In this document: in pieces, positions 1 through 64,000 of the stretch
How positions within the stretch are numbered: the first letter of the stretch is position 1
Layout of the letters: each line of letters begins with the position of its first letter
NCBI RefSeq assembly: GCF_000235565.1
Contig: NC_017527.1
Location: forward strand, 310,001 to 374,000
Direction: 5' to 3'
DNA from: Methanothrix harundinacea 6Ac
Lineage (GTDB): Archaea; Halobacteriota; Methanosarcinia; Methanotrichales; Methanotrichaceae
DNA: 64,000 nucleotides
Position numbers and translations under genes: made by a program
Notes under the pieces: generated by a model
Database searches by the model: none
Seen by the model: only the letters and a program-made list of their open reading frames with translations
What the model was told of the DNA's origin: nothing

Positions 1-342
1 GTCATGATCGCCGTCGTCGAGCCGGGGCTCCGCTCCGTCGAGACCCTGGAGAGGATCAAGAGGCTCGCCAAGGACCTGGGGATCGAGAGGGTGATGGCCG
101 TCATCAACAAGGCCCCCGAGGAGCAGGCGAAGATAAGAGAGAAGCTGGCGGAGATGAACGTCCCCGTCCTGGGGATGATCCCCTTCGACAGAAGCCTGAT
201 GGACGCGGACCTCGCCGGAATGTCGCCCCTGGACGTCGGCGGACCCGGCATAGAGGCGATTAAGGAGATCAAGGGGAAGCTGGAGGAGCTCTTCGGCTCG
301 ATGGCCAAGGAGGCGGCGGAGAAGGGCGGGAGGGCCTTGTAG
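1..342 (+). CDS. cooC: CooC-like nickel-insertion/MinD-type ATPase, C-terminal part
   Basis: The frame is open to the first base, so the gene starts outside the window; only about 113 C-terminal residues are visible. Visible features are a 'VVEPGLRS' segment, 'ERVMAVINKAP' and 'VPVLGMIPFDRSL'. These match the late part of deviant Walker-A P-loop ATPases of the CooC/NifH/MinD group, which load nickel into carbon monoxide dehydrogenase. The N-terminal P-loop cannot be seen. In methanogens CooC supports the CODH/acetyl-CoA synthase complex used for acetate cleavage; that role here is inferred. A related MinD-like ATPase is the main alternative. Confidence 0.7.
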   Translation, partial: VMIAVVEPGLRSVETLERIKRLAKDLGIERVMAVINKAPEEQAKIREKLAEMNVPVLGMIPFDRSLMDADLAGMSPLDVGGPGIEAIKEIKGKLEELFGSMAKEAAEKGGRAL

Positions 343-487
343 GCCGCCTCGGAGCTTCTCATCTTTCCTCCACCTCCCTTTAAGTCGGCAATGCTGGGAG
401 AAGCATCGACCCCGGCAAAAGCCTCGGCATGACCAGATATCCCCTCGTTGAAATCTTTGATGATCGCCGTCCCAACTTTGTACTTCT

Positions 488-673
488 ATGAGCACCGCTA
501 TCCAGGTCGATGAGGGGGTTAAAAAGAGGCTCCGGCTCTTCGGTCGCGAGGGAGAGTCCTGCGTTGAGATCCTAAATCGGCGGATGGACTCCCTCGAGGA
601 GCTGGGCGTCGAGGCGATCGTCGAGGCTAGATGGTTGAAGCTCTGCGGGAGATGGGGGCGCAGATCCCGCTAG
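488..673 (+). CDS. small antitoxin-like protein, possibly degenerate
   Basis: A 61-residue ORF. Its first ~30 residues ('IQVDEGVKKRLRLFGREGES') resemble the N-terminus of short ribbon-helix-helix/DUF7557-type antitoxins found widely in archaea. After that the sequence becomes Arg/Trp-rich and unlike the family, so the frame may have slipped and the gene may be a relic. No clear Shine-Dalgarno precedes the ATG and no toxin-like partner follows before purM. The rest of 343-806 shows nothing else I can support. It could equally be a spurious ORF. Confidence 0.35.
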   Translation: MSTAIQVDEGVKKRLRLFGREGESCVEILNRRMDSLEELGVEAIVEARWLKLCGRWGRRSR

Positions 674-806
674 AAGATTGACGCAAGTGGAGGGGTGGTG
701 AAGATCGGCAAAGGGTTGAGTGGGAGGGATCTAGAAATCTGATCCCTCTTCCTATCTGGAATATCGGCCCCTCGCACCCAAATAACGCTTTCTATCTTTC
801 TCCGCT

Positions 807-1799
807 CTACTTCAGCTCCATATCTCCGAGCCGGAGCCCCTCGTCGACGATCTCGCCGACGACCTTGCCGTCGGTCATTTTGAGGACCGCGTCCACGTCG
901 TCCTCTGAGAGGACGAAGACCCAGCCCATCCCCATGTTGAAGGTCCGGTACATCTCGTCCTCGGCAACGCCCCCCTCCTCCTGGAGGAACCGGAATATCG
1001 GCTGGGGCTCGATGGGGTCATCGATCTCAAAGCCGAAGCCGCTGATCCGGTGGAGCTTCAATAGGCCGCTCCCCGTTATGTGGGCCATCCCGTGGACATC
1101 GGCCTTCTGGATGACCGCCAGAGCCTCCATGTAGATCCTCGTCGGCTCCAGGAGGAGCTCGCCGATCGTCTTCTCCGAGCCGGGCATCCTGTCGAAGTAG
1201 GTGTAGCTCGACTCCTCGACGATCTTCCGCGCCAGGGAGAAGCCGTTGCTGTGAAGGCCGCTGCTCGGAAGCCCCACTACGACGTCCTCCTTTTCTATCT
1301 TCTCGCCGGTGACGACGTCCTCTTTTTTGATCATCCCGATGGCGGTTCCCGCGAGGTCGAAGCCCCGGATGATCTCGGGCAGGGAGGCGGTCTCGCCCCC
1401 CACGATGCTGACGTTCGCGATCTTTGCCCCCCGCTCCAAACCGACGGCTATTTGGGCCGTCATCTCGGGATCGACTCTTTCCAGGGCCAGGTAGTCGACG
1501 AAGGCGAGGGGCTCGGCGCCGATGGCGAGGAGGTCGTTGACGTTCATCGCCATGCAGTCGATCCCGACGGTGTCCCATTTCCTCATGGCGCTTGCGATCA
1601 GGACCTTGCTTCCGACGCCATCGGTGGTCATGGCGATGGCGTACTCGCCCATGTCGATGAGGCCGGCGTAGTGGCCGATATCGGTGATGGGGGCGCCGAT
1701 CCCCTTCCTCCGGCCGGTCATCACCCTCTTCATGGCGGAGATCGCCCTCTCCTCCTCCCGGATGTCGACGCCCGAATCGGCGTAGGTGAGCCTTTTCAT
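807..1799 (-). CDS. purM: phosphoribosylformylglycinamidine cyclo-ligase (AIR synthetase)
   Basis: 330 residues, the usual PurM length. PurM closes the imidazole ring: it converts FGAM plus ATP to aminoimidazole ribotide, step five of purine synthesis in the cytosol. The N-terminal 'TYADSGVDI' and the later 'TTDGVGSKVLIA', 'NVNDLLAIGAEPLAFVDYLA' and 'SIVGGETASLPEI' segments are family hallmarks of the ATP-binding fold. 'GLPSSGLHSNGFSLARKIV' and 'HITGSGLLKLHRI' mark the C-terminal domain. The gene lies 11 bases downstream of the aspartate kinase gene and is probably co-transcribed with it; the link between the two pathways is not obvious. The ATG is preceded by 'GAGGTGAGG' on the coding strand, a good ribosome-binding site. 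Confidence 0.95.
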   Translation of the reverse strand: MKRLTYADSGVDIREEERAISAMKRVMTGRRKGIGAPITDIGHYAGLIDMGEYAIAMTTDGVGSKVLIASAMRKWDTVGIDCMAMNVNDLLAIGAEPLAFVDYLALERVDPEMTAQIAVGLERGAKIANVSIVGGETASLPEIIRGFDLAGTAIGMIKKEDVVTGEKIEKEDVVVGLPSSGLHSNGFSLARKIVEESSYTYFDRMPGSEKTIGELLLEPTRIYMEALAVIQKADVHGMAHITGSGLLKLHRISGFGFEIDDPIEPQPIFRFLQEEGGVAEDEMYRTFNMGMGWVFVLSEDDVDAVLKMTDGKVVGEIVDEGLRLGDMELK

Positions 1800-1810
1800 C
1801 TCCTCACCTC

Positions 1811-3211
1811 TTATCTCTTCGCCCCGCTCTCAAGGCCGAACTCCCGGTGGAGCTCCTGGACCGCCCTCTCCGCCTCGCCGATGCTGACGACGAAGGAGAT
1901 GTTGTGCTCGCTCGACCCCTGGCTGATCATCAGGACGTTGATCTTCGATCGGCCCATGGCGCCGAAGACCCTGCCGGCGACCCCCGGGGTCCCCACCATC
2001 CCGGCCCCGACGACGGCGATCACCGCCACGTCCTTGTTGTGGGAGACCTCCCGGACTATCGTCGTCGGAAACTCCGCCCTGAGGGCTATCTCCGCGGCCT
2101 CAACCTGGGGCTCGTCGACGACGACCGAGATGTTCGCCTCGCTCGACCCCTGGCTGATCATGACGATGTTCACCCCGGCGTTGGCGAGGGCCGAGAAGGC
2201 CCGGGCGGCTATCCCAGGGGTCCCGATCATCCCGGCCCCGGATATGGTGAGGAGGGCGACCTTCTTCGATAGGGTGACGGCCTTGATGACGTCCTCCCTG
2301 GCCATCCCCTCCTTGACGATCAGGGTCCCCGGGTCCTGGGGGTCGAAGGTGCACTTGACCCGGACGGGGATGCCGTTTCTGATCGCCGGCTCAATGGCCC
2401 GGGGGTGGAGGACCTTAGCCCCGAAGTAGGACATCTCCATCGCCTCTCTATACGATATTACGGGGATGTTCTTCGCCTCGGAGACGATCTTCGGGTCGGT
2501 GGTCAGAACGCCGGTGGTGTCCTTCCAGAACCAGATCTCGTCCGCCCCGATCGCCGCCCCGATCAGCGACGCCGAGAAGTCCGAGCCGCCCCGGCCCAAG
2601 GTGGTGATGTTACCCCTCTCGTCCTCGCCGATGAACCCCGTCACCACCGGGACGCCATCGATGGGGGTGAGCCTCGAGGAGAGGAGGTCGTAGCTCTTCT
2701 CCAGGGGCTTTGCATTCCCGTAATCGCTGTTGGTGATTACCCCCGCCTCCCCCCCGGAGTAGTACCTCGATTTGAGCCCCAGGTCCCGGAGGACCCCCGA
2801 GAGGATGGGGGCGGCGAGCCTCTCGCCGAAGCTCGAGATCCTGTCGATGGACCGGGGGGAGAGCTCCCCCAGGTAGCAGATCCCTATGTAGGCCTTCTCC
2901 AGCTCGCCCAGCCTCTGGGTGATGATCTCCTTCAGCTCCTTTGCGATATCGGGATCCAGGACCGCATCCATCAGGGCCTGGACGTGCCTCTTGCTCAGCC
3001 TGTCGACGAAGGTCGCAATATCCTCGACCTTTCCGCCTTCAGCTGAGGTTCTGGCGCACTGGAGGAGGTCGTCGGTGACACCCCCCAACGCCGAGGTGAC
3101 GACGACGATCTCGTTCTCTCCGCTCAGGCTCTTCACCAGCTCTCCGACGTTCCGCAGCTTCGCCCCGTCGGCCACCGAGGATCCGCCAAACTTCATTACC
3201 AAGCGTGCCAT
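1811..3211 (-). CDS. lysC: aspartate kinase
   Basis: About 466 residues. It phosphorylates L-aspartate with ATP, the first step toward lysine, threonine and methionine. The amino-acid kinase domain begins with 'MKFGGSSVADGAKL' and contains 'SFGERLAAPILSGVL' and 'TTLGRGGSDFSA'. The C-terminus has two ACT domains, each starting with a near-identical G-A-G-M-[IV]-G-T-P-G block and ending in 'MISQGSSE', so feedback control by a pathway amino acid is likely. The open frame extends to 3277. I prefer ATG 3211 because TATA-like sequences at 3262-3290 would place transcription start downstream of the longer start, and because family members begin near 'MARLVMKFGG'. purM follows directly. Confidence 0.93.
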   Translation of the reverse strand: MARLVMKFGGSSVADGAKLRNVGELVKSLSGENEIVVVTSALGGVTDDLLQCARTSAEGGKVEDIATFVDRLSKRHVQALMDAVLDPDIAKELKEIITQRLGELEKAYIGICYLGELSPRSIDRISSFGERLAAPILSGVLRDLGLKSRYYSGGEAGVITNSDYGNAKPLEKSYDLLSSRLTPIDGVPVVTGFIGEDERGNITTLGRGGSDFSASLIGAAIGADEIWFWKDTTGVLTTDPKIVSEAKNIPVISYREAMEMSYFGAKVLHPRAIEPAIRNGIPVRVKCTFDPQDPGTLIVKEGMAREDVIKAVTLSKKVALLTISGAGMIGTPGIAARAFSALANAGVNIVMISQGSSEANISVVVDEPQVEAAEIALRAEFPTTIVREVSHNKDVAVIAVVGAGMVGTPGVAGRVFGAMGRSKINVLMISQGSSEHNISFVVSIGEAERAVQELHREFGLESGAKR

Positions 3212-3261
3212 CTTGAAAACCCTGTGAAGGTCCCACCTCACCGATATAAGCTTTACTGGAC

Positions 3262-3291
3262 TTTTTATAATTGGCATTTTATAATCTAATT
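3262..3291 (-). promoter_or_regulatory. promoter of lysC-purM
   Basis: On the minus strand two TATA-like blocks occur, 'ATTATAAAATG' near 3281-3292 and 'AATTATAAAAAG' near 3262-3272. The nearer block is about 50 bases before ATG 3211, giving a predicted leader of roughly 25-30 bases. Transcription start is inferred from spacing only. Confidence 0.5.
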
Positions 3292-3410
3292 CCCGCCGCT
3301 CTTCCGCCCTCTATATCTTCTCCTCCCGACGCTGGATGGGGCCCCAAACGCCATCCCGTGGCGAAAAATCGATGGTAGCGGCCCTCTGACCCCCGTCGTC
3401 CATGGCCGAA

Positions 3411-3421
3411 GGCTTATATAG
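3411..3421 (+). promoter_or_regulatory. TATA box of fusA
   Basis: 'GGCTTATATAGG' is a strong archaeal TATA box with a purine-rich BRE-like 'CCGAAGG' just before it. The expected transcription start is near 3440, leaving a leader of about 45 bases to the ATG at 3487. The same intergenic region holds the divergent lysC promoter. Confidence 0.6.
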
Positions 3422-3486
3422 GTGTACGAAAATGGAACCGAGACTCCAAGATTCTGAGCTTTATCTCAAATTTCGCGAGGCTTGAT

Positions 3487-5682
3487 ATGGGCAAGAGGAA
3501 GAAGATAGCAGAACGCGTGACGTCGCTGATGGACAAGCCAGAGATGATCCGAAACATCGGCATAGTTGCGCATATCGATCACGGCAAGACCACCTTATCC
3601 GACAATCTGCTGGCAGGATCGGGCATGATATCGATGGAGCTCGCCGGCAAGCAGCTATTCATGGACTTCGACGAGCTGGAGCAGGCCCGGGGGATCACCA
3701 TCGATGCCGCCAACGTCTCGATGGTCCACGAGTACCAGGGCAAAGAGTACCTCATCAACATGATCGACACTCCAGGCCACGTCGACTTCGGCGGCGACGT
3801 CACCAGGGCGATGCGGGCCGTCGACGGAGCCGTCGTCGTCGTCGACGCCGTGGAGGGGGCGATGCCCCAGACGGAGACGGTCCTGAGGCAGGCCCTCAAA
3901 GAGAACGTCCACCCCGTCCTCTTCGTCAACAAGGTCGATCGGCTCCTCAACGAGCTGAAGGTGGACAAGCAGGAGATGCAGCTCCGCCTCGGAAAATTGA
4001 TCGACAACATAAACAAGCTCATTCGCGGGATGAACGAGGAGAAGTACAAGGCAGGCTGGAGGGTCGACGCCTCCGCGGGGAGCGTCGCCTTCGGGTCCGC
4101 CCTCTACAACTGGGCGATCAGCGTCCCCCAGATGAAGAGCACCGGGATCGGCTTCGGCGAGGTCTACGACTACTGCCAGGTTGGAGACATGAAGACCCTC
4201 GCCCAGAAGTGTCCTCTCTACCTGGCCGTCAACGACATGGTCATCCGCTTCCTCCCAAGCCCCCTCAAGGCCCAGAAGGAGCGGGTCGGGGTGATCTGGC
4301 ACGGGGACAAGACCAGCAAGCTATACAAGTCGATGGAGGGCTGCGATCCCCACGGCCCCATCGCCTTCATGGTAACCGACATCTCCGTCGACCCCCATGC
4401 TGGGGAGGTCGCCACCGGCAGGCTCTTCTCCGGGACCCTTGAGCGGGGGATGGAGCTCTTCATATCCGGCGTCGCCAAGTCGAACAGGGTCCAGCAGACG
4501 GGGATATTCATGGGCGCCGACCGGGTCGAGGTGGAGAAGATCCCCGCCGGGAACATAGCCGCGGTAACCGGCCTCCGGGACGCCTACGTCGGCTCCACCG
4601 TATCCTCGAACAAGGAGGCGACCCCCTTCGAGGACATAAAACACGTCAGCGAGCCGGTGGTCACCGTCGCCGTGGAGGCGAAGAACACCCGGGACCTCCC
4701 GAAGCTCGTCGAGGTTCTCCGGCAGGTCGCGAAGGAGGATCCGACCCTCAACATCACCATCAACGAGGAGACGGGCGAGCACCTAATGGCGGGGATGGGC
4801 GAGCTCCACCTGGAGATCGTCGCCTACAGAATCCAGAGGGACAAGGGCGTCGAGATCACCACCTCGCCGCCGATCGTAGTCTATCGGGAGTCGATAACCG
4901 GCAAGACCACCGGTCCCGTCGAGGGGAAGTCCCCCAACCACCACAACCGCTTCTACATCGAGATCGAGCCCCTGGAGCCCGAGGTGGTCGATGCGATCAA
5001 GGCCGGGGAGTTCTCCATGAAGATGGAGGAGCTGGAGCGGAGGAACATCCTGATCAGCAAGGGGATGGATAAGGAGGAGGCCCGGAACATCTCCGGCGTC
5101 TTCGAGACGAACGTCTTCATCAACATGACCAAGGGCGTCCAGTACCTCAAAGAGACTATGGAGCTGATGCTGGAGGGGTTCATGGAGGCGACGAAGAACG
5201 GCCCCATCTGCCGCGAGCCGGTCCAGGGCGTAAAGGCTAAGCTGATGGATATCAAGCTCCACGAGGACGCCATCCACCGAGGGCCCGCCCAGGTAATCCC
5301 CGCCGTAAGGCAGGCGGTCCAGGCCGGGATCCTGATGGCAAACCCCGCCATCCTGGAGCCCTTCCAGAACGTCTTTATACAGGTTCCACAGGAGCAGATG
5401 GGCGGCGCCATGTCGGAGATCCAGGGCCGAAGAGGCATGATCCTCAGCATGGAGACCGAGGGCGACATGATCATAATCAAGGCGAAGGCGCCGGTCTCGG
5501 AGCTCTTCGGGTTTGCGGGAGCGATCCGGGGGGCCACCGAGGGCAGATCCCTCTGGAGCACGGAGTTCGCCGGCTTCGAGCCGATACCCCCAGCGGCGAT
5601 GCTGGAGACCGTCCGTCAGATCCGGGGGCGCAAGGGTTTAAAGACCGAGATGCCTAAGCCCAGCGACTACCTGAAGGCCTGA
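3487..5682 (+). CDS. fusA: elongation factor 2 (aEF-2)
   Basis: 731 residues, full length for archaeal EF-2, the GTPase that translocates tRNAs and mRNA on the ribosome. G1 is '[15 protein letters not shown]', switch I contains '[12 protein letters not shown]', G3 is '[10 protein letters not shown]' and G4 is 'NKVDRLLNE'. Domain IV carries '[15 protein letters not shown]', whose histidine is the residue normally turned into diphthamide. The C-terminal '[14 protein letters not shown]' belongs to domain V. The ATG follows 'GAGGCTTGAT'. It heads the translation cluster with tuf and rpsJ, although tuf has its own TATA box. Confidence 0.98.
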
Positions 5683-5694
5683 GGCCTTCTCTGA

Positions 5695-5749
5695 AAAGAT
5701 TTAAACGGAAGAGACGTAAATACGGAGCTAAAAGTTAACCGGAGGAGAT
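5695..5749 (+). promoter_or_regulatory. TATA box and ribosome-binding site of tuf
   Basis: 'AAAAGATTTAAACGG' at 5695-5707 resembles an archaeal BRE plus TATA box. A near-perfect Shine-Dalgarno 'GGAGGAGAT' at 5741-5749 sits a few bases before ATG 5754. This suggests tuf can be made separately from fusA at a high rate. Confidence 0.5.
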
Positions 5750-5753
5750 AAAG

Positions 5754-7022
5754 ATGGCAGCACAGAAGCCACACATGAACCTGGCGTTCATCGGGCACGT
5801 CGACCACGGGAAGTCCACTCTCGTCGGGAGGCTGATGTTCGAGGCCGGCGCCGTTTCTCCACACATCGTCGAGCAGTACAAGAAAGAGGCCGAGGCCAAG
5901 GGTAAGGGGAGCTTCGAGTTCGCCTGGGTCATGGACAGCCTCAAGGAGGAGCGAGAGCGGGGCGTCACCATCGACATCGGCCACCAGAGGTTCGACACCG
6001 ACAAGTACTACTTCACCATCGTCGACTGTCCCGGCCACAGAGACTTCATCAAGAATATGATCACCGGCGCTAGCCAGGCCGACTCTGCGGTCCTGGTGAT
6101 CGCGGCCCCCGACGGGGTGATGGCCCAGACCAGGGAGCACGTCTTCCTCGCGAGGACCCTGGGGATCAACCAGCTGATCATCGCCATCAACAAGATGGAC
6201 GCCGCCAAGTACAGCGAGGCGAGGTTCAAAGAGGTGAAGGAGGAGGTCGGAAAGCTCCTGCAGATGGTCGGATATAAGGTCGCAGAGATCCCCTTCATCC
6301 CCGTATCCGCCTTCGTCGGCGACAACGTCATCGCTCGCGGCGACAACCTCACCTGGTACAGCGGCCCCACCCTTCTGGAGTCGCTGAACAACCTGAAGGA
6401 GCCCGAGAAGCCGACGAAACTGCCCCTCAGGCTTCCCGTCCAGGACGTCTACACCATCTCCGGCGTAGGCACCGTCCCCGTCGGCAGGGTCGAGACCGGT
6501 ATCATCAAGAAGGGCGACAAGATCATCTTCGAGCCCGCCAACGTCACCGGCGAGGTGAAGACGATCGAGATGCACCACGAAGAGGCCGAAGAGGCCCTCC
6601 CGGGCGACAACATCGGCTGGAACGTGAGGGGCATCGGGAAGAAGGACATCAAGAGGGGCGACGTCTGCGGACACGTCGACTCGCCGCCGACGGTGGCCAA
6701 GGAGTTCACCGCCCAGATCGTGGTCCTCCAGCACCCGAGCGCCATCTCCGCGGGATACACCCCCGTCTTCCACTGCCACACCGCCCAGATCGCCTGTACC
6801 CTCACCGAGATCAAGGCCAAGCTCGACCCCAGGACCGGGGCGGTGAAGGAGCAGAACCCCGCCTTCATCAAAGCCGGGGATGCCGCCATCGTCACCGTGA
6901 TGCCGACGAAGCCGATGGTGATCGAGAAGGTCAAGGAGATCCCGCAGCTGGGCAGGTTCGCCATCAGGGATATGGGCCAGACGATCGCAGCGGGGATGTG
7001 CATGAACATCACCCCCCGCTAA
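5754..7022 (+). CDS. tuf: elongation factor 1-alpha (aEF-1A)
   Basis: 422 residues. This GTPase delivers aminoacyl-tRNA to the ribosomal A site. G1 is '[15 protein letters not shown]', the switch region includes '[12 protein letters not shown]', G3 is '[13 protein letters not shown]' and G4 is '[12 protein letters not shown]'. Domains II and III follow with '[16 protein letters not shown]' and the end '[17 protein letters not shown]'. Length and motifs are those of archaeal EF-1A. The stop codon is part of an 8-bp stem that reaches the rpsJ start codon, and rpsJ begins 25 bases later. Confidence 0.98.
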
Positions 7023-7047
7023 CTCAAATTTTTCTGGTGTTTGAGTT
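7021..7047 (+). promoter_or_regulatory. hairpin between tuf stop and rpsJ start
   Basis: 'AACTCAAA' at 7021-7028 and 'TTTGAGTT' at 7040-7047 are perfect inverted complements with an 11-base loop. The left arm overlaps the tuf TAA and the right arm ends on the base before the rpsJ ATG. The loop holds 'GGTG', a possible Shine-Dalgarno. The structure could tune rpsJ translation relative to tuf; function is inferred. Confidence 0.4.
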
Positions 7048-7356
7048 ATGCAGAAGGCAAGAATTCGGCTATCTGGGACCGACCCCCGCTCCCTGGACGA
7101 GATCTGCAGCCAGGTGAGGGGGATCGCTCAGAGGACGGGCGTCCACATGGCGGGACCAATACCCCTGCCCACCAAGAGGATGGTAGTCCCCACGAGGAAG
7201 AGCCCCGACGGGGAGGGGACCGCCACCTGGGATCACTGGGAGATGCGGGTCCACAAGCGGATGATCGACCTGGACGCCGACGAGCGGGCGCTCCGCCAGC
7301 TGATGCGGATCCAGGTTCCCAAGAACGTCAACATCGAGATAGTGCTGGAATCCTAG
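7048..7356 (+). CDS. rpsJ: 30S ribosomal protein uS10
   Basis: 102 residues, the normal archaeal S10 size. It starts '[19 protein letters not shown]', has the loop '[20 protein letters not shown]' and ends '[13 protein letters not shown]', all typical. uS10 sits in the small-subunit head. Its position after the EF-1A gene is the conserved archaeal order. tRNA-Arg(CCG) starts two bases after the stop codon, so the two are almost certainly on one transcript that must be processed. Confidence 0.97.
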
Positions 7357-7358
7357 CT

Positions 7359-7432
7359 GGACTCGTAGTATAGTCTGGATAACACGGAGGCCTCCGGAGC
7401 CTCAGTCCCGGGTTCAAATCCCGGCGAGTCCG
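7359..7432 (+). tRNA. tRNA-Arg (anticodon CCG)
   Basis: The acceptor arms GGACTCG (7359-7365) and CGAGTCC (7425-7431) pair perfectly, followed by discriminator G. The anticodon stem GAGGC/GCCTC encloses the 7-base loop CTCCGGA, giving anticodon CCG for arginine codon CGG. The T arm is CCGGG-TTCAAAT-CCCGG. No intron is seen and CCA is not encoded. The D stem is weak (one mismatch as I pair it). The tRNA is two bases downstream of rpsJ and is followed by a T-rich terminator. Confidence 0.9.
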
Positions 7433-7437
7433 CTACG

Positions 7438-7461
7438 ACCTTTTTTGTTTTTCTCTTCTCC
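7438..7461 (+). terminator. T-rich terminator after tRNA-Arg
   Basis: A run rich in T ('CCTTTTTTGTTTTTCTCTTC') directly follows the tRNA. Oligo-T stretches of this kind are the usual archaeal termination signal. It would end the fusA/tuf-rpsJ-tRNA transcript. Confidence 0.55.
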
Positions 7462-7614
7462 CATATCCGATCCTCGCGTCTTCTCTTTCGGGCCGCCGTT
7501 GCAGCCATTGGGGGCCCCAGTCCCTTCAGGGCCCGTCTGCCCAGGGTCTAGGCCACCGGCAAAAGGTTCATAGCCTTCCAGGATTTCATCATCGTCGAGA
7601 GGCGTGGGATTGCG

Positions 7615-7896
7615 ATGATTACAGGAGAAGATGTGGATCACATAAGCTGGCTTGCCAGCATAAAGGTATCCGAGGTTGAGAGAGAGGGCTTCGTCGCCTC
7701 CTTCAACTCCGTCCTCGACTACTTCCATCAGCTCGATGAGCTCGACACCGAGGATGTGGAGCCGACCTACCGGGTCGTCGACCTCACCAACGTCTTCCGG
7801 GAGGACGTGGTGGGAGAGTCCCTCTCCTCGGAGGAGGCGCTCTCGAACGCTCCGCGGACGGAGAACGGCTACTTCAAGAGCCCCAGGATCGTGTGA
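7615..7896 (+). CDS. gatC: Asp-tRNA(Asn)/Glu-tRNA(Gln) amidotransferase subunit C
   Basis: 93 residues, typical for GatC. It wraps around GatA and stabilises the GatCAB amidotransferase, which turns mischarged Asp-tRNA(Asn) or Glu-tRNA(Gln) into the correct amide forms. The C-terminal 'RVVDLTNVFREDVV' and 'ALSNAPRTENGYFKSPRIV' are diagnostic. Its stop overlaps the GTG start of gatA in GTGA, so the two are translationally coupled. gatC-gatA-gatB in one row marks a bacterial-type GatCAB set, present in many Methanosarcinia alongside archaeal GatDE. Confidence 0.93.
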   Translation: MITGEDVDHISWLASIKVSEVEREGFVASFNSVLDYFHQLDELDTEDVEPTYRVVDLTNVFREDVVGESLSSEEALSNAPRTENGYFKSPRIV

Positions 7897-9329
7897 TCGC
7901 TATGCTGAGGATGCTGAAGGAGAGGCTTGAGGCAGGAGCTTCGGCCGAAGAGGAGGTATCGGCCCTCTTTTCGAAGATCAATAAGAGCAGGCTCAACGCC
8001 TACAACGTCTTATCCGAAGAGGCGGCCCTGGAGAGGGCCCGGGAGTATGATAGGAGCCCGTGGGGGGGGCTTCTGGCCGGGGTCCCCATAGCCATCAAAA
8101 GCTCCATCTCGACGAAGGGGATAGAGACGAACTGCTCCTCGCGGATCCTCACCGGCTACATCCCCCCCTACGACGCTACCGTCATTGAGAGGCTGAAGGA
8201 GGAGGGGGCGATCATCATCGGGAAGACGAACATGGACGAGTTCGCCATGGGCACCTCCACCGAGACGAGCTGCTTCGGCCCGACGAAGAACCCCTGGGAC
8301 GCCGACCGGGTCCCCGGGGGCTCCTCCGGCGGTTCCGCTGCGGCCGTGGCCGCGGGGGAGGCGCCGTGCGCCCTCGGCTCCGACACCGGCGGATCGATCC
8401 GGTGTCCCGCCTCCTTCTGCGGGATCGTCGGCCTCAAGCCCACCTACGGCCTCGTCTCTCGGTACGGCCTCGTATCTTACGCCAACAGCCTGGAGCAGAT
8501 CGGCCCCCTCACCCTGAGCGTCGAGGATGCGGCCCTGGTTTTGGACGTCATAGCCGGCCACGACCCCCGGGACTCGACCTCTGCGAGGTCGGAGGGCGGG
8601 TACTTCGCGAGGATCGAGGGAGGGGTCGATGGGCTGACTCTGGGGGTCCCCCAGGAGTACTTCGGCGAAGGCGTCGACCCATTGGTCGAGAAGGCGGTCT
8701 GGGACGCCATCTCCAAGCTGGAGGGGCTGGGGGCGTCGTGGAAGAAGGTCTCCCTCCCCCACACCAGGTACGCCCTGGCCGCCTATTACATCATCGCCAT
8801 GAGCGAGGCATCTTCAAACCTGGCCCGGTTCGACGGCCTCCGTTACGGCCTCCGGCTCGGGGCAGACCAGGACTGGCACACCACCTTCTCTGATATCAGA
8901 GCCGCAGGCTTCGGCCCCGAGGTGAAGAGGAGGATCCTCCTTGGGACCTACGCCCTCTCCGCCGGCTACTACGGCCGGTACTACCTCAAGGCCCTCAAGG
9001 TGAGGACCCTCATCAAGCAGGACTTCGAGAGGGCCCTCTCGGCCGGCGGCGCCGACCTTCTCGTGACGCCCACCATGCCCTTCCCCGCCTTCAGGATCGG
9101 AGAGAGGATCGAGGACCCGCTATCGCTATACATGGCCGACGTCTTCACCGTCCCCATCAACCTGGCCGGAGTTCCCGCCATCTCCGTCCCTTGCGGCTTC
9201 GCCGACGGCCTGCCCATTGGCCTTCAGATCATCGGCCGCCACTTCGACGAGGCCGCCGTCCTCCGGGCCGCCAAGGCCTACGAGGGCGCGACGCCTTATC
9301 ACGAGGCTGTGCCGAAGGAGGTGGTATAG
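7893..9329 (+). CDS. gatA: Asp-tRNA(Asn)/Glu-tRNA(Gln) amidotransferase subunit A
   Basis: 478 residues from GTG 7893; ATG 7902 is an alternative start only three codons later. GatA is the glutaminase that releases ammonia for transamidation. The amidase signature is complete: Lys69 in 'VPIAIKSSIST', cis-Ser144 in 'PGGSSGGSAAAVAAG' and nucleophile Ser168 in 'SDTGGSIRCPASFCG'. The C-terminal 'LAGVPAISVPCGF' and 'GLPIGLQIIGRHFDE' also fit the family. The gene overlaps gatC by four bases and is followed one base later by gatB. Confidence 0.96.
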   Translation: MIAMLRMLKERLEAGASAEEEVSALFSKINKSRLNAYNVLSEEAALERAREYDRSPWGGLLAGVPIAIKSSISTKGIETNCSSRILTGYIPPYDATVIERLKEEGAIIIGKTNMDEFAMGTSTETSCFGPTKNPWDADRVPGGSSGGSAAAVAAGEAPCALGSDTGGSIRCPASFCGIVGLKPTYGLVSRYGLVSYANSLEQIGPLTLSVEDAALVLDVIAGHDPRDSTSARSEGGYFARIEGGVDGLTLGVPQEYFGEGVDPLVEKAVWDAISKLEGLGASWKKVSLPHTRYALAAYYIIAMSEASSNLARFDGLRYGLRLGADQDWHTTFSDIRAAGFGPEVKRRILLGTYALSAGYYGRYYLKALKVRTLIKQDFERALSAGGADLLVTPTMPFPAFRIGERIEDPLSLYMADVFTVPINLAGVPAISVPCGFADGLPIGLQIIGRHFDEAAVLRAAKAYEGATPYHEAVPKEVV

Positions 9330-9330
9330 G

Positions 9331-10773
9331 ATGGCCGAAAAGGACGTCATCATCGGCCTGGAGGTCCACGTCCAGCTGAACAAATTGAACTCGAAGCTCT
9401 TCTGCGGCTGCTCCACCGACTATCACGACTCGCCGCCGAACACCCACACCTGCCCCGTCTGTCTGGGGCTCCCGGGGACCCTCCCTGTCGTCAACAAGCG
9501 GGCGGTCGAGTACGCCATCCGGGTCGCCCTCGCCCTCAACTGCGCGATCCAGGGGGAGACACTCTTCTACCGTAAGAACTACTACTACCCCGACCTCCCC
9601 AAGGCCTTCCAGATCACCCAGTACGACTTCCCCCTCGGCCTGGGCGGCTCGATCCTCATCAAGGGGGAGGATGGCGAGGAGAGGAGGATCAGGATCACCA
9701 GGGTCCACATGGAGGAGGACCCTGGCCGGCTCGTCCACGCCGGGACCATCGACCGGGCGAAGTACTCGATGGTCGACTACAACCGGTGCGGCATGGCCCT
9801 CCTGGAGGTGGTGACGGAGCCGGACCTCCGGTCCCCCAAGGAGGCGAGGTCCTTCCTCGATAAGCTCCGGAACATTTTGGAGTACTTGGACGTCTTCGAC
9901 GGGAACCTCGAGGGGGCTATGAGGATCGACTCGAACATCTCCCTCGTCGGAGGCGAACGGGCCGAGGTGAAGAACATATCGAGCCACAAGGGGGTTGAGA
10001 AGGCCCTCGCCTACGAGATCACCAGGCAGAGGTCCGCCCGGAGGAGGGGGGTCGCCCAGGTCCAGGAGACCCGCCACTACGACGAACTCCGGGGGATCAC
10101 CGTCACCATCAGGACGAAGGAGGAGGCCCACGACTACCGCTACTTCCCCGAGCCCGACCTCGTTCCCATGAGGATCGCCGACTGGGTCCCCCGGGTGGAG
10201 GCAAAGCTTCCAGAGCTCCCCGACGCCAAGAGGGAGAGGTTCGTCGCGGAATACGGCATAGCCGACGATCACGCGAAATCTCTCACCTCCGAGATCCGGG
10301 TCGCAAACTTCTATGAGGTGGTGGCAGAAAGGGCGCCCCCGAGGCTCGCCGCGGCCTGGATCGCCGACGTCCTGAAGGGGGAGCTGAACTACCGGGACGT
10401 CACCATCGAGAGGTTCAGCCCCGATCAGATGGTCGTTATCCTCGATTTGATCGAGGGGGGGAAGATCACGGAGAAGGGGGCCGTCGAGGTGATCCGGACG
10501 ATCCTGGACGGTCCGGGAGAGACCACTGAGGCGGATCCGGCCGCCATCGTGGCGACGAAGGGGCTTTCCAGGGTCGAGGACGACGCCGTTATGGCGGCGG
10601 TCCGGGCTGCCGTCGAAGAGTCGTCCCAGGCGGTCGCCGACTACAGGGCAGGAAACGAGAAGGCGATAAACTTCATCGTCGGCGTGGTGATGAAGAAGAC
10701 CCGGGGGAGGGCGGATCCGGGGGAGGCGAACCGGCTCGTCAGGGAGGCCCTCGAAGGAGCCGGGAGGGCTTAG
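9331..10773 (+). CDS. gatB: Asp-tRNA(Asn)/Glu-tRNA(Gln) amidotransferase subunit B
   Basis: 480 residues from ATG 9331. An open frame runs upstream, but this ATG follows 'AAGGAGGTGG' and the protein then begins in the standard way with 'DVIIGLEVHVQLNKL'. GatB binds the mischarged tRNA and activates the carboxyl group with ATP. The zinc-binding N-domain includes 'CGCSTDYHDSPPNTHTCPVC', then 'RKNYYYPDLPKAFQITQYD', 'RVHMEEDPGRLVH' and 'DYNRCGMALLEVVTEPD'. The C-terminal YqeY-like tail ends 'FIVGVVMKKTRGRADP'. It is the last gene of the gatCAB operon. Confidence 0.96.
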   Translation: MAEKDVIIGLEVHVQLNKLNSKLFCGCSTDYHDSPPNTHTCPVCLGLPGTLPVVNKRAVEYAIRVALALNCAIQGETLFYRKNYYYPDLPKAFQITQYDFPLGLGGSILIKGEDGEERRIRITRVHMEEDPGRLVHAGTIDRAKYSMVDYNRCGMALLEVVTEPDLRSPKEARSFLDKLRNILEYLDVFDGNLEGAMRIDSNISLVGGERAEVKNISSHKGVEKALAYEITRQRSARRRGVAQVQETRHYDELRGITVTIRTKEEAHDYRYFPEPDLVPMRIADWVPRVEAKLPELPDAKRERFVAEYGIADDHAKSLTSEIRVANFYEVVAERAPPRLAAAWIADVLKGELNYRDVTIERFSPDQMVVILDLIEGGKITEKGAVEVIRTILDGPGETTEADPAAIVATKGLSRVEDDAVMAAVRAAVEESSQAVADYRAGNEKAINFIVGVVMKKTRGRADPGEANRLVREALEGAGRA

Positions 10774-10839
10774 GGGGGAACTCCTTCGCCCCCACCTCCC
10801 CTCTTCTCCACTTTCTACCTTTTCCTCTCCGTCACCGTC

Positions 10840-11934
10840 CTAGGGGGCGAAGCGGATCCCCCAGAGCCATCCGCCCTGCCCCTGGGCGAAGACCCATATA
10901 TCCCCCATCCCATCGGAGGCGGCCGTCGGCTGGCCCGAGATCGAGCCCTTGAGGTTCTCGCCGGCCGCCCAGCCGCTGCCGCCGCCTTCGAGATGGACGA
11001 GCTCTCCATCCAGGACCCCGAAGAGGTGCGTCCTTCCCTCCTCGATCACCACCGCCGGGGTTGAGTCGATCGCCTGGTCTATCGTCTCGAAGGACCCCTC
11101 CCCCGTCTCGGGGTCGAGGGCGAGATGGCCGATCCCGCCCCCTGGGTCCTTGGCGAAGAGGTGGATCCGCTCCCCGTCGGTGGCCGCGGCCGGTGGGGTG
11201 GAGAAGGACCACTCCAGGGGCTGCCACCCATTCCAGGCCGGATCCTCCCCCGAGCCGACGGGGGGTAGGGTGGCAACGTTCCAGAGGAGGCCTCGGGATC
11301 GATCCAGGGCGAAGAGGTGGATCTCGTCGCCGAAGATGACCGCCGAGGGCCTCGATCCGATCTCCCCCCCCAGGGGGGTCCAGTCGGCGGTCCTGTCGCA
11401 GCCGACGCCGCCTCCGCTACCCCAGCACCTCTTGTAGAGGCAGTGGTTTGTGGGCCCCCAGGTGAAGAGGTGGTAGTCCCCACCTTCTGACCCGGTCGCC
11501 GCCGCCGCCAGCTCGTACTTTCGGAAGTGGACCCCGCCGAGGTTCTTGTTGTAGGGGGGCGGCCCAAAGATCTTCGACCAGTCGGACCAGCTCTCTTGCT
11601 CCTGGAGGCGGATATGCCAGAGGTCGTTGTCGTTTCCCCCCGTGAATACGTCTACGATGCCCGGCTCCGAAGAGATGGCGACGGGGGCGGTGGTCAGCCT
11701 CACCCCCTTCACCGAGATCCAGCTGGACCATCCCGTCTCGGTCCGGAACTGGACCCGTTTCACCGAGGGCAAGAGGCCCTGGGGTTCGTTGGACGCACCG
11801 ATGACCACCACCGGCGAAGACGCGTCGTTCCCGGGTCTCACCTTCTCGAACTCCGCCAGCTGACCCCACGACGGTCCCGCCAGGAGGAGGGCCGCGAGAA
11901 GGGCGGAAAGGTATGCAATTGCCCTCAGATCCAT
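10840..11934 (-). CDS. secreted lectin-like beta-propeller protein
   Basis: 364 residues. The N-terminus has a signal peptide (hydrophobic 'SALLAALLLAGPSWG') and the ATG is preceded by GGAGG. The mature part consists of ~45-residue units of the type 'W-x-P-L-G-G...S-R-P-S-A-V...D-x-I-H-L-F-A...L-W', for example 'GSRPSAVIFGDEIHLFALDR' and the repeated 'IHLFAKD', 'THLFGV' and 'IWVFAQG'. This pattern resembles PLL-type/fucose-lectin propellers. Export is supported; a sugar-binding role is inferred. The gene stands alone, convergent with gatB. A TATA-like 'CAGATATACG' lies upstream near 11970. Confidence 0.6.
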   Translation of the reverse strand: MDLRAIAYLSALLAALLLAGPSWGQLAEFEKVRPGNDASSPVVVIGASNEPQGLLPSVKRVQFRTETGWSSWISVKGVRLTTAPVAISSEPGIVDVFTGGNDNDLWHIRLQEQESWSDWSKIFGPPPYNKNLGGVHFRKYELAAAATGSEGGDYHLFTWGPTNHCLYKRCWGSGGGVGCDRTADWTPLGGEIGSRPSAVIFGDEIHLFALDRSRGLLWNVATLPPVGSGEDPAWNGWQPLEWSFSTPPAAATDGERIHLFAKDPGGGIGHLALDPETGEGSFETIDQAIDSTPAVVIEEGRTHLFGVLDGELVHLEGGGSGWAAGENLKGSISGQPTAASDGMGDIWVFAQGQGGWLWGIRFAP

Positions 11935-12070
11935 TTTTGCCTCCGGGGAGGTCTTGGCGATGATCGTATATCTGATTTCCTGAGGCCCCGGGGGCGGCCG
12001 GGCCCGGAGCCGGCCTCCTCCATCGCCATCCGTCTCTGTCAGAGCTGCCGGAGTGGCCGGAGGCGATCGA

Positions 12071-12080
12071 TTGATATTTA
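12071..12080 (+). promoter_or_regulatory. TATA box of the CoA-ligase gene
   Basis: 'TTGATATTTATCG' lies 30-40 bases before ATG 12111. Its spacing puts transcription start near 12100-12105. That makes GTG 12093 and ATG 12096 unlikely and favours ATG 12111 or 12117. Confidence 0.45.
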
Positions 12081-12110
12081 TCGTACAAGAGAGTGATGGT
12101 TTTCAGGTTG

Positions 12111-13421
12111 ATGGCCATGTTTGACTACTGGAATCCGCACATAGAGCGCATGCCCCTCGAGGACCTCTCCAGGCTTCAGGAGGAGCGGCTCAAATCGATG
12201 GTCCATTACGTCTACGATCACTCCCCCTTCTATCGAGAGAGGTTCCGGGAGGCTGGGGTGGCCCCTTCGGATATAAAGGCCCTCTCCGACCTGGCGAAGC
12301 TCCCCTTCACCTACAAGGTCGATCTCCGGAACACCTACCCGACGGGGATGTTCAGCCTTCCGAGGAACAGGATCGTGCGGTACCACGTCTCCAGCGGCAC
12401 CACCGGAAAGCCGACGGTCGTCGGCTACACCAAAGACGACATCGAGATGTGGTCGGACTCCCTCGCCCGGGCCCTGACGTCCATCGGCCTAGGCCGCGGC
12501 GACGTCATCCAGGTCGGCTACGGATACGGTCTCTTCACAGGCGGCCTGGGCCTCCACTACGGGGCGGAGAAGATCGGGGCGACTGTTCTGCCCACCGGCA
12601 CCGGGAACACCGAGCGGCAGATCATGCTGATGCAGGATCTGGGGAGCACCGCCATCGCCTGCACCCCCTCCTACTTCCTCCACATCGCTGAGGTGGCGGA
12701 GAGGATGGGGGTCTCCATCCGGGACGACACCAGCCTGAAGGTGGGGGTCTTCGGGGCGGAGCCCTGGTCCGACGAGACCAGAAGGAGGATCGAGGAGGCG
12801 ACGGGGATCAAGGCCTACGACATCTTCGGGACGAGCGAGATGAGCGGCCCCCTCTTCACCGAGTGCCAGGAGCAGAACGGGATCCACATCTGGTCCGACA
12901 TGTTCCTCATCGAGGTTATCGACCCCAAGACCGGGGAAGTGCTCCCCGACGGCGAGACGGGGGAGCTGGTGATAACGACCCTCTCCAAGTGGGCGATCCC
13001 CCTCATCCGGTACCGGATCGGGGACCTGACGAAGATCGACTCCGAGCCCTGCCCCTGCGGCCGGACCCACCCCCGGCTGATGAGGATTCTGGGCCGAACC
13101 GACGACATGATCGTCATCCGCGGAATAAACGTCTTCCCAAGCCAGGTGGAGTCGGTCTTGATGACCATCCCTGAGGTCGGCGACCACTACCAGATCATCG
13201 TCGACCGGAAGGGGCCCCTGGACATCATGAAGGTGATGGTGGAGGTGACGGAGACCGGCTTCAGCGACAAGATCTCCGACCTGATGTCATTATCCAAGAG
13301 GATCTCCAAGGAGCTGAAGGGCGTCCTCAACGTCGTCGCCGACGTGGAGCTGGTGGAGCCGGGGCGAATCCCGCGGTCGGAGGGGAAGGCCGTGAGGGTG
13401 ATCGATAAGAGGAAGGTCTGA
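12111..13421 (+). CDS. paaK: phenylacetate-CoA ligase family AMP-forming enzyme
   Basis: About 436 residues from ATG 12111; in-frame starts also occur at 12093, 12096 and 12117. It belongs to the adenylate-forming PaaK family, which joins aryl acids to CoA using ATP. The nucleotide loop is 'SSGTTGKPTVVGYT'. Later family segments are 'DIFGTSEMSGPLFTECQE', 'PLIRYRIGDLT' and 'GRTDDMIVIRGINVFPSQVE'. The next gene encodes a tandem ACT protein, a pairing common in methanogens, where the ligase may handle aryl acids made from aromatic amino acids. The exact substrate cannot be read from sequence. Confidence 0.88.
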   Translation: MAMFDYWNPHIERMPLEDLSRLQEERLKSMVHYVYDHSPFYRERFREAGVAPSDIKALSDLAKLPFTYKVDLRNTYPTGMFSLPRNRIVRYHVSSGTTGKPTVVGYTKDDIEMWSDSLARALTSIGLGRGDVIQVGYGYGLFTGGLGLHYGAEKIGATVLPTGTGNTERQIMLMQDLGSTAIACTPSYFLHIAEVAERMGVSIRDDTSLKVGVFGAEPWSDETRRRIEEATGIKAYDIFGTSEMSGPLFTECQEQNGIHIWSDMFLIEVIDPKTGEVLPDGETGELVITTLSKWAIPLIRYRIGDLTKIDSEPCPCGRTHPRLMRILGRTDDMIVIRGINVFPSQVESVLMTIPEVGDHYQIIVDRKGPLDIMKVMVEVTETGFSDKISDLMSLSKRISKELKGVLNVVADVELVEPGRIPRSEGKAVRVIDKRKV

Positions 13422-13479
13422 AGGAAGGCGAGAACGCGGAAGGCGAAGAAGGACGGCAAATAAGGAGGTGCGAAAGTTG

Positions 13480-13911
13480 GTGGCAATTAAGCAGATATCG
13501 TTATTCGTAGAGAACAAGCCCGGCAGGATGGCGAAGGTCTCAAAGACCCTATCCGACGCCGGAGTCAACATCCGGGCCCTCACCGTCGCCGAGGCGGGGG
13601 ACTTCGGGGTGATCCGGATGGTCGTTGACGATCCCGAGAAGGGGTACAAAGTCCTCCACGACGGCGGCTTCACCGTCTCCGAGACTGAAGTTCTGGCCGT
13701 CGAGATGAAGGACATCCCGGGGGGCTTATACGAGATCGTGAACACCCTCGGCGAGAGCGAGGTCAACGTCGACTACGCCTACGCCTTCGTAACGACGAAG
13801 GCCGAGCGGGCGCTTCTGATCATCCGGGTCGACAACCTGGAGAAGGCGAGGCGCGTCCTCACCGACGCTGGGGTGAAGCTCGCGACGAGGGAGGAGATAC
13901 AGAAGATCTGA
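13480..13911 (+). CDS. tandem ACT-domain protein
   Basis: 143 residues from GTG 13480. A strong Shine-Dalgarno 'AAGGAGGTG' at 13462-13470 lies 9 bases before this GTG. TTG 13477 is also possible; GTG 13468 lies inside the Shine-Dalgarno and is unlikely. Two ACT domains are visible: residues ~3-70 ('ISLFVENKPGRMAKVSKTL', 'AGVNIRALTVAEAGDFGVI') and ~72-140 ('MKDIPGGLYEIVNTLGESE'). ACT domains bind amino acids and usually regulate a partner. Being 58 bases behind the PaaK-like gene, it probably senses an aromatic amino acid for that enzyme; this is inference. Confidence 0.88.
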   Translation: MAIKQISLFVENKPGRMAKVSKTLSDAGVNIRALTVAEAGDFGVIRMVVDDPEKGYKVLHDGGFTVSETEVLAVEMKDIPGGLYEIVNTLGESEVNVDYAYAFVTTKAERALLIIRVDNLEKARRVLTDAGVKLATREEIQKI

Positions 13912-14003
13912 GCCTAAAGAAGGGGCGCCAGCCGATGGCGCCTTGAATATCATTTTTCTATCAGAATATGTAGCATATTGACCGGGCATTATATGATTGA
14001 GAT

Positions 14004-15188
14004 TCACCAAAATAATTGCAGAGATCCGTTTATGAGCGGTAGAATCTGCTGATTTAATAATTCCATCCCCGGAGTAATTTGTTCCGATATCTTGGAACCT
14101 TCTTTTATTATCAATGGGAGAAGATAGGTTGTAATGAACGGAACCAGGGATGAACTTATAAAAATTAATACGGATCTAAAGTTATATGCATGCTTGCTCG
14201 CCTCCTTAACTCGATCCCTCTCATCTTTGAGGAAGTTCATAGATGTCAGTATCCTATCGAGCTTCTCCTGATTATCCCAATATCCCTCGCCAGCGATTAT
14301 CTCCTGTACCCTATGATTCTGCTGTCTATATAGCTCGTTGATGGAATCGATGTTGCGCCCCCGCTCGGCCTCCAAAAGTTCCTGGATTATGAACCAACTA
14401 GAAATAAAAAAATAAACTGTAATGCTAAATAATATGGATAGAAATATAATCTCGTGAAACATGATCTTATAGGGATCTATGAAGTTTATAATCGCCAAAG
14501 ATACTGCGATGAATTGATAGACCACAAGCTTGAGTATAAGGTTTCTTACTTGTTTCAGACCCCCTACATCATCGACGTTGAATAGATCTATCTTGATAAT
14601 ATGTCCATGTGATCTGCCCTTCAGATCGCGGAGTGCCCATCTTGTATTGAAGATGATCCATAGTATCATGGCCATGGTATATAGTATTAACAAAGCTGCA
14701 ATATTATTGAATATGTCGAGTGATATGCTATCGATGGATAACGATCCCGTCAATTTGTATTCTGTTAAGAGATACGAACGAACCTCACCGCGGATCAGAT
14801 CTATCCCATAGAATGGAATAATAGCTAGGATCAGTATTATATAAAACTTTTTGGATTTTGTGAACCTATCTTCGAGCTGGATATTCAGGGCAACTATCTT
14901 TTTCTGGCATCCAGGAGCCGGCTCCATCATCTCGAAGATTCCACGAACATTATCTATGAAGTATTTGACTCCTGCCATACCATAAGCAACTAGAAGACTG
15001 GTAATTAATATCTTTCTTTTAATATTCGCATCCCAGTCGTGGTAATCCGGGAGACTCTCTACAAGTACGCTCAAAATTATATAAATTAAACAGCAGCAAA
15101 TAAAAATGATCAGCGAAACGTAGGGATATGGAATAGGTATCTTTTTGAACGCCCCATCGATCCAGCTCCAGCTCTTATCCTCCGGCAT
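14004..15188 (-). CDS. multi-pass membrane protein of unknown function
   Basis: 394 residues with about seven hydrophobic spans near residues 23-43, 58-76, 114-132, 159-181, 217-237, 245-268 and 342-366. Between the last two is a charged soluble stretch ('EAERGRNIDSINELYRQQNH') that may form a coiled coil. I recognise no family. The DNA is much richer in A/T than its neighbours, with many AAA, ATA and ATT codons, which suggests recent acquisition or relaxed selection. It is preceded by a TATA-like region near 15205-15220 and stands apart from the genes on both sides. Confidence 0.7.
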   Translation of the reverse strand: MPEDKSWSWIDGAFKKIPIPYPYVSLIIFICCCLIYIILSVLVESLPDYHDWDANIKRKILITSLLVAYGMAGVKYFIDNVRGIFEMMEPAPGCQKKIVALNIQLEDRFTKSKKFYIILILAIIPFYGIDLIRGEVRSYLLTEYKLTGSLSIDSISLDIFNNIAALLILYTMAMILWIIFNTRWALRDLKGRSHGHIIKIDLFNVDDVGGLKQVRNLILKLVVYQFIAVSLAIINFIDPYKIMFHEIIFLSILFSITVYFFISSWFIIQELLEAERGRNIDSINELYRQQNHRVQEIIAGEGYWDNQEKLDRILTSMNFLKDERDRVKEASKHAYNFRSVLIFISSSLVPFITTYLLPLIIKEGSKISEQITPGMELLNQQILPLINGSLQLFW

Positions 15189-15248
15189 AATACGACGCCA
15201 TCCTTTTATCTAGATTATATCATCTTTCCGAAATGAAAAAGCAATCCT

Positions 15249-15830
15249 CTAAGGGAATAGATCGAAATGCCATTTATTGTACCAATACCAATCGAACCAC
15301 GAACTCCAGTCGATATGGATTGGTTCCGGCACGAGCACAGGTTGAGACTTAGTCTCGCCTGATACGTACATGCACCCTGAAACGTTCCCCAGCATCTCCT
15401 CGCCTTCCCTGGCGTAGCCCCGGTAGTCTCCCGAGAGGCATCCTCCATCGACGACGGAGACGAGCCTGAGGATCAGATCCTCTTCCTGAGTGATAAAAAA
15501 GAGCTCCAGGAGGTTTTCTTCAAACGATCCGCCGGCGCTCACCATCCGCGTCGAATTCTCAGAGGTAAGGTTTCCATAGCCGAAGACGGCATCATCGGCT
15601 TGATAAAGGGTTAAATTGGCATACCTGGTAACATTATCCTCCAGGATAAGCCTCCAATTCCCCGTGACATCCTGTTTTGACGGTATCAAAACCAAGGCTC
15701 CGGGCTGGTCGCTCCCTCCGGTCTCATTGCCCATCTCCGCCGCCGCAGAAGATGCCGGAAGGAGGATCAGGATCAAAGCCGTCGCAATAATCGGCCGAAG
15801 CCTGTTCTTTATGCCATCTTTTCTGTTCAT
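15249..15830 (-). CDS. secreted protein of unknown function
   Basis: 193 residues from ATG 15830. The frame is open to 15851, but 'GAGGTG' seven bases before 15830 supports this start. A signal peptide covers about residues 1-32 ('IIATALILILLPASSAAA'). The mature part has several N-x-S/T sites ('NVT', 'NLT', 'NST', 'NVS') and a middle region ('VTGNWRLILEDNVTRYANL') like small lipocalin- or avidin-like sheets that test 'no effect' versus 'function' in no known way. The C-terminus is rich in Trp and Tyr. No family recognised. It lies just downstream of the large PKD surface protein, with its own TATA-like 'GATATAAAAATACC'. Confidence 0.65.
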   Translation of the reverse strand: MNRKDGIKNRLRPIIATALILILLPASSAAAEMGNETGGSDQPGALVLIPSKQDVTGNWRLILEDNVTRYANLTLYQADDAVFGYGNLTSENSTRMVSAGGSFEENLLELFFITQEEDLILRLVSVVDGGCLSGDYRGYAREGEEMLGNVSGCMYVSGETKSQPVLVPEPIHIDWSSWFDWYWYNKWHFDLFP

Positions 15831-15905
15831 CCGCACCCACCTCAAGTCCATAACGAAATTAGGTATTTTTATATCTCCACATCTGTGGATGAGTTGATCT
15901 CCTCT

Positions 15906-18902
15906 TCAGCCCACGAGATTTCCATTTTTGTCCGTCTTGATCAGCCAGAGGTCGTCCCCACCGAAGTTGTCGAGGGTATAGCCTGTTATGATGTAGCCTT
16001 CGTCTGTCGTCTGCTGAACCGAAAATCCCACCTCTTGCCCAGCTCCTCCGAAGGTCCTGTCCCATACCCTGTATCCGGAGGAGTCCGTCTTGATCAGCCA
16101 GAGGTCGTCCCCACCAAAGTCGTCGAGGGTATAGCCTGTTATGATGTAGCCGCCGTCGACTGTCTGCTGGACCGAATGCCCCTCCTCTTGTCCGGCTCCT
16201 CCGAAGGCTCTCTCCCATTCGCTGTACCCGAATGAGTCCGTCTTGATGAGATAGAGGTCTTTGCCGCCGAAGTCATCGAGGGTATAGCCTGTTATGATGT
16301 AGCCTTCGTCGGCCGTCTGCTGGACCGAATGTCCCCAATCGGCCCCCTCACCGCCGAAGGTTCTCTCCCATACTAGGTCTCCGGCCAGGTCGGTCTTGAT
16401 CAGCCAGAGGTCATCCCCACCGAAGTTGTCGAGGGTCCTGCCCGTTATGACATATCCGCCATCGTCCGTCTGCCAGACCGAATCCCCCTGTTCATGCCCC
16501 TTCCCCCCGAAGGTTCTCTCCCATACTAGGTCTCCGTCCGGGTCGGTCTTGATCAGCCAGAGGTCGTCCCCACCGAAGTTGTCAAGGGTGTAGCCTGCTA
16601 TGATGTAGCCACCGTCGGCTGTCTGCTGGACCGAATTTCCTTCATCCTGGCCCGATCCACCGAAGGTTCTGTCCCATACCCGGTTTCCAGCCGAGTCGGT
16701 CTTAATCAGCCAAACATCTTTACCGCCTAAGTCGTCTTGGGTATAACCGGTTATGATGTAGCCACCGTCGGCCGTCTGCTGGACCGAATTTCCCCAATCG
16801 GCCCCCTCCCATCCGAAGGATGTGTCCCATGCTCTATATCCGGCCGAGTTGGTCTTTATCAGCCAGAGGTCGTCTCCTCCGAAGGCGTCGAGAGTTCTGC
16901 CCGCTATGATGTATCCTCCGTCGGCCGTCTGCTCAACTGAATATCCCCCATCCTGGCCTGCTCCTCCGAAGGTCCGGCTCCATCCTTCGAGGCCTTTCTT
17001 ATCCGATTCGGCCAGTACCCCCCGTTCCGGTCGGTGGTCTTCGGCGGTTGACGACTCTTTCTCACCGACGGTCACCTTTTTGGAGTTAGAGCTTTTAGCC
17101 CCGTCGTCGTCAGTTACGGTCAAAACAACGGAGTATACTCCCCCTTTGATATATTTGTAGTCGACACAGGCGAACCCCTGTTTGCGCCCCCCCTCTCCGA
17201 AATCCCATAGATAGTCGACTATCCTGCCGTCCAGGTCTTCGCTCTCGTCTGCATCAAAGGTCACGATGCCGTCCGCCCGGGGGCTGGTGGGGGCGTAGGA
17301 GAAGGCTGCTACCGGGGGCTTATTTACTCTTAGATCCCTGGTGGTGCTGTTTACCGCGTCGTTGTCATCAATTATTTCCAGTTTTATAATAAAGTTGCCC
17401 CCTTTCAGATAATTGTGGATGGCTTGTGGCCCTCTCGCGGTCTTCCCATCGCCAAAGTTCCACCGGTATTCGGTGATCTTGCCGTCGGCGTCAAGGCTTT
17501 GGGATGCGTCGACGGCGATCCCTTCACCAACGTTCGGCTCACTATTATTGACGGAGAACTTCGCTATAGGGGGCAGATTTATCTTTATGGGAATTGACTT
17601 GACCCCCAGGGCCCGGTTGCTGTCTTTGACGGTCAGGCTCACGTTGAAGGTGCCACTCCTTGGGTAAAAATTGGTTGCCAAACCATCGGATAGCTCCATG
17701 GTCGTATGGCCGTCTCCGAAGTTCCACGTAAATGAGGCAACTTCCCCGTCCTCCTCGTCGTAGCTCTCCGAGGCGTCGAAAGTTATGAGATATCCCGATT
17801 TTTTATCCTCGATCGAATAGCTGAACTCGGCCACCGGTGGCTCGTTCACCTCGATCGAGGATATGGTCCGGTTCTCCTTCCCCTCCACGTCGGTTACTTT
17901 TAGCATGACGGGGTAAGGGCCGCCTTTCCGGTAGGTATGATTGACAACAGGGCCCTTTTCTCTTACACCATCCCCGAAGTCCCATTCGTAGTCTGCGATC
18001 CCTCCATAGAGGTCGTAGCTTTGGGATGCGTCGAAGATTATAGGTTCTCTGGCGTTGGGTTCTTCGACCTCCCATGAGATAACCGGATTGGGTGGTATGT
18101 TGGGTGGGTTCAGTGAGACGATGGGAAGATGGGGGTTTACCCGGACGAAACCTTTATGATTATCAACTGGATAAAAGGGCCCCCCGGGGTGGTCAGCCCA
18201 CCAGTCCAGGTTGAGCCAGACAAAGCCCGACTCGTCCACATGTGCATATATTTTCTCTACATTATATTTCTTTTTCAACCACGTGGATGTTTTATTAACT
18301 TTATTATCATTGCTATTATGTTTGCCAATACAGACCTCGGTATATGCATGCCCTTGCCATTCATCATAAACCAGATTGATCTTGGTAGTTCCGCCAATAT
18401 TTTCTATCAACGCCGCCATGAGGATGGCGAAATCGTCACAATCTCCCGCCCCTGCCCGCCCGATCTCCTCTCCCAGTCGGATGGTTTGGTTTGCATAACG
18501 GTAGAACTCTCCGCACCGTGGATCTCCGGTATAATTCCAGTTATTTTTAAGGTATTCGAAGATTTCGCAGACCTGTTCCACCGAATGATCCCCAGGAAAT
18601 CGTTGCGCCAACGAAGCGGCCTTATCGACGACTTTTTGGTTGCCCACTTCCACCCTTTTCTCGATCTCCTTCTTTATGGAGGCTAGATCTCTCTCTCCGG
18701 GACAGATGGTTTTTTCGCCCGTATCGCCTGATCTGCTGGTGACGGTGAAGGTAGCTATCTCTGACCCGTTCAGTTCCGATAGGGAATACTGATCCAGCTT
18801 CATCGAGCCGGATTCCCCGAGGGCGTAGGCTGCCTCTTCACAGGATGTGACATAGCAACATACAATCGATACCGACAGCAACAGACTCAGAATCTTGCGC
18901 AT
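15906..18902 (-). CDS. surface protein: transglutaminase-like, four PKD domains, seven-repeat propeller
   Basis: 998 residues. Residues 1-28 form a signal peptide. Residues ~75-260 are a transglutaminase-like cysteine protease fold with Cys155 ('GAGDCDDFAILMAAL'), His185 ('GHAYTEV') and Asp233 ('NLDWW'), so the catalytic triad appears intact. Four PKD domains follow at about 268-620, each with a 'WDFGDG'-type motif and a 'DASQSYD/DADESED' strand. From ~640 to the end are seven ~51-residue repeats with consensus 'FGGxGxDxGxSVQQTADGGY' then 'IITGYTLDDFGGDDLWLIKT'; seven copies fit a beta-propeller. It is probably an anchored or sheath-associated envelope protein that cuts or crosslinks other proteins. 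The start is ATG 18902. Confidence 0.85.
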   Translation of the reverse strand: MRKILSLLLSVSIVCCYVTSCEEAAYALGESGSMKLDQYSLSELNGSEIATFTVTSRSGDTGEKTICPGERDLASIKKEIEKRVEVGNQKVVDKAASLAQRFPGDHSVEQVCEIFEYLKNNWNYTGDPRCGEFYRYANQTIRLGEEIGRAGAGDCDDFAILMAALIENIGGTTKINLVYDEWQGHAYTEVCIGKHNSNDNKVNKTSTWLKKKYNVEKIYAHVDESGFVWLNLDWWADHPGGPFYPVDNHKGFVRVNPHLPIVSLNPPNIPPNPVISWEVEEPNAREPIIFDASQSYDLYGGIADYEWDFGDGVREKGPVVNHTYRKGGPYPVMLKVTDVEGKENRTISSIEVNEPPVAEFSYSIEDKKSGYLITFDASESYDEEDGEVASFTWNFGDGHTTMELSDGLATNFYPRSGTFNVSLTVKDSNRALGVKSIPIKINLPPIAKFSVNNSEPNVGEGIAVDASQSLDADGKITEYRWNFGDGKTARGPQAIHNYLKGGNFIIKLEIIDDNDAVNSTTRDLRVNKPPVAAFSYAPTSPRADGIVTFDADESEDLDGRIVDYLWDFGEGGRKQGFACVDYKYIKGGVYSVVLTVTDDDGAKSSNSKKVTVGEKESSTAEDHRPERGVLAESDKKGLEGWSRTFGGAGQDGGYSVEQTADGGYIIAGRTLDAFGGDDLWLIKTNSAGYRAWDTSFGWEGADWGNSVQQTADGGYIITGYTQDDLGGKDVWLIKTDSAGNRVWDRTFGGSGQDEGNSVQQTADGGYIIAGYTLDNFGGDDLWLIKTDPDGDLVWERTFGGKGHEQGDSVWQTDDGGYVITGRTLDNFGGDDLWLIKTDLAGDLVWERTFGGEGADWGHSVQQTADEGYIITGYTLDDFGGKDLYLIKTDSFGYSEWERAFGGAGQEEGHSVQQTVDGGYIITGYTLDDFGGDDLWLIKTDSSGYRVWDRTFGGAGQEVGFSVQQTTDEGYIITGYTLDNFGGDDLWLIKTDKNGNLVG
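15909..16982 (-). repeat. seven tandem ~153-bp coding repeats
   Basis: The 3' third of the PKD surface gene is seven in-frame copies of a ~153-bp unit, each starting at the Trp codon of W-[ED]-R-T-F-G-G. Copies diverge most at the 'AGQD/GHEQ/GADW' positions and are nearly identical in 'DDLWLIKTD'. The even spacing argues for a closed seven-bladed propeller and makes the locus prone to copy-number change. Confidence 0.85.
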
Positions 18903-19235
18903 AATATCTCTATAATATCAAACTTTTTAACATATATACTTTTCTTTGAGGGCTCGTGTCTGTCCATTTTTAGGGACTTCATTCTGACCATCGATCTTTT
19001 GTTTTGAGCCGCTTTAAGTCTCCCACCTGATCGGGATAATGGGCTTTGATGATGAAATCGCCGGATGATTCCGATGCCGTGTTAATATAAATCTCGGAGG
19101 CTTCTGATAGACGGAATGGCGGGTCATCTCTGATTACGGAGGTTTTAGGACGCCTCAATTTATCTGCGCCGCCCGCCCACCGGACCTCCGCCCGTCCTTT
19201 GGAGCCACTGTTAAAAATCGTTGGCTGCCTCTTCT
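18903..19235. other. intergenic region with promoter, no clear gene
   Basis: The left end carries the minus-strand promoter of the PKD gene ('AAAAGTATATATGTTAAAAAG', about 18924-18945, some 25-40 bases before ATG 18902). The right part continues a minus-strand frame ('ASEIYINTASESSGDFIIKA') with no start of its own and no family I recognise; it may be a decayed gene end. Nothing else is seen. Confidence 0.5.
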
Positions 19236-20240
19236 TCACCTGCAGACGAATATATGCCTCGTCAGGCTCCGGTGTACCCTCTCCTGATGAGCTTCCAGAA
19301 TCTCGAACCCCGCCTCCTCGATCGCCCCGCCGACGGGCCGGTCTTCGACATAGATCATCCTCCGGCCGGGGACCAGGACCCGCCGCAGCTCGGCGAGGCT
19401 TCCTGTGAGAAGCTCGTCCCTCGATCCCGCCTGGATCAGGGCCGACCTCCCGTAGGGGGCGTCGGAGACGGCGGCCTCGACGGACTCGTCTTTGAGGGGG
19501 AGCCTCATGGCGTCCCCGACGATGAGGGTGCAGTCGAGCCCCTCCAAATTGGAGGCGGCGCCCCGGACGATTCTCCACTGGACGTCGACGCCTACGCCGC
19601 GAACCGCCATAAGCCCCGCCTCCACCAGAAACCCTCCGGTCCCGGCGAAGGGGTCGAGGAGCCGCTCGCCTTCTCTCACTTGAGAGAGGTTGACGAGGGC
19701 TCTTGCGAGCTTGGGGAGGATCGCCCCCGGGTGGAAGAAGGGCTTTTTGTGGGGGCGGCGGTCCCGAAACCCGGTCCGGTCGGAGCGGGCGACCTCCCGG
19801 CCCAGGAGGACCCCCTCGGAGGTGACCACCGCCCGGATCTCAATCTGGGGGTCTGCCAGATCGGCCTTGTAGCCTCGCCTCCAGAGGACCGAGCCGACCA
19901 TCCTCTCCACCTCGTCGCTTCCGAGGGGAGCCTCGCCGAGCCGCTTCGCCCTGACCCTGTAGGATCTATCGGGAAGGTCGAGCTCTGCGGCGGCCCTGGC
20001 GACGCCCACCGCCGTCGGCTCGGCCTCGGCCGCCACCTCGACGACCCGGTGGACCATGGCCATCCGCGCGCCGAGGCGGTCGAGGGAGAGGTCGAGGTCC
20101 TTTGCCTCGACGACGAAATGGCGTTCGCCCTCGGAGACGGCCCGATATCCCGCCGAGGTGATCGCGAGCAGCGCTAGCGCCTCGCTCCGGGGGATCGTGG
20201 GGTGCTCCCCTGAGAGCTCGAAGGCGTACCGGGGCGCCAT
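19236..20240 (-). CDS. tRNA (guanine10-N2)-methyltransferase, Trm11 type
   Basis: 334 residues. The first ~160 residues are a THUMP-type RNA-binding region; the second half is an AdoMet-dependent Rossmann methylase. Visible motifs are 'LLDPFAGTGGFLVEAGLMA' (motif I), 'GVDVQWRIVRGAASNL' and the catalytic 'SDAPYGRSALIQAGS', matching the [DN]-P-P-Y type with Ala replacing the first Pro. Archaeal Trm-G10 enzymes of this size make m2G or m2,2G at tRNA position 10. The gene starts one base after the stop of the kinase-like gene, so the two form an operon. Confidence 0.88.
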   Translation of the reverse strand: MAPRYAFELSGEHPTIPRSEALALLAITSAGYRAVSEGERHFVVEAKDLDLSLDRLGARMAMVHRVVEVAAEAEPTAVGVARAAAELDLPDRSYRVRAKRLGEAPLGSDEVERMVGSVLWRRGYKADLADPQIEIRAVVTSEGVLLGREVARSDRTGFRDRRPHKKPFFHPGAILPKLARALVNLSQVREGERLLDPFAGTGGFLVEAGLMAVRGVGVDVQWRIVRGAASNLEGLDCTLIVGDAMRLPLKDESVEAAVSDAPYGRSALIQAGSRDELLTGSLAELRRVLVPGRRMIYVEDRPVGGAIEEAGFEILEAHQERVHRSLTRHIFVCR

Positions 20241-20241
20241 C

Positions 20242-21339
20242 TCAGATCCGGGGAGCTTCGAGGTAGCGGTTGACCCGCTTGTAGTCGAACTCCTCGGCGT
20301 CGAGGACGTTCTCCAGGAAGTTGAAGAGGGCCCTCCGGACGTCGCCGGTGAGGAGGGGATACCAGGTGGGGCTGGCGACGACGACCATCCGAAAGGCGAA
20401 GAAGGGGGCGATCACCGAAAGAAGCTCCTCGTCCCCCGTTTTATCGAGGTAGTTCTCGAAGAAGAGCTCGAATAGGGCCGCTAGGCCGCCTTCGAGCCGG
20501 AGGCTCTTCTGGACGGAGTAGAAGATGTAGTTCGTCGTCATCGCCGTGACGTCGTCGGCCGCCTCCCCCCACTCCCCCCGGGACCGGTCCAGGACCGAGA
20601 AGTCCGTCCCCGACCGGAACATCACGTTCCAGGGGTGGAAGTCGCCGTGGGCCATGCAGAGCCGGTGGGTCTTCTCCCGAAGACGCCACCTCCAGTCGAC
20701 GCACCTCTTTTCGATCGCCGCGAGCTCTCCGGGCTTGAGAAAGGCGGGGTCAGCGGGATAGTCGTCGAGGATCCCCATGATGCACTCGCCGTGGCCGACG
20801 GTCTCCCGGATCTTCCGGCGGTAGAGGGCGGGGGAGGCCTTCTTCGCAGCGTGGATCTCGGCGAGATAGGTCGAAAGAACCTCGGCCCGTCTCATGTCCA
20901 GGTCCGTCGCCCCCTCCTCCTTCACCCGCTCCAGGTCGAAGAAGTACTCCTTCCCCTCGATCGTCTCCATGAGGATGAAGAACTCCTGGGCATCGCCGCA
21001 GGAGCTGAGATCCCCATCGGAGCTGAAGTATCCGACATCCATCGACCTGGCGTGCTTCGGGAGGCCTCCGAAGGCGGAGTGCTGCCATAGGAGGACCTGG
21101 GCCCGGTCGGAGAAGTGGTCGTGGCCGAACCCCTCCTGGACCCGCATCGTCGAGAGGACCGCAGATCTGGTCTCGCCGCCCGCCCGATACTCCAGAAGGA
21201 CGGGGCTCCCGTAGCCGAAGCCCTTGACGTCTTCGGTGGTGGGGATCGTCTCTCCGAGGGTCTTCATGCCGACCAGCTCGGCGTCTTCGCCCTCCAGGCT
21301 TCTCAGGTAGGCCTCGACCGCCTCTCTCTTCAGGTCCAT
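20242..21339 (-). CDS. APH/choline-kinase-like phosphotransferase protein
   Basis: 365 residues with the fold of aminoglycoside phosphotransferases. The Brenner-like motif is 'MAHGDFHPWNVMFRSGTDF', with catalytic Asp in H-G-D and Asn in W-N. The usual metal-binding D-F-D is replaced by 'VLDRSRGEWGEAADDV', where the Asp is kept. The N-terminal lobe has 'VLSTMRVQEGFGHDHFSDR'. The substrate is unknown. Its stop nearly touches the Trm11 start and ahcY lies 11 bases upstream, so all three may be one transcript. A role in tRNA or small-molecule phosphorylation is only a guess. Confidence 0.75.
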   Translation of the reverse strand: MDLKREAVEAYLRSLEGEDAELVGMKTLGETIPTTEDVKGFGYGSPVLLEYRAGGETRSAVLSTMRVQEGFGHDHFSDRAQVLLWQHSAFGGLPKHARSMDVGYFSSDGDLSSCGDAQEFFILMETIEGKEYFFDLERVKEEGATDLDMRRAEVLSTYLAEIHAAKKASPALYRRKIRETVGHGECIMGILDDYPADPAFLKPGELAAIEKRCVDWRWRLREKTHRLCMAHGDFHPWNVMFRSGTDFSVLDRSRGEWGEAADDVTAMTTNYIFYSVQKSLRLEGGLAALFELFFENYLDKTGDEELLSVIAPFFAFRMVVVASPTWYPLLTGDVRRALFNFLENVLDAEEFDYKRVNRYLEAPRI

Positions 21340-21350
21340 ATCCGTCCCCC

Positions 21351-22604
21351 TCAGGTCCCCGTCTCCCAGCTGTGGAGGTACTTATCCTGCTCTGGGGTCA
21401 GGGACTCGATCTCGATCCCCATCGCCGCGAGCTTCAGGGCGGCGACCCGCTTGTCGATCTCCGATGGGACGGAGTAGACCTTCCTATCGAGTCGTCGGCC
21501 GTTCTCGGCGATGTACCGGACGGAGAGGGCCTGGTTTGCGAAGCTCATGTCCATCACCTCCGGCGGGTGGCCGTAGGCGGCGGCGAGGTTTATGAGCCTC
21601 CCCTCGGCGAGGAGGTAGATCCTCCTGCCGTCGGCCATTTTGTACTCCAAAACGTTCTCCTGGACCTCGCTCACTCCCGAAGCCATCTCCTCCAGGGCCG
21701 GGATGTCGATCTCGACGTTGAAGTGGCCGCTGTTGGCGACGATCGCCTGGTCCTTCATCAGCTCGACGTGCTCTTCCCTGATGACCGAGACGTTCCCGGT
21801 GACGGTGACGAATAGATCGCCCAGGGGCGCCGCCGCGGTCATCGACATCACCCGGAAGCCGTCCATCGCCGCCTCCAGGGCCTTCCTCGGTTCCACCTCG
21901 ACGACGATGACGTTCGCCCCCATCCCCCTCGCCCTTGTGGCAAGGCCGCGGCCGCACCAGCCATAGCCGCCGACGACGACGGTCTTCCCGGCGAAGAGGA
22001 AGTTGGTGGCGTTCATGATCCCGTGGATGGTGCTCTGGCCGGTACCGTACCGGTTGTCGAACATCATCTTCGTCTCGGCGTCGTTGACGGCTATCACCGG
22101 GTAGAGGAGCTTACCGGCGTCGGCCAGGGCCCGCAGCCGGATAACCCCGGTGGTCGTCTCCTCGCACCCTCCCAGGATCTCGGCGGCCAGATCGGGTCGG
22201 TCCCGGTGGATGGTGGCGATGGTGTCGGCGCCGTCGTCGAGGGTTACGTGGGGGCGGATCTCCAGGGCCCGGTTGATGCAGTCGTAGTACTCCTGGTCGT
22301 TCTCCCCGTGGAAGGCGTAGACGCGCATACCATCCTCCGCCAGGGCCGCGGCCACGTCGTCCTGGGTGCTGAGGGGGTTGGAGCCCGCCACGGCGATCTC
22401 GGCTCCACCGGCCGTGAGGGTCGACAGCAGGTTCGCCGTCTCGACGGTGACGTGGAGGCAGGCGACGACCCTGACCCCCTCGAGGGGGCGCTCGGCGGCG
22501 TACTCCTCCCTGATCTTCTGGAGGACGGGCATGTGCCTCCTCGCCCACTCGATCCTCTTTTTGCCCTTCTCGGCCAACTTCGGGTCCTTGATGACGTTCT
22601 CCAT
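21351..22604 (-). CDS. ahcY: S-adenosylhomocysteinase
   Basis: 417 residues from ATG 22604, with 'AAGGTGAT' upstream; the frame also offers TTG 22607. The enzyme splits S-adenosylhomocysteine (or S-inosylhomocysteine in some methanogens) into homocysteine and nucleoside, removing the inhibitor left by methyltransferases. Diagnostic segments are '[19 protein letters not shown]', '[16 protein letters not shown]', '[15 protein letters not shown]' and the NAD-binding '[19 protein letters not shown]'. The C-terminus reaches 'EQDKYLHSW', a normal archaeal end. It may be co-transcribed with the following kinase-like and methylase genes. Confidence 0.96.
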
Positions 22605-22663
22605 CAAAATATCACCTTGATCGATCTTGAGCTCTGATTATGGCTTTTGGGATCAGATTCTTT

Positions 22664-22680
22664 GTATATACTTAAAACCG
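22664..22680 (+). promoter_or_regulatory. TATA box of the RNase Z-like gene
   Basis: 'TTGTATATACTTAAAACC' lies about 100 bases before ATG 22780. Transcription would begin near 22695, just before a short tandem repeat in the leader. Confidence 0.45.
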
Positions 22681-22703
22681 ATCGGTCGGGGCTGTCGGCA
22701 ACC

Positions 22704-22748
22704 TCAAGTCTGGGCCATCGACAACTTCAAGTCTGGGCCATCGACAAC
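22704..22748 (+). repeat. two-copy 23-base tandem repeat in leader
   Basis: The 22-base unit starting TCAAGTCTGGGCC and ending ATCGACAAC occurs at 22704-22725 and again at 22727-22748, a period of 23 bases with no mismatch. A weaker partial copy ('GTCGGCAACC') precedes it. It lies in the predicted 5' leader of the RNase Z-like gene. Confidence 0.7.
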
Positions 22749-22779
22749 CTCTATTACTTCGGGATCCAAAAAGCCCCTC

Positions 22780-23529
22780 ATGGACCTGGAGGTCACCCTT
22801 CTTGGAACCGGGGTCGGGATCCCCCACTCGGGCCGGGCCCAGGCGGGCCTTGTGATCAGGGCCGAGGAACCTATCTTGTTCGACTGCGGCGCTGGCGCCC
22901 TGTTGAGGCTCGCGGAGGCGGGGCTCTCGCCCCTGGAGGTCGACCTCGTCCTCCTCACCCACCTCCACCTCGACCACGTCTCCGACCTCCTCCCCCTGGC
23001 CAAGGCCCGGTGGCTAATGGGCGAAAGCGAAATGGAGGTATACGGCCCCGAGGGGACTGCAGGGTGGTTTGAGGCGGTCCGGGGGCTTTACTCTTACCTG
23101 AAGGACTTGGACGTATCTTTCACCGTCGTAAATCCCGGAGACGAGTTCTGCCTAAACGGCCTGAGGATCAGGGCACGCGAGGCGGTCCACAGCATTCCAG
23201 CCCTCGGATATCGGATCGAATCTGAGACGAAGTCTGTCGTCTACTCGGGGGACACCGAGCCGGTGGAGTCGATAAGGCTCCTTGCCGAAGGCGCGGACCT
23301 CCTGGTCCACGAGTGCTCCTTTCCCGAGCCCTTCGTCATCACCAACCACGCAACCCCCCGGCGGCTCGGCCTGACCTTCAAAGGCGCCGGCGTCAAGAGG
23401 ATAGTCCTCACCCACCTCTACCCCCAGACCGTCGGCTTCGAGGAGGCGATGGTCCGGGACGTCCTGGAGGGCGTCGGCCCCGGCGTCGAGGTTGAGATCG
23501 GGCGGGATCTGCAGAGAATATCAATTTAG
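22780..23529 (+). CDS. RNase Z-like MBL-fold hydrolase
   Basis: 249 residues from ATG 22780, where family similarity starts ('VTLLGTGVGIPHSGRAQAG'). Metallo-beta-lactamase motif II is 'LLTHLHLDHVSDLLPLAKA' (H-x-H-x-D-H). Later ligands are His in 'AVHSIPALGYRI', Asp in 'VVYSGDTEPVES' and His in 'IVLTHLYP'. The layout is that of RNase Z/arylsulfatase-like hydrolases, which trim tRNA 3' ends in archaea, but at 249 residues it is shorter than typical RNase Z and may be a paralogue with another substrate. Confidence 0.8.
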   Translation: MDLEVTLLGTGVGIPHSGRAQAGLVIRAEEPILFDCGAGALLRLAEAGLSPLEVDLVLLTHLHLDHVSDLLPLAKARWLMGESEMEVYGPEGTAGWFEAVRGLYSYLKDLDVSFTVVNPGDEFCLNGLRIRAREAVHSIPALGYRIESETKSVVYSGDTEPVESIRLLAEGADLLVHECSFPEPFVITNHATPRRLGLTFKGAGVKRIVLTHLYPQTVGFEEAMVRDVLEGVGPGVEVEIGRDLQRISI

Positions 23530-23558
23530 TTTTTGAGCGGAGAAGAGATGATCTTCCT

Positions 23559-24137
23559 CTAGGCCACGAACTTCTGGTAGCACTCCTCGCAGACGATCTT
23601 GCCTGCCGCCGTCCGCCCTCGGACCTCCATGAAGGCCTCGCCGCACTCCTGGCACTCGAGGGAGGGGTGGATTCGGGCCTTCGGCGGCGCGGGGATATCG
23701 ACCTGTCGGACCACCAACAGATCCTCGTCGGGGGCGGTGAGGATGTAGTTTGTAGCCTCCTCCCGGAGCTTCAGGAACCTCTCCCTCTCCTCGGGGGTCA
23801 TCTCCCCTGCGAAGAACCTCTTCATGGCGGTGGGATCGGTCCGGGGGAGGACGTTTTTGACGTAGATCCGAATCGCCTTATTGTGGTCTCGCGAGTAGAA
23901 GGTGTAGACGTGCTTTCCGTGGTCCTTGAAGATGAAGTTCCCCTTCCCGAAGGTGCAGCCGAGGAGAGACTGGATGGCGTCGACGCTGCATGAGCTGTTC
24001 TCGACGATCGCCACCAGCTCCTCGTCCTCGGACCTTTTGTAATGGTTCTTGACGTACCTGGCCACCCGGTAGCCTATGGCGATGCCAGGGCAGGTATGGC
24101 CGTGAAACTTGACCACTTCGTTGAAATCCTCTTCCAT
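23559..24137 (-). CDS. FmdE-family protein with C-terminal zinc ribbon
   Basis: 192 residues. The FmdE domain spans residues ~1-140 with 'FHGHTCPGIAIGYRVA' (Cys and His metal ligands), 'VENSSCSVDAIQSLLGCTFG' and 'HGKHVYTFYSRD'. The C-terminus is a four-Cys zinc ribbon, 'C-Q-E-C' near 159-162 and 'C-E-E-C' near 183-186. FmdE was first named beside formylmethanofuran dehydrogenase; family members bind zinc and haem or molybdenum-enzyme factors, and their exact role is unsettled. It stands alone here. A TATA-like 'GGTTTATTTAG' and 'AAGGTGAC' precede ATG 24137. Confidence 0.85.
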   Translation of the reverse strand: MEEDFNEVVKFHGHTCPGIAIGYRVARYVKNHYKRSEDEELVAIVENSSCSVDAIQSLLGCTFGKGNFIFKDHGKHVYTFYSRDHNKAIRIYVKNVLPRTDPTAMKRFFAGEMTPEERERFLKLREEATNYILTAPDEDLLVVRQVDIPAPPKARIHPSLECQECGEAFMEVRGRTAAGKIVCEECYQKFVA

Positions 24138-24548
24138 CTCGTCACCTTGTTCCGAATTTATCGGATCGGGTTATGATCTGATACTAAATAAACCGTATCG
24201 TTTCAAATTCTGATAAGCGTCCTTCCGAGGGCCTGGCGGAGCGGGGTGGGGGGGCTTCCGGGTCAGAGGACGGATTTATTCCCCAGGAGGAGGATTGCCG
24301 CCGGAATGGGCATGGAACTGACCAATCTGAGAAGGAGTTTGGGAGGCGCCGAGCCGCAAGTCGCCGGTCTTTTATCCGACGCTCCCATCACGGAGACTGC
24401 CGACCTTCCTGGTCTTCTGCTCGCGCCTCGATAATAACTACCACCCCATTCTATTTATTTTTTATGCAGGAGGCGTCCGGCAGAAGCTGTCCGGGCCGGA
24501 GGGGGTCAGGTCATCAGTTATTTTAAGCTTGAGGGGGAAGTCGCCTCC
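24138..24548. other. intergenic region between FmdE-like and DUF3467 genes
   Basis: The left part holds the minus-strand FmdE promoter (TATA-like near 24180-24195). The right part has AT-rich 'CTATTTATTTTTTATGC' near 24450 and 'GTTATTTTAAGC' near 24517, possible promoters for the DUF3467 gene, and 'GAGGGGG' just before its ATG. A 62-codon plus-strand ORF in the middle has no family features. Nothing else is seen. Confidence 0.4.
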
Positions 24549-24875
24549 ATGGAGTTTGCTTTGGAGATCGTCAAGGCCGATAAGTTCAGGCAGATCTACG
24601 CCGTGGGGGCGATGGGAGGCCACAGCCCCTACGACTTCAGGATGGCCTTCTACAACGACTCGCCGAAGGCCGTAGTCCAGGACGGAAAGCAGGTGAGCGT
24701 CATGGAGAGGAGGGTGGAGACGGAGCTGATCCTCTCTCCCCTCGCCGCAAAGGAGCTCGCCGACTGGCTGAATAACCACATAAAAGAGTACGAGCGGCAG
24801 TTCGGCGAGATAAAAAAGCCGGGGGGGAGGAAGGCCGGACCGGAAGAGTCCGCTCCCATCCAGGGCTACATGTGA
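24549..24875 (+). CDS. DUF3467 domain protein
   Basis: 108 residues. The fold and conserved points of DUF3467 are visible: 'YAVGAMGGHSPYDFRMAFYN', then 'ELILSPLAAKELADWLNN' and 'EYERQFGEIKKP'. The family is small and widespread in archaea and bacteria, and its function is unknown. The TPR gene starts 10 bases after the stop, so the pair is probably an operon and may act together. The start is fixed by 'GAGGGGGAAG' upstream. Confidence 0.82.
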   Translation: MEFALEIVKADKFRQIYAVGAMGGHSPYDFRMAFYNDSPKAVVQDGKQVSVMERRVETELILSPLAAKELADWLNNHIKEYERQFGEIKKPGGRKAGPEESAPIQGYM

Positions 24876-24885
24876 GGCGGGTCTC

Positions 24886-25422
24886 ATGAGATCAAAGGAG
24901 AAGATCCTCGTCCACAAGGGGATGGATCGGGTGAAGAGGAACGAGTTCGAGGAGGCCATCGGCTTCTTCGACCAGGTCCTGGAGATGAACCCCGAGAACG
25001 CCGACGCCTGGAACAACAAGGGCGTCGCCCTCTTCCAGCTGGGACGGCCAGAGGAGGCCCTCGCCGCCTACGACCGGGCCCACCAGGCCGACCCTGAAAG
25101 CCGCGAGCCCCTCAGGAACCGGGCCTTCGTCCTCCGGACGATGGGGCGGTTCGAGGAGGCCCTCGAAGTATACGAGGGGATCATCACCGAAGAGCCGGAG
25201 GCCTCCGACTTCCGGAACCTCGCCACCGTCCTGGTGGGGATGGGCCTCCTGGAGGAGGCCCTGGGAGCCCTGATGGAGGCGGCGAATATCGAGCCGTCGA
25301 TCTCCATCGAGAGGGAGATCGAGGCCCTGAGGCGGGTGATGATGGAGGTGGCGATCCGGGCGGAGTTCGGCGGCGTCCTTCCGGGGGAGGGAGGCGGGGC
25401 GGAGCGGCCCGGCGAAGGATGA
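24886..25422 (+). CDS. TPR repeat protein
   Basis: 178 residues with about three to four TPR units, the clearest being 'EEAIGFFDQVLEMNPENADA' and 'EEALAAYDRAHQADPESREP'. There is no signal peptide or membrane span, so it acts in the cytosol as a binding scaffold. The last ~60 residues are a less regular helical region and a Gly-rich tail. It follows the DUF3467 gene by 10 bases. Confidence 0.82.
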   Translation: MRSKEKILVHKGMDRVKRNEFEEAIGFFDQVLEMNPENADAWNNKGVALFQLGRPEEALAAYDRAHQADPESREPLRNRAFVLRTMGRFEEALEVYEGIITEEPEASDFRNLATVLVGMGLLEEALGALMEAANIEPSISIEREIEALRRVMMEVAIRAEFGGVLPGEGGGAERPGEG

Positions 25423-25475
25423 TATAGGATCGGTGTTACATACAAATAAATCTCCGAAGAAAGGGGGGTTCTAGG

Positions 25476-25709
25476 TTGAAAGGTTTCGTCATGATCAACG
25501 CAGAGCCGGGGTCCGAGAAGGCGGTATACGACGCCCTCACCGCGATCCGGGGTGTCCGGGAGGTGGTCCCGGTCTACGGGGAGACGGACTTCATCGCCAT
25601 AGCCGACGTGGAGGGGATCGCCGACCTGAATATGATAGTCCTCAAGGTCCGGGAGATCCACGGCGTCACCTCCACCGAGACGATCCTGGGGATGGAGCTG
25701 AAGTTTTAG
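25476..25709 (+). CDS. stand-alone Lrp/AsnC ligand-binding (RAM) domain protein
   Basis: 77 residues, starting at TTG 25476 with 'AAGGGGGG' eight bases before it. The whole protein is one RAM/ACT-like domain: 'GFVMINAEPGSEKAVYDALT', 'VREVVPVYGETDFIAIADVE' and 'IHGVTSTETILGMEL'. There is no helix-turn-helix, so it cannot bind DNA by itself. Such proteins bind amino acids and may pair with full Lrp-family regulators. The preceding 'ACATACAAATAAAT' may be its own promoter. Confidence 0.85.
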   Translation: MKGFVMINAEPGSEKAVYDALTAIRGVREVVPVYGETDFIAIADVEGIADLNMIVLKVREIHGVTSTETILGMELKF

Positions 25710-26157
25710 CTCCCCCCGCAGGCGAGGCCGCCCTCAGGATCGGTCAGCGGGGGGGCTGGCCCGAGAGGAGAAAGCCTTCGGCGGCTGAGATCTCTTTTCC
25801 CTCCCCCGGTCCGTCCCCTAACCCGCTTCTTTTATCGTGGCCAGGAGCTCGCTTCCGCCCGCCCCATCTCTTGCGGCACCCCTGGGAAGGGCCCCTCGCC
25901 CCCCATACGATCCTGGGCATCCGGCCGGGATGGGCACGGCGAGGAATGGCGGAGGGCATCCGCCGAGCATATCGATGGGGATCGATAAGACTGGGACGAT
26001 GATGGGAGGGGCGAGATCTTCGCGGGGGTGAAAAAACTCGGCGATTCTCCGTCTTTACATCGGATTCAGATGAAGGCTACATAAACATGAAATTTAAATA
26101 TCGATGCCGGTATAGATGCTGACATAGCAGTATCGAATCTAAGGGGAGATGAGGTAT
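25710..26157. other. intergenic region with promoter of small secreted protein
   Basis: The first 300 bases are GC-rich and show no supported gene; short ORFs there lack family features. The last part turns AT-rich and contains 'CATGAAATTTAAATATCG' (26088-26105), a good TATA box. Expected start of transcription is near 26125, about 30 bases before ATG 26158. Confidence 0.45.
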
Positions 26158-26463
26158 ATGAAGCGAAGCAGAGTTCCCAAATTGGTGCTGATCTTCGTCC
26201 TGCTTTCTTTGATGACAGCATCGATCTGCATTGCCGCCCCGGGCGGGCATCCGCCGGGGCAGAAACATAAGGATGGGACCCACCCGCCGGGATACCACCC
26301 GCCGTATTCCCACCCACCGGCGTACCACCCGCCAGCGTATAGCCAGCCGGTCTACTACTATTACACCAGGCCTTACGTAACCTCCTGGAATTACGTGGTC
26401 TCTTGGAGCTACTGGAGGCCGTGGGGTTACAGCTGGCCCTGGGGATCCTACTGGTACTGGTGA
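26158..26463 (+). CDS. small secreted His-Pro/Tyr/Trp-rich protein
   Basis: 101 residues from ATG 26158; 'AAGGGGAG' ten bases upstream supports this over ATG 26149. A signal peptide ('LVLIFVLLSLMTASICIAA') is followed by repeats of 'HPPGY/HPPAY', then a tail dense in Tyr and Trp ('SYWRPWGYSWPWGSYWYW'). Such peptides could form a rigid, aromatic or metal-binding coat. No known family. The next small gene has a similar style, so the two may be functionally related. Confidence 0.65.
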   Translation: MKRSRVPKLVLIFVLLSLMTASICIAAPGGHPPGQKHKDGTHPPGYHPPYSHPPAYHPPAYSQPVYYYYTRPYVTSWNYVVSWSYWRPWGYSWPWGSYWYW

Positions 26464-26702
26464 TCTCTGAAGGGCCATCCCGGGGATCGGCAGGGACAAA
26501 ACCCCTCTTCCGACGGGAGATTAAAGCTGGGGGTAGGGGGCTCGCCCCCGCCGCCCCATCCTTTTTATCGAAGGTCTTTACGCCACCGGCCCCGAAAGGA
26601 AGATAAATTCATATCTTTTGAACGCATCAACTCCTCGGGGAGGAACTTCCTCCTTTACTGGATCAGCATTATCCGAGGGATATAAAAGGGGATGCAGCGG
26701 GG

Positions 26703-27074
26703 ATGAATAGGATCATATTCTCTATAGTCCTCATCATGGCTTTGATGGGGTGTGTCTCAGCCATCGGAGGAGATGGCGGCGTTGGGATGCGGCCGGGAGA
26801 GGCCGCGGCCGAAGAGCGGTTCGAGCGAGGTTTGGGAGGCCCGTGGGTGGGGGGCGATCCCTGGCCGAGGGGCGATCTGTCGACCGGGCAGTCATTCGGC
26901 CATAGCCATCCGAAGTTCTACTCGATCTTCAGGCCGGGGTTCCCCTTTTCGGGATACCACTACTGGGGCGGGGTTCACATCCGGCCCTTCCGGGTCTGCC
27001 ACCCGTTCAGCGACTGCGACTGCCAGTTCTATTATCCTCGAAACTACTACTCAGGATGGGTATTCCAGGGTTAA
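26703..27074 (+). CDS. small secreted aromatic-rich protein
   Basis: 123 residues. The start 'IIFSIVLIMALMGCVSA' is a signal peptide, with a Cys that could be a lipobox-like site. The mature part has Gly/Pro/Trp-rich stretches, 'YHYWGGVHIRPF', and three Cys in 'VCHPFSDCDCQFYYP'. It resembles the preceding small protein in style but not by clear alignment. A TATA box 'GGATATAAAAGG' ends only ~15 bases before the ATG, so the mRNA may be leaderless. Confidence 0.6.
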   Translation: MNRIIFSIVLIMALMGCVSAIGGDGGVGMRPGEAAAEERFERGLGGPWVGGDPWPRGDLSTGQSFGHSHPKFYSIFRPGFPFSGYHYWGGVHIRPFRVCHPFSDCDCQFYYPRNYYSGWVFQG

Positions 27075-27177
27075 CTCCCTCGAAGGCGATCTATGATCGG
27101 ACCGCCTCAAATTCTTTTTGCTTCTGGTGAGCCGAAACCGATATGACCGGAGAGGTCCCATCAGCCTCGGATAGCCC

Positions 27178-29859
27178 ATGGCCAAGATCTCACCTCTGAT
27201 GGATCAGTACTTCGGGATGAAGGAGGAGTGCGGCGACGCCCTCCTCCTCTTCCGGATGGGCGACTTCTACGAGACCTTCGGCCCCGACGCCGAGATAGCG
27301 GCCCGGGTCCTCAACATCACCCTCACCTCCCGGCAGAAGGACAAGGAGGGAAACCGGATCCCCCTCGCCGGGATCCCCCACCACGCCCTCGACGCCTACC
27401 TCCCCAAGCTCGTCGCCGCCGGCTACAAGGTCGCCATCTGCGAGCAGGTGGAGGACCCCAGGAAGGCGAAGGGGCTCGTCAAAAGGGAGATCATAAGGGT
27501 GATCACCCCCGGGACGATCCTTGAGCCCTCGATGCTGGAGGAGGGGTCGAACAACTACCTGGCATCGATCGTCGAGGACGACGGCAAGATCGGCCTCTCC
27601 CTCCTGGACGTCTCCACCGGGGAGTTCCTGGCGACGGAGCTTCTGGCCACCGGCGGAAAGCTCTCAACGGAGCTTGCGAAGTTTCGGCCCGCCGAGTGCC
27701 TCATCCCCCGGTCCGCCGAATCCCTCGTCGGCGATGGAGAGGGGATGATGGTGCAGAGGCTTGATGACGCCGACTTCGCCCTCGTCGGAGCAAGGGCCCG
27801 CCTCGCCGACCACTTCGGCGGAGAGAGGGTGGAGAGATGGGGCCTCCCGGCCCACCCCGCGGCGGCGAGGGCCTGCGGTGCCGTCCTCACCTACCTCCAG
27901 TCGGCCCGCCTCCCGGCCCTGGACCACATCGCAGAGGTGAGGCTCTACTCGCCGGAGGATTTCATGGTCCTCGACGAGACGACCTTGCGGAACCTGGAGA
28001 TATTCAGGAACATCCGCGACCGTTCCAAACGGGGGACCCTCGTCGATTTTCTGGACGAGACCACCACCCCCGGAGGGTCGAGGACCCTCCGGAAGTGGCT
28101 TCAGATGCCCCTTTTATCCCATGAAGATATAGAGCGCCGCCTCGACGCCGTCGAGGAGCTGGTCGGCGACCCCCTCTTGAGGGCGGACCTCCGGGAGGCG
28201 CTGAGGGGTGGAGGCGACCTGGAGCGGGTCGTCGGCCGGACCTCCTGCGGCACCGCCTCCCCGAAGGACCTGAGAGCCCTCAAGGGGTCCATCGAGGGGC
28301 TCCCCCGGATCGTCGCTATCCTGACGGCGGCGAGGTCGGAGGAGCTCGTCCGCCTCCGGGAGAGGCTCGAGATCGGCCCCCTGGGGGAGGTGGCGGACCT
28401 GATCGGGAGGGCCATCGCCGACGACCCCCCCTCGGCGATCCGGGAGGGGGGGATCATCCGGGACGGTTACGACCCCGAGCTGGACGGCTTGCGGTCCCTC
28501 CTGCGGGAGGGGCGGGGCTGGATCGCCAGGATGGAGCGGCAGGAGCGGGACCGGACGGGGATAAAGTCCCTCCGGGTCGGGTACAACAACGTCTTCGGCT
28601 ACTACATCGAGGTGACGAAGGCAAACCTCTCGGCGGTGCCACCGGAGTACATCAGAAAGCAGACCCTGGCGGGGGGGGAGCGGTTCATAACCCCCGAGCT
28701 GAAGGAGATGGAGTCCCGGGTCCTCTCCGCCCAGGAGAGGTCGGCGTCCCTGGAGGAGGAGATCTTCATCTCGGTGAGGAGGGAGGCGGCGGCAAAGTCC
28801 CGGGAGATCCTGGAGAGGGGCGAGGCTTTGGGCGAGTTGGACGTCCTCGTCACCCTGGCGGCCGTGGCCGCCGACGGGGAGTTCGTGAGGCCCCAGCTGA
28901 ACGACCGGGGGGAGATCTCCATGAGGGCCTCCCGCCATCCGATCCTGGAGAGGGCGATGCGGGGGGGCTTCGTCGCCAACGACGTCGACCTCGACGGGAG
29001 ATCCAACCGCGTCATCATCCTGACGGGCCCCAACATGGCCGGGAAGTCGACCTACATGCGGCAGATCGCCCTCGCCATCATCCTCGCCCAGATCGGGTCC
29101 TTCGTCCCCGCCGCCTTCGCTTCCATCTCTCCGGTCGACAGGATCTTCACCCGGGTCGGGGCCTACGACGACCTCTCGGCGGGGCAGAGCACCTTCATGA
29201 TCGAGATGACGGAGCTGGCGAAGATCCTCAGCTCTGCCACCTCCAAGAGCCTCATCCTCCTCGACGAGATCGGTCGAGGGACGAGCACCTTCGACGGCCT
29301 CGCCATCGCCTGGTCCGTCACCGAGCACATCCACAACCGGGTCCGGGGAAAGGCGGTCTTCGCTACCCACTACCACCAGCTCACCCAGCTCGCGGGAGTC
29401 CTCCCCGGCGTCAAGAACTACAACATGGCCGTCAAGGAGGAGGGGGAGACCGTCCTCTTCCTCCGGACCGTCGTCCCCGGAGCCACCGATCGGAGCTACG
29501 GGATCCACGTCGCAAAGCTCGCCGGGGTCCCCGAGGCGGTGGTGGCCAGGGCCAAGGAGATCCTCCGGGAGATCGAGGGGGAGGCGGTGATCGAGCCCCT
29601 GGCCGGGGGCCCCCGCCGGCGAAGGGGCGGCCCCAAGTACACCCAGCTGATCTTCTTCCAGGAGCCCAAGCCTCGGGCCGAAGGGGAGGACGGACCGGGC
29701 TTCATGGGGGAGGGTCACGCCCCCACCGACGGGGGGGGGGTCGAGATCCTGAAGGAGATGAGGGATCTGGACGTCAACGGCCTCACACCCCTCGAGGCGA
29801 TAAACAAGCTATCAGAGTACCAGAGGAGGCTCCTGGAGGATTCAGATGGCGAGAATTAA
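27178..29859 (+). CDS. mutS: DNA mismatch repair protein MutS
   Basis: 893 residues, full-length MutS1. The mismatch-reading motif F-x-E is present in 'RMGDFYETFGPDAE'. The ATPase has Walker A 'GPNMAGKSTYMRQIALA', Walker B 'LILLDEIGRGTSTFDGLA' and the signature 'DDLSAGQSTFMIEM'. The C-terminus has 'DVNGLTPLEAINKLSEY', the helix that makes MutS dimers. It scans DNA for mispairs and recruits MutL. Bacterial-type MutS1 and MutL occur in some Methanosarcinia and haloarchaea and are thought to come from bacteria. mutL overlaps by 14 bases. Confidence 0.97.
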   Translation: MAKISPLMDQYFGMKEECGDALLLFRMGDFYETFGPDAEIAARVLNITLTSRQKDKEGNRIPLAGIPHHALDAYLPKLVAAGYKVAICEQVEDPRKAKGLVKREIIRVITPGTILEPSMLEEGSNNYLASIVEDDGKIGLSLLDVSTGEFLATELLATGGKLSTELAKFRPAECLIPRSAESLVGDGEGMMVQRLDDADFALVGARARLADHFGGERVERWGLPAHPAAARACGAVLTYLQSARLPALDHIAEVRLYSPEDFMVLDETTLRNLEIFRNIRDRSKRGTLVDFLDETTTPGGSRTLRKWLQMPLLSHEDIERRLDAVEELVGDPLLRADLREALRGGGDLERVVGRTSCGTASPKDLRALKGSIEGLPRIVAILTAARSEELVRLRERLEIGPLGEVADLIGRAIADDPPSAIREGGIIRDGYDPELDGLRSLLREGRGWIARMERQERDRTGIKSLRVGYNNVFGYYIEVTKANLSAVPPEYIRKQTLAGGERFITPELKEMESRVLSAQERSASLEEEIFISVRREAAAKSREILERGEALGELDVLVTLAAVAADGEFVRPQLNDRGEISMRASRHPILERAMRGGFVANDVDLDGRSNRVIILTGPNMAGKSTYMRQIALAIILAQIGSFVPAAFASISPVDRIFTRVGAYDDLSAGQSTFMIEMTELAKILSSATSKSLILLDEIGRGTSTFDGLAIAWSVTEHIHNRVRGKAVFATHYHQLTQLAGVLPGVKNYNMAVKEEGETVLFLRTVVPGATDRSYGIHVAKLAGVPEAVVARAKEILREIEGEAVIEPLAGGPRRRRGGPKYTQLIFFQEPKPRAEGEDGPGFMGEGHAPTDGGGVEILKEMRDLDVNGLTPLEAINKLSEYQRRLLEDSDGEN

Positions 29860-31633
29860 GCTCCTCGACCAGGACGCCATAAACAAGATCGCCGCCGGAG
29901 AGGTGATCGAGAGGCCCGCCTCCGTCGTCAAGGAGCTCGTCGAGAACTCCATCGACGCGGGGGCGACGAGGATCCTGGTGGAGGTGGAGGAGGGGGGGAA
30001 GGGGCTGATCCGGGTCACCGACGACGGCTGCGGGATGGACCGGGAGGACGCGGCTCTGGCTATCGAGAGGCACGCCACCAGCAAGATCTCGGGTCCGGGG
30101 GACCTGGAGCGGATAGCCAGCCTGGGGTTTCGGGGGGAGGCCCTCTCCAGCATTGCCAGCGTCGCTGAGGCCCTCGAGCTGGTGACGAAGGTGAGGTCCG
30201 GCGGGATCGACGCCGTCGGGACGAGGTTGAGGGTCGAGGGCGGCAGGGTCGTCGACCTCCGGGAGGTGGGGGCCCCCGCCGGGACGTCGATCGAGGTCCG
30301 GGGCCTCTTCAAGAACGTCCCCGCTCGGCGCAAGTACCTCAAGAGCGGGAGGGCGGAGCTGGCGAGGATCGTCGAGGTCGTCACCTCCTACGCCGTCATC
30401 CACCACCGGATCTCCTTCGAGCTCTTCAGCGGGGAGAAGAGGATCTTCAAGTCCGTCAGGTCCGAGAGCTGGAATGAGCCCCTCCTCCGGATCCTCGGGA
30501 GGGAGGTCGCAAGAAACCTCGTCCCCTTCGAGGCGGAGGCGAGGTCCGTCTCCATCTCCGGGGTCGCCGCCCGGGAGACGGCCACCCGGTCCAGCCCCGA
30601 CTGGATCATCACCTACGTCAACGGCCGCCTCGTCCGATCGAGGGCCCTCTCTCGGGCGGTCGCCGAGGCCTACCGGACCCTGATACCGACGGGCCGCCAC
30701 CCCATCGCCGTCGTCTCCCTCCGGATCGATCCCTCTCAGGTGGACGTCAACGTCCACCCCGCCAAGACCGAGGTGAGGTTTCTGAGGGAGGAGGAGGTGG
30801 CGGCATTGGTCACCGATGCCATCAGGGCCGCCCTGATGAAGGCAGGAGAGGGAGGGCCGCCACCCCAAAGGGCGCGGCCCACCGAGCCGACGGTCTTCGG
30901 GACGGGGAAGGCGGATGATGCGGTCGCCAGCTCCGGCGCCGCGGGGACGGTCGGCGGGTCCGATCCCGCCCGCGGCCTTCTATCGGATCTTCAGAGGACC
31001 CTCCCGCTATATTCAGGGGGGGGGAGGCTCGACCTGGAGCTCGCGGCGGAGCCCCTCCCCGGCGGCCTGAGGCTCCTCGGCCAGGCCCTCCAACTGTACA
31101 TCGTGGCGGAGGGGCCCGAGGGGCTCGTCCTGGTGGACCAGCACGCCGCCGCAGAGAGGATCAGGTACGAGATCCTATCAAAGAAATACGCATCAGGAAC
31201 CATCTCCCAGGAGCTGATCGAGCCCGTCACCCTGGAGCTCTCGCCGAAGGAGGCGGTCCTCCTGGAGGAGTGGGGCCCGACGCTGGCGGAGATGGGCTTC
31301 GACGTCCAGCCCTTCGGCAAGAACGCCTACACCGTCAGGTCCGTCCCCGCCATCGGCCGGAGGCTCGATAGCCCCGAGGCCGTCCACGACGTCCTCCGGG
31401 ATCTCTTCGCCCTGGGGAGGGTGGGGACGGGGTCAACGGCGAAGGAGGAGATCCTGAAGCTTCTCGCCTGCCGGGGCTCGATAAAGGCCGGCGCCGAGAT
31501 GGGCTGGAAGGAGATGCACGACCTCCTCCGGGACCTCTCCACCTGCGAGAGCCCCCGGACCTGCCCCCACGGCCGGCCGACGGCCGTCACCCTATCCCCG
31601 GTGGAGCTGGAGAAGATCTTCGGGAGGAGGTGA
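29846..31633 (+). CDS. mutL: DNA mismatch repair protein MutL with endonuclease motifs
   Basis: 595 residues. The GHKL ATPase has 'VVKELVENSIDAGA', 'DDGCGM', 'RHATSKI' and 'GFRGEALSSIASV'. The C-terminal domain has the endonuclease motif D-Q-H-A-x2-E-x4-E ('DQHAAAERIRYE', near residue 431), the 'ACRGSIKAG' segment and the metal-site 'CPHGRPT'. Therefore it should nick DNA like MutL of bacteria without MutH. Residues ~335-390 form a variable linker. The ATG lies inside the mutS end, so translation is coupled. Confidence 0.96.
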   Translation: MARIKLLDQDAINKIAAGEVIERPASVVKELVENSIDAGATRILVEVEEGGKGLIRVTDDGCGMDREDAALAIERHATSKISGPGDLERIASLGFRGEALSSIASVAEALELVTKVRSGGIDAVGTRLRVEGGRVVDLREVGAPAGTSIEVRGLFKNVPARRKYLKSGRAELARIVEVVTSYAVIHHRISFELFSGEKRIFKSVRSESWNEPLLRILGREVARNLVPFEAEARSVSISGVAARETATRSSPDWIITYVNGRLVRSRALSRAVAEAYRTLIPTGRHPIAVVSLRIDPSQVDVNVHPAKTEVRFLREEEVAALVTDAIRAALMKAGEGGPPPQRARPTEPTVFGTGKADDAVASSGAAGTVGGSDPARGLLSDLQRTLPLYSGGGRLDLELAAEPLPGGLRLLGQALQLYIVAEGPEGLVLVDQHAAAERIRYEILSKKYASGTISQELIEPVTLELSPKEAVLLEEWGPTLAEMGFDVQPFGKNAYTVRSVPAIGRRLDSPEAVHDVLRDLFALGRVGTGSTAKEEILKLLACRGSIKAGAEMGWKEMHDLLRDLSTCESPRTCPHGRPTAVTLSPVELEKIFGRR

Positions 31634-31712
31634 TGGCGGCGGCGCCAGGTCTGGAACCCCCCGCCTACTAGCCTCCTGTCGCCGCCTCCATAGGATCCGG
31701 GCGGGGCGGACC

Positions 31713-32873
31713 CTACGCCCCCACCGGCCTCCTCATCAGGGCGACGGCGGGCTTGGAGCTCTCCTCTCCCGCCCGGTAGCCGCAAAGCTCCTGGAGGTCG
31801 GTGGCGATGGCGTGCATGATCCTGGCATTGGGGATCTCCATGGGGCAGAGCTCCTGGCATTGGCCGCAGTTTATGCAGCTGTCGGCGACGTGGGCGTACC
31901 TCGTCAGGTGGAACTCTAGCCCCGGCGGCACTAGCCCCGGAAATGAGGTCCGATAGGGTCCGGTGGTGTTGAAGAGGGCGGGGCAGACCTCGACGCAGGC
32001 GTAGCACTTGATGCAGCGGGCCGTCTCCTCGATCACCGCCCTCATCCGGTCCCGGCTCCCCTCCAGGGGGGCGAAGTCCCTCTCCCTCTCCTCTTCGGAG
32101 AGGCCGATGATCAGGTCCTCCCTCCTCTTCCGGGCCTTGATGCAGGGCCCCTCGGGGGAGGCGATGCCGATCGCCCCCGCCTCCAGGGCCCGGCGGAGGA
32201 GGTCTCTTCCCCGGTCGGTCGTGACCTCGACGAAGGTCGCCTCACCCACCAGCTCCTCCCGGACCCCCCAGTTGCCGCAGGCGAGGTCGGCGCCCCTGGG
32301 GACCTTCAGCTTACACCGCCTGCAGTTCTCCCTTCTCCCGAGGCCTGCCCCTTCGATCTCCCGGATGGGGAGGTCCTTATGCTCCCCCCGGACGGTGATG
32401 TGGAACCGTCCCTTGTGGATCGTCTCCTTGGTGACGGCGGAGGGCTCCTCTCCGAAGGCCTCGGAGATGATCCGCCTCATCATGGAGGGGGCGATGGAGC
32501 CGCCGCAGTTGAGGCCGAAAAGGAGGAGGTTATTCCTATCGACCTCTCCCCTCTTCGCCTGCTCGAAGATCCCCATCAGGTCGCACCCCTTGACGACGGC
32601 CCCCACCTTGAACCCTCTAGCCCCGTCGAGGTACTTTCCGAAGAGCTTCGAGAGGAGGAGGGTCCCCCCGTGGATCGATCCCGCCATCTCCTCCACCTCC
32701 TTCGGGTCGGCCGTCAGGTGCGGCCTCCCGTCGGTGAGGTCCGCACCCCTCTTCACCCCCAGGACCGCATCGACGATCCCCTCCTCCAGGGCGAACTTCA
32801 GGAGGGCGGTGACCGCCCCCCCGGACTCGCCCCTCCTGCGGACCCCGGGGTCTGTAGCCCAGACGTAGATCAT
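31713..32873 (-). CDS. fdhB: F420-dependent formate dehydrogenase beta subunit (FrhB family)
   Basis: 386 residues. FdhB passes electrons between the FdhA iron-sulfur centre and coenzyme F420 through FAD. The FrhB-type core is 'ESGGAVTALLKFALEEGIVD', 'VVKGCDLMGIFEQAKRG' and 'LLFGLNCGG'. Two 4Fe-4S sites follow: 'CIKCYACVEVCP' (Cys287-297) and 'CINCGQCQELCP' (Cys333-343). Other Cys are in 'RENCRRCKLKVPRGADLACG'. It sits 13 bases behind fdhA. FrhB-family proteins also serve in F420 hydrogenases and sulfite reductases, but the gene pair supports formate dehydrogenase. Confidence 0.92.
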   Translation of the reverse strand: MIYVWATDPGVRRRGESGGAVTALLKFALEEGIVDAVLGVKRGADLTDGRPHLTADPKEVEEMAGSIHGGTLLLSKLFGKYLDGARGFKVGAVVKGCDLMGIFEQAKRGEVDRNNLLLFGLNCGGSIAPSMMRRIISEAFGEEPSAVTKETIHKGRFHITVRGEHKDLPIREIEGAGLGRRENCRRCKLKVPRGADLACGNWGVREELVGEATFVEVTTDRGRDLLRRALEAGAIGIASPEGPCIKARKRREDLIIGLSEEERERDFAPLEGSRDRMRAVIEETARCIKCYACVEVCPALFNTTGPYRTSFPGLVPPGLEFHLTRYAHVADSCINCGQCQELCPMEIPNARIMHAIATDLQELCGYRAGEESSKPAVALMRRPVGA

Positions 32874-32886
32874 AACGCCGATCGTA

Positions 32887-34974
32887 TCACCCTCCCCGGG
32901 GATGCTGCCACCCCCTCAACTTATCGACCCTGGCGGCGCAGGCCTTGAACTCGGGGATCTTCGAGACGGGGTCGAGGGCGGCGTTCGTCAACCGGTTTGC
33001 GGGGCACTCCGCGAAGTGGAAGGGGACGAATATCACCCCTCTCTTGATCTCGGAGGTCACCCTCGCCGGAAGCTCGATCCTCCCCCGCCGGGACGAGACC
33101 CGGACGACCTCGCCGTCCCCGATCCCCATCTCCTCTGCGTCCTCCTCGTTCATCTCCACCCAGCCTGTCTCCACCTCGCCGCCGAGGCTCTTCGAGCGGC
33201 GGGTCATCGACCCGGCGTGCCAGTGCCAGAGGGACCTTCCCGTCGTCAGGATCAGAGGGTAATCCTCTGAAGGCACCTCCGCGGGAGGCCTCCACTCGAC
33301 GGGGGTGAAGTGGCCGAGGCCGTCGGGGGTGGCGAACCTCTCGACGTGGAGGATCGGAGTCCCGGGATGGTGGGGGCCGGGGCAGGGCCACTGGAGGGCG
33401 TGGGGTTCCTCCAGGCGGCGGTAGCTGATCCCGGCGTAGGAGGGGGTCGCCCTCGCGACCTCCTCGAAGATATCCTCCGCCCTCCGGTAATCAAACATCT
33501 TCCCGTACCCCATCGCCCTCGCCAGGCGGGAGAGGATCTCCCAGTCCGGCATCGCCTCCCCCGGCGGATCTATCGCCTTCCTCAACCTCTGGACCCGCCG
33601 GTCGGTGTTGGTGAAGGTCCCATCTTTCTCGGCGAAGGAGGCGGCGGGGAGGACGACGTCCGCCAGCTCTGTTGTTTCCGTCATGAAGATCTCCTGGGAT
33701 ACCATGAACTCCACGTTATCGAGGGCCCTTCGGACCCGGTTCTGGTCCGCCTCCGAGATCATCGGGTTCTCCCCCATCAGGTAGAGGGCCTTCATCCTCC
33801 CGGGCCGATCCGCCAGGATCTCCATCATCTCCGTCGATGTGATCCCGGCCCTCGCCTCCCCCAGCTCCTCGACCCCCCATACCCTCTTCATCCTCCGCCT
33901 GCATCCGTCCTCTTCGACGCTCTGATACCCGCTGAAGACGTTCGGGAGCGCTCCCATGTCGCAGGCCCCCTGGACGTTGTTCTGCCCCCGGAGGGGGTTG
34001 ACCCCGCTCCCGGGCCGCCCGATGTTTCCGGTGAGCATCATCAGGTTCGCCAGGGCGAGGACGTTCTCGACGCCGGAGGTGTGCTGGGTCACCCCCATCG
34101 AATAGAGGAGGGCGGCGGGCTTCAGCGTCGCTATCATCTCTGCCGCCGCCTCGATATCGCCTTCGGGGACCCCGGTGATCCTCGAGGTCCCCGGGAGGGT
34201 GGACTCCTCCTTCATCACCGTCTCCCTCAGGGTTTCGAAGCCCCGGGTCCTCTCCTCGATGAAGCCCCGGTCCTCCCAGCCCCCCTCTATTATCCGGCGG
34301 ACGAGGCCGTTTATCAGCGCCACGTCCGTCCCCGGACGGATCGGGAGGTGGAGGTCCGCCTCCTTCGCCGTGGGGGTCAGCCTCGGGTCGGCAGAGATGA
34401 CCTTCGCCCCCCTCCTCCTCGCCAGGACTAGCCTTCTTCCGATCAGGGGGTGCTGCTCAAAGGTGTTGCTCCCGATGACGAAGATGCACCTCGCCTCCTC
34501 CAGGTCGAGGATCGAGTTGGTCATGGCTCCGGAGCCGAAGGCCTTCGCCAGGGCGGAGACGGTGGAGGAGTGGCAGAGGCGGGCGCAGTGGTCTACGTTG
34601 TTCGTCTTCATCACCACCCGGGCGAACTTCTGGAAGAGGTAGTTCTCCTCGTTGGTCGCCTTCGCCGAGGCGAGGAAGAATACCTCCTCCGGCCGGTAGG
34701 ATGAGAGCCTCCTGGCGATCAGCTGGAGGGCCTCGTCCCAGCTGGCGGGGACGAAGGAGCCCCCCCTCTTTATGAGGGGGGTCTTCAGCCGATCCTCGCT
34801 GTGGATGAACTGGTGTGCGTACCTCCCCTTCTGGCAGAGCTTCCCCTCGTTTATCGGGTGGGCCTGCCACGGCTCCACCCCCACCACCCTCTCATCCCGG
34901 ACGGCGAGGAGAAGGCCGCAGCCGACGCCGCAGTAAGGGCAGGTGGTGGCGACGAACTTCATATCTGGAATCAA
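32887..34974 (-). CDS. fdhA: formate dehydrogenase alpha subunit (molybdopterin enzyme)
   Basis: 695 residues from TTG 34974, which follows 'GGGAGG' by five bases; ATG 34962 ('MKFVATTCPYCG') is the alternative. The N-terminal 4Fe-4S ligands are C12, C15, C19 and C47. The metal ligand is Cys134 in 'DHCARLCHSSTVSALAKAF', where many formate dehydrogenases have selenocysteine. The bis-MGD domains show 'GVTQHTSGVENVLALANL', 'PLRGQNNVQGACDMGALP' and 'ENPMISEADQNRVRRAL'. The C-terminal domain has 'TTGRSLWHWHAGSMTRRS'. It oxidises formate to CO2 (or reverse) in the cytosol with FdhB. No FdhC transporter is next to it. Confidence 0.94.
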   Translation of the reverse strand: MIPDMKFVATTCPYCGVGCGLLLAVRDERVVGVEPWQAHPINEGKLCQKGRYAHQFIHSEDRLKTPLIKRGGSFVPASWDEALQLIARRLSSYRPEEVFFLASAKATNEENYLFQKFARVVMKTNNVDHCARLCHSSTVSALAKAFGSGAMTNSILDLEEARCIFVIGSNTFEQHPLIGRRLVLARRRGAKVISADPRLTPTAKEADLHLPIRPGTDVALINGLVRRIIEGGWEDRGFIEERTRGFETLRETVMKEESTLPGTSRITGVPEGDIEAAAEMIATLKPAALLYSMGVTQHTSGVENVLALANLMMLTGNIGRPGSGVNPLRGQNNVQGACDMGALPNVFSGYQSVEEDGCRRRMKRVWGVEELGEARAGITSTEMMEILADRPGRMKALYLMGENPMISEADQNRVRRALDNVEFMVSQEIFMTETTELADVVLPAASFAEKDGTFTNTDRRVQRLRKAIDPPGEAMPDWEILSRLARAMGYGKMFDYRRAEDIFEEVARATPSYAGISYRRLEEPHALQWPCPGPHHPGTPILHVERFATPDGLGHFTPVEWRPPAEVPSEDYPLILTTGRSLWHWHAGSMTRRSKSLGGEVETGWVEMNEEDAEEMGIGDGEVVRVSSRRGRIELPARVTSEIKRGVIFVPFHFAECPANRLTNAALDPVSKIPEFKACAARVDKLRGWQHPRGG

Positions 34975-35156
34975 ACTAGCCCTCCCTGGAATGGTCCTCC
35001 GGCGCTGTCTTCCTCTGAGATCCTACCAATCGTCAGATCTGCCCAATCTTTCTCGCGGTCTTTGGATATATTCTTGTATCCCCGGCCGGGATTCAAGGCT
35101 GGATGGAGGCCTCTAGGCTATGGAGCTTTTTTATCCCGCGGCGTCCACCACCCTCC

Positions 35157-36485
35157 ATGGACCTGGAGGGTTTTGCCAAGAGGGGCCTATCGAGGGGCCA
35201 CCCCGACCTCGAGGAGAGGCTGGCCGAGATGATCGTCGAGGTGAAGGGGGAGAGGATAACCAGGGCTCACGCGGAGAGGCTAGCCAAAGCCGTTCTGGAA
35301 GAGGCGAGGGCGACTTTGAGCCCCCGGGGCGACGTCTTCGACCTACCGGTGGCGGGGGTCACCATGGGGGAGTTCGGAGTCGGCTCCCGGGGGCTCGGCG
35401 ACTTCTACGCCCACGAGAAGATCGCCGAGGTGATCGGGGAGACGGACGCCGTCGTCGACTCCCGGCAGCTGGACGACTCGGGGGCGGTCGAGGCCGGCGG
35501 CAGGTACATCGTCCTCACCGTCGACGGGATGCACTCCCGCCTCAGCGACTACCCCTTCCTCGCCGGCTTCCACGTCACCAGGGCCACCTTGCGGGACATA
35601 TACGTCATGAGGGCCCGCCCCGTCGCCATGTTCTCAGACATTCATTTAGCCGACGACGGCGACCTCAGCCGCCTCTTCGACCACCTGGCGGGGATCGCCG
35701 CTGTCGGAGAGCTGACGGGGGTCCCCCTCATCACCGGCTCCACCTTGCGGATCGGGGGGGACATGGTGATCGGAGATCGGCTGACGGGGTGTGTCGGCGC
35801 GGTGGGGGTCTCCGACCGGCTCTCGCCGAGGAAGGACGCCGCCCCCGGGGACGTCATCCTCATGACGGAGGGGGCGGGCGGGGGGACGGTCTGCGCCGCA
35901 GCCCTCTACTACGGCCGCCATGAGGTCGTCGATGAGACGATGAACATAAAGTTCCTGGAGGCGGCTTCCGCCCTCCTGGAGCAGGAGGTGGAGATCCACG
36001 CCATGACCGACGTCACCAATGGTGGGATCAGGGGAGACGCGAAAGAGATATCGAAGACCGCTGGGGTGAAGCTGATCTTCCAGGAGGAGAGGATGGCCCG
36101 GCTCGTCAACCGGCGGGTCCTGGAGATGCTGGAGGATCTGGAGATCGACTACCTCGGGGTCTCGATAGACGCCCTCCTCATCATCGCCCCCCCCTCCTCC
36201 GCCGGAGAGATCGTCCGGGCTGTGAGGGGCGCAGGCGTCGAGATCGACGCCATCGGCCGGGTCGAGGAGGGCCGGGGGGTGGAACTCCACGTCGACGGCG
36301 AGGTGATGGACTTCGAGCCCCGGTTCCGGGAGTCGGCCTACACCCCCATAAAGAGGGCGGTGGACGAGGGGCCTGCCCGGGAGTTCCTCGAGATGAGGGA
36401 GAAGGTCGACCGGGCCGCCGAGAGGGCGATAGCGAAGAAGAGGCGGTTCGTCGAGAGGATCGGGGGCGGTGGTCGGGCGGCTTGA
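35157..36485 (+). CDS. PurM/HypE-fold AIR-synthase-related protein
   Basis: 442 residues from ATG 35157; the frame starts at 35103 but similarity begins at 'MDLEGFAKRGL'. The core has the two AIRS halves: 'VDSRQLDDSGAVEAGGRYIV', 'SDIHLADDGDLSRLFDHLAG', 'GDVILMTEGAGGGTVCAAAL' and 'DVTNGGIRGDAKEISKTAG', as in HypE, SelD and ThiL. HypE makes the cyano ligand of NiFe hydrogenases, but this protein carries an extra ~100-residue N-terminus and lacks the HypE C-terminal Cys, so it is a distinct archaeal subgroup of unknown reaction. It is divergent from fdhA. Confidence 0.75.
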   Translation: MDLEGFAKRGLSRGHPDLEERLAEMIVEVKGERITRAHAERLAKAVLEEARATLSPRGDVFDLPVAGVTMGEFGVGSRGLGDFYAHEKIAEVIGETDAVVDSRQLDDSGAVEAGGRYIVLTVDGMHSRLSDYPFLAGFHVTRATLRDIYVMRARPVAMFSDIHLADDGDLSRLFDHLAGIAAVGELTGVPLITGSTLRIGGDMVIGDRLTGCVGAVGVSDRLSPRKDAAPGDVILMTEGAGGGTVCAAALYYGRHEVVDETMNIKFLEAASALLEQEVEIHAMTDVTNGGIRGDAKEISKTAGVKLIFQEERMARLVNRRVLEMLEDLEIDYLGVSIDALLIIAPPSSAGEIVRAVRGAGVEIDAIGRVEEGRGVELHVDGEVMDFEPRFRESAYTPIKRAVDEGPAREFLEMREKVDRAAERAIAKKRRFVERIGGGGRAA

Positions 36486-36569
36486 GCCACCTCGACGACC
36501 GCCCCCTGGGACGACTGTCCATTCGAACCGAGAGCGGCTGGCCAGGGAAATCCCTATAAGCAATGGCAG

Positions 36570-36585
36570 CATATAAACTATAAAC
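36570..36585 (+). promoter_or_regulatory. TATA box of the TFE gene
   Basis: 'CATATAAACTATAAACTAGG' contains two overlapping TATA-like sequences. Predicted start is near 36600, giving a leader of about 60 bases before TTG 36660. Confidence 0.5.
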
Positions 36586-36659
36586 TAGGACGGCAAATAA
36601 ATCGGGGCGCTAAGATCTGCGGAGGCGCGACTTAGCCCCCCGGGTTTCAGGGTGGTTTA

Positions 36660-37157
36660 TTGGTTCTGATTGAGGATCCCATATATCGCGCATACTTGCG
36701 AAAGCTCGTGGGGGAGGAGGGGCTCCAGATCGTCGACTGCATGCCGGCGGAGGAGGTCACCGATGAATATGTGGCGGAGATCACGGGGATCAGCCTGAAT
36801 ACAGTCCGCAGGACCCTCTACCTCCTCTACGAGCACCGCCTGGCGAAGTACAGGCGGGAGAGGGATCCCGAAAGCGGCTGGCTCACCTACCTATGGACTT
36901 TATGCTCCGATAACCTCGATCGAGCCCTGGAGTCGGAGGCGAGAAAGCTTTTGAGGAAGCTCGAGGAGCGGCTCGCCTATGAGAAGGAGAACATATTTTA
37001 CGCATGCGTTGGCGGGTGCGCCCGTTTCGTCTTCGACGAGGCGAGCGAGAACAACTTCATCTGCCCCTTCTGCGGCGCGGGGCTCGAGTACATGGAGAAC
37101 GATCGGATCGTGACGACCCTGGAGAAGAGGATGGGGGAGCTCTCCGCCGTCCTGTGA
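36660..37157 (+). CDS. tfe: transcription initiation factor TFE (TFIIE-alpha homologue)
   Basis: 165 residues from TTG 36660, with 'GGGTGG' upstream and no better start nearby. The N-terminal winged helix has 'PIYRAYLRKLVGEEGLQIVD' and 'ISLNTVRRTLYLLYEHRLAK'. The zinc ribbon follows: C-V-G-G-C (near 116-120) and C-P-F-C (near 135-138). TFE helps RNA polymerase open promoters and works with TBP and TFB. The region upstream has a double TATA-like sequence. Confidence 0.95.
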   Translation: MVLIEDPIYRAYLRKLVGEEGLQIVDCMPAEEVTDEYVAEITGISLNTVRRTLYLLYEHRLAKYRRERDPESGWLTYLWTLCSDNLDRALESEARKLLRKLEERLAYEKENIFYACVGGCARFVFDEASENNFICPFCGAGLEYMENDRIVTTLEKRMGELSAVL

Positions 37158-37173
37158 CCTCGTAAGCCGTCTT

Positions 37174-37575
37174 CTAGAGCGCCTCGGGGTCGTTTCTCAT
37201 CACCGCCGTCCACCACCAGCGGGACATGTCGGCGAGGTCCCGGCTGAACATCCCGGAGAGCCTGTACTCCCCCGATCGGACGGCGATCAGCCCCGCCCCC
37301 AGGAGCTTGTTTCTCATGAAGTAGAAGGCGGACCGGGATACGCCGAGGTCTTCCATCATCCTCTTCCAGTCCCTGGTCTTGAGGGGTTCGCCCTTCCTCT
37401 GCCCCTCCTCCACCATGTTCAGAAAATCCCTGCCTCGGCGGGCCGTCCTCTCGTCCTGAAATAGGCGTAGCATCAGCTCAAGGTAAGGATCTTTCGACCG
37501 GCTGATCCAGTACTCCGACTTGGATCTGATCTTCAGGGTGGTTGCGGTTCTCGGAGCGTTCTTGACGTGGGTCAT
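37174..37575 (-). CDS. winged-helix DNA-binding-like protein
   Basis: 133 residues. The middle and C-terminal parts form a wHTH: 'LKTRDWKRMMEDLGVSRSAF' and 'NKLLGAGLIAVRSGEYRLSG', followed by 'RDLADMSRWWWTAVM'. No exact family is recognised; it looks like an archaeal regulator. Its start overlaps the stop of the next upstream gene in ATGA, so the two proteins are made together and may act together. Confidence 0.65.
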   Translation of the reverse strand: MTHVKNAPRTATTLKIRSKSEYWISRSKDPYLELMLRLFQDERTARRGRDFLNMVEEGQRKGEPLKTRDWKRMMEDLGVSRSAFYFMRNKLLGAGLIAVRSGEYRLSGMFSRDLADMSRWWWTAVMRNDPEAL

Positions 37576-37898
37576 GAATCGCTGGGAGCCGGGAGGGTGG
37601 CATTGAGGACGGATCTGACCAGGTCAGCGTACTCCTCTTTCAGGACGTAAACCGTTGGCAGCCGGTAGGATTTCTTATGTGCGCTGAGGATTCCCAGCTT
37701 TGAGCAGATATAACCCAACAGCGACGCCACTACCTTGCGTGAGGTCTCGAACTGCTCTTTGACCGCCTTGTATAGAGAGCTTACTGTGATTTCGCCCGCT
37801 TCCAGGATCACTCCCAGAACGAAACGCCTTCTCCCATCCGTGTCCAGGTCCAGGAACTGGACAAGACGGCTGGCGATCTCAGATTGCATCGAACTCAT
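37572..37898 (-). CDS. DUF2551-like small archaeal protein
   Basis: 108 residues, likely DUF2551. It contains 'FVLGVILEAGEITVSSLYKA', 'VASLLGYICSKLGILSAHK' and 'TVYVLKEEYADLVRSVL'. The fold reads as a winged helix, so DNA binding or protein binding is possible. It is the first gene of a two-gene operon with the wHTH protein. A minus-strand TATA-like 'AAGATATATATTGCC' lies about 50 bases upstream (37949-37963). Confidence 0.65.
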   Translation of the reverse strand: MSSMQSEIASRLVQFLDLDTDGRRRFVLGVILEAGEITVSSLYKAVKEQFETSRKVVASLLGYICSKLGILSAHKKSYRLPTVYVLKEEYADLVRSVLNATLPAPSDS

Positions 37899-38147
37899 AT
37901 AACATCACCACCGTCCGAGTACATCCGGACAGCGCATTGAGGCCAGGCAATATATATCTTGCCGTGACGGAGCCGCCCTTCGGCCCCCCGGAGGATCGCG
38001 GCGGAGGAGCCCCGATCCGGGGACGGTCCGGGGCGAGACCGAACTCTGCCCCAACTATAAATAACCATACAATATCATAATATATAAGCTATTGGTCTCC
38101 TGGAACAATTTGGAGCTCTGGAGATCCCCCTTCGGGGAGATCTTCGG

Positions 38148-38855
38148 ATGAATGGGCCAAATAATATCGCAACAGCTCAGGGATGGGACGAGGATGATGA
38201 GTGGGGGTCGGGACGGTTGAGACCATCGGTGGAGGGATCCGGGTTCGAGGAGGAGTTCTCCGATCTGATCGAGCTGAACGGCTACAAAGTCGCCAAGGCG
38301 GCGAGGTCCGAGGACGGCGGGTCGGAGCTCTTCGCTTCCAGGACCGACGAGGTGGGCCACCAGGTGACTTACGTCATCCACCTCAAGCCTTCCGGCGCGG
38401 CCGTCGACGAGGCGGCGGTCGAGAGGGCGGCCAGGGCCAGGGATAGGCACCCCGGAAGCATCTCCGTCGTGGTATCTCCCTCCTCGGAGTTCGCGAGGTC
38501 GGTGGTGGACCTCGCCGACCGGCGGGGGGTGAGGCTCTGGGGCGAGGAGGAGATCCGCCGGCTCCGCAGGAACGTCGCCGATAAGCGGGGGCTCCGACGG
38601 AGTGATGCCGCCGACGGCTCCGATCTGCGGGGCCGGAGGAGGAGTCGATCCCGGGCGAAGGTCGCGCTCCTCCTTGGGGTCCTCGCCGCCGCCCTCCTCT
38701 ACGTGAACTTCTTCGGGACTGGAGCCGACCCCCTCCGGACTGCCCTCATCGATCTCGGAGATCGGGTGGAGGAGATCTGGAGGGTCGGGGCCCCTCCCCT
38801 CCGGGAAGGGCTCGGCCACTTCCGCGACCGTATCCAGGATCTCCTCCGGGGATGA
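38148..38855 (+). CDS. membrane-anchored Mrr-like nuclease-fold protein, likely inactive
   Basis: 235 residues. Residues ~28-140 resemble the Mrr-type restriction fold: 'GSGFEEEFSDLIELNGYKVA', 'SEDGGSELFAS', 'YVIHLKP' and 'GVRLWGEEEIRRL'. At the active site the expected Asp after D-G-G-x is Glu60 and the usual Q-x-K is His78-Leu-Lys80, so cleavage may be lost or altered. A basic patch ('RGRRRSRSRAK') precedes one membrane span near 171-187. The C-terminal ~45 residues would lie across the membrane. Function unknown; AT-rich promoter sequence precedes it near 38060-38095. Confidence 0.65.
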   Translation: MNGPNNIATAQGWDEDDEWGSGRLRPSVEGSGFEEEFSDLIELNGYKVAKAARSEDGGSELFASRTDEVGHQVTYVIHLKPSGAAVDEAAVERAARARDRHPGSISVVVSPSSEFARSVVDLADRRGVRLWGEEEIRRLRRNVADKRGLRRSDAADGSDLRGRRRSRSRAKVALLLGVLAAALLYVNFFGTGADPLRTALIDLGDRVEEIWRVGAPPLREGLGHFRDRIQDLLRG

Positions 38856-38887
38856 GATGAGGAGGGGATGAGATAAGGCTTAACAAC

Positions 38888-39688
38888 GTGGCCGGCGAGA
38901 GGTCTGGAGAGGGCCGAGATCAGAGTCTCCTCATCGTCGGCTCCGGGGGCGAGGGCTTGTTGGATCCTGACTACTGGTACAAGAGGGGGGCCGCCCACTA
39001 TGGCTCTGGCCTCTTCGAAGAGGCGGCAGATAGTCTCGCGAGGGCGATAGAGGCCGACCCCATCTTCTTCGAGGCCCGCTACCTCCTCGGGGAGGCCCTT
39101 CGGAAGAAGGGCCGCTATCAGGCGGCGGTCGAATCTTACGATGCTGCCCTGGATTTGAAGCCGGACCACCCCCGGAGCTGGAGAGGGAGGGCGGTGGCCT
39201 TGAACGAGCTCGACCGGCACGAGGAGGCCCTGGAGTCGGCGGATAGGGCCCTTGGTCTCGACCCCAGAGATGCCCGATGCTGGATCGTCAAGGGATACGC
39301 CTTTCACGCTCTTGGAAGGTTCTCCGAGGCGGCCGAATCCTACGATAGGGCCCTCGAGATCGAACCCCTGGGGCCGAGGGCTGGCCGGGCGTGGAACAAC
39401 AAGGGCGCAGCCCTCGACAATCTCGGCCGCCACGAGGAGGCCCTGGAATGCTACGACGAGTCGATCCTCATCGACCCCTTCGACTTCTACACCTGGAACA
39501 ACAAGGGGGTCTCTCTCATCGCCCTCAAACGGCCCGAAGAGGCGGTGGAGTGCTTCGGGAAGGCGGTGGAGCTCTTCCCGGGGTACACCACCGCCTGGCG
39601 GAACAGGGCCCTCGCCCTGAAGTCCTTGGGGAGGGAAGGGGAGGCGGAGGAGGCCCTCGATAGGGCCCGGGACCTGGAGGCCCGTTAG
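38888..39688 (+). CDS. TPR repeat protein
   Basis: 266 residues from GTG 38888. Six or seven TPR units fill the protein, with the consensus W-x-x-[KR]-G-x-A-L...G-R-x-E-E-A-L-x-x-[YF]-D-x-A-L-x-[IL]-x-P. Examples are 'GRYQAAVESYDAALDLKPDH' and 'GRHEEALECYDESILIDPFD'. No signal or membrane span is seen. It follows the Mrr-like membrane gene by 32 bases. A scaffold role is likely. Confidence 0.85.
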   Translation: MAGERSGEGRDQSLLIVGSGGEGLLDPDYWYKRGAAHYGSGLFEEAADSLARAIEADPIFFEARYLLGEALRKKGRYQAAVESYDAALDLKPDHPRSWRGRAVALNELDRHEEALESADRALGLDPRDARCWIVKGYAFHALGRFSEAAESYDRALEIEPLGPRAGRAWNNKGAALDNLGRHEEALECYDESILIDPFDFYTWNNKGVSLIALKRPEEAVECFGKAVELFPGYTTAWRNRALALKSLGREGEAEEALDRARDLEAR

Positions 39689-39709
39689 AAGATCGCCCTC
39701 CACCGCCGT

Positions 39710-40693
39710 CTACTGGAGGAACTCCGAGATCTCCCAGAGGCCGTAAGGATCGCAGCCCCCCGACCCCAGGAGCCAGTTCTTCTCCTCTTCCTTCTGGTCG
39801 GAGGTGGTCACCTCCGACGGCTCCACCGCCGGGACGGGCCCCGCCGGGCTCGCCTGGACGAAGGCCCACTCTTCGCCGCCGTCGGGGTACCTGGACCAGC
39901 TGTTGTTGTCGTCCTCCCCATCATCGAGGGCCGGGGTTCTATCCACCTCCATCCCCGCGCCGTCTCTGAGGGTCACGAGCTCGTCATCGTTTCTGAGCCA
40001 GTACCCGTCGGCCTTCACCAACAGAAAACCCCCACCAACGAGGACCGTCCCGGGGGATATGCCGACGACGGACCCCCCCGCCGCCGTCAGGGTCCAGCCC
40101 CCTATGGCGGCCTCCTCAAACCCGTCGTTGTAGAGCTCCACCCACTCTCCTCCCTCGTCGCTCCCGGGGGGGTTCGCCTCCACCTCGTTTATCACGACCC
40201 TGACCCCTCCCCCGGCGGCGTCCGCCTCGCCGCTCTGCCACCATCCTCTCGGATCGAACTCGTCGGCTTCAAGGTCGCAGACCTCGGCGAGCCCCGCCTC
40301 CACCAGGAGCCTGTTGAGGGGGTGGCTGAGGTTCAGCCCTCCGGCGGGGTCGGAGAGGTAAACGACGGCGAGGAGCCTCCCCTGGGGGTCCCGGCCGCCT
40401 TCGGTCCGGTCGTCGATGTCCAGAGAGACCGTCCTGTTCTTGAGGAGGGATTCGGCAAACGTCCTCGCCACCTCCCACCCCTCCGATCCGTTGGGAGGGA
40501 GGGCCACGTCCGCGACTCTCACCGTCACCACCCCAGAACCCGTCCGGGGGTCTCCCCCGTCGATGGCCACCTCGAGGACGTCCCCGGCTATGACGGCGAT
40601 CACCGTCCCGTTCGCCTCGTCAGGGGCTGCCGAGGCGATAGCCGCCGCCAGGGTCAGCATCATAATCATGGCAAACTTCGTCGTGATTCTCAT
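39710..40693 (-). CDS. secreted thermonuclease-like protein with lamin-tail domain
   Basis: 327 residues. A signal peptide covers 1-22. Residues ~27-140 resemble the staphylococcal nuclease (SNase) fold: 'GTVIAVIAGDVLEVAID', 'TVRVADVALPP', 'AESLLKNRTVSLD' and 'DPQGRLLAVVYL'; catalytic Arg and Asp are not all evident ('VRVADV' replaces the usual V-R-L-x-G-I-D). Residues ~165-280 form a lamin-tail domain: 'VVINEVEANPPGSDEGGEWV' and 'GGWTLTAAGG', 'NNSWSRYPDG'. SNase-LTD proteins are exported nucleases in many microbes. It overlaps the upstream TPR gene in ATGA. Confidence 0.78.
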   Translation of the reverse strand: MRITTKFAMIMMLTLAAAIASAAPDEANGTVIAVIAGDVLEVAIDGGDPRTGSGVVTVRVADVALPPNGSEGWEVARTFAESLLKNRTVSLDIDDRTEGGRDPQGRLLAVVYLSDPAGGLNLSHPLNRLLVEAGLAEVCDLEADEFDPRGWWQSGEADAAGGGVRVVINEVEANPPGSDEGGEWVELYNDGFEEAAIGGWTLTAAGGSVVGISPGTVLVGGGFLLVKADGYWLRNDDELVTLRDGAGMEVDRTPALDDGEDDNNSWSRYPDGGEEWAFVQASPAGPVPAVEPSEVTTSDQKEEEKNWLLGSGGCDPYGLWEISEFLQ

Positions 40694-41745
40694 GGTCCGC
40701 GCCTCCTCAGGGATCTGTCGGCGAAGATTATCAGCCTGTTGAGGGGCGACGAGAGCGGCTCTCGATGGAGCGCCCTGCCCTTACCCCCCAGGTTCGATAG
40801 GATCCCTGCCGCCAATATCGCAGCGATCACCGTGACGGTCCTCCAGCCCGAAAGCTTCTCGTTCTCCGTCTCCCCCCCGGATCCTCCGCCCTCCGAGGGG
40901 AGTGGGAACCTCTTCTCCGTCTCGACGTACATCCTCTCTCTGGAAAGGGCGAAGGCCTCTTCCGTCTCCTCATTGAGGGTGGGGACGAGGAGACCCCGGT
41001 TGTACCAGGCGTACTCGTGGAGCGGATCGAGAGCTATCGCCCAGCTGTAGCTATCCTGGGCCTCCTGATATCTGCCGAGCTGGTGGAGGGCCGACCCCCG
41101 GTTGTTCCATAGGTCGGGATCCTCGGGGTCGATCTCGATCGCCCGGTCGTAGCAGGCCAGGGCCTCCTCGGGACGGCCGAGCTGGAGGAGGATCGCCCCC
41201 TTGCTGTTCCAGGCGTCGGCGTCCTCCGGGTCCATCGCCAGGGCCGTATCCGTCGAAGCCAGGGCCTCCTCAAGCCGCCCGAGACGGGCGAGGACCGTCC
41301 CCCTCCCGTTCCAGGCGTCGGGGTCCTTCGAGTCGAACTCCGCCGCCCGGTTATAGCTCTCCAGCGCCTCTTCGTACCTGCCGAGGCTGGAGAGGGCGGA
41401 GCCGGTGCCGAGCCAGAGGTCGGGGTCGAAGGGCTCGATCTTCGCCCCCCGCTGGTAGCATTCCAGCGCCTCTTCGTACCTGCCGAGGCTGGAGAGGGCG
41501 AGCCCCCTGTTGTACCAGATGTCGGGGTTGTAGGCGTCCAGGGCCGTAGCCCGGTCGTAGCTCGCAACCGCCTCTTGGTACTCCCCCCTCCTGGCCTGGG
41601 CGTTCCCCATATCCGACCAATCCTTGGCGGAGAGGTCCTCGCCCACCGCCCCCAGAACCAGGAAGAGGACGAGGAATAAGATGATGGATGCTATCCGGCA
41701 TCCAACCTTGAACCCCTCTGGGACGGCGACCGTTTCGGGCTCCAT
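40690..41745 (-). CDS. membrane-bound TPR repeat protein
   Basis: 351 residues. A hydrophobic segment (about 20-35) serves as signal or anchor. Six TPR units fill 42-255, very regular: 'GRYEEALECYQRGAKIEPFD', 'GRLEEALASTDTALAMDPED', 'GRPEEALACYDRAIEIDPED'. A Ser/Gly-rich linker then leads to a second hydrophobic stretch near 302-318, then a basic tail. The repeats probably face outward and bind other envelope proteins. ATG follows GGAGG and the gene overlaps the nuclease-like gene by four bases. Confidence 0.85.
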   Translation of the reverse strand: MEPETVAVPEGFKVGCRIASIILFLVLFLVLGAVGEDLSAKDWSDMGNAQARRGEYQEAVASYDRATALDAYNPDIWYNRGLALSSLGRYEEALECYQRGAKIEPFDPDLWLGTGSALSSLGRYEEALESYNRAAEFDSKDPDAWNGRGTVLARLGRLEEALASTDTALAMDPEDADAWNSKGAILLQLGRPEEALACYDRAIEIDPEDPDLWNNRGSALHQLGRYQEAQDSYSWAIALDPLHEYAWYNRGLLVPTLNEETEEAFALSRERMYVETEKRFPLPSEGGGSGGETENEKLSGWRTVTVIAAILAAGILSNLGGKGRALHREPLSSPLNRLIIFADRSLRRRGP

Positions 41746-41793
41746 ATATCCTCCTCTCCTCGACCCTTCCCCGCCGGGACGGCTCCTCGGCGA

Positions 41794-43086
41794 TCAGCGG
41801 AAGCCGCTTGTGGGGGTCAACCCCAACCCCTGGCGGAAGTTCGATTCCAGATCGATCTTTTCAAACTCCATTATCATCACCGGTCTCTGGGTCCCGTTCT
41901 TATCTATCCCCATCCCCAGCCGATTCGCCGATCCGAAATTCTTGAACTCGGCATCGATAGCGATCCTCCCCACCGAGAGGTTTGAGCCGATCTCGGAGCT
42001 TCCATTCAGCTCGTCGGCCTCCGAGGGGGTAGCTACCACCGTCATATTCCCGGGCGGCACGCCGTCACCATCGACGCCTATCAGGTCGGCCCCCGAGGGG
42101 GCTTCACCCACCGTCATATCCGATCGGGTCGCCTCCCGGAAGAGGAGCTTCTTGACCTCCTCCACCTGGGCCCCCATCACCGGGGCAGGATCCTCGGGAG
42201 CCAGCTCCATACCCAAATCGGCCAGGCCGGGGGGCTCCAGGGACCCATCGGAGATATCCAGTTCCGGCGATGGGGGAGGTGACGTCGGCTCCGGTCCGGC
42301 GACGAGGTGCCCGGCCTCGCCCTCCATCCCCGAGGCCTCCGCCGGGGCTGGGGGAGCGGTCCCTTCCTTCTCCGGGTCACCGACCTCCTCCGCCCCCTTC
42401 TCCTCCGAGGGGAGACGCCTCGATGTGCTGGGGGCGGTCCTCTTCTCCCTGGCGACGTCGATGGCGGCAGCTCCGGCCACCTCGGAGGAGGTGGCCGATT
42501 TCGGGGCGGGTCCCGCTGCCAGATGGCCGGGGTCATCGGATCCTCCGCCCTCCTCTGGGGCTTCATACAAGGCCTCCGGTTCGGCTCTCTCCCCAGTCCT
42601 GGCGGAGGGGGTCCCAGATCCGGCCACCACTGGTCTCGAAAGGTCCGGGAGGGGCCTCTTTTCAGCCACCCCTTCAGAGGTCGTCTCCACGGATGGCCCG
42701 ATGGCGACGGCTTCCTCCCCTGCAGGCTCCGGTCCGGCCGCCGGGGCCTCTGGCAAGGCCCCGGACTCTGAGCCGTCGGTCAGCCCGCCGCCCTCAGGTC
42801 CGGCGGTGGTATTGGAGGGGCTTACCTCGCCGATCCTGGGGCGATCGCGGGCGGATCCGGCCTTGTAGATCGTCGGGGTCTCATTAGCCTCGGGGGGGTG
42901 ATGGTCGGGACCTTCCCCCTTCGAGGAGCCGCCGAGATCGTCGCGGACCCCCTCCCTCGCCTCGGCGGAGGAAGATCCTCCGCCACCCCCTGAAGATGCC
43001 CTCTTGCCGCTTCCTCCCGACGAGGCGAAGGCGGCGCCTCCCCCGAAGGCCCCGGACCGCCCCTCATCGACGGTCTTGGGGGTCAT
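41794..43086 (-). CDS. long low-complexity protein of unknown function
   Basis: 430 residues, mostly Gly, Ala, Pro, Ser and Glu, so probably disordered. Only the last ~70 residues look folded ('AIDAEFKNFGSANRLGMGID', 'PVMIMEFEKIDLESNFRQ'). The opposite strand is also open because of GC bias, but its frame has no start signal or conserved features, and the C-terminal block supports this strand. The start overlaps the end of the small membrane-protein gene by 23 bases, consistent with an operon. Several N-x-S/T sites suggest a surface location despite no clear signal peptide. Confidence 0.55.
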   Translation of the reverse strand: MTPKTVDEGRSGAFGGGAAFASSGGSGKRASSGGGGGSSSAEAREGVRDDLGGSSKGEGPDHHPPEANETPTIYKAGSARDRPRIGEVSPSNTTAGPEGGGLTDGSESGALPEAPAAGPEPAGEEAVAIGPSVETTSEGVAEKRPLPDLSRPVVAGSGTPSARTGERAEPEALYEAPEEGGGSDDPGHLAAGPAPKSATSSEVAGAAAIDVAREKRTAPSTSRRLPSEEKGAEEVGDPEKEGTAPPAPAEASGMEGEAGHLVAGPEPTSPPPSPELDISDGSLEPPGLADLGMELAPEDPAPVMGAQVEEVKKLLFREATRSDMTVGEAPSGADLIGVDGDGVPPGNMTVVATPSEADELNGSSEIGSNLSVGRIAIDAEFKNFGSANRLGMGIDKNGTQRPVMIMEFEKIDLESNFRQGLGLTPTSGFR

Positions 43087-43405
43087 ATCCAGCTTCTCCG
43101 AGGGGGGGGACCAGGAGGGGGCTCCCCGGGGTGGAAGGCCTCAGGCCCGAAGGGGAGAGGTTGCCAACATATCCGGAGCCACGATCGCTGGAGAGGAGGA
43201 GCCCCAAGCCAGGCGTCAGGAGGACGAGCCCCAGGACCATCAGGGCGCTCCAGACCCGGACCTGCTTTTTTGGGGGGACGTTAAGCCGCCTCAGCACCTC
43301 CATATCCCGGAGCTTACGGCTCTCTCCCCTCCGGGCGGCGTGGATCTTGTATGCGGAGTATCCGGTCAGGATAGAGCCGACGATGATGGCTGCCAGGGCT
43401 AACAT
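43064..43405 (-). CDS. small two-span membrane protein
   Basis: 113 residues with hydrophobic spans near 2-18 and 51-71 joined by a basic loop ('RRGESRKLRDMEVLRRLNVP'). No family is recognised. It heads the operon with the low-complexity protein and is divergent from another small membrane protein at 43552. The C-terminal ~35 residues overlap the next gene and may be non-conserved. Confidence 0.5.
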   Translation of the reverse strand: MLALAAIIVGSILTGYSAYKIHAARRGESRKLRDMEVLRRLNVPPKKQVRVWSALMVLGLVLLTPGLGLLLSSDRGSGYVGNLSPSGLRPSTPGSPLLVPPLGEAGYDPQDRR

Positions 43406-43551
43406 AGCTCCCTCACCTATTTGACCAGTTGGATGATATATATTTTAGTTATATATCAGTTACGCATAATGTTATAAAAATACTTTTCGCAGGTTGTGGA
43501 AATGGTCAAACTTTTAAATCGACCTGCCTCAATAATGCCGAGGCCTTTAGC

Positions 43552-43944
43552 ATGAGAGAAGAAGAGAAGTTCCAGATCATATGGGAGAACGCCCAGAGGA
43601 TGCCGGATATGGAGAAAGCTCTATTCTACGAGCTTGAGCGGAAGAAGCCTGTGGTGGGACTTTTGATGGTCCTCCTCCTCTTTGCGGGGGGAGGTCTCAT
43701 CTACGGGGGGAGGGCTGTCCTGGGACTGATGCTGGTCCTCGTCGATATCCTCCTCCTCGGAGCCCTCCTCGCCTTCCGCGGATTCGGACCCTTCGTCCCC
43801 GGCGAGGCTCTCCAGGCAGCAAGCCTGGTCCTGGTCCCTATGATCTTGGCCCTCTACCTCTACGCCGGATGGAAGGCCCTCACGGCGATCGAGGATTATA
43901 ACGAGCGGCTGTACGTCACGGTCTTCGACCGGTCTCCCCGCTGA
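43552..43944 (+). CDS. small three-span membrane protein
   Basis: 130 residues from ATG 43552. The frame is open to 43429, but a TATA box 'CTTTTAAATCG' (43510-43520) places transcription start only a few bases before this ATG, so the message is nearly leaderless. Hydrophobic spans lie near 34-51, 55-75 and 89-106, with a charged N-terminus. No family recognised. It converges on the giant surface-protein gene. Confidence 0.6.
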   Translation: MREEEKFQIIWENAQRMPDMEKALFYELERKKPVVGLLMVLLLFAGGGLIYGGRAVLGLMLVLVDILLLGALLAFRGFGPFVPGEALQAASLVLVPMILALYLYAGWKALTAIEDYNERLYVTVFDRSPR

Positions 43945-44000
43945 GGCTACGCCTCCAGAGGGCGGGCCCCTGGGGCCCAGGGATAATAAGAGGGTGGATC

Positions 44001-44023
44001 GGAGGCGAAGAGATGCCGCCTCC
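44001..44023. terminator. hairpin between convergent genes
   Basis: GGAGGCG (44001-44007) and CGCCTCC (44017-44023) are perfect complements with a 9-base loop. Just left, 'GGGCCCCTGGGGCCC' is another short inverted repeat. The pair lies between the convergent ends at 43944 and 44057 and may stop transcription from both sides. Confidence 0.35.
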
Positions 44024-44056
44024 GCCCCAATCTCCAGATCTGAGGTCCAAGCCCGT

Positions 44057-47000
44057 TCAGGCCACCAGGACCGTCACCGTGCTCACAGCGCTGCACCCTG
44101 CGACGGTGGAGCTGACGGTGAAGGTCTTGGGACCCGCCGATCCGAATCGGGAGTCGAGGCTGTAACTTCCCGTCGAGACCTTCCGGAGGGTGCTTCCGGT
44201 GAGGTGGGCGTCGGCGGGGTTCCAGGTCAGCCTCAGGCTGGAGGGGTCGACGAGCGCCCCCGAGGGTCCGTAGAACTTCACAGTGAGGGTGTAGGGGCTG
44301 TTGGCCCTGGTGGCGCTGAAGTCCATGGACGACCAGCAGCTTGCCATCGATTCGAGGGAGGCTGCCGGCTGGACGAAGATGTTGCTCCCGGTCCCGTCCT
44401 GGAGGACGTAGGCCGCCCAGAGGAGGCCGTCGATGGGGCTATAGGAGAGGGACGGATAGACCTCGTCCCCCGGGGTCCCGGTGACCCTCGCCCTCTCGAT
44501 GAGGGTCCAGCTGGGGCTGTATCTCTCCAGGTATAGGTCGTAGCTCCCACCTTCATCGGAGCTGTAGATCAGGTTGAACTCGCCGCTCTGCGCGATGAGG
44601 GATGGGTAGTCCTGGCTCGATGGGCTGGTGGTGATCCTCCTCTTCGGCTCGAGGGGGTTCAGGCTTCGGTCGTACTTCCTGACGAAGATGTCCAGGTTTC
44701 CAGACTCCTCAGAGGCGTAGGCGACATATATCCTGTCGTCGCCACCCAGGGCCAGAGACGGCCGGTCCTGGTAGCTCGCCTCGGTGGTCACCCTCACCTT
44801 CCGGATCGAGGTCCAGGAGGAGGAAAACCGCTCGATGAAGATATCCCCGCCGGAGGACTTCCCCGTCTCCCAGGACTGGTAGGCGAGGTAGAAGTCCCTC
44901 CCCGCCCGGATTAGGGATGGGCTATCCTGGTCCGCCGGGGAGGTGGTCAGCCTCCTCGTCTCGACGAGGTTCAGGCCGCCGTCATACTTCTTGACGAATA
45001 TGTCCCAGTTTCCCGCCTCGTCAGATACGTAGGCTACGTAGTAGTACCCGTCGGCATATATCGCCGACGGGGTGTCCTGATATGCCGTATCGGTCGTAGC
45101 CCGGACCTTCTGGAGCTGGTTCCAATAGAGGTCGAAGCTCTTGAGGAATATGTCCCCGTTGAAGCGGGGGCCCGCCTCCCAGGACTGGTAGGCCAGGAGG
45201 TGGCCATCGGCGGAGCTGACGAGGGAGGGCCTGTCCTGGATCGCGTCGCCGGAGGTCAGCTGATAGATCCCCCAGGGGCTGATGAGCTGGTAGCCGCTGT
45301 ATCCCACGGCGCTGTCATAACGGGTGGCAGGCTCGTGTTTTCCGTCCCGGACGTAGACGTAGAGGCTATATTCGCCGGCGTCGGCGGGAGCCGACGTCCA
45401 CGTCCAGGCGCGGCTCGTCGACCAGTCCTGGACCACCTTCCAGGCGTTCCCGGTGGCGGGGCCCTTCAGCCAGAACCGATAGAGTATGGGGTCACCTTCC
45501 GGATCGGAGGCCGTCGCCGTCCAGACTATCGTCGATCCCGCCGTCTGCGGGCTCGGCCTGCTGGGCGAAAGGGCGGTCGCCGTCGGAGGCCTGTTTACCG
45601 TCACGGGCGGGGTCAGCTGATAGCCGCTGAAGCCCACGGCGCTGTCGTACCGGGTGGCAGGCTCGTGTTTTCCGTCCCGGACGTAGACGTAGACGTCATA
45701 ATTGCCGACGTCCCCGGGGGTCGAGGTCCAGCCCCAGGTCCGGCTCGTCGACCAGTCCTGGACCACCTTCCAGGCGTTCCCGGTGGCGGGCCCCCTCAGC
45801 CAGAACTTGTAGAGGATGGGATCGCCATCCGGATCGCTGGCGGTGGCCGTCCAGGTTATCCTCGCGCCCGCGGTCTGGGGGCTCGGCCTGCTTGGGGCGA
45901 GGGCTGTCACCACCGGGGGACGGTTTACAAGGACGGGGGCCGTCAGCAGGTATCCACCGTATCCTTTGGAGCTGTCGTAACTGGTTGGTGGGCTGTGCCT
46001 TCCGTCCCGGACGTAGACGTAGACGTCATAGGGGCCTGCGTCGCCGGGGTGCGTCGACCAGGTCCAGATGTTGCTGGTGGACCAGTCCCTCACCACCGTC
46101 CAGACGTTCCCGGTGGCGGGCCCCCTCAGCCAGAACTTGAAGAAGAGGAGGTCCATATCCGGGTCTGCGGCGAAGGCCGTCCAGGTGATCGTCGATCCCG
46201 CCACCTGGGGGCTCGGCCAGCTCGGCAGGAGGGCGGTGGCCACTGGAGGCTGGTTGGGCGGCCTGATGGCGATCAGGTGGTAGCCCCTGTACGCCGTGCA
46301 GTCGTCGTAGCGGCTTGGAGGCTGGTGCTTGCCGTCCCTGACGTAGACGCAGAAGTCGTACTGGCCGATCTCCCCGGGGGAGGTTGACCAGGTCCAGGTC
46401 CTGCTGGTGGACCAGTCCCTGACGACCTTCCAGACGTTCCCGGTGGAGGGGCCCCTCATCCAGAACCGATAGAGGATGGGGTCACCGTCCGGATCGCTGG
46501 CGGTGGCCGTCCAGGTTATCCTCGCGCCGCCGATCTGGGGGCTCGGCCGGTTGGGGGTGAGGGCCGTGACCGTCGGGGGCCTGTTGGGCGTGGGCGCCGG
46601 GTTCACCTTGAAGGGGGTGATCTTGTACGCGTCCCAGCTGTCAGGTCCCGCATGCTTTCCGTCCCTTATCCATACGTTTACCTCGTAGTCGCCCTGCTGG
46701 GACGGCTTCCAGTCCCACCAGTTCTTGGTGCTCCATTCCTGGACGACCTCCCATGCGCCTCCCGTCGATGGTCCCCTCAGGTGGAACTTGAACTGGACGA
46801 CGTCCCCCGGGTTCGGGTCGGTGGCGTCGGCGGTCCACCTGATCGTCGCCCCGACGTTCTGGGGGCTCGGCGGGTTGGGCGTCAGCGAGTTGAAGACCGG
46901 GATTTGGTTTGGTGCCGTCACCGTGTAGTCTACCACTTTGTAGTCGTCCCAGCTGTCAGCGGCCGCGTGGTTTTGGTCCCTGATCCAGACGTTCACCTGG

Positions 47001-48121
47001 TTATTTCCCTCATCGGCGGGAGTGGTCGTCCAGGACCAGGTGGGGATGTTGCTCCAGCCCCTCTTCTCGACCCAGTTGTTAGACGTGCCAGGCCCCTTGA
47101 GGAAGAACCTGTAGAATACGGTATCGCCATCGGTATCCGTTGAGCTGGCGGTCCAGACTACCGTCGTCCCGGCGCTCTGGGGGCTCGCCTTGTCCGGGAT
47201 GAGGCTATCGACCTTGGGAGGCAGGTTTGGAGCCGGGGCCGGGTTCACCTTGAAGGGCGTGACCTTGAAGGCGTCCCAGCTGTCAGGTGCTGCGTGTTTT
47301 CCGTCCCTTATCCAGACGTTCACCTCGTAGTCGCCCTGCTGGGCTGGAACCCAGTCCCAGAAGTTCGTTGCCGACCAGTCCTGGACCTGCTGCCATGCGT
47401 CTCCCGTGGAGGGCCCCTTGAGGAAGAACTTGTACGATATGGGATCGCCATCTGGATCCGAAGCTGCAGCAGTCCACTTGATGGGGGTGCCGGCGTTCTG
47501 GGGGCTCGTCGGGTTCGGGTTCAGGCTTGTGACCGTGGGGGGCTGGTTAGCGGCGGGGGCCGGGTTCACCTTGAAGGGCGTGACCTTGAAGGCGTCCCAG
47601 CTGTCAGGTGCTGCGTGTTTTCCGTCCCTTATCCAGACGTTCACCTCGTAGTCGCCCTGCTGGGCTGGAACCCAGTCCCAGAAGTTCGTTGCCGACCAGT
47701 CCTGGACCTGCTGCCATGCGTCTCCCGTGGAGGGCCCCTTGAGGAAGAACTTGTACGATATGGGATCGCCATCTGGATCCGAAGCTGCAGCGGTCCACTT
47801 GATGGGAGTGCCGGCGTTCTGGGGGCTCGATGGGTTCGGGTTCAGGCTTGTGACCGTGGGGGGCTGGTTAGCGGCGGGGGCCGGGTTCACCTTGAAGGGC
47901 GTGACCTTGAAGGCGTCCCAGCTGTCAGGTGCTGCGTGTTTTCCGTCCCTTATCCAGACGTTCACCTCGTAGTCGCCCTGCTGGGGCTGGAACCCAGTCC
48001 CAGAAGTTCGTTGCCGACCAGTCCTGGACCTGGTCCCAGGCGTCTGGATGTGGCAGGCCCCTTGAGGAAGAACTTGTAGAGGATGGCGTCTCCATCGGGA
48101 TCGGATGCGCTGGCGGTCCAT
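44057..48121 (-). CDS. giant surface repeat protein, main C-terminal part (frameshifted from its start)
   Basis: This frame encodes repeats 3 (end) to 11 of an eleven-repeat exported protein whose start is in another frame (47962-48978). Its own first ~45 codons ('MDRQRIRSRWRRHPLQ') are out-of-frame reading; real sequence begins at 'QQGDYEVNVWIRDGKHAAPD' near 47990. Each ~107-residue repeat has 'PPTVTSLNPNPSSPQNAGTP', 'KWTAAASDPDGDPI', 'YKFFLKGPSTG', 'W-x-W' and 'VNVWIRDGKH', an Ig-like fold close to Y_Y_Y domains. After repeat 11 come five or six propeller-like units ('YQDRPSLALGGDDRIYVAYA') and a final Ig-like domain near the C-terminus. Probably an envelope or sheath protein. Confidence 0.75.
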   Translation of the reverse strand: MDRQRIRSRWRRHPLQVLPQGACHIQTPGTRSRTGRQRTSGTGFQPQQGDYEVNVWIRDGKHAAPDSWDAFKVTPFKVNPAPAANQPPTVTSLNPNPSSPQNAGTPIKWTAAASDPDGDPISYKFFLKGPSTGDAWQQVQDWSATNFWDWVPAQQGDYEVNVWIRDGKHAAPDSWDAFKVTPFKVNPAPAANQPPTVTSLNPNPTSPQNAGTPIKWTAAASDPDGDPISYKFFLKGPSTGDAWQQVQDWSATNFWDWVPAQQGDYEVNVWIRDGKHAAPDSWDAFKVTPFKVNPAPAPNLPPKVDSLIPDKASPQSAGTTVVWTASSTDTDGDTVFYRFFLKGPGTSNNWVEKRGWSNIPTWSWTTTPADEGNNQVNVWIRDQNHAAADSWDDYKVVDYTVTAPNQIPVFNSLTPNPPSPQNVGATIRWTADATDPNPGDVVQFKFHLRGPSTGGAWEVVQEWSTKNWWDWKPSQQGDYEVNVWIRDGKHAGPDSWDAYKITPFKVNPAPTPNRPPTVTALTPNRPSPQIGGARITWTATASDPDGDPILYRFWMRGPSTGNVWKVVRDWSTSRTWTWSTSPGEIGQYDFCVYVRDGKHQPPSRYDDCTAYRGYHLIAIRPPNQPPVATALLPSWPSPQVAGSTITWTAFAADPDMDLLFFKFWLRGPATGNVWTVVRDWSTSNIWTWSTHPGDAGPYDVYVYVRDGRHSPPTSYDSSKGYGGYLLTAPVLVNRPPVVTALAPSRPSPQTAGARITWTATASDPDGDPILYKFWLRGPATGNAWKVVQDWSTSRTWGWTSTPGDVGNYDVYVYVRDGKHEPATRYDSAVGFSGYQLTPPVTVNRPPTATALSPSRPSPQTAGSTIVWTATASDPEGDPILYRFWLKGPATGNAWKVVQDWSTSRAWTWTSAPADAGEYSLYVYVRDGKHEPATRYDSAVGYSGYQLISPWGIYQLTSGDAIQDRPSLVSSADGHLLAYQSWEAGPRFNGDIFLKSFDLYWNQLQKVRATTDTAYQDTPSAIYADGYYYVAYVSDEAGNWDIFVKKYDGGLNLVETRRLTTSPADQDSPSLIRAGRDFYLAYQSWETGKSSGGDIFIERFSSSWTSIRKVRVTTEASYQDRPSLALGGDDRIYVAYASEESGNLDIFVRKYDRSLNPLEPKRRITTSPSSQDYPSLIAQSGEFNLIYSSDEGGSYDLYLERYSPSWTLIERARVTGTPGDEVYPSLSYSPIDGLLWAAYVLQDGTGSNIFVQPAASLESMASCWSSMDFSATRANSPYTLTVKFYGPSGALVDPSSLRLTWNPADAHLTGSTLRKVSTGSYSLDSRFGSAGPKTFTVSSTVAGCSAVSTVTVLVA

Positions 48122-48203
48122 ATGATGGGGGTGCCGGGGTCCTGGGGGCTTGCGGCGTTCGGGTTGAGGGAGTTAGCCACGGGCGGCTGGTTTGGCGCGT
48201 TTA
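47241..48203 (-). repeat. three near-identical 321-bp coding repeats
   Basis: The sequence beginning GGGTTCACCTTGAAGGGCG recurs at 47241, 47562 and 47883, exactly 321 bases apart (107 codons). The first two full units differ at only a few bases by eye. The third unit carries both frameshifts. Such near-identity implies recent duplication or gene conversion, and makes assembly errors plausible. Confidence 0.85.
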
Positions 48204-48978
48204 TGACGAAGTCCGCGACCTTGAACGAGTCATACCCTCCGGGCCCCTCATGGTTTCCGTCCCTGACCCACACGTTGACCTGGTTTGCGCCCGCATCGGC
48301 GGGAGAAGTGGTCCAGGTCCATGTTGGAGACGGGTCCCACCCTCTCGTCTCGGCCCAGCTGTTGGATGTGGCAGGCCCCTTGAGGAAGAACTTGTAGAGG
48401 ATGGCGTCTCCATCGGGATCGGATGCGCTGGCGGTCCATATGATGGGAGTGCCGGGGTCCTGGGGGCTTGCGGCGTTCGGGTTGAGGGAGTTAGCCACGG
48501 GCGGCTGGTTGGGGACGGGGGCCGGGTTCACGGAGAAGGGCGTGACCTTGAAGGCGTCCCAGCTGTCAGGTCCAGCGTTGAATCCGTCCCTGATCCAGAC
48601 GTTCACCTCGTAGCTTCCATCCTGGGTGGGGGTCCAGTCCCAACTGTTGGTCCCCGACCAGTCCTGGACCTGCTGCCACGCATCGCCCGTGGACGGCCCC
48701 TTCAGGAAGAACCTGTAACTGATTGGGTCTCCATCGGGATCTGTAGCACTCGCGGTCCATTTTATGGCGGTTCCAACCTCCTGCGGGCTCCCCTTGTCTG
48801 GGGTGAGATCTAAGGCGGTCGGTGGAACGTTGGCCAAGGCCGCCGAAGTGAGTATCATTCCAAATATCAGCAGCGACAGAGCCAGGCGACGAGCTAAGGT
48901 TCGGCTCCGTTCCAAGAGATCCCCTGGGAGATCGACCCGTCTCTCCCAGGCGACCGGCTTTGATGAGGGATCTACCAT
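47962..48978 (-). CDS. giant surface repeat protein, N-terminal part
   Basis: From ATG 48978, with 'GGAAGGTG' five to six bases upstream; the open frame also offers TTG 49008. A basic N-terminus precedes the signal span 'LALSLLIFGMILTSAALA'. Then come repeat 1 ('PPTALDLTPDKGSPQEVGTA'), repeat 2 and the first half of repeat 3. In repeat 3 the frame is lost after 'KFFLKGPATS': one extra base near 48050 and another near 47984 (a G added to the CTGGG run) shift reading twice, so the ORF stops at 47962. With both bases removed, the gene runs on to 44057 as one protein of about 1,640 residues. Confidence 0.75.
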   Translation of the reverse strand: MVDPSSKPVAWERRVDLPGDLLERSRTLARRLALSLLIFGMILTSAALANVPPTALDLTPDKGSPQEVGTAIKWTASATDPDGDPISYRFFLKGPSTGDAWQQVQDWSGTNSWDWTPTQDGSYEVNVWIRDGFNAGPDSWDAFKVTPFSVNPAPVPNQPPVANSLNPNAASPQDPGTPIIWTASASDPDGDAILYKFFLKGPATSNSWAETRGWDPSPTWTWTTSPADAGANQVNVWVRDGNHEGPGGYDSFKVADFVINAPNQPPVANSLNPNAASPQDPGTPIIWTASASDPDGDAILYKFFLKGPATSRRLGPGPGLVGNELLGLGSSPSRATTR

Positions 48979-49040
48979 ATCGAACACCTTCCAATCTTCG
49001 ACCGACAAATTCGTATCCAGACCAATCCGTCGATTTGGGA

Positions 49041-49119
49041 TTTTAAGTACCTATTTTTCATATCAGAGTCTCGTGGCGCTAAATGCTCCAAACTCCGTTT
49101 CACGTGAACTGGATGTAAA
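49041..49119 (-). promoter_or_regulatory. promoter and operator-like region of the giant surface gene
   Basis: On the minus strand 'ATGAAAAATAGGTACTTAAAA' (49063-49041) is a BRE plus TATA box; transcription should start near 49018. Upstream lies a perfect palindrome TTCACGTGAA (49099-49108) and GTGAA/GTAAA copies 11 bases apart at 49104 and 49115 (plus strand). The same layout occurs before the paralogous gene at 54799-56130. Confidence 0.55.
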
Positions 49120-49300
49120 TTGCGTATGGACGCACAACTGGATAAGTTAGTATCTCCTGACAGTAAAGTTTGTCGGATGGAGAGAACCCCCGGAGGTGGA
49201 TGGTGCCAAAAGCCTCCCCGGGGCCAGCCGCAGACCTTCGACCGGCACCGGGATAGCTTTCCCTCGGCCTGGGGACCGATTTTAAAAATCCCAAGCCATC

Positions 49301-49807
49301 TCAGGCGAAGGGATGCTTAGCCGAGTCCTTCCTCGCTAGGGCCTCTTTCACCGTCGGCTCTCCTTTCATCGCCCGCTCGATGGCGAGCTTCGTCGCCCTG
49401 TAGTTGTAATCGGCGACTTTCTTCTTATCCTCGGCGTCCCACTGGAGGAAGACTGAGACGATGATCAGCAGATCCTCGGCATCAGCCTCCGGGATAGTCC
49501 CTTCGGCCACCGAGTCCATCACCGCCTTGGCCACCGCCGCCTGAGCCGGGCCGAAGATCAGAAGCGCCTGGGTGGCGTTGGTGATCGTCACCTTGTTCAC
49601 CATGAGGGTGGCGGGCTTGGGGATGAGGTTCGGCTCCAGGACGGCCAGGAGGGGGGTGTGCCCCATCCTCGGCGAGGCGAGGGCCGCAACGAAGGCATCT
49701 TCGACGGCGCTTCCCTTCCTCCCGATGACGAGGTCTATGTGGGCGACCTCGGGCCCTTCTCCTACCAGCGCCTCTCCGACGAGGGCTTTTTCGAAGTGGT
49801 GGGTCAT
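49301..49807 (-). CDS. fae: formaldehyde-activating enzyme
   Basis: 168 residues from ATG 49807, with GGAGAG eight bases upstream; the longer open frame is out of family. Fae joins formaldehyde to tetrahydromethanopterin (or sarcinapterin), giving methylene-H4MPT. Key segments are 'GEGPEVAHIDLVIGRKGSAV' (active-site His and Asp), 'GHTPLLAVLEPNLIPKPATL' and 'FGPAQAAVAKAVMDSVAEG'. It is a stand-alone Fae, not fused to Hps. It is transcribed divergently from a DmrX-like gene, so both concern the same cofactor. A detoxifying role is likely. Confidence 0.95.
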   Translation of the reverse strand: MTHHFEKALVGEALVGEGPEVAHIDLVIGRKGSAVEDAFVAALASPRMGHTPLLAVLEPNLIPKPATLMVNKVTITNATQALLIFGPAQAAVAKAVMDSVAEGTIPEADAEDLLIIVSVFLQWDAEDKKKVADYNYRATKLAIERAMKGEPTVKEALARKDSAKHPFA

Positions 49808-49863
49808 GGTTCGTTCTCTCCAGGGCTGACATCGCGGCCAGCCCCTCTCAACTATTTGTGATG

Positions 49864-49880
49864 ATGTTTTATATATTTTC
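49864..49880. promoter_or_regulatory. shared divergent TATA for fae and dmrX
   Basis: 'GTTTTATATATTTTCG' reads as a TATA box on both strands. On the minus strand it lies ~60 bases before fae ATG 49807; on the plus strand ~85 bases before dmrX ATG 49955. One core element could drive both genes, with orientation set by flanking BRE bases. Confidence 0.5.
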
Positions 49881-49954
49881 GTTACAGGCGGCCGACCGCC
49901 GGGGTGATAAGCCGCCAGAGCCGTTGGTCTCTCATAGGAGGGGTGATCTGATCT

Positions 49955-50662
49955 ATGAAGAACGTCGCCTGGGCGGTCACGGGGGCCGGCCACTACCTGG
50001 CCGAGAGCGTGGCTGCCATGGGGAAGATCTCGCAGAAGAACCGGGTCTGCACCTTCGTCTCCGAGGCCGGTGAGGAGGTGTTGAGGATGTACGGCCTCTT
50101 CGACCGGCTCAAAGAGATATCGGGGGGCGGATACCTGGAGGAGGTCTTCCTGGAGCGGGAGGAGGGGTCGAGCAGCCCAAAGGCCGGCCGGTTCATGATG
50201 AATAAGTTCGACCTCTTGATCGTCGCGCCGGCGACGGCCAACACCGTCGCCAAGATCGTCTGCGGAATCGCCGACACCCTCCCGACGAACGCCGCGGCCC
50301 TGGCGAACAAGGCGGCCGTCCCCCTCTACGTCCTCCCGACCGACGTCCTGGAGAGGGCGGAGACCGAGCCGCCCTTCACCATCGACAGGGATCTATGCCT
50401 CCGCTGCGAGGCCTGCGAGCCCCGGGCGGCGTGCCCTAGGGGGGCGATCGGAGAGCAGATCGACCTTTTGAGGTGCGACGGCTGTGGCATCTGCAGGGGC
50501 CTCTGCCCCCAGGGCGCCATAAGAAGGGGAGCGATCTCCGTCGCCAGCCGTCCCCTGGACAGAGAGAACATAGAACGGCTCGGGAGGATCCCCGGGGTCA
50601 CCGTCCTCGCGGGGCCCGAGGATATCGAAGGGCTCGTCTCATCCCCCCAAAACGGGATGTAA
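49955..50662 (+). CDS. dmrX: dihydromethanopterin reductase (acceptor)-like iron-sulfur flavoprotein
   Basis: 235 residues, starting after 'GGAGGGGTGAT'. The flavoprotein domain (FMN, HFCD/archaeoflavoprotein type) has 'WAVTGAGHYLAESVAAM' and 'FDLLIVAPATANTVAKIVCG'. The C-terminal ferredoxin domain has 'CLRCEACEPRAACPRGAI' and 'CDGCGICRGLCPQGAI', two 4Fe-4S clusters (one with wider spacing). DmrX of Methanosarcina reduces dihydromethanopterin to the tetrahydro form with ferredoxin-type electrons. Its place beside fae, which uses that cofactor, supports the call. Confidence 0.88.
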   Translation: MKNVAWAVTGAGHYLAESVAAMGKISQKNRVCTFVSEAGEEVLRMYGLFDRLKEISGGGYLEEVFLEREEGSSSPKAGRFMMNKFDLLIVAPATANTVAKIVCGIADTLPTNAAALANKAAVPLYVLPTDVLERAETEPPFTIDRDLCLRCEACEPRAACPRGAIGEQIDLLRCDGCGICRGLCPQGAIRRGAISVASRPLDRENIERLGRIPGVTVLAGPEDIEGLVSSPQNGM

Positions 50663-50698
50663 GCTTTATCATCTCATGGCGAGATACGGCGAGCAAGA

Positions 50699-51244
50699 AT
50701 GAAAGTCCTGGTAGTGAACAACTACGGTCAGTTTAACCACCTGATCCATCGGAGCATAAGGGACCTCGTCCCGGCGAGGATGATCTCAAACCAGACTCCT
50801 GCGGAGGAGATCGAGGCCGACGGGCTCATCCTCGGCGGAGGCCCCACCCTTGAGCGGGCCGGAAGGTGCTCGGAGTACCTGACCAGGCTCGAGATCCCCA
50901 TCCTCGGCATCTGCCTCGGCCTCCAGGTGATGGCCGAGACCTTCGGCGGGAGGGTCGAGAAGGGCGCCGTCGGCGGGTACGCTGAGGTGGAGGTCGAGGT
51001 GCTGGAGGAGGACGATATCCTGAAGGGCCTCGCCCCGAGGATCAAGACCTGGGCCTCCCACGCCGACCAGGTCGTCTCCCTCCCGCCGGACTTCCGGGTT
51101 TTAGCGAGGTCGGAGGTCTGCGAGATCGAGGCGATGGGGCACAAGAAGCGGCCCCTCTATGGAGTCCAGTGGCACCCCGAGGTCGTCCACACCGAAGGGG
51201 GCATCAAGCTCCTGGAAAACTTCCTTGAGGTATGTCGGAGATAG
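50699..51244 (+). CDS. guaA: GMP synthase, glutamine amidotransferase subunit
   Basis: 181 residues. It is the glutaminase half of the split archaeal GMP synthase and feeds ammonia to the ATP-PPase half at 58164. The class I triad is Cys in 'LGICLGLQVMAET' and His-x-Glu in 'YGVQWHPEVVHTEGG'. The start 'MKVLVVNNYGQFNHLIHRSI' is standard. The YkgJ-like gene begins inside its last codons (13-base overlap). The two halves are 7 kb apart here rather than adjacent. Confidence 0.96.
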   Translation: MKVLVVNNYGQFNHLIHRSIRDLVPARMISNQTPAEEIEADGLILGGGPTLERAGRCSEYLTRLEIPILGICLGLQVMAETFGGRVEKGAVGGYAEVEVEVLEEDDILKGLAPRIKTWASHADQVVSLPPDFRVLARSEVCEIEAMGHKKRPLYGVQWHPEVVHTEGGIKLLENFLEVCRR

Positions 51245-51915
51245 AGAGGTCCGCCGGTCCCAGCGGCATCGAGGAGATGCTGGAGGAGCTGGCGCTCCAG
51301 CTGGAGGGGGCCGAGAGCCTCTCCGCGGAGACCATCGCCCGCGAGATCATGCGGATCGGCTTTCGTTGCCGGCGTTGCGGCGACTGCTGCCGGGGCGAGG
51401 AGAACAGCGTCGTCGTCTTTCCCTTTGAGATCAGGGTGATCATCGCCGACGAGACCGGGGAGAGCTGGCTCGAAGTCGCCGGGCCGCCCGAAGAGGGCGA
51501 ATGGGACTGCGAGGGGAACTTTCACACCCTGGAGTGGCGTTTGAGAAAAACGGGCCGGGACTGCAGGTACTATTCTGAGAACGGCTGTCGAATTTATGGC
51601 GCAAGGCCCCTCCTCTGCACGACCTACCCGTTTTACCTGGAGGGTGGACGGCTCCTGTGGTCGGAGTGCCGGGGGCTCGGGGGCGAGATCGGGACCGAGG
51701 ACTCTCTGAAATTGGCCGAGCTTCTCAAAAGAAGGCAGATCGTCGAGATCCGGGAGGCGATCGAGCTTCTCCTGAAGTATGAAGACTTCGAGAGGGGCGA
51801 GCCCTCGCCTTTCGGCAGATGCATCGTCCACGACAGCGAGGCCGTCCACGAGGTCGCGTGGTCTGAGATTCCGGGGGCCCTCGGAAGGCGGCTTCGAAGA
51901 TCGCAGAAATGGTGA
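51232..51915 (+). CDS. YkgJ-family Cys-rich (zinc/iron-chelating) protein
   Basis: 227 residues. The family signature 'FRCRRCGDCCRGEENSVV' (C-x2-C-x2-C-C) lies near residues 45-62. It is followed by 'CRIYGARPLLCTTYPFYLEG' and a last Cys in 'SECRGLG', making a set of metal ligands for an Fe-S or zinc centre. Function is unknown; in methanogens many copies exist, possibly oxidoreductases. It is translationally coupled to the GMP synthase gene before it, with which it has no clear link. Confidence 0.83.
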   Translation: MSEIERSAGPSGIEEMLEELALQLEGAESLSAETIAREIMRIGFRCRRCGDCCRGEENSVVVFPFEIRVIIADETGESWLEVAGPPEEGEWDCEGNFHTLEWRLRKTGRDCRYYSENGCRIYGARPLLCTTYPFYLEGGRLLWSECRGLGGEIGTEDSLKLAELLKRRQIVEIREAIELLLKYEDFERGEPSPFGRCIVHDSEAVHEVAWSEIPGALGRRLRRSQKW

Positions 51916-51933
51916 AAGCGTCGGATGCTATCT

Positions 51934-53118
51934 CTATGCTGCTTTAGGATGGCCCAGTTCCTCGAATCTTCTCCGGTAAAGCTCTTCCGCTTTTTGTTCT
52001 GATGGGTCGATCACTTCGGTTTTGAAATTGGTGAGTAAGTGCTCCAGATTTTTATATTCATACGTATTGAGAAGAGACCTGTGGTTTACCCTGAGATTGC
52101 GTAATGTTACAAGCTCATGGTTCTCCGAGCCATCTAACAACAGCGGCTTCACTGGAACTGCAACATTATGCACGATATGTGGGATCTCTTCGATAACAAT
52201 TCTTGGATCTGTGACGTCAGCAACTACGAACCTTGAGATATGGGCTAAAGTGGACACGGTTTCTATGAAGTCTCTACTGTCCGGTCTCTCAAAGTAGAAG
52301 AGTATGGGCAAATAGCCTTGTTTCCTCAATTCATCCCGGATGGCGTTCAGCACTACCATTCGCTCAGGAGTAAATCGGCCGAGTATGAGAACAGCCTTTT
52401 TAGCTATGGTGTCTATAGCATCGCGGATTTTCTGGCTGTGGAGGAGCAGGTAAATGAACTGGGCAACTTCCAGATTATCAACGGTTATGACTGGCTCATC
52501 GTAGTGGGTGATTATAAGGTTTGACTGGTCTTTAGGTTTGCCTTCTAATCCCCAGGCAGAGATTCCATATACTCGACAGTTCGTAAATAATGCGCCCTCA
52601 ACTCTTGTTTTAACCAGCTGGGCACCCTCCAGGTTAGCCTCACTCAGATCAGCAAACTCCAGGTCAGCCTCCCGTAGGCTAGCCTCCATCAGGGCAGCTT
52701 TGCTCAGGATTGCTCCACCCAGTTTCGTCAAAAACAGTTTAGCAAAAATCAGGTCAGACTTACTCAGATCAGCCGCATTCATATCAGCATCACTGAGATC
52801 GGCAAACCTCAGGTAAGCTCTCCGCAGGTTAGCTTTGCTCAGGTTAGCCCCAATCAAGTTAGCCCCACCCAGTTGTGCCTCGCTGAGGTTAGCCCCGCTC
52901 AGGTTAGCCCCAACCACGTGAGTATTAAACAGCCAAGCTCCGCTCAGATTGGCCCCACTTAGATTAGCTCCGCTCAGGTCGGGAATTGTAGTAGAATGGC
53001 TTCCTCTCCACCGATTCCATACTTCCACACCTTCTTCGAGGATCCGAAGATGCTCCTCATTAGCCACCTGGCCAACCCCCACCAGTCCCTCTAAAAGCCC
53101 ACGAAACGGGCCGTTCAC
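51934..53118 (-). CDS. pentapeptide-repeat protein fused to TIR/deoxyribosyltransferase-like domain
   Basis: 394 residues from GTG 53118, in GTGA overlap with the Hfq-like gene. Residues ~20-40 ('HLRILEEGVEVWNRWRG') are the usual lead-in; ~46-178 are pentapeptide repeats (A-[DN]-L-x-x), e.g. 'LSGANLSGANLSGAWL', forming a right-handed square helix. Residues ~241-335 form an alpha/beta Rossmann-like domain: 'KAVLILGRFTPERMVVLNAI', 'YLPILFYFERPDSRDFIET', 'SRFVVADVTDP'. This resembles TIR or nucleoside 2-deoxyribosyltransferase folds; Glu286 is a possible catalytic residue. The DNA is clearly AT-richer than neighbours, suggesting transfer, perhaps from bacteria where such fusions are common. Enzyme activity is not shown. 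Confidence 0.72.
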   Translation of the reverse strand: MNGPFRGLLEGLVGVGQVANEEHLRILEEGVEVWNRWRGSHSTTIPDLSGANLSGANLSGAWLFNTHVVGANLSGANLSEAQLGGANLIGANLSKANLRRAYLRFADLSDADMNAADLSKSDLIFAKLFLTKLGGAILSKAALMEASLREADLEFADLSEANLEGAQLVKTRVEGALFTNCRVYGISAWGLEGKPKDQSNLIITHYDEPVITVDNLEVAQFIYLLLHSQKIRDAIDTIAKKAVLILGRFTPERMVVLNAIRDELRKQGYLPILFYFERPDSRDFIETVSTLAHISRFVVADVTDPRIVIEEIPHIVHNVAVPVKPLLLDGSENHELVTLRNLRVNHRSLLNTYEYKNLEHLLTNFKTEVIDPSEQKAEELYRRRFEELGHPKAA

Positions 53119-53360
53119 CTACCCTCATCCTGGGCCTCGTACTCCAGGGTGCCGATGGCGTGCTTGAAGACTATCATCTTCTTCCCCTTCCCCAGGTCCA
53201 AGAGGAGCTCGTAGTTGTTCTGCGCCTCAAGCTTCGCTATCAGGGGCCTCCCGTCCAGAAGCCTGATCGTCACCTTCTGGCCCAAAGCCCGGGGGATGAA
53301 CTGTTTCGGCTTCGCCGTATCCTTCTTCCCCTCTTCCTCTCCCTTCTCATCCAAGAACAT
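53115..53360 (-). CDS. Hfq-like Sm-fold RNA-binding protein
   Basis: 81 residues. After a charged N-terminus (1-19), residues ~20-75 match the Sm fold: 'FIPRALGQKVTIRLLDGRPL' with Sm1 features, and 'MIVFKHAIGTLEY' with Lys66-His67-Ala68, the Hfq-type Sm2 motif rather than the archaeal SmAP R-G. Hfq binds U-rich RNA in a hexamer and helps small RNAs. The Gln that reads uridine in Hfq is replaced or shifted. ATG follows 'AGGAGCGG'. It overlaps the pentapeptide-repeat gene by four bases, so both are made together. A generic Sm-like protein is the alternative. Confidence 0.72.
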   Translation of the reverse strand: MFLDEKGEEEGKKDTAKPKQFIPRALGQKVTIRLLDGRPLIAKLEAQNNYELLLDLGKGKKMIVFKHAIGTLEYEAQDEGR

Positions 53361-53391
53361 GATCTTCCGCTCCTAAAATGATACCCAGCTC

Positions 53392-54132
53392 CTAACGATT
53401 CCGAATTGTCCCGTCGAGGATCCGCCTTCCCTCCTCCGACCGGAAGAGGGGAGGCTCCCACTCCTCGACGATCTTCGTCCTCGCCCTCTTCTCCTCTCCT
53501 CCCGTCCCTTCGCCGCCTGCGTCCCCGATCTCGTCACCGACCCAAACCCGGCGGATCAGAATCCCCCTCCTCTGCCATGCGGGGCTCTTGGCGAGGTTAG
53601 CGCCCCTGCGAAAGAGCATCTCATGGATCTCGGCCTCCTTCATCCCCCGCAGGCGGCCCATCGCCTCGCGGGGGGCGAAGCCTTCGGCGACGAGGGCGTA
53701 GAAGCCGCTGGAGAAGACGTGGTTTCTCCAGGCCTCGTCCTGCCTAGCCGCGAAGTACTCGACGACCTCTTCGGGGCAGAGGGGGATCGACCTCGCGTCC
53801 ATGGCCACGGCCTTTCCGAGGCCGATGGAGAGGAGGCCCGAGAGGGACCCCGCCACCACCGAGTCGATCTTCTCCAGCCGGCCGTTGAAGGGCGCCTCGC
53901 CGAAGAGGAGGCTGACCTCGTCGGAGAAGGTGAAGGCGATGGCGGGGGCGAGCCCCGACCCCTCGACGAACGCCCTTGCGGCCGTCGCCATCGCCCTCGC
54001 GAATTCGAGGTCGTAGGGCTTATTTGCCTTCCGGAGGAGCTTTCCAAAACCTCTTCCGTCGGCCCGTACCACCAGGGGGGCCCGGACCCGGAGGTCGGCG
54101 TAAACCTCCCGGCGATCAGCCCTTCTTTTCAT
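53392..54132 (-). CDS. tRNA-His guanylyltransferase-like protein (Thg1/TLP)
   Basis: 246 residues. Thg1-family enzymes add nucleotides in the 3'-to-5' direction; archaeal members repair tRNA 5' ends or act on tRNA-His. The palm has metal ligands Asp25-Gly26 in 'VVRADGRGFGKL' and Asp71-Glu72 in 'FTFSDEVSLLFGEAPFNGRL'. Also seen are 'YFAARQDEAWRNHVF' and 'EIHEMLFRRGANLAKSPAWQ'. The C-terminal 'RTKIVEEWEPPLF' is typical of archaeal TLPs. It overlaps the PRC-barrel gene by 17 bases. Confidence 0.9.
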   Translation of the reverse strand: MKRRADRREVYADLRVRAPLVVRADGRGFGKLLRKANKPYDLEFARAMATAARAFVEGSGLAPAIAFTFSDEVSLLFGEAPFNGRLEKIDSVVAGSLSGLLSIGLGKAVAMDARSIPLCPEEVVEYFAARQDEAWRNHVFSSGFYALVAEGFAPREAMGRLRGMKEAEIHEMLFRRGANLAKSPAWQRRGILIRRVWVGDEIGDAGGEGTGGEEKRARTKIVEEWEPPLFRSEEGRRILDGTIRNR

Positions 54133-54382
54133 CGCTGTAAGGCACGGGCACGGTGCCGAAATGCTTGGTGATTATGATGTCCCCGACGGCGGTGACCCCC
54201 CGGTAGGGTATGATGATGCCCCTCCCCTTCAGGTCGAGGAAGGACCTGTTGACGTTCCCCAGGGCGAGGCCGCTCACCTCCCCCACATCCGGATCGAGGA
54301 CCACGTCGTCGACCCTTCCGACGAAGATCCCCCGCTGGGTGTAGACGTCCTGATCCAAAAGTGCTGTGATCTCTATCTGCAA
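54116..54382 (-). CDS. PRC-barrel domain protein
   Basis: 88 residues from TTG 54382, with GAGGGG seven bases upstream. The PRC-barrel beta fold is visible: 'VYTQRGIFVGRVDDVVLDP', 'VSGLALGNVNRSFLDLKGRG' and 'IIIPYRGVTAVGDIIITKHF'. Archaeal single-domain PRC proteins (CdpB-type) take part in cell division or RNA processing complexes; which applies here is open. The end overlaps the Thg1-like gene by 17 bases. A TATA-like 'AGATTTAAGATTAAAG' lies upstream near 54415-54430. Confidence 0.85.
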   Translation of the reverse strand: MQIEITALLDQDVYTQRGIFVGRVDDVVLDPDVGEVSGLALGNVNRSFLDLKGRGIIIPYRGVTAVGDIIITKHFGTVPVPYSDEKKG

Positions 54383-54623
54383 TCTAGTCCCCTCTTCATC
54401 GGTTGTTGCTCTTTAATCTTAAATCTTCTGATCAGTTCGGCGGAGGAGAGGGTATCGCCACCATAAACTGTCTCGGATCGGGCTGAGGGCGTCCCTCGCG
54501 CGAAAACCCCCGGCGGGGGCGGAGAAGTGGCTTCAGGCCAAGCTCTGAATCTGCGGGCCGGTCCTGGATGATACAAAAGAGGCGGCCTCTGGCCGGGGGA
54601 GATGCCGGTCAAGGTGATGGAAA

Positions 54624-54649
54624 GTTGGGAGGGGAGCCCCCCTCCCAAC
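54624..54649. terminator. perfect 11-bp hairpin
   Basis: GTTGGGAGGGG (54624-54634) pairs with CCCCTCCCAAC (54639-54649) around a 4-base loop. It lies about 150 bases past the stop of the repeat surface protein on the minus strand. It may end or stabilise that mRNA. Confidence 0.45.
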
Positions 54650-54703
54650 GCCCCCCTTCATCGATCCACCCCTCCCTTTGGGGCGATCTATATCATATCG
54701 ATT

Positions 54704-54726
54704 CTGGGAGGCGAAGATCCTCCCAG
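54704..54726. terminator. perfect 8-bp hairpin after surface-protein gene
   Basis: CTGGGAGG (54704-54711) pairs with CCTCCCAG (54719-54726) around a 7-base loop, 73 bases past the stop of the surface-protein gene. Together with the 11-bp hairpin it forms a tandem stem-loop tail. Confidence 0.45.
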
Positions 54727-54798
54727 CGCCAGCTTTCTCTTATCGTCGTAAGGTAGGAGGATCAGCGGATTCTTCCGATCCCTCCGGCGGCTTAGGGG

Positions 54799-56130
54799 TC
54801 ACCAGGTTATGGTGAACTCCTTCACCTGGTAGCTGTCCCAGCTGTCGTATCCGGCGTGGTTTCCGTCCCTGATCCAGACGTTCACCTGGCTCGTTCCCGC
54901 GTCGGAGGCTGTCGTCTGCCAGGTCCACCTGTTGCTCGCCGTCCATCCCGTCATCTCCCTCCAGGCGTCTCCTGTAGAGGGCCCCCTCAGCCAGAACCGG
55001 TAGAATATCTGGTCCCCGTCGGGGTCGACGGCCTTCGCCGTCCAGGTGACCGCCGAACCCGCGACGAGGGGGCTTCTCCAGTTCGGTTCAAGGCCCGTCG
55101 CCGTCGGGGGCCTGTTCGCTCTGGGGGCCGCCACCTGGAAGTCCCTCACCTGGTAGCTGTCCCAGCTGTCATATCCGGCGTGGTTTCCGTCCCTGATCCA
55201 GACGTTCACCTGGCTCGTTCCCGCGTCGGAGGCTGTCGTCTGCCAGGTCCACCTGTTGCTCGCCGTCCATCCCGTCATCTCCCTCCAGGCGTCTCCTGTA
55301 GAGGGCCCCTTCAGCCAGAACCGGTAGAATATCTGGTCCCCGTCGGGGTCGGTAGCCGTAGCCGTCCAGGTGACGGAGGCGCCCGGGAGGGCGGGGCTTC
55401 CCCGGCTGGGGGAGAGGCCCGTCGCCGTCGGGGGCCCGTTCGTCCTGGGGAGGGCGACGGTGAACTCTCTTGTCAGGCTGCACTTGGAGCCGTCGGGGCC
55501 CGCGTTCCGCCCGTCCTTGACGCTGACGCAGACCGAGCTCGTCCCGGCATCCGAGGGGGCCGTCCTCCAGGTCCACCTGTTGCTCGCCGTCCATCCTGTC
55601 ATATCCTTCCAGGCCCAGCCCGTCGAGGGGCCCTTCAGCCAGAACTTGTAGAGGATGGCGTCACCATCGGGATCCGTCGCCATGGCAGTCCAGGTGACGG
55701 CTGTCCCCGCCGGCGCGGGACCCGCGACGTTCGGATAGAGGTCGGTGGCCACTGGTTGCTGGTTATACCAGCTTCTGCCCGGCCGCGGGCTCGTCCAGAG
55801 GCCTGAGGTCCAGGGGTCGCGGCCTTCTGGGGGCACCTCAGGCCAGAAGTAGCTTCCGAAGCTACTCCTATGGTAATATGTCCCATCAGGAACGGGGGTC
55901 GGAAGGCCGTAGCCGGACCAAGAGATGGATGAATAGGTCATGCCGGAGCCCGTGCTCTGAATAGTCGCGATGCCAGCGGCGTTGGCGGAGGATACCGCCG
56001 TAGCCAGAACCATCAATAGGAGCGAGATCGTCCCCATGACGTAAGGAAGGTTCTCCTTGACGAGCGCCTCCCGCCCTAACCTTCTCAGGGACTCCTCTCC
56101 CAGTTTAGTCGTAACCAACCCCCCTACCAT
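54799..56130 (-). CDS. surface repeat protein, paralogue of the giant 44-49 kb protein
   Basis: 443 residues from ATG 56130 ('AGGTGAT' about seven bases upstream; the frame also offers TTG 56136). A ~28-residue basic start precedes the signal span 'VMGTISLLLMVLATAVSSANA'. A Gly/Ser/Tyr/Trp-rich stretch follows, then three repeats of ~110 residues with 'NRPPTATGLSPSRGSPALPG', 'WTATATDPDGDQIFYRFWLK', 'GPSTGDAWREMTGWTASNRW' and 'VNVWIRDGNHAGYDSWDSY'. The protein ends at repeat 3 without the propeller of the larger paralogue. The last two repeats are almost identical in DNA. Probably part of the same surface layer. Confidence 0.85.
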   Translation of the reverse strand: MVGGLVTTKLGEESLRRLGREALVKENLPYVMGTISLLLMVLATAVSSANAAGIATIQSTGSGMTYSSISWSGYGLPTPVPDGTYYHRSSFGSYFWPEVPPEGRDPWTSGLWTSPRPGRSWYNQQPVATDLYPNVAGPAPAGTAVTWTAMATDPDGDAILYKFWLKGPSTGWAWKDMTGWTASNRWTWRTAPSDAGTSSVCVSVKDGRNAGPDGSKCSLTREFTVALPRTNGPPTATGLSPSRGSPALPGASVTWTATATDPDGDQIFYRFWLKGPSTGDAWREMTGWTASNRWTWQTTASDAGTSQVNVWIRDGNHAGYDSWDSYQVRDFQVAAPRANRPPTATGLEPNWRSPLVAGSAVTWTAKAVDPDGDQIFYRFWLRGPSTGDAWREMTGWTASNRWTWQTTASDAGTSQVNVWIRDGNHAGYDSWDSYQVKEFTITW

Positions 56131-56193
56131 GCTCAATCACCTACATCTTCAGCGCATCTTCAGCGAACCATACGCCAACCAAGCCTGGCCTGG

Positions 56194-56273
56194 GAAATTT
56201 AAAAGCCTATTTTTCATGTTGGGTCCCTGTTAGTCGATTTTTGCTCGTCTCGGTTATGTGAACCGCCTGTGAA
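56194..56273 (-). promoter_or_regulatory. promoter and GTGAA-repeat element of the 54.8-kb surface gene
   Basis: On the minus strand 'CATGAAAAATAGGCTTTTAAA' (56218-56198) matches the giant gene's promoter almost base for base. On the plus strand GTGAA occurs at 56258-56262 and 56269-56273, 11 bases apart ('GTGAACCGCCTGTGAA'). The copy at 58075-58090 is nearly identical. Confidence 0.55.
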
Positions 56274-56374
56274 ACTCGTATAGGCGTCCGGGGGATGGAG
56301 GGACGAGAAGGCGGCGGATGGAACATAGGTCATTTTCAACGAATTAGGGGGAGACGATCTCTCAAATACAGATT

Positions 56375-56388
56375 AGTTTTTATACTAG
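56375..56388 (+). promoter_or_regulatory. TATA box of the DUF11-like exported protein gene
   Basis: 'AGTTTTTATACTAG' is centred about 27 bases before ATG 56409. That is the normal TATA-to-start distance, so the mRNA is probably leaderless. Confidence 0.5.
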
Positions 56389-56408
56389 AGTTATCCCAAT
56401 AGTCGACC

Positions 56409-57854
56409 ATGAGACTTCTAACTATATTCGATTTAGTTCTGATCCTCTCTTCGACGGTCATGGTGGCTGCTGGGTCTTACGGCCTTAAATATGATATCGG
56501 AGGCAAGGGGGAACCATTTGGTGGGGACGGTTTTCATGGAGCCCATTCGGTTCGATTAGATTACGATCAAAAAATAAGGTATGTCAGGATCGATTTTTTG
56601 GAGCCAATATCTTTTGATGATTTAGATGAGTTCTGTATGCATATTAAGCCTCTCACCGATAGTGGTTATATTTATATAGAATTATGGCTTGATGGTGATG
56701 GAGATGGAAAGTGGACCAGTAGCAGCAAATCCGACTTAAAGCTATTTACGTCGAGATATGGCGTCGAAGGTATGGGATTGGAGATCGATGAATGGACAGA
56801 GCTCAATAGCCTGGACCTCGAATATGGGAGATCCAGAGCAAATCCTCAGAAATTCAGTATTCAAGAATGGATTGATGAGACAGAAAATTTAAATTTAATA
56901 CGATTGTATGTCAGGTTTGAGACATCCTCGAAAAAGCTTCCGTCTGAGGGTGCCATCTGGCTCTTCGATTACTTCAGCATAAACGGCATGATCGCCAGCT
57001 TCGAGCCGGGCGAGGGCTCCTACGTGAAGGAGGGAAAGCCGAGCAGGATAAGCCAGGGGGGCAAGATCACCTACACCATAACCTACGGCAACGACCTATT
57101 GGAGCCGATAACAAACCTGGTGATCGTGGAGGATTACGACCCGAGGATGTCCATCGTCTCGGCAGACCCGCCGCCTGACCCGGGGACCAGTAACGTCTGG
57201 ACGATAGGGACCCTCCTTCCTGGAGAATACGGCCAGATCGTCGTGGTGATGAAGATGGTGAAGCAGAACTTCGTCGCGGAGGTGGATGGAGCGGTCTCTG
57301 GGGAGGGGTTCGTCTCCGTCCGGCGGAGGTTCACCACCAATCGAGAGCCCACATTGATAGTGAACCAGGTGAGGATATCCTGCGACCAGTTCGAGAGGCG
57401 TGGGCGGGTCGCGACGCCGGTGAAGGCGATCGTCGGGACGACCCTCAGCTTCGCTGAGCACGGCTCGGGAAGGTACAGGTCGGAGGAGGTCCTCAGCTAC
57501 AGGACCTCCAGGATGAAGATGGAGCGGTCCTTCGACGCCGTCAAATCCCCGACGGCCTTCGCCCTCCCCCTGGGCCGCGCCATCCGCTTCGACTCCGCGT
57601 GGAGCGCAAGCCACCTCTGCATCGACGAGAAGCGGGGCTCGATGATCCGGGAGCGGTACCTTCGCGCCGACCGGCTCAACTCCACCGGCCAGGCTGAGGT
57701 CAGAAGCACGAGGCTCCGGCTCAGCTCCGAGGCGAACTTCACCGGGATGGCGATATACGAGATCGAGAGCCACACCGATGAGAGGGATGCCGCCATCACC
57801 AGCGTCTTCGATGGGAGCTACTCATTGAAATGCGGGAGCGAGGTCTACAAATGA
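56409..57854 (+). CDS. exported DUF11-like protein with mosaic composition
   Basis: 481 residues. Signal peptide at about 1-21. Residues ~22-190 form an unrecognised beta-rich domain ('HIKPLTDSGYIYIELWLDGD'). Residues ~205-305 form a DUF11-like adhesion domain: 'ISQGGKITYTITYGNDLLEP', 'NLVIVEDYDPRMSIVSADPP' and 'WTIGTLLPGEYGQIVVVMK'. Residues 310-481 are a further unknown domain. The first ~530 bases are AT-rich, and from about 56940 the DNA turns GC-rich like the genome, so the gene looks like a join of two sources. Probably cell-surface. The message looks leaderless. Confidence 0.75.
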   Translation: MRLLTIFDLVLILSSTVMVAAGSYGLKYDIGGKGEPFGGDGFHGAHSVRLDYDQKIRYVRIDFLEPISFDDLDEFCMHIKPLTDSGYIYIELWLDGDGDGKWTSSSKSDLKLFTSRYGVEGMGLEIDEWTELNSLDLEYGRSRANPQKFSIQEWIDETENLNLIRLYVRFETSSKKLPSEGAIWLFDYFSINGMIASFEPGEGSYVKEGKPSRISQGGKITYTITYGNDLLEPITNLVIVEDYDPRMSIVSADPPPDPGTSNVWTIGTLLPGEYGQIVVVMKMVKQNFVAEVDGAVSGEGFVSVRRRFTTNREPTLIVNQVRISCDQFERRGRVATPVKAIVGTTLSFAEHGSGRYRSEEVLSYRTSRMKMERSFDAVKSPTAFALPLGRAIRFDSAWSASHLCIDEKRGSMIRERYLRADRLNSTGQAEVRSTRLRLSSEANFTGMAIYEIESHTDERDAAITSVFDGSYSLKCGSEVYK

Positions 57855-57958
57855 TAGGCAGAGACGGATATCGATGCGGGGCCTGAAGATCGTCGCTTCA
57901 TTGGGTGAATGAAAAGGCAGGAAGAAGAATAGATCACCAAATGAGCAAAAGGGACGAT

Positions 57959-57992
57959 GGATGAGAGGGCGGAGGGAGATGCCCTCTCATCC
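57959..57992. terminator. perfect 12-bp hairpin after the DUF11-like gene
   Basis: GGATGAGAGGGC (57959-57970) pairs with GCCCTCTCATCC (57981-57992) around a 10-base loop, about 105 bases past the stop at 57854. No T-run follows. It could be a terminator, an mRNA stabiliser or part of a small RNA. Confidence 0.45.
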
Positions 57993-58054
57993 TCATAGGA
58001 GGTCTGGCGATCTGTTGTTTCCCACTCCCCTTCCCGCAGGATACCCTAACACCC

Positions 58055-58091
58055 GCTCCTTTAAATGATTATTTTTCACGTGCGGTTCACG
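58055..58091. promoter_or_regulatory. TATA and TTCAC-repeat element upstream of GMP synthase
   Basis: Plus strand: 'CTCCTTTAAATGATTATT' then TTCAC at 58075-58079 and 58086-58090, 11 bases apart. As a plus-strand promoter, transcription would start near 58090 and the TTCAC pair would lie between TATA and start, as a repressor site would. Read on the minus strand, 'GTGAAAAATAATCATTTAAA' matches the promoters of the two surface genes, so a leftward transcript is also possible. Confidence 0.45.
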
Positions 58092-58163
58092 TTGGTTTCA
58101 TCTGAAATCCGGACCGCCGATAACCGCAACCCTATTATCCTCGGAACCGGCCAAAAGGCCCCT

Positions 58164-59078
58164 ATGGGCATCAACGTCCCCCAGTTCATCGATGAAGCCA
58201 TAGCAGAGATTCGCCGCACAGTAAAGGGAAGGGCGGTCATCGGCCTCTCAGGGGGCGTGGACAGCTCCGTCTGCGCCTTTCTAGCCCGGGAGGCCCTTGG
58301 GGATCGTCTCATCCCGGTCTACGTCGACAGCGGCCTGATGCGGCTGAACGAGTCGAAGAAGATCGCCGAGATGTTCTCCGACTTCAACCTGATCACCGTC
58401 ACCGCCGAGGACCGGTTTTTGGGCGCCCTCGCCGGGGTGACCGACCCCGAGGAGAAGAGGAAGGTGGTGGGCGAGACCTTCATCCGGGTCTTCGAGGAGG
58501 AGGCGAGGCGGGTCGGCGCCGAGTACCTGATCCAGGGGACGATATACCCGGACCTGATCGAGTCGGAGGGGGGGATCAAGTCCCATCACAACGTCGGGGG
58601 CCTTCCGCTCCATATGGATTTCAAGGGGATAGTCGAGCCCCTCCGGGACCTCTACAAGGACGAGGTGAGGGCCGTCGCCCGGGGGCTGTCGATGCCGACG
58701 GAGATCTGCGAGCGGATGCCGTACCCCGGCCCCGGCCTCTCCGTCAGGGTCCTCGGCGAGGTGACCCGGGAGAGGCTCGGGGTCGTCCGGATCGCCAACG
58801 CCATCGTCGAGGAGGAGCTGAAGGGGTTTTTGCCCTGGCAGGCCTTCGCTGCGGTCCTAGGGAAGGCGACCGGCGTCAAAGGTGACATCCGGGCCTACGG
58901 TTACGTCGTGGCGGTGAGGGCCGTCTCCTCCCGGGACGCCATGACCGCCGACGTTATCGAGCTTCCCTGGGAGGTTCTGAGGCGGATATCCCACAGGATC
59001 GCCGGGGAGATCCCCGAGGTCTCCAGGGTGGTCTACGATCTGACGCCAAAGCCGCCGGGGACGATCGAGTTCGAGTGA
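58164..59078 (+). CDS. guaAB: GMP synthase, ATP pyrophosphatase subunit
   Basis: 304 residues from ATG 58164, where family similarity begins ('[18 protein letters not shown]'); the open frame runs back to 58065, overlapping the promoter. It activates XMP with ATP, and ammonia from the 50699 subunit then gives GMP. The PP-loop is '[17 protein letters not shown]'. Other marks are '[20 protein letters not shown]' and '[18 protein letters not shown]'. The C-terminus ends '[13 protein letters not shown]', as in all GMP synthases. Confidence 0.96.
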
Positions 59079-59090
59079 TCTCCTGGAGTT

Positions 59091-59657
59091 TCAGAGGACC
59101 CCTTTGGTGCTGAGGACGAGGGTACCCTCCCTCCTCATAGCCTCCTTCAGAGCGAGCCCCAGGGCCTTGAAGATGATCTCGGCCTGGTGGTGGTCGTTTT
59201 CGCCCTCGAACCTGATGTGGAGGGTGATCCGGCCCCCCTCCGTCAGGGCTGAGAGAAACGCTGCCACATCCTGAGTCGGCAGGTCCCCGACGAGGTCGCC
59301 GGCAAACTCGCCCCTCATCACCAGGTAGGCCCTCCCGCTCAGGTCTAGGGCCGCCGAGGCGAGGGCCTCATCCATGGGGGCTGCCGCCCAGCCGTACCTT
59401 CTTATCCCCCGCTTATCCCCCAGGGCGGAGGCGATCGCCTCCCCCAGGGCGAGCCCCAGGGCCCTCGACCTCTGGGCGGAGATCCCCCCTCCGGCCTTAG
59501 CCGAGAGGTCGATCCCGCTCATCCTCGCGAGGGCGCTCAGCATGTGGTCGAGGAACCCCGACCCGGATTCGAGTACCGAGTTCCCTTGGCCATCCAGGTC
59601 CAATTCGACGACGGCTCGCGCCCCTCCGACCTCGGAGCTTCCCTCACCCCTCCTCAA
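59091..59657 (-). CDS. hisB: HisB-like imidazoleglycerol-phosphate dehydratase with altered metal site
   Basis: 188 residues from TTG 59657, which follows 'GGAGGTGG'. HisB removes water from imidazoleglycerol phosphate in histidine synthesis and normally uses two manganese ions held by repeated H-H-x-x-E motifs. Present here: 'SGFLDHMLSALARM', 'GIRRYGWAAAPMDEALA', 'LDLSGRAYLV', 'NDHHQAEIIFKALGLAL' and 'STKGVL'. Missing: the first H-H-T-x-E-D motif, replaced by 'GGISAQRSRALGLALGEA' (residues ~57-74), and the N-terminal R-x-T-x-E-T. No other frame restores them. It follows hisA with an 80-base gap, so the histidine context is kept, but activity is uncertain. Confidence 0.85.
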   Translation of the reverse strand: MRRGEGSSEVGGARAVVELDLDGQGNSVLESGSGFLDHMLSALARMSGIDLSAKAGGGISAQRSRALGLALGEAIASALGDKRGIRRYGWAAAPMDEALASAALDLSGRAYLVMRGEFAGDLVGDLPTQDVAAFLSALTEGGRITLHIRFEGENDHHQAEIIFKALGLALKEAMRREGTLVLSTKGVL

Positions 59658-59737
59658 GACTCCACCTCCACGCCTCCTCCATAAACCCTAGATCGATCTC
59701 CATGAAATCTCCACAAACCCTCCATGACCGATCAATA

Positions 59738-60463
59738 TCAGGATCGGAGGGCCGAGAGGGCCTCTCTGAAGTCGAGCTTTCCCGTATATATCGCCGTCCC
59801 GACGACCGCTCCCGCGGCGCCCGCGCCTCTCAGGACCAGGAGGTCCCCGACGGTGGTGACCCCTCCGGCGGCGACGACCGGGATCTCCACCGCCTCCACG
59901 AGCCTCCTCGTCGGCTCGGGGTCGATCCCCCGGACCTGACCTTCGACGTCGATGTTGGTGAAGAGGATCGAGCCCGCCCCCCGCTCCTGGAATAGGAGCC
60001 CAAGCTCGATCGCCCCCTTCTCCAGGTTCCGCTGCCACCCCTCGGTGGTCACCTTCCCGCGCCTCACGTCCAGGGCGACCATCACCCTCTCCTTCCCGAA
60101 CTCCTCCGCGACCTCCGTCACCATCTCAGGGCGGGCGAGGGCCGCCGTCCCCAGGATCACCCGGTCGACGCCCAGGCCGAGGAGCGAAGCCGCATCCTCC
60201 GGGGACCTGATCCCGCCCCCCACCTGGATGAAGAGGTCGAGGGTCTCGACGATCTCCTGGAGGATGGGGCCGTTGATCCGGACCCCCTGGATCGCCCCGT
60301 CCAGGTCGATGATGTGCAGGGTCGAAGACCCCATCTCGGCCCACCGGACCGCCTCCGCCAGGGGGTCGTCGAGGGATACCACCTCCGTTCCCGGGACGCC
60401 GCCGACGAGCTGGACGCATCGGCCGCCGCGGAGGTCGACGGCAGGGAAGAGATCGAAAGCCAT
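59738..60463 (-). CDS. hisA: phosphoribosylformimino-5-aminoimidazole carboxamide ribotide isomerase
   Basis: 241 residues, the normal HisA TIM barrel. It catalyses the Amadori rearrangement of ProFAR to PRFAR in histidine synthesis. Catalytic Asp is in 'FPAVDLRGGRCVQLVGG' and the second in 'VMVALDVRRGKVTTEGWQ'. Phosphate-binding segments are 'IQVGGGIRS' and 'PVVAAGGVTTVGDL'. 'FTNIDVEGQVRGIDPEP' is also typical. A TATA-like 'AAAACTTAAGCC' lies only 25-35 bases upstream, so the leader is very short. hisB follows. Confidence 0.95.
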   Translation of the reverse strand: MAFDLFPAVDLRGGRCVQLVGGVPGTEVVSLDDPLAEAVRWAEMGSSTLHIIDLDGAIQGVRINGPILQEIVETLDLFIQVGGGIRSPEDAASLLGLGVDRVILGTAALARPEMVTEVAEEFGKERVMVALDVRRGKVTTEGWQRNLEKGAIELGLLFQERGAGSILFTNIDVEGQVRGIDPEPTRRLVEAVEIPVVAAGGVTTVGDLLVLRGAGAAGAVVGTAIYTGKLDFREALSALRS

Positions 60464-60505
60464 GGATAGGACCTAGACCTTCGGAGGGCTTAAGTTTTGG
60501 GGCTC

Positions 60506-63500
60506 CTAGGACCAGAACCTCTTCGTCCTGGCGTACTCCCGTTCCGCCTTCAGGATGTCGCGGTAGAAGTCGGCCTCATCTCTCCTGAGGTTCCGCATCA
60601 ACCTCGCCGCCGTCTCGGGGCCTAGGCCCCGGCTCGCCAGGGCGACGGCGGCGGCCTTGCCGTAGGTGAGGACGAGGTTTGCGTTTCTGTAGACCCGCTT
60701 CGTCCTCCGCCGGTCCTCGGGGGTCTTCGCCGCTTCCGGCTTCTTGACGATCCTGATCTCCTCCTCCTCCCAGGGCTTGAGGGCCGCCACCATCCGGGAG
60801 CCGCAGACGGGGCACTCGGGGACCTCGGGGACGTTCTTGACCATCCGCAGCGACTTCCACCCCTTGCATTGGACGCAGAAGAGGATCACCCGGTCGTTCA
60901 TGATCCGGTCTTTGAGCAGGTCGATGACGGCACCGTCGGCCCGCTCCGGGGTCGTCACGTCCCTCCCGCCCCGCCTTCCCTCGGCGCCGATGGGGCTCGC
61001 CGAGGAGGTGGTGATGGCGATCTTCCCCGCCCTAAGACCCTCCAGAACCTCCCTCGCCCGGTCGGCGTCGATCCTGTCGAAGAGGACCTCCCGCATCGCC
61101 TCCTCGCCGATGACCCCGTCGACGAAGAGGCCGAGGACCCTCTTCAGGCTCACCACCTCCCGGTCGAGGTCCCGGCGGAGGGCCCCGAACCTCCGGGCGA
61201 CGTGGACCATCCTCCAGGTGAAGAGGGAGGTGTTCTTGAGGGTCATCTCCAGGATCGGGGCGAGGTGGTCCGGGTCCGTCCCGGCGAGGAGGGCTGCCAC
61301 CTCCTCAGGCAGAATCGGCCTCGGCGTCTCCAGGCCGATCCGATAGGGGTCGACGTCCAGGGCCACGGAGGTCCCGAGCCTCGCCGAGAGGAGGGCGGTC
61401 AGGACCCTTCCGAGGGCTTCGTTGGCCTGGTGGCCGAGGCAGGCGTTGATGGTGATGTAGGTCCCGTCCCCCTCGACGACGATCGTCCTCTCATCGGGGA
61501 CAGGGAGATGGGTCGCAAGCTGCCTTTTTATCAACTTAACGAAGGCCGAGGCCGCCTCCTCCTCGACGGGGTAGCTCTCCATCAGGAAGGCCAGGGCCGC
61601 AGCCTCGCCACCACCTCCCCCGCCATCGCCGCCCGCCTCACCTTCCAGGTGACGGGCAACCCTTCCCCGGACCTCTCCCGCCTCCTGGGCCACCTCCCAG
61701 GGGACGGGGATCTCCTCCCCCGACCAGGAGGGGATCTCGCCCCCCCTCTGGATGGGGGCGACCCTGATCTCCGCCTCCTCGTCGACGACCTCCACGATCT
61801 CCCACATCTCCCCCCTGGAGACGAAGGTCGCGCCCGGCTCGGCGAAGTTGACGACGAAGGCCTCGTCGAGGGTCCCCACGGGCTTCCTCCCGACGACGTC
61901 GTAGACCCGGTACCTCTTCTCGTCGGGTATCATCGAGAGGTTCTGGTAGTAGTACTGCCAGGACTTCCTCCTCCGCCGGAGGATGCCGCCCTCGAAGAAG
62001 ACGAGCCGATGGCCAGCTATCTCCGCCGCCACCTCCTCCAGCTCCGGGAAGGAGAGGTCCCGGAAGGGGCGGGACCTGGTGACGATCTCAAAGCACCTTT
62101 TGAGGGCGACCTCGCCGAAGTCGAGGGCGAGCCCCACCAGCTGGTTTGCCAGGACGTCCTTCGGCCTCTCGTGGAGCCTCGTCCCCTCCAGCACCCGAGA
62201 GTTCGCCCTCCTCGCTATGGCGGCGGCTTCGGCGACGTCGTCGGGGGATGTGGCTATGATCGTCCCCGCCGAGGTCCTCCCCACCCGGTGGCCGGACCTT
62301 CCCACCCGCTGGACGAGGCGGGATACCTCCCTGGGGGAGCTGTACTGGATGACGTGCTCCACGTCTCCTATGTCTATCCCCAGCTCCATCGACGAGGTGC
62401 AGATCAGCCCCCGGAGCCTCCCCGCCTTGAAGGCCTCCTCCGCCTCGATCCTCGCCTCTTTCGAGAGGCTCCCGTGGTGGACCCCGATCCTCTCGCCGAG
62501 GATCCTGAAGCTCGACCCCAGGACCTCGGCGGCCTGGCGGGTGTTGACGAAGACGAGGCACCTCTCCCTCCGAACAGCCTCCCGGATCACCCGGATCTGG
62601 GCGGCGAGGCTCGGGTCGCACTCCAGCTCCTTTGCGAGGGCATAGTCGCCTGCCTCCGGCTGGGGGGATATCACCCGAAACCTCGCCTCCCTCTCCACGT
62701 CGGTCTGGACGATCCGGCACCTCCGGCGGGGGCCGACGAGGAACTCGGCGACGACCTCCGGGGACCCGACGGTCGCGGAGAGGCCGACCCTCTGGAACTC
62801 CCCCGCCACTTCCGCCATCCTCTCCAGGACGAGCGCGAGCTGAGACCCCCGCTTTGAGGCCGCCAGCTCGTGGACCTCGTCGATGACGACGGTCCTGACG
62901 CCCCGGAGGGACTCCCGGAGCCGCTTTCCGGTGAGCATCACCTGGAGGGTCTCCGGCGTCGTGATGAGCAGGTCGGGAGGCCGCAAGGATTGGGCCCTCC
63001 GCTCCGCCTGGGTCGTATCGCCGTGGCGGACGGCGACGGATACCCCCAGCTCTTCTCCCCAGGACCGGAGGCGGGAGAGCATGTCCCTGTTGAGGGCCCG
63101 GAGGGGGGTGACGTAGATGGCGGAGATCCGGCCGGGGCCCTCATCCTCGTCGGTTCCGGGGCGTTCTCTTCCCTGCATGCGTCCCCTGGACCTCGTCTCC
63201 CACCGCATCCCGTCGCCGTCTCCGGGGGAGGACCTCTCCTCGCCCCTCGGGCGGCCCCCCCCCGCCTCCATCCCGGCGGTCCCGGCCCGGGGCCTGGCCC
63301 TATCCCGGAGGATTCTGTTGAATAGGGGGAGGGCGGCAGCCTCGGTCTTGCCGGTCCCGGTGGGGGCGATGAGGAGGAGGTGCTCTCCGGCCAGGATCAG
63401 GGGTATCGCCCTCTCCTGGGGAGCCGTCGGCTCCGCTATCCCCTGGCGGGCGAGCATCCCCCGGATCTCCGGCCGGAGCCTCGAGAAGGCGGTCACAACC

Positions 63501-63511
63501 CATAAGTCCAC
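60506..63511 (-). CDS. lhr: Lhr-type ATP-dependent helicase
   Basis: About 1,001 residues from GTG 63511 (GTG 63496 is possible). Superfamily 2 motifs: Q-like 'EPTAPQERAIPLILAG', I 'IAPTGTGKTEAA', Ia 'YVTPLRALNRDM', II 'VIDEVHELAASKRG', III 'GLSATVGSPE', IV 'CLVFVNTRQAAE', V 'ICTSSMELGIDIGDVE' and VI 'RLVQRVGRSGHRVGRT'. A low-complexity Arg/Gly/Glu insert (~residues 70-125) lies between motifs I and Ia. The C-terminal part carries a four-Cys zinc site ('CVQCKGW' and 'CPVCGSR'), typical of archaeal Lhr. These enzymes move 3'-5' on DNA or DNA-RNA hybrids in repair. Confidence 0.93.
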   Translation of the reverse strand: MDLWVVTAFSRLRPEIRGMLARQGIAEPTAPQERAIPLILAGEHLLLIAPTGTGKTEAAALPLFNRILRDRARPRAGTAGMEAGGGRPRGEERSSPGDGDGMRWETRSRGRMQGRERPGTDEDEGPGRISAIYVTPLRALNRDMLSRLRSWGEELGVSVAVRHGDTTQAERRAQSLRPPDLLITTPETLQVMLTGKRLRESLRGVRTVVIDEVHELAASKRGSQLALVLERMAEVAGEFQRVGLSATVGSPEVVAEFLVGPRRRCRIVQTDVEREARFRVISPQPEAGDYALAKELECDPSLAAQIRVIREAVRRERCLVFVNTRQAAEVLGSSFRILGERIGVHHGSLSKEARIEAEEAFKAGRLRGLICTSSMELGIDIGDVEHVIQYSSPREVSRLVQRVGRSGHRVGRTSAGTIIATSPDDVAEAAAIARRANSRVLEGTRLHERPKDVLANQLVGLALDFGEVALKRCFEIVTRSRPFRDLSFPELEEVAAEIAGHRLVFFEGGILRRRRKSWQYYYQNLSMIPDEKRYRVYDVVGRKPVGTLDEAFVVNFAEPGATFVSRGEMWEIVEVVDEEAEIRVAPIQRGGEIPSWSGEEIPVPWEVAQEAGEVRGRVARHLEGEAGGDGGGGGGEAAALAFLMESYPVEEEAASAFVKLIKRQLATHLPVPDERTIVVEGDGTYITINACLGHQANEALGRVLTALLSARLGTSVALDVDPYRIGLETPRPILPEEVAALLAGTDPDHLAPILEMTLKNTSLFTWRMVHVARRFGALRRDLDREVVSLKRVLGLFVDGVIGEEAMREVLFDRIDADRAREVLEGLRAGKIAITTSSASPIGAEGRRGGRDVTTPERADGAVIDLLKDRIMNDRVILFCVQCKGWKSLRMVKNVPEVPECPVCGSRMVAALKPWEEEEIRIVKKPEAAKTPEDRRRTKRVYRNANLVLTYGKAAAVALASRGLGPETAARLMRNLRRDEADFYRDILKAEREYARTKRFWS

Positions 63512-63547
63512 CCTGCTCTAATAATAGCCTCGCGTGGAGGAGTTTTT

Positions 63548-64000
63548 TTGCAGGTGGCGGTAGTCGGAGCCGGAGATTACGAGGAGAGGAGGTGCTCCCT
63601 CGCGATGGAGCTGGGGAGAAAGATCGCCGAGGGCGGCCACGTTCTGATCACCGGGGGCCTGGGCGGTGTGATGGAGGCGGCCTGCCAGGGGGCGCGGGAG
63701 GCGGGAGGCGTCACCGTCGGGGTCCTGCCGGGGGAGAAGGAGGCGGCCAACCCCTTCGTCGCGGTGGCGATCGGGACCGGGATGGGCCACGGGAGGAACG
63801 CCATCCTCGTCCGGAGCGCCGACGTCGTCATCGCCCTTCCGGGGCTTTACGGCACCCTCTCCGAGATCGCCCTCGCCCTGAAGATGGGAAAGCTGGTCAT
63901 CGACCTCGGCGACTGGAACGTCGATGGGATGCGGAAAGCCGAGAGCCCCGAGGAGGCTATGCGGATCGCGGAGGGGAGGGGGGGCGAGGGGTCGAGGAGA
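63548..64000 (+). CDS. TIGR00725/LOG-like nucleotide-binding protein, N-terminal part
   Basis: The gene runs off the window end; 151 codons are visible. The start is TTG 63548, five bases after GGAGGAG, or GTG 63554. The Rossmann fold begins 'VAVVGAGDYEERRCSLAMEL'. The family motifs are 'HVLITGGLGGVMEAACQGAR', 'TVGVLPGEKEAANP', 'GMGHGRNAILVRSADVVIAL' and the 'P-G-x-Y-G-T-L-S-E' variant of the P-G-G-x-G-T-x-x-E motif of LOG-like proteins. Some LOG proteins release cytokinin bases; archaeal TIGR00725 members have no proven role. It is divergent from lhr. Confidence 0.85.
   Translation, partial: MQVAVVGAGDYEERRCSLAMELGRKIAEGGHVLITGGLGGVMEAACQGAREAGGVTVGVLPGEKEAANPFVAVAIGTGMGHGRNAILVRSADVVIALPGLYGTLSEIALALKMGKLVIDLGDWNVDGMRKAESPEEAMRIAEGRGGEGSRR

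Follow-up and report, generated by a model that had tools for sequence, protein, structure and literature searches.

In bifunctional bacterial HisB, imidazoleglycerol-phosphate dehydratase (IGPD) is fused to histidinol-phosphatase. This architecture varies by fusion with a second activity and leaves the dehydratase site undivided, unlike the pair of proteins described here. IGPDs have been described as homo-24-mers, and the HHxxE motif was found in all of 535 sequences surveyed (PMC7284861). Mn-free IGPD forms inactive trimers that are assembled by Mn (PMC10978614; PMC7284861), as described for the plant and fungal enzymes (PMC7284861). The active site adjoins the two-fold axis between subunits A and A′ (PMC6029752). 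In the structure 6FWH, Mn1 is bound by H67 from A′ and by H40, H162 and E166 from A, and Mn2 by H66, E70 and H138 from A′ and by H163 from A; K170 and D101 of A and R92, R114, S191 and K193 of subunit C complete the description of the site (PMC6029752). The 6FWH residue numbering was verified against the chain sequence. The closest working analogy to our locus comes from a protein unrelated to HisB, the deoxyhypusine synthase of trypanosomatids, in which an impaired subunit is activated by a catalytically dead paralogue (PMC3663545).

The window analysed here, a stretch of 64,000 nucleotides from Methanothrix harundinacea 6Ac, carries a HisB homologue, named W, and a second homologue, named B, is encoded 224 kb from W in the same genome. 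Compared with canonical IGPD (HisB, PF00475; 6FWH, 4MU4 and 2F1D), the two proteins taken together have the same fold, the same eight metal ligands and, overall, the same phosphate pocket, and they share the hisA neighbour and the histidine pathway context. In contrast to the canonical homo-24-mer, in which every chain carries both HHxxE motifs, each of our chains carries one half, so that two genes would be needed. As in trypanosomatid deoxyhypusine synthase, the subunits are duplicated and would be (nearly) inactive alone and functional as a heteromer, which for W and B is judged from sequence. The trypanosomatid enzyme, however, has one dead activator subunit, whereas here the ligands of one metal cluster would be divided between the subunits; moreover, the W–B pair is archaeal, order-wide and probably a 24-mer. 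No relevant report of a heteromeric IGPD or of a Methanothrix HisB was found in the literature searched, subscription journals being outside its scope.

The W gene is an uninterrupted ORF of 188 aa with a TTG start that agrees with the starts of its orthologues, mostly MRKG. Its product matches PF00475 with an E value of 5e-46 (156.8 bits, cut-off 27), and phmmer aligned it along its entire length to the IGPD of A. castellanii in PDB 6fwh (E 1e-36). The motifs FLDHM, RGIRRYG, MDEAL, LSGR, GENDHHQAE and STKG were all recognized. A single-sequence fold prediction reached a pLDDT of 39.6, which makes the model unusable, and the fold of W is read from this homology. The gene lies directly behind hisA, and a GMP synthase subunit gene (58065-59078) converges on it (Table 1). 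The earlier note had described W as a HisB in a continuous frame behind hisA, with the second HHxxE, FLDHM and the STKG end intact, and this description was borne out. Its statement that the first HHxxE is missing was also correct, the motif being replaced by GGISAQRSRALG, and the reported absence of RxTxET was confirmed by alignment to 6FWH and to the W orthologues. A third loss had been overlooked, namely H138 of VEHF, which reads VAAF here. The alignment of related Methanothrix proteins that the note proposed showed the losses of W in 47/47 orthologues. A sequencing error or frameshift was rejected on this ground, the identical positions being lost throughout the order.

A whole-genome search for a second HisB with both motifs had also been proposed. 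It returned one other HisB, B, which is non-canonical and shows mirror-image losses; the genome (2.57 Mb, two contigs, 99.9% complete) contains exactly two PF00475 matches, neither of them canonical. B scores 117.2 bits against the PF00475 cut-off of 27, and its predicted structure (pLDDT 93.6) has the IGPD fold, four helices between two sheets, superposing on 6FWH with 1.2 A rmsd and a TM score of 0.92. It retains RRDTAET, DHHTVED and LGHF with H138. On the other hand, B has DEI where DHM is expected and DDWQKVE where the second HHxxE is expected, and it lacks the GIRRYG arginine, R114 and the STKG tail. Both proteins are members of the IGPD family, by sequence for W and B and by fold for the B model, yet neither appears to be a self-sufficient HisB. 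Neither reached any NCBIfam HisB equivalog cut-off (best W 189.4 versus 231, best B 135.5 versus 269), and an automated pipeline may therefore either assign no gene to the IGPD step or label both proteins HisB. A purP-like gene (DUF1246/DUF1297; L032:2680-4125, (-)) is divergent from B.

Table 1. Positions of W, its active-site regions, hisA and B; numbers without a prefix refer to the window, and residues are numbered as in 6FWH.
Feature	Position	Strand	Remark
W, putative subunit, HisB homologue	59091..59657	(-)	with A-face and C-face active-site residues, without A′ face
STKG C-loop (S191, K193 of subunit C)	59100..59111	(-)	kept: 46/46 W aligned there; K193 in 0 B
GENDHHQAE, second HHxxE (A face, H162/H163/E166)	59178..59204	(-)	kept in W
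VAAF for VEHF, Mn2 ligand H138 (A′ face)	59256..59267	(-)	lost: H in 0/47 W, 48/48 B
Phosphate-binding R114 (C)	59331..59333	(-)	kept: 47/47 W; 2/48 B
MDE, D101 holding Mn2-bound water (A)	59367..59375	(-)	kept: 47/47 W, 0 B
GIRRYG, phosphate-binding R92 (subunit C)	59391..59408	(-)	kept: 47/47 W, 0 B
First HHxxE region (A′ face, H66/H67/E70)	59460..59492	(-)	lost in W: GGGISAQRSRA
FLDHM, Mn1 ligand H40 (A face)	59541..59555	(-)	kept: H in 47/47 W, 0 B
RxTxET region (catalytic Glu, Ac E14 / At E21)	59613..59648	(-)	replaced in W (GEGSSEVGGARA)
hisA	59738..60463	(-)	same strand as W, directly upstream of W
B, putative subunit	G000:C2:598105-598647 = L032:3914-4456	(+)	PF00475 homologue, 180 aa

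The distribution of the active-site residues was examined in 47 W and 48 B proteins from the order and in 30 HisB proteins from sister orders, which have the complete set. The losses of W and B are complementary and follow the division of the subunit faces assigned in 6FWH (PMC6029752). H66, H67 and D71 occur in 0/47 W and in 47/47, 47/47 and 46/47 B, respectively, and E70 in 47/47 B, with a glutamate in that column also in 16/47 W. R10 and T12 of RxTxET, which are among the A′ residues retained by B, are found in 0/47 W; the glutamate of this motif appears in 8/47 W, scattered, and E14 in 47/47 B. H162 and H163 are present in 47/47 W and in no B, and K170 in 47/47 W. No chain carries both HHxxE motifs, the first being absent from W and the second from B in all orthologues covering them. 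If the losses of the eight metal ligands fell four and four, the chance that they would follow the face division is 1/70, non-ligand residues being excluded from the calculation. The partition does not run along sequence halves, since H40 is grouped with H162, and H66 with H138; such a pattern fits a physical interface and not domain loss. Besides the glutamates in the E70 column of W, two residues depart from the pattern: E166, kept in 47/47 W, persists in 32/45 B despite having no expected use there, and H48, which makes a water-mediated phosphate contact from chain A, is lost in W and B alike.

The catalytic E14/E21 is retained by B, the putative A′ donor, which conflicts with a figure legend that assigns Glu21 to chain A (PMC4509728). 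In the secondary structure of the B model, E14 and D101 are located in equivalent hairpins of the internal repeat, related by a pseudo-two-fold, which would put the two residues of one site on opposite chains. Given that D101 is labelled chain A, this relation suggests that Glu21 may really be on A′.

We propose, with a probability of about 0.9, that W and B are the two obligate subunits of a hetero-oligomeric IGPD. An ancient duplication of hisB at the base of the Methanothrix order would have given rise to both genes. In W, the surfaces A (H40, D101, H162, H163, E166 and K170) and C (R92, R114, S191 and K193) would have been retained and A′ lost; in B, the A′ surface (R10, T12, E14, H66, H67, E70, D71 and H138) would have been retained, while A and C disappeared. 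A complete di-manganese site would then be formed only at contacts to which W contributes the A and C faces and B the A′ face. Because each protein lacks the half of the site that the other keeps, neither should work alone; we infer that W assembles with B and that the pair is the catalyst. The model predicts no complete site in W homo-oligomers or in B homo-oligomers. The earlier note had suggested a different metal layout in W, but the layout is predicted to be ordinary, with its parts coming from two gene products. Of the note's two further options, another HisB for the job or a new role for W, the former was right in that a second HisB exists; this protein, B, is non-canonical itself and lacks the other half of the site.

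Alternatively, W could do the work itself, its metal site having been rebuilt with new ligands in place of H66/H67/E70/H138, and B could be a separate or regulatory protein. The ancestral position of W beside hisA and its retention of all substrate-phosphate ligands except H48 would be in keeping with this. However, no His, Glu or Asp is conserved at the lost positions among the 47 W proteins, where the H66 column shows -/P/L/A/Y, the H67 column Y/Q/W and the H138 column P/A/T. Moreover, B, whose retained residues are strictly those of the half that W lacks, has been conserved together with W across the order. We regard a rebuilt site in W as very unlikely.

PF00475 matches were found in 50/50 genomes of the Methanothrix order, and W and B occurred together in 44 of them, spanning 11 genera. 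A third match in one genome (G032) turned out to be its B gene, broken across two contig ends; apart from the genome of the window, the one- or two-contig genomes G013, G015 and G046 have exactly W and B each. The sister orders (70 genomes) and the other sampled Halobacteriota have 0 or 1 HisB copy; judged by copy number, no comparable split was found in these other Halobacteriota. Four of the six genomes without the pair have a completeness of 85% or less. The other two are 99% complete: W is absent from G004 together with hisA, and G017 lacks B and also 2.4 kb of flanking sequence found in its sister, so that the single-gene state of both looks like an assembly gap. With exceptions that are incomplete or gap-like, the co-occurrence of W and B was counted as obligate. 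Among 80 genome-collection loci, the second HHxxE was present in every relative outside the Methanothrix group whose motifs were readable, and rare cases in other phyla are possible. Of the readable relatives without it in public collections, nearly all carry the title Methanothrix, Methanosaeta, Methanotrichaceae or Ca. Methanocrinis, and the few under other titles are close in sequence to the Methanothrix group. One B-type HisB, with 85% identity to B of the window's genome, is located on a sequence titled bacterium UBP9_UBA1432 (L145, DCTU01000162.1), which is probably a Methanothrix contig that was mislabelled or placed in the wrong bin.

In the tree, W and B each formed one clade with a support of 100. 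The W and B distances correlate across 41 genomes with r = 0.91, a value that includes the shared species tree and is no evidence of contact by itself. The dN/dS ratio was below 1 in all pairs tested, for W and B alike, and both genes are under purifying selection. Linkage to hisA was observed for 39/47 W loci and for 28/30 canonical hisB loci of the sister orders, indicating that W is the positional orthologue in the ancestral place. Horizontal replacement was rejected on the strength of these single clades within the order and of the persisting linkage between W and hisA. In the single-contig genome G046 (1.88 Mb), hisA (C1:1087197-1087910) is 12 kb from B (C1:1100180-1100584) and not beside W. 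The canonical hisB genes of two genomes from another family of the same class as Methanothrix (G050:C12:21385-21813 and G052:C10:13341-13769) contain one in-frame TAG each in an otherwise open frame, perhaps read as pyrrolysine.

The earlier note had also considered W as a decaying paralogue. This is contradicted by the conservation of its A- and C-face residues in 46-47/47 orthologues and by the dN/dS ratio; decay beside a canonical HisB was rejected because neither the genome nor the rest of the order has such a protein. The window's genome has hisG, hisD and hisA/hisF, and the pathway consequently needs the IGPD step.

These genes also bear on a reading in which W and B do form a heteromer whose job is not the dehydration of IGP, for instance a moonlighting Mn protein or an enzyme for another substrate. 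B often adjoins purP, which was found near it in 29/48 loci. The purP product uses AICAR, a by-product of the step that precedes IGPD. The loss of H48 from both proteins would agree with another job as well. On the other side, the substrate-phosphate ligands (except H48) and both catalytic glutamates survive across W and B, and a genome with hisG, hisA and hisD has no other IGPD. A different function of the heteromer seems highly improbable to us. Least probable of all is that W and B are both decaying, with some unrelated enzyme acting as the IGP dehydratase or with uptake of histidine: neither protein alone has a full site or passes the equivalog cut-offs, but the purifying selection on both, the near-perfect conservation of complementary site halves across 11 genera and the presence of all other his genes searched for speak against it, and random decay would not spare metal ligands.

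Returning to the obligate W–B enzyme, its possible architecture was considered by symmetry. When an octahedral 24-mer was coloured by tetrahedral cosets, the computation showed that the true two-folds swap the colours and the three-folds preserve them, so that alternating homotrimers would give 12 W–B sites. The 24-mer is shaped like a cube, and homotrimers of W and of B could alternate at its eight corners; every two-fold would then pair W with B. One of the two sites there would be complete, with W in the role of A and B in that of A′, and the other nearly ligand-free. We consider it reasonably likely that the enzyme is such a tetrahedral hetero-24-mer, with four W and four B homotrimers and with one live and one empty relic site on each of 12 edges. 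The phosphate-binding subunit C would have to be W, since R92, R114 and the C-loop are all missing from B. The arrangement accommodates this if C is three-fold related to A; a statement to that effect was not found in the literature searched. If the architecture is true, the division of the surfaces between two genes cost the enzyme half of its ancestral active sites.

HisB has been described as a homomer of 24 chains in which each sequence carries both metal motifs; the W–B pair would be an order-wide exception, and motif-based annotation would label both proteins defective. It would represent a very clean case of a symmetric homomer turned into an obligate heteromer by complementary loss, with no gain required. 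Two inactive proteins that complement each other would also provide a genetic handle on the Mn-driven assembly of IGPD from trimers to the 24-mer.
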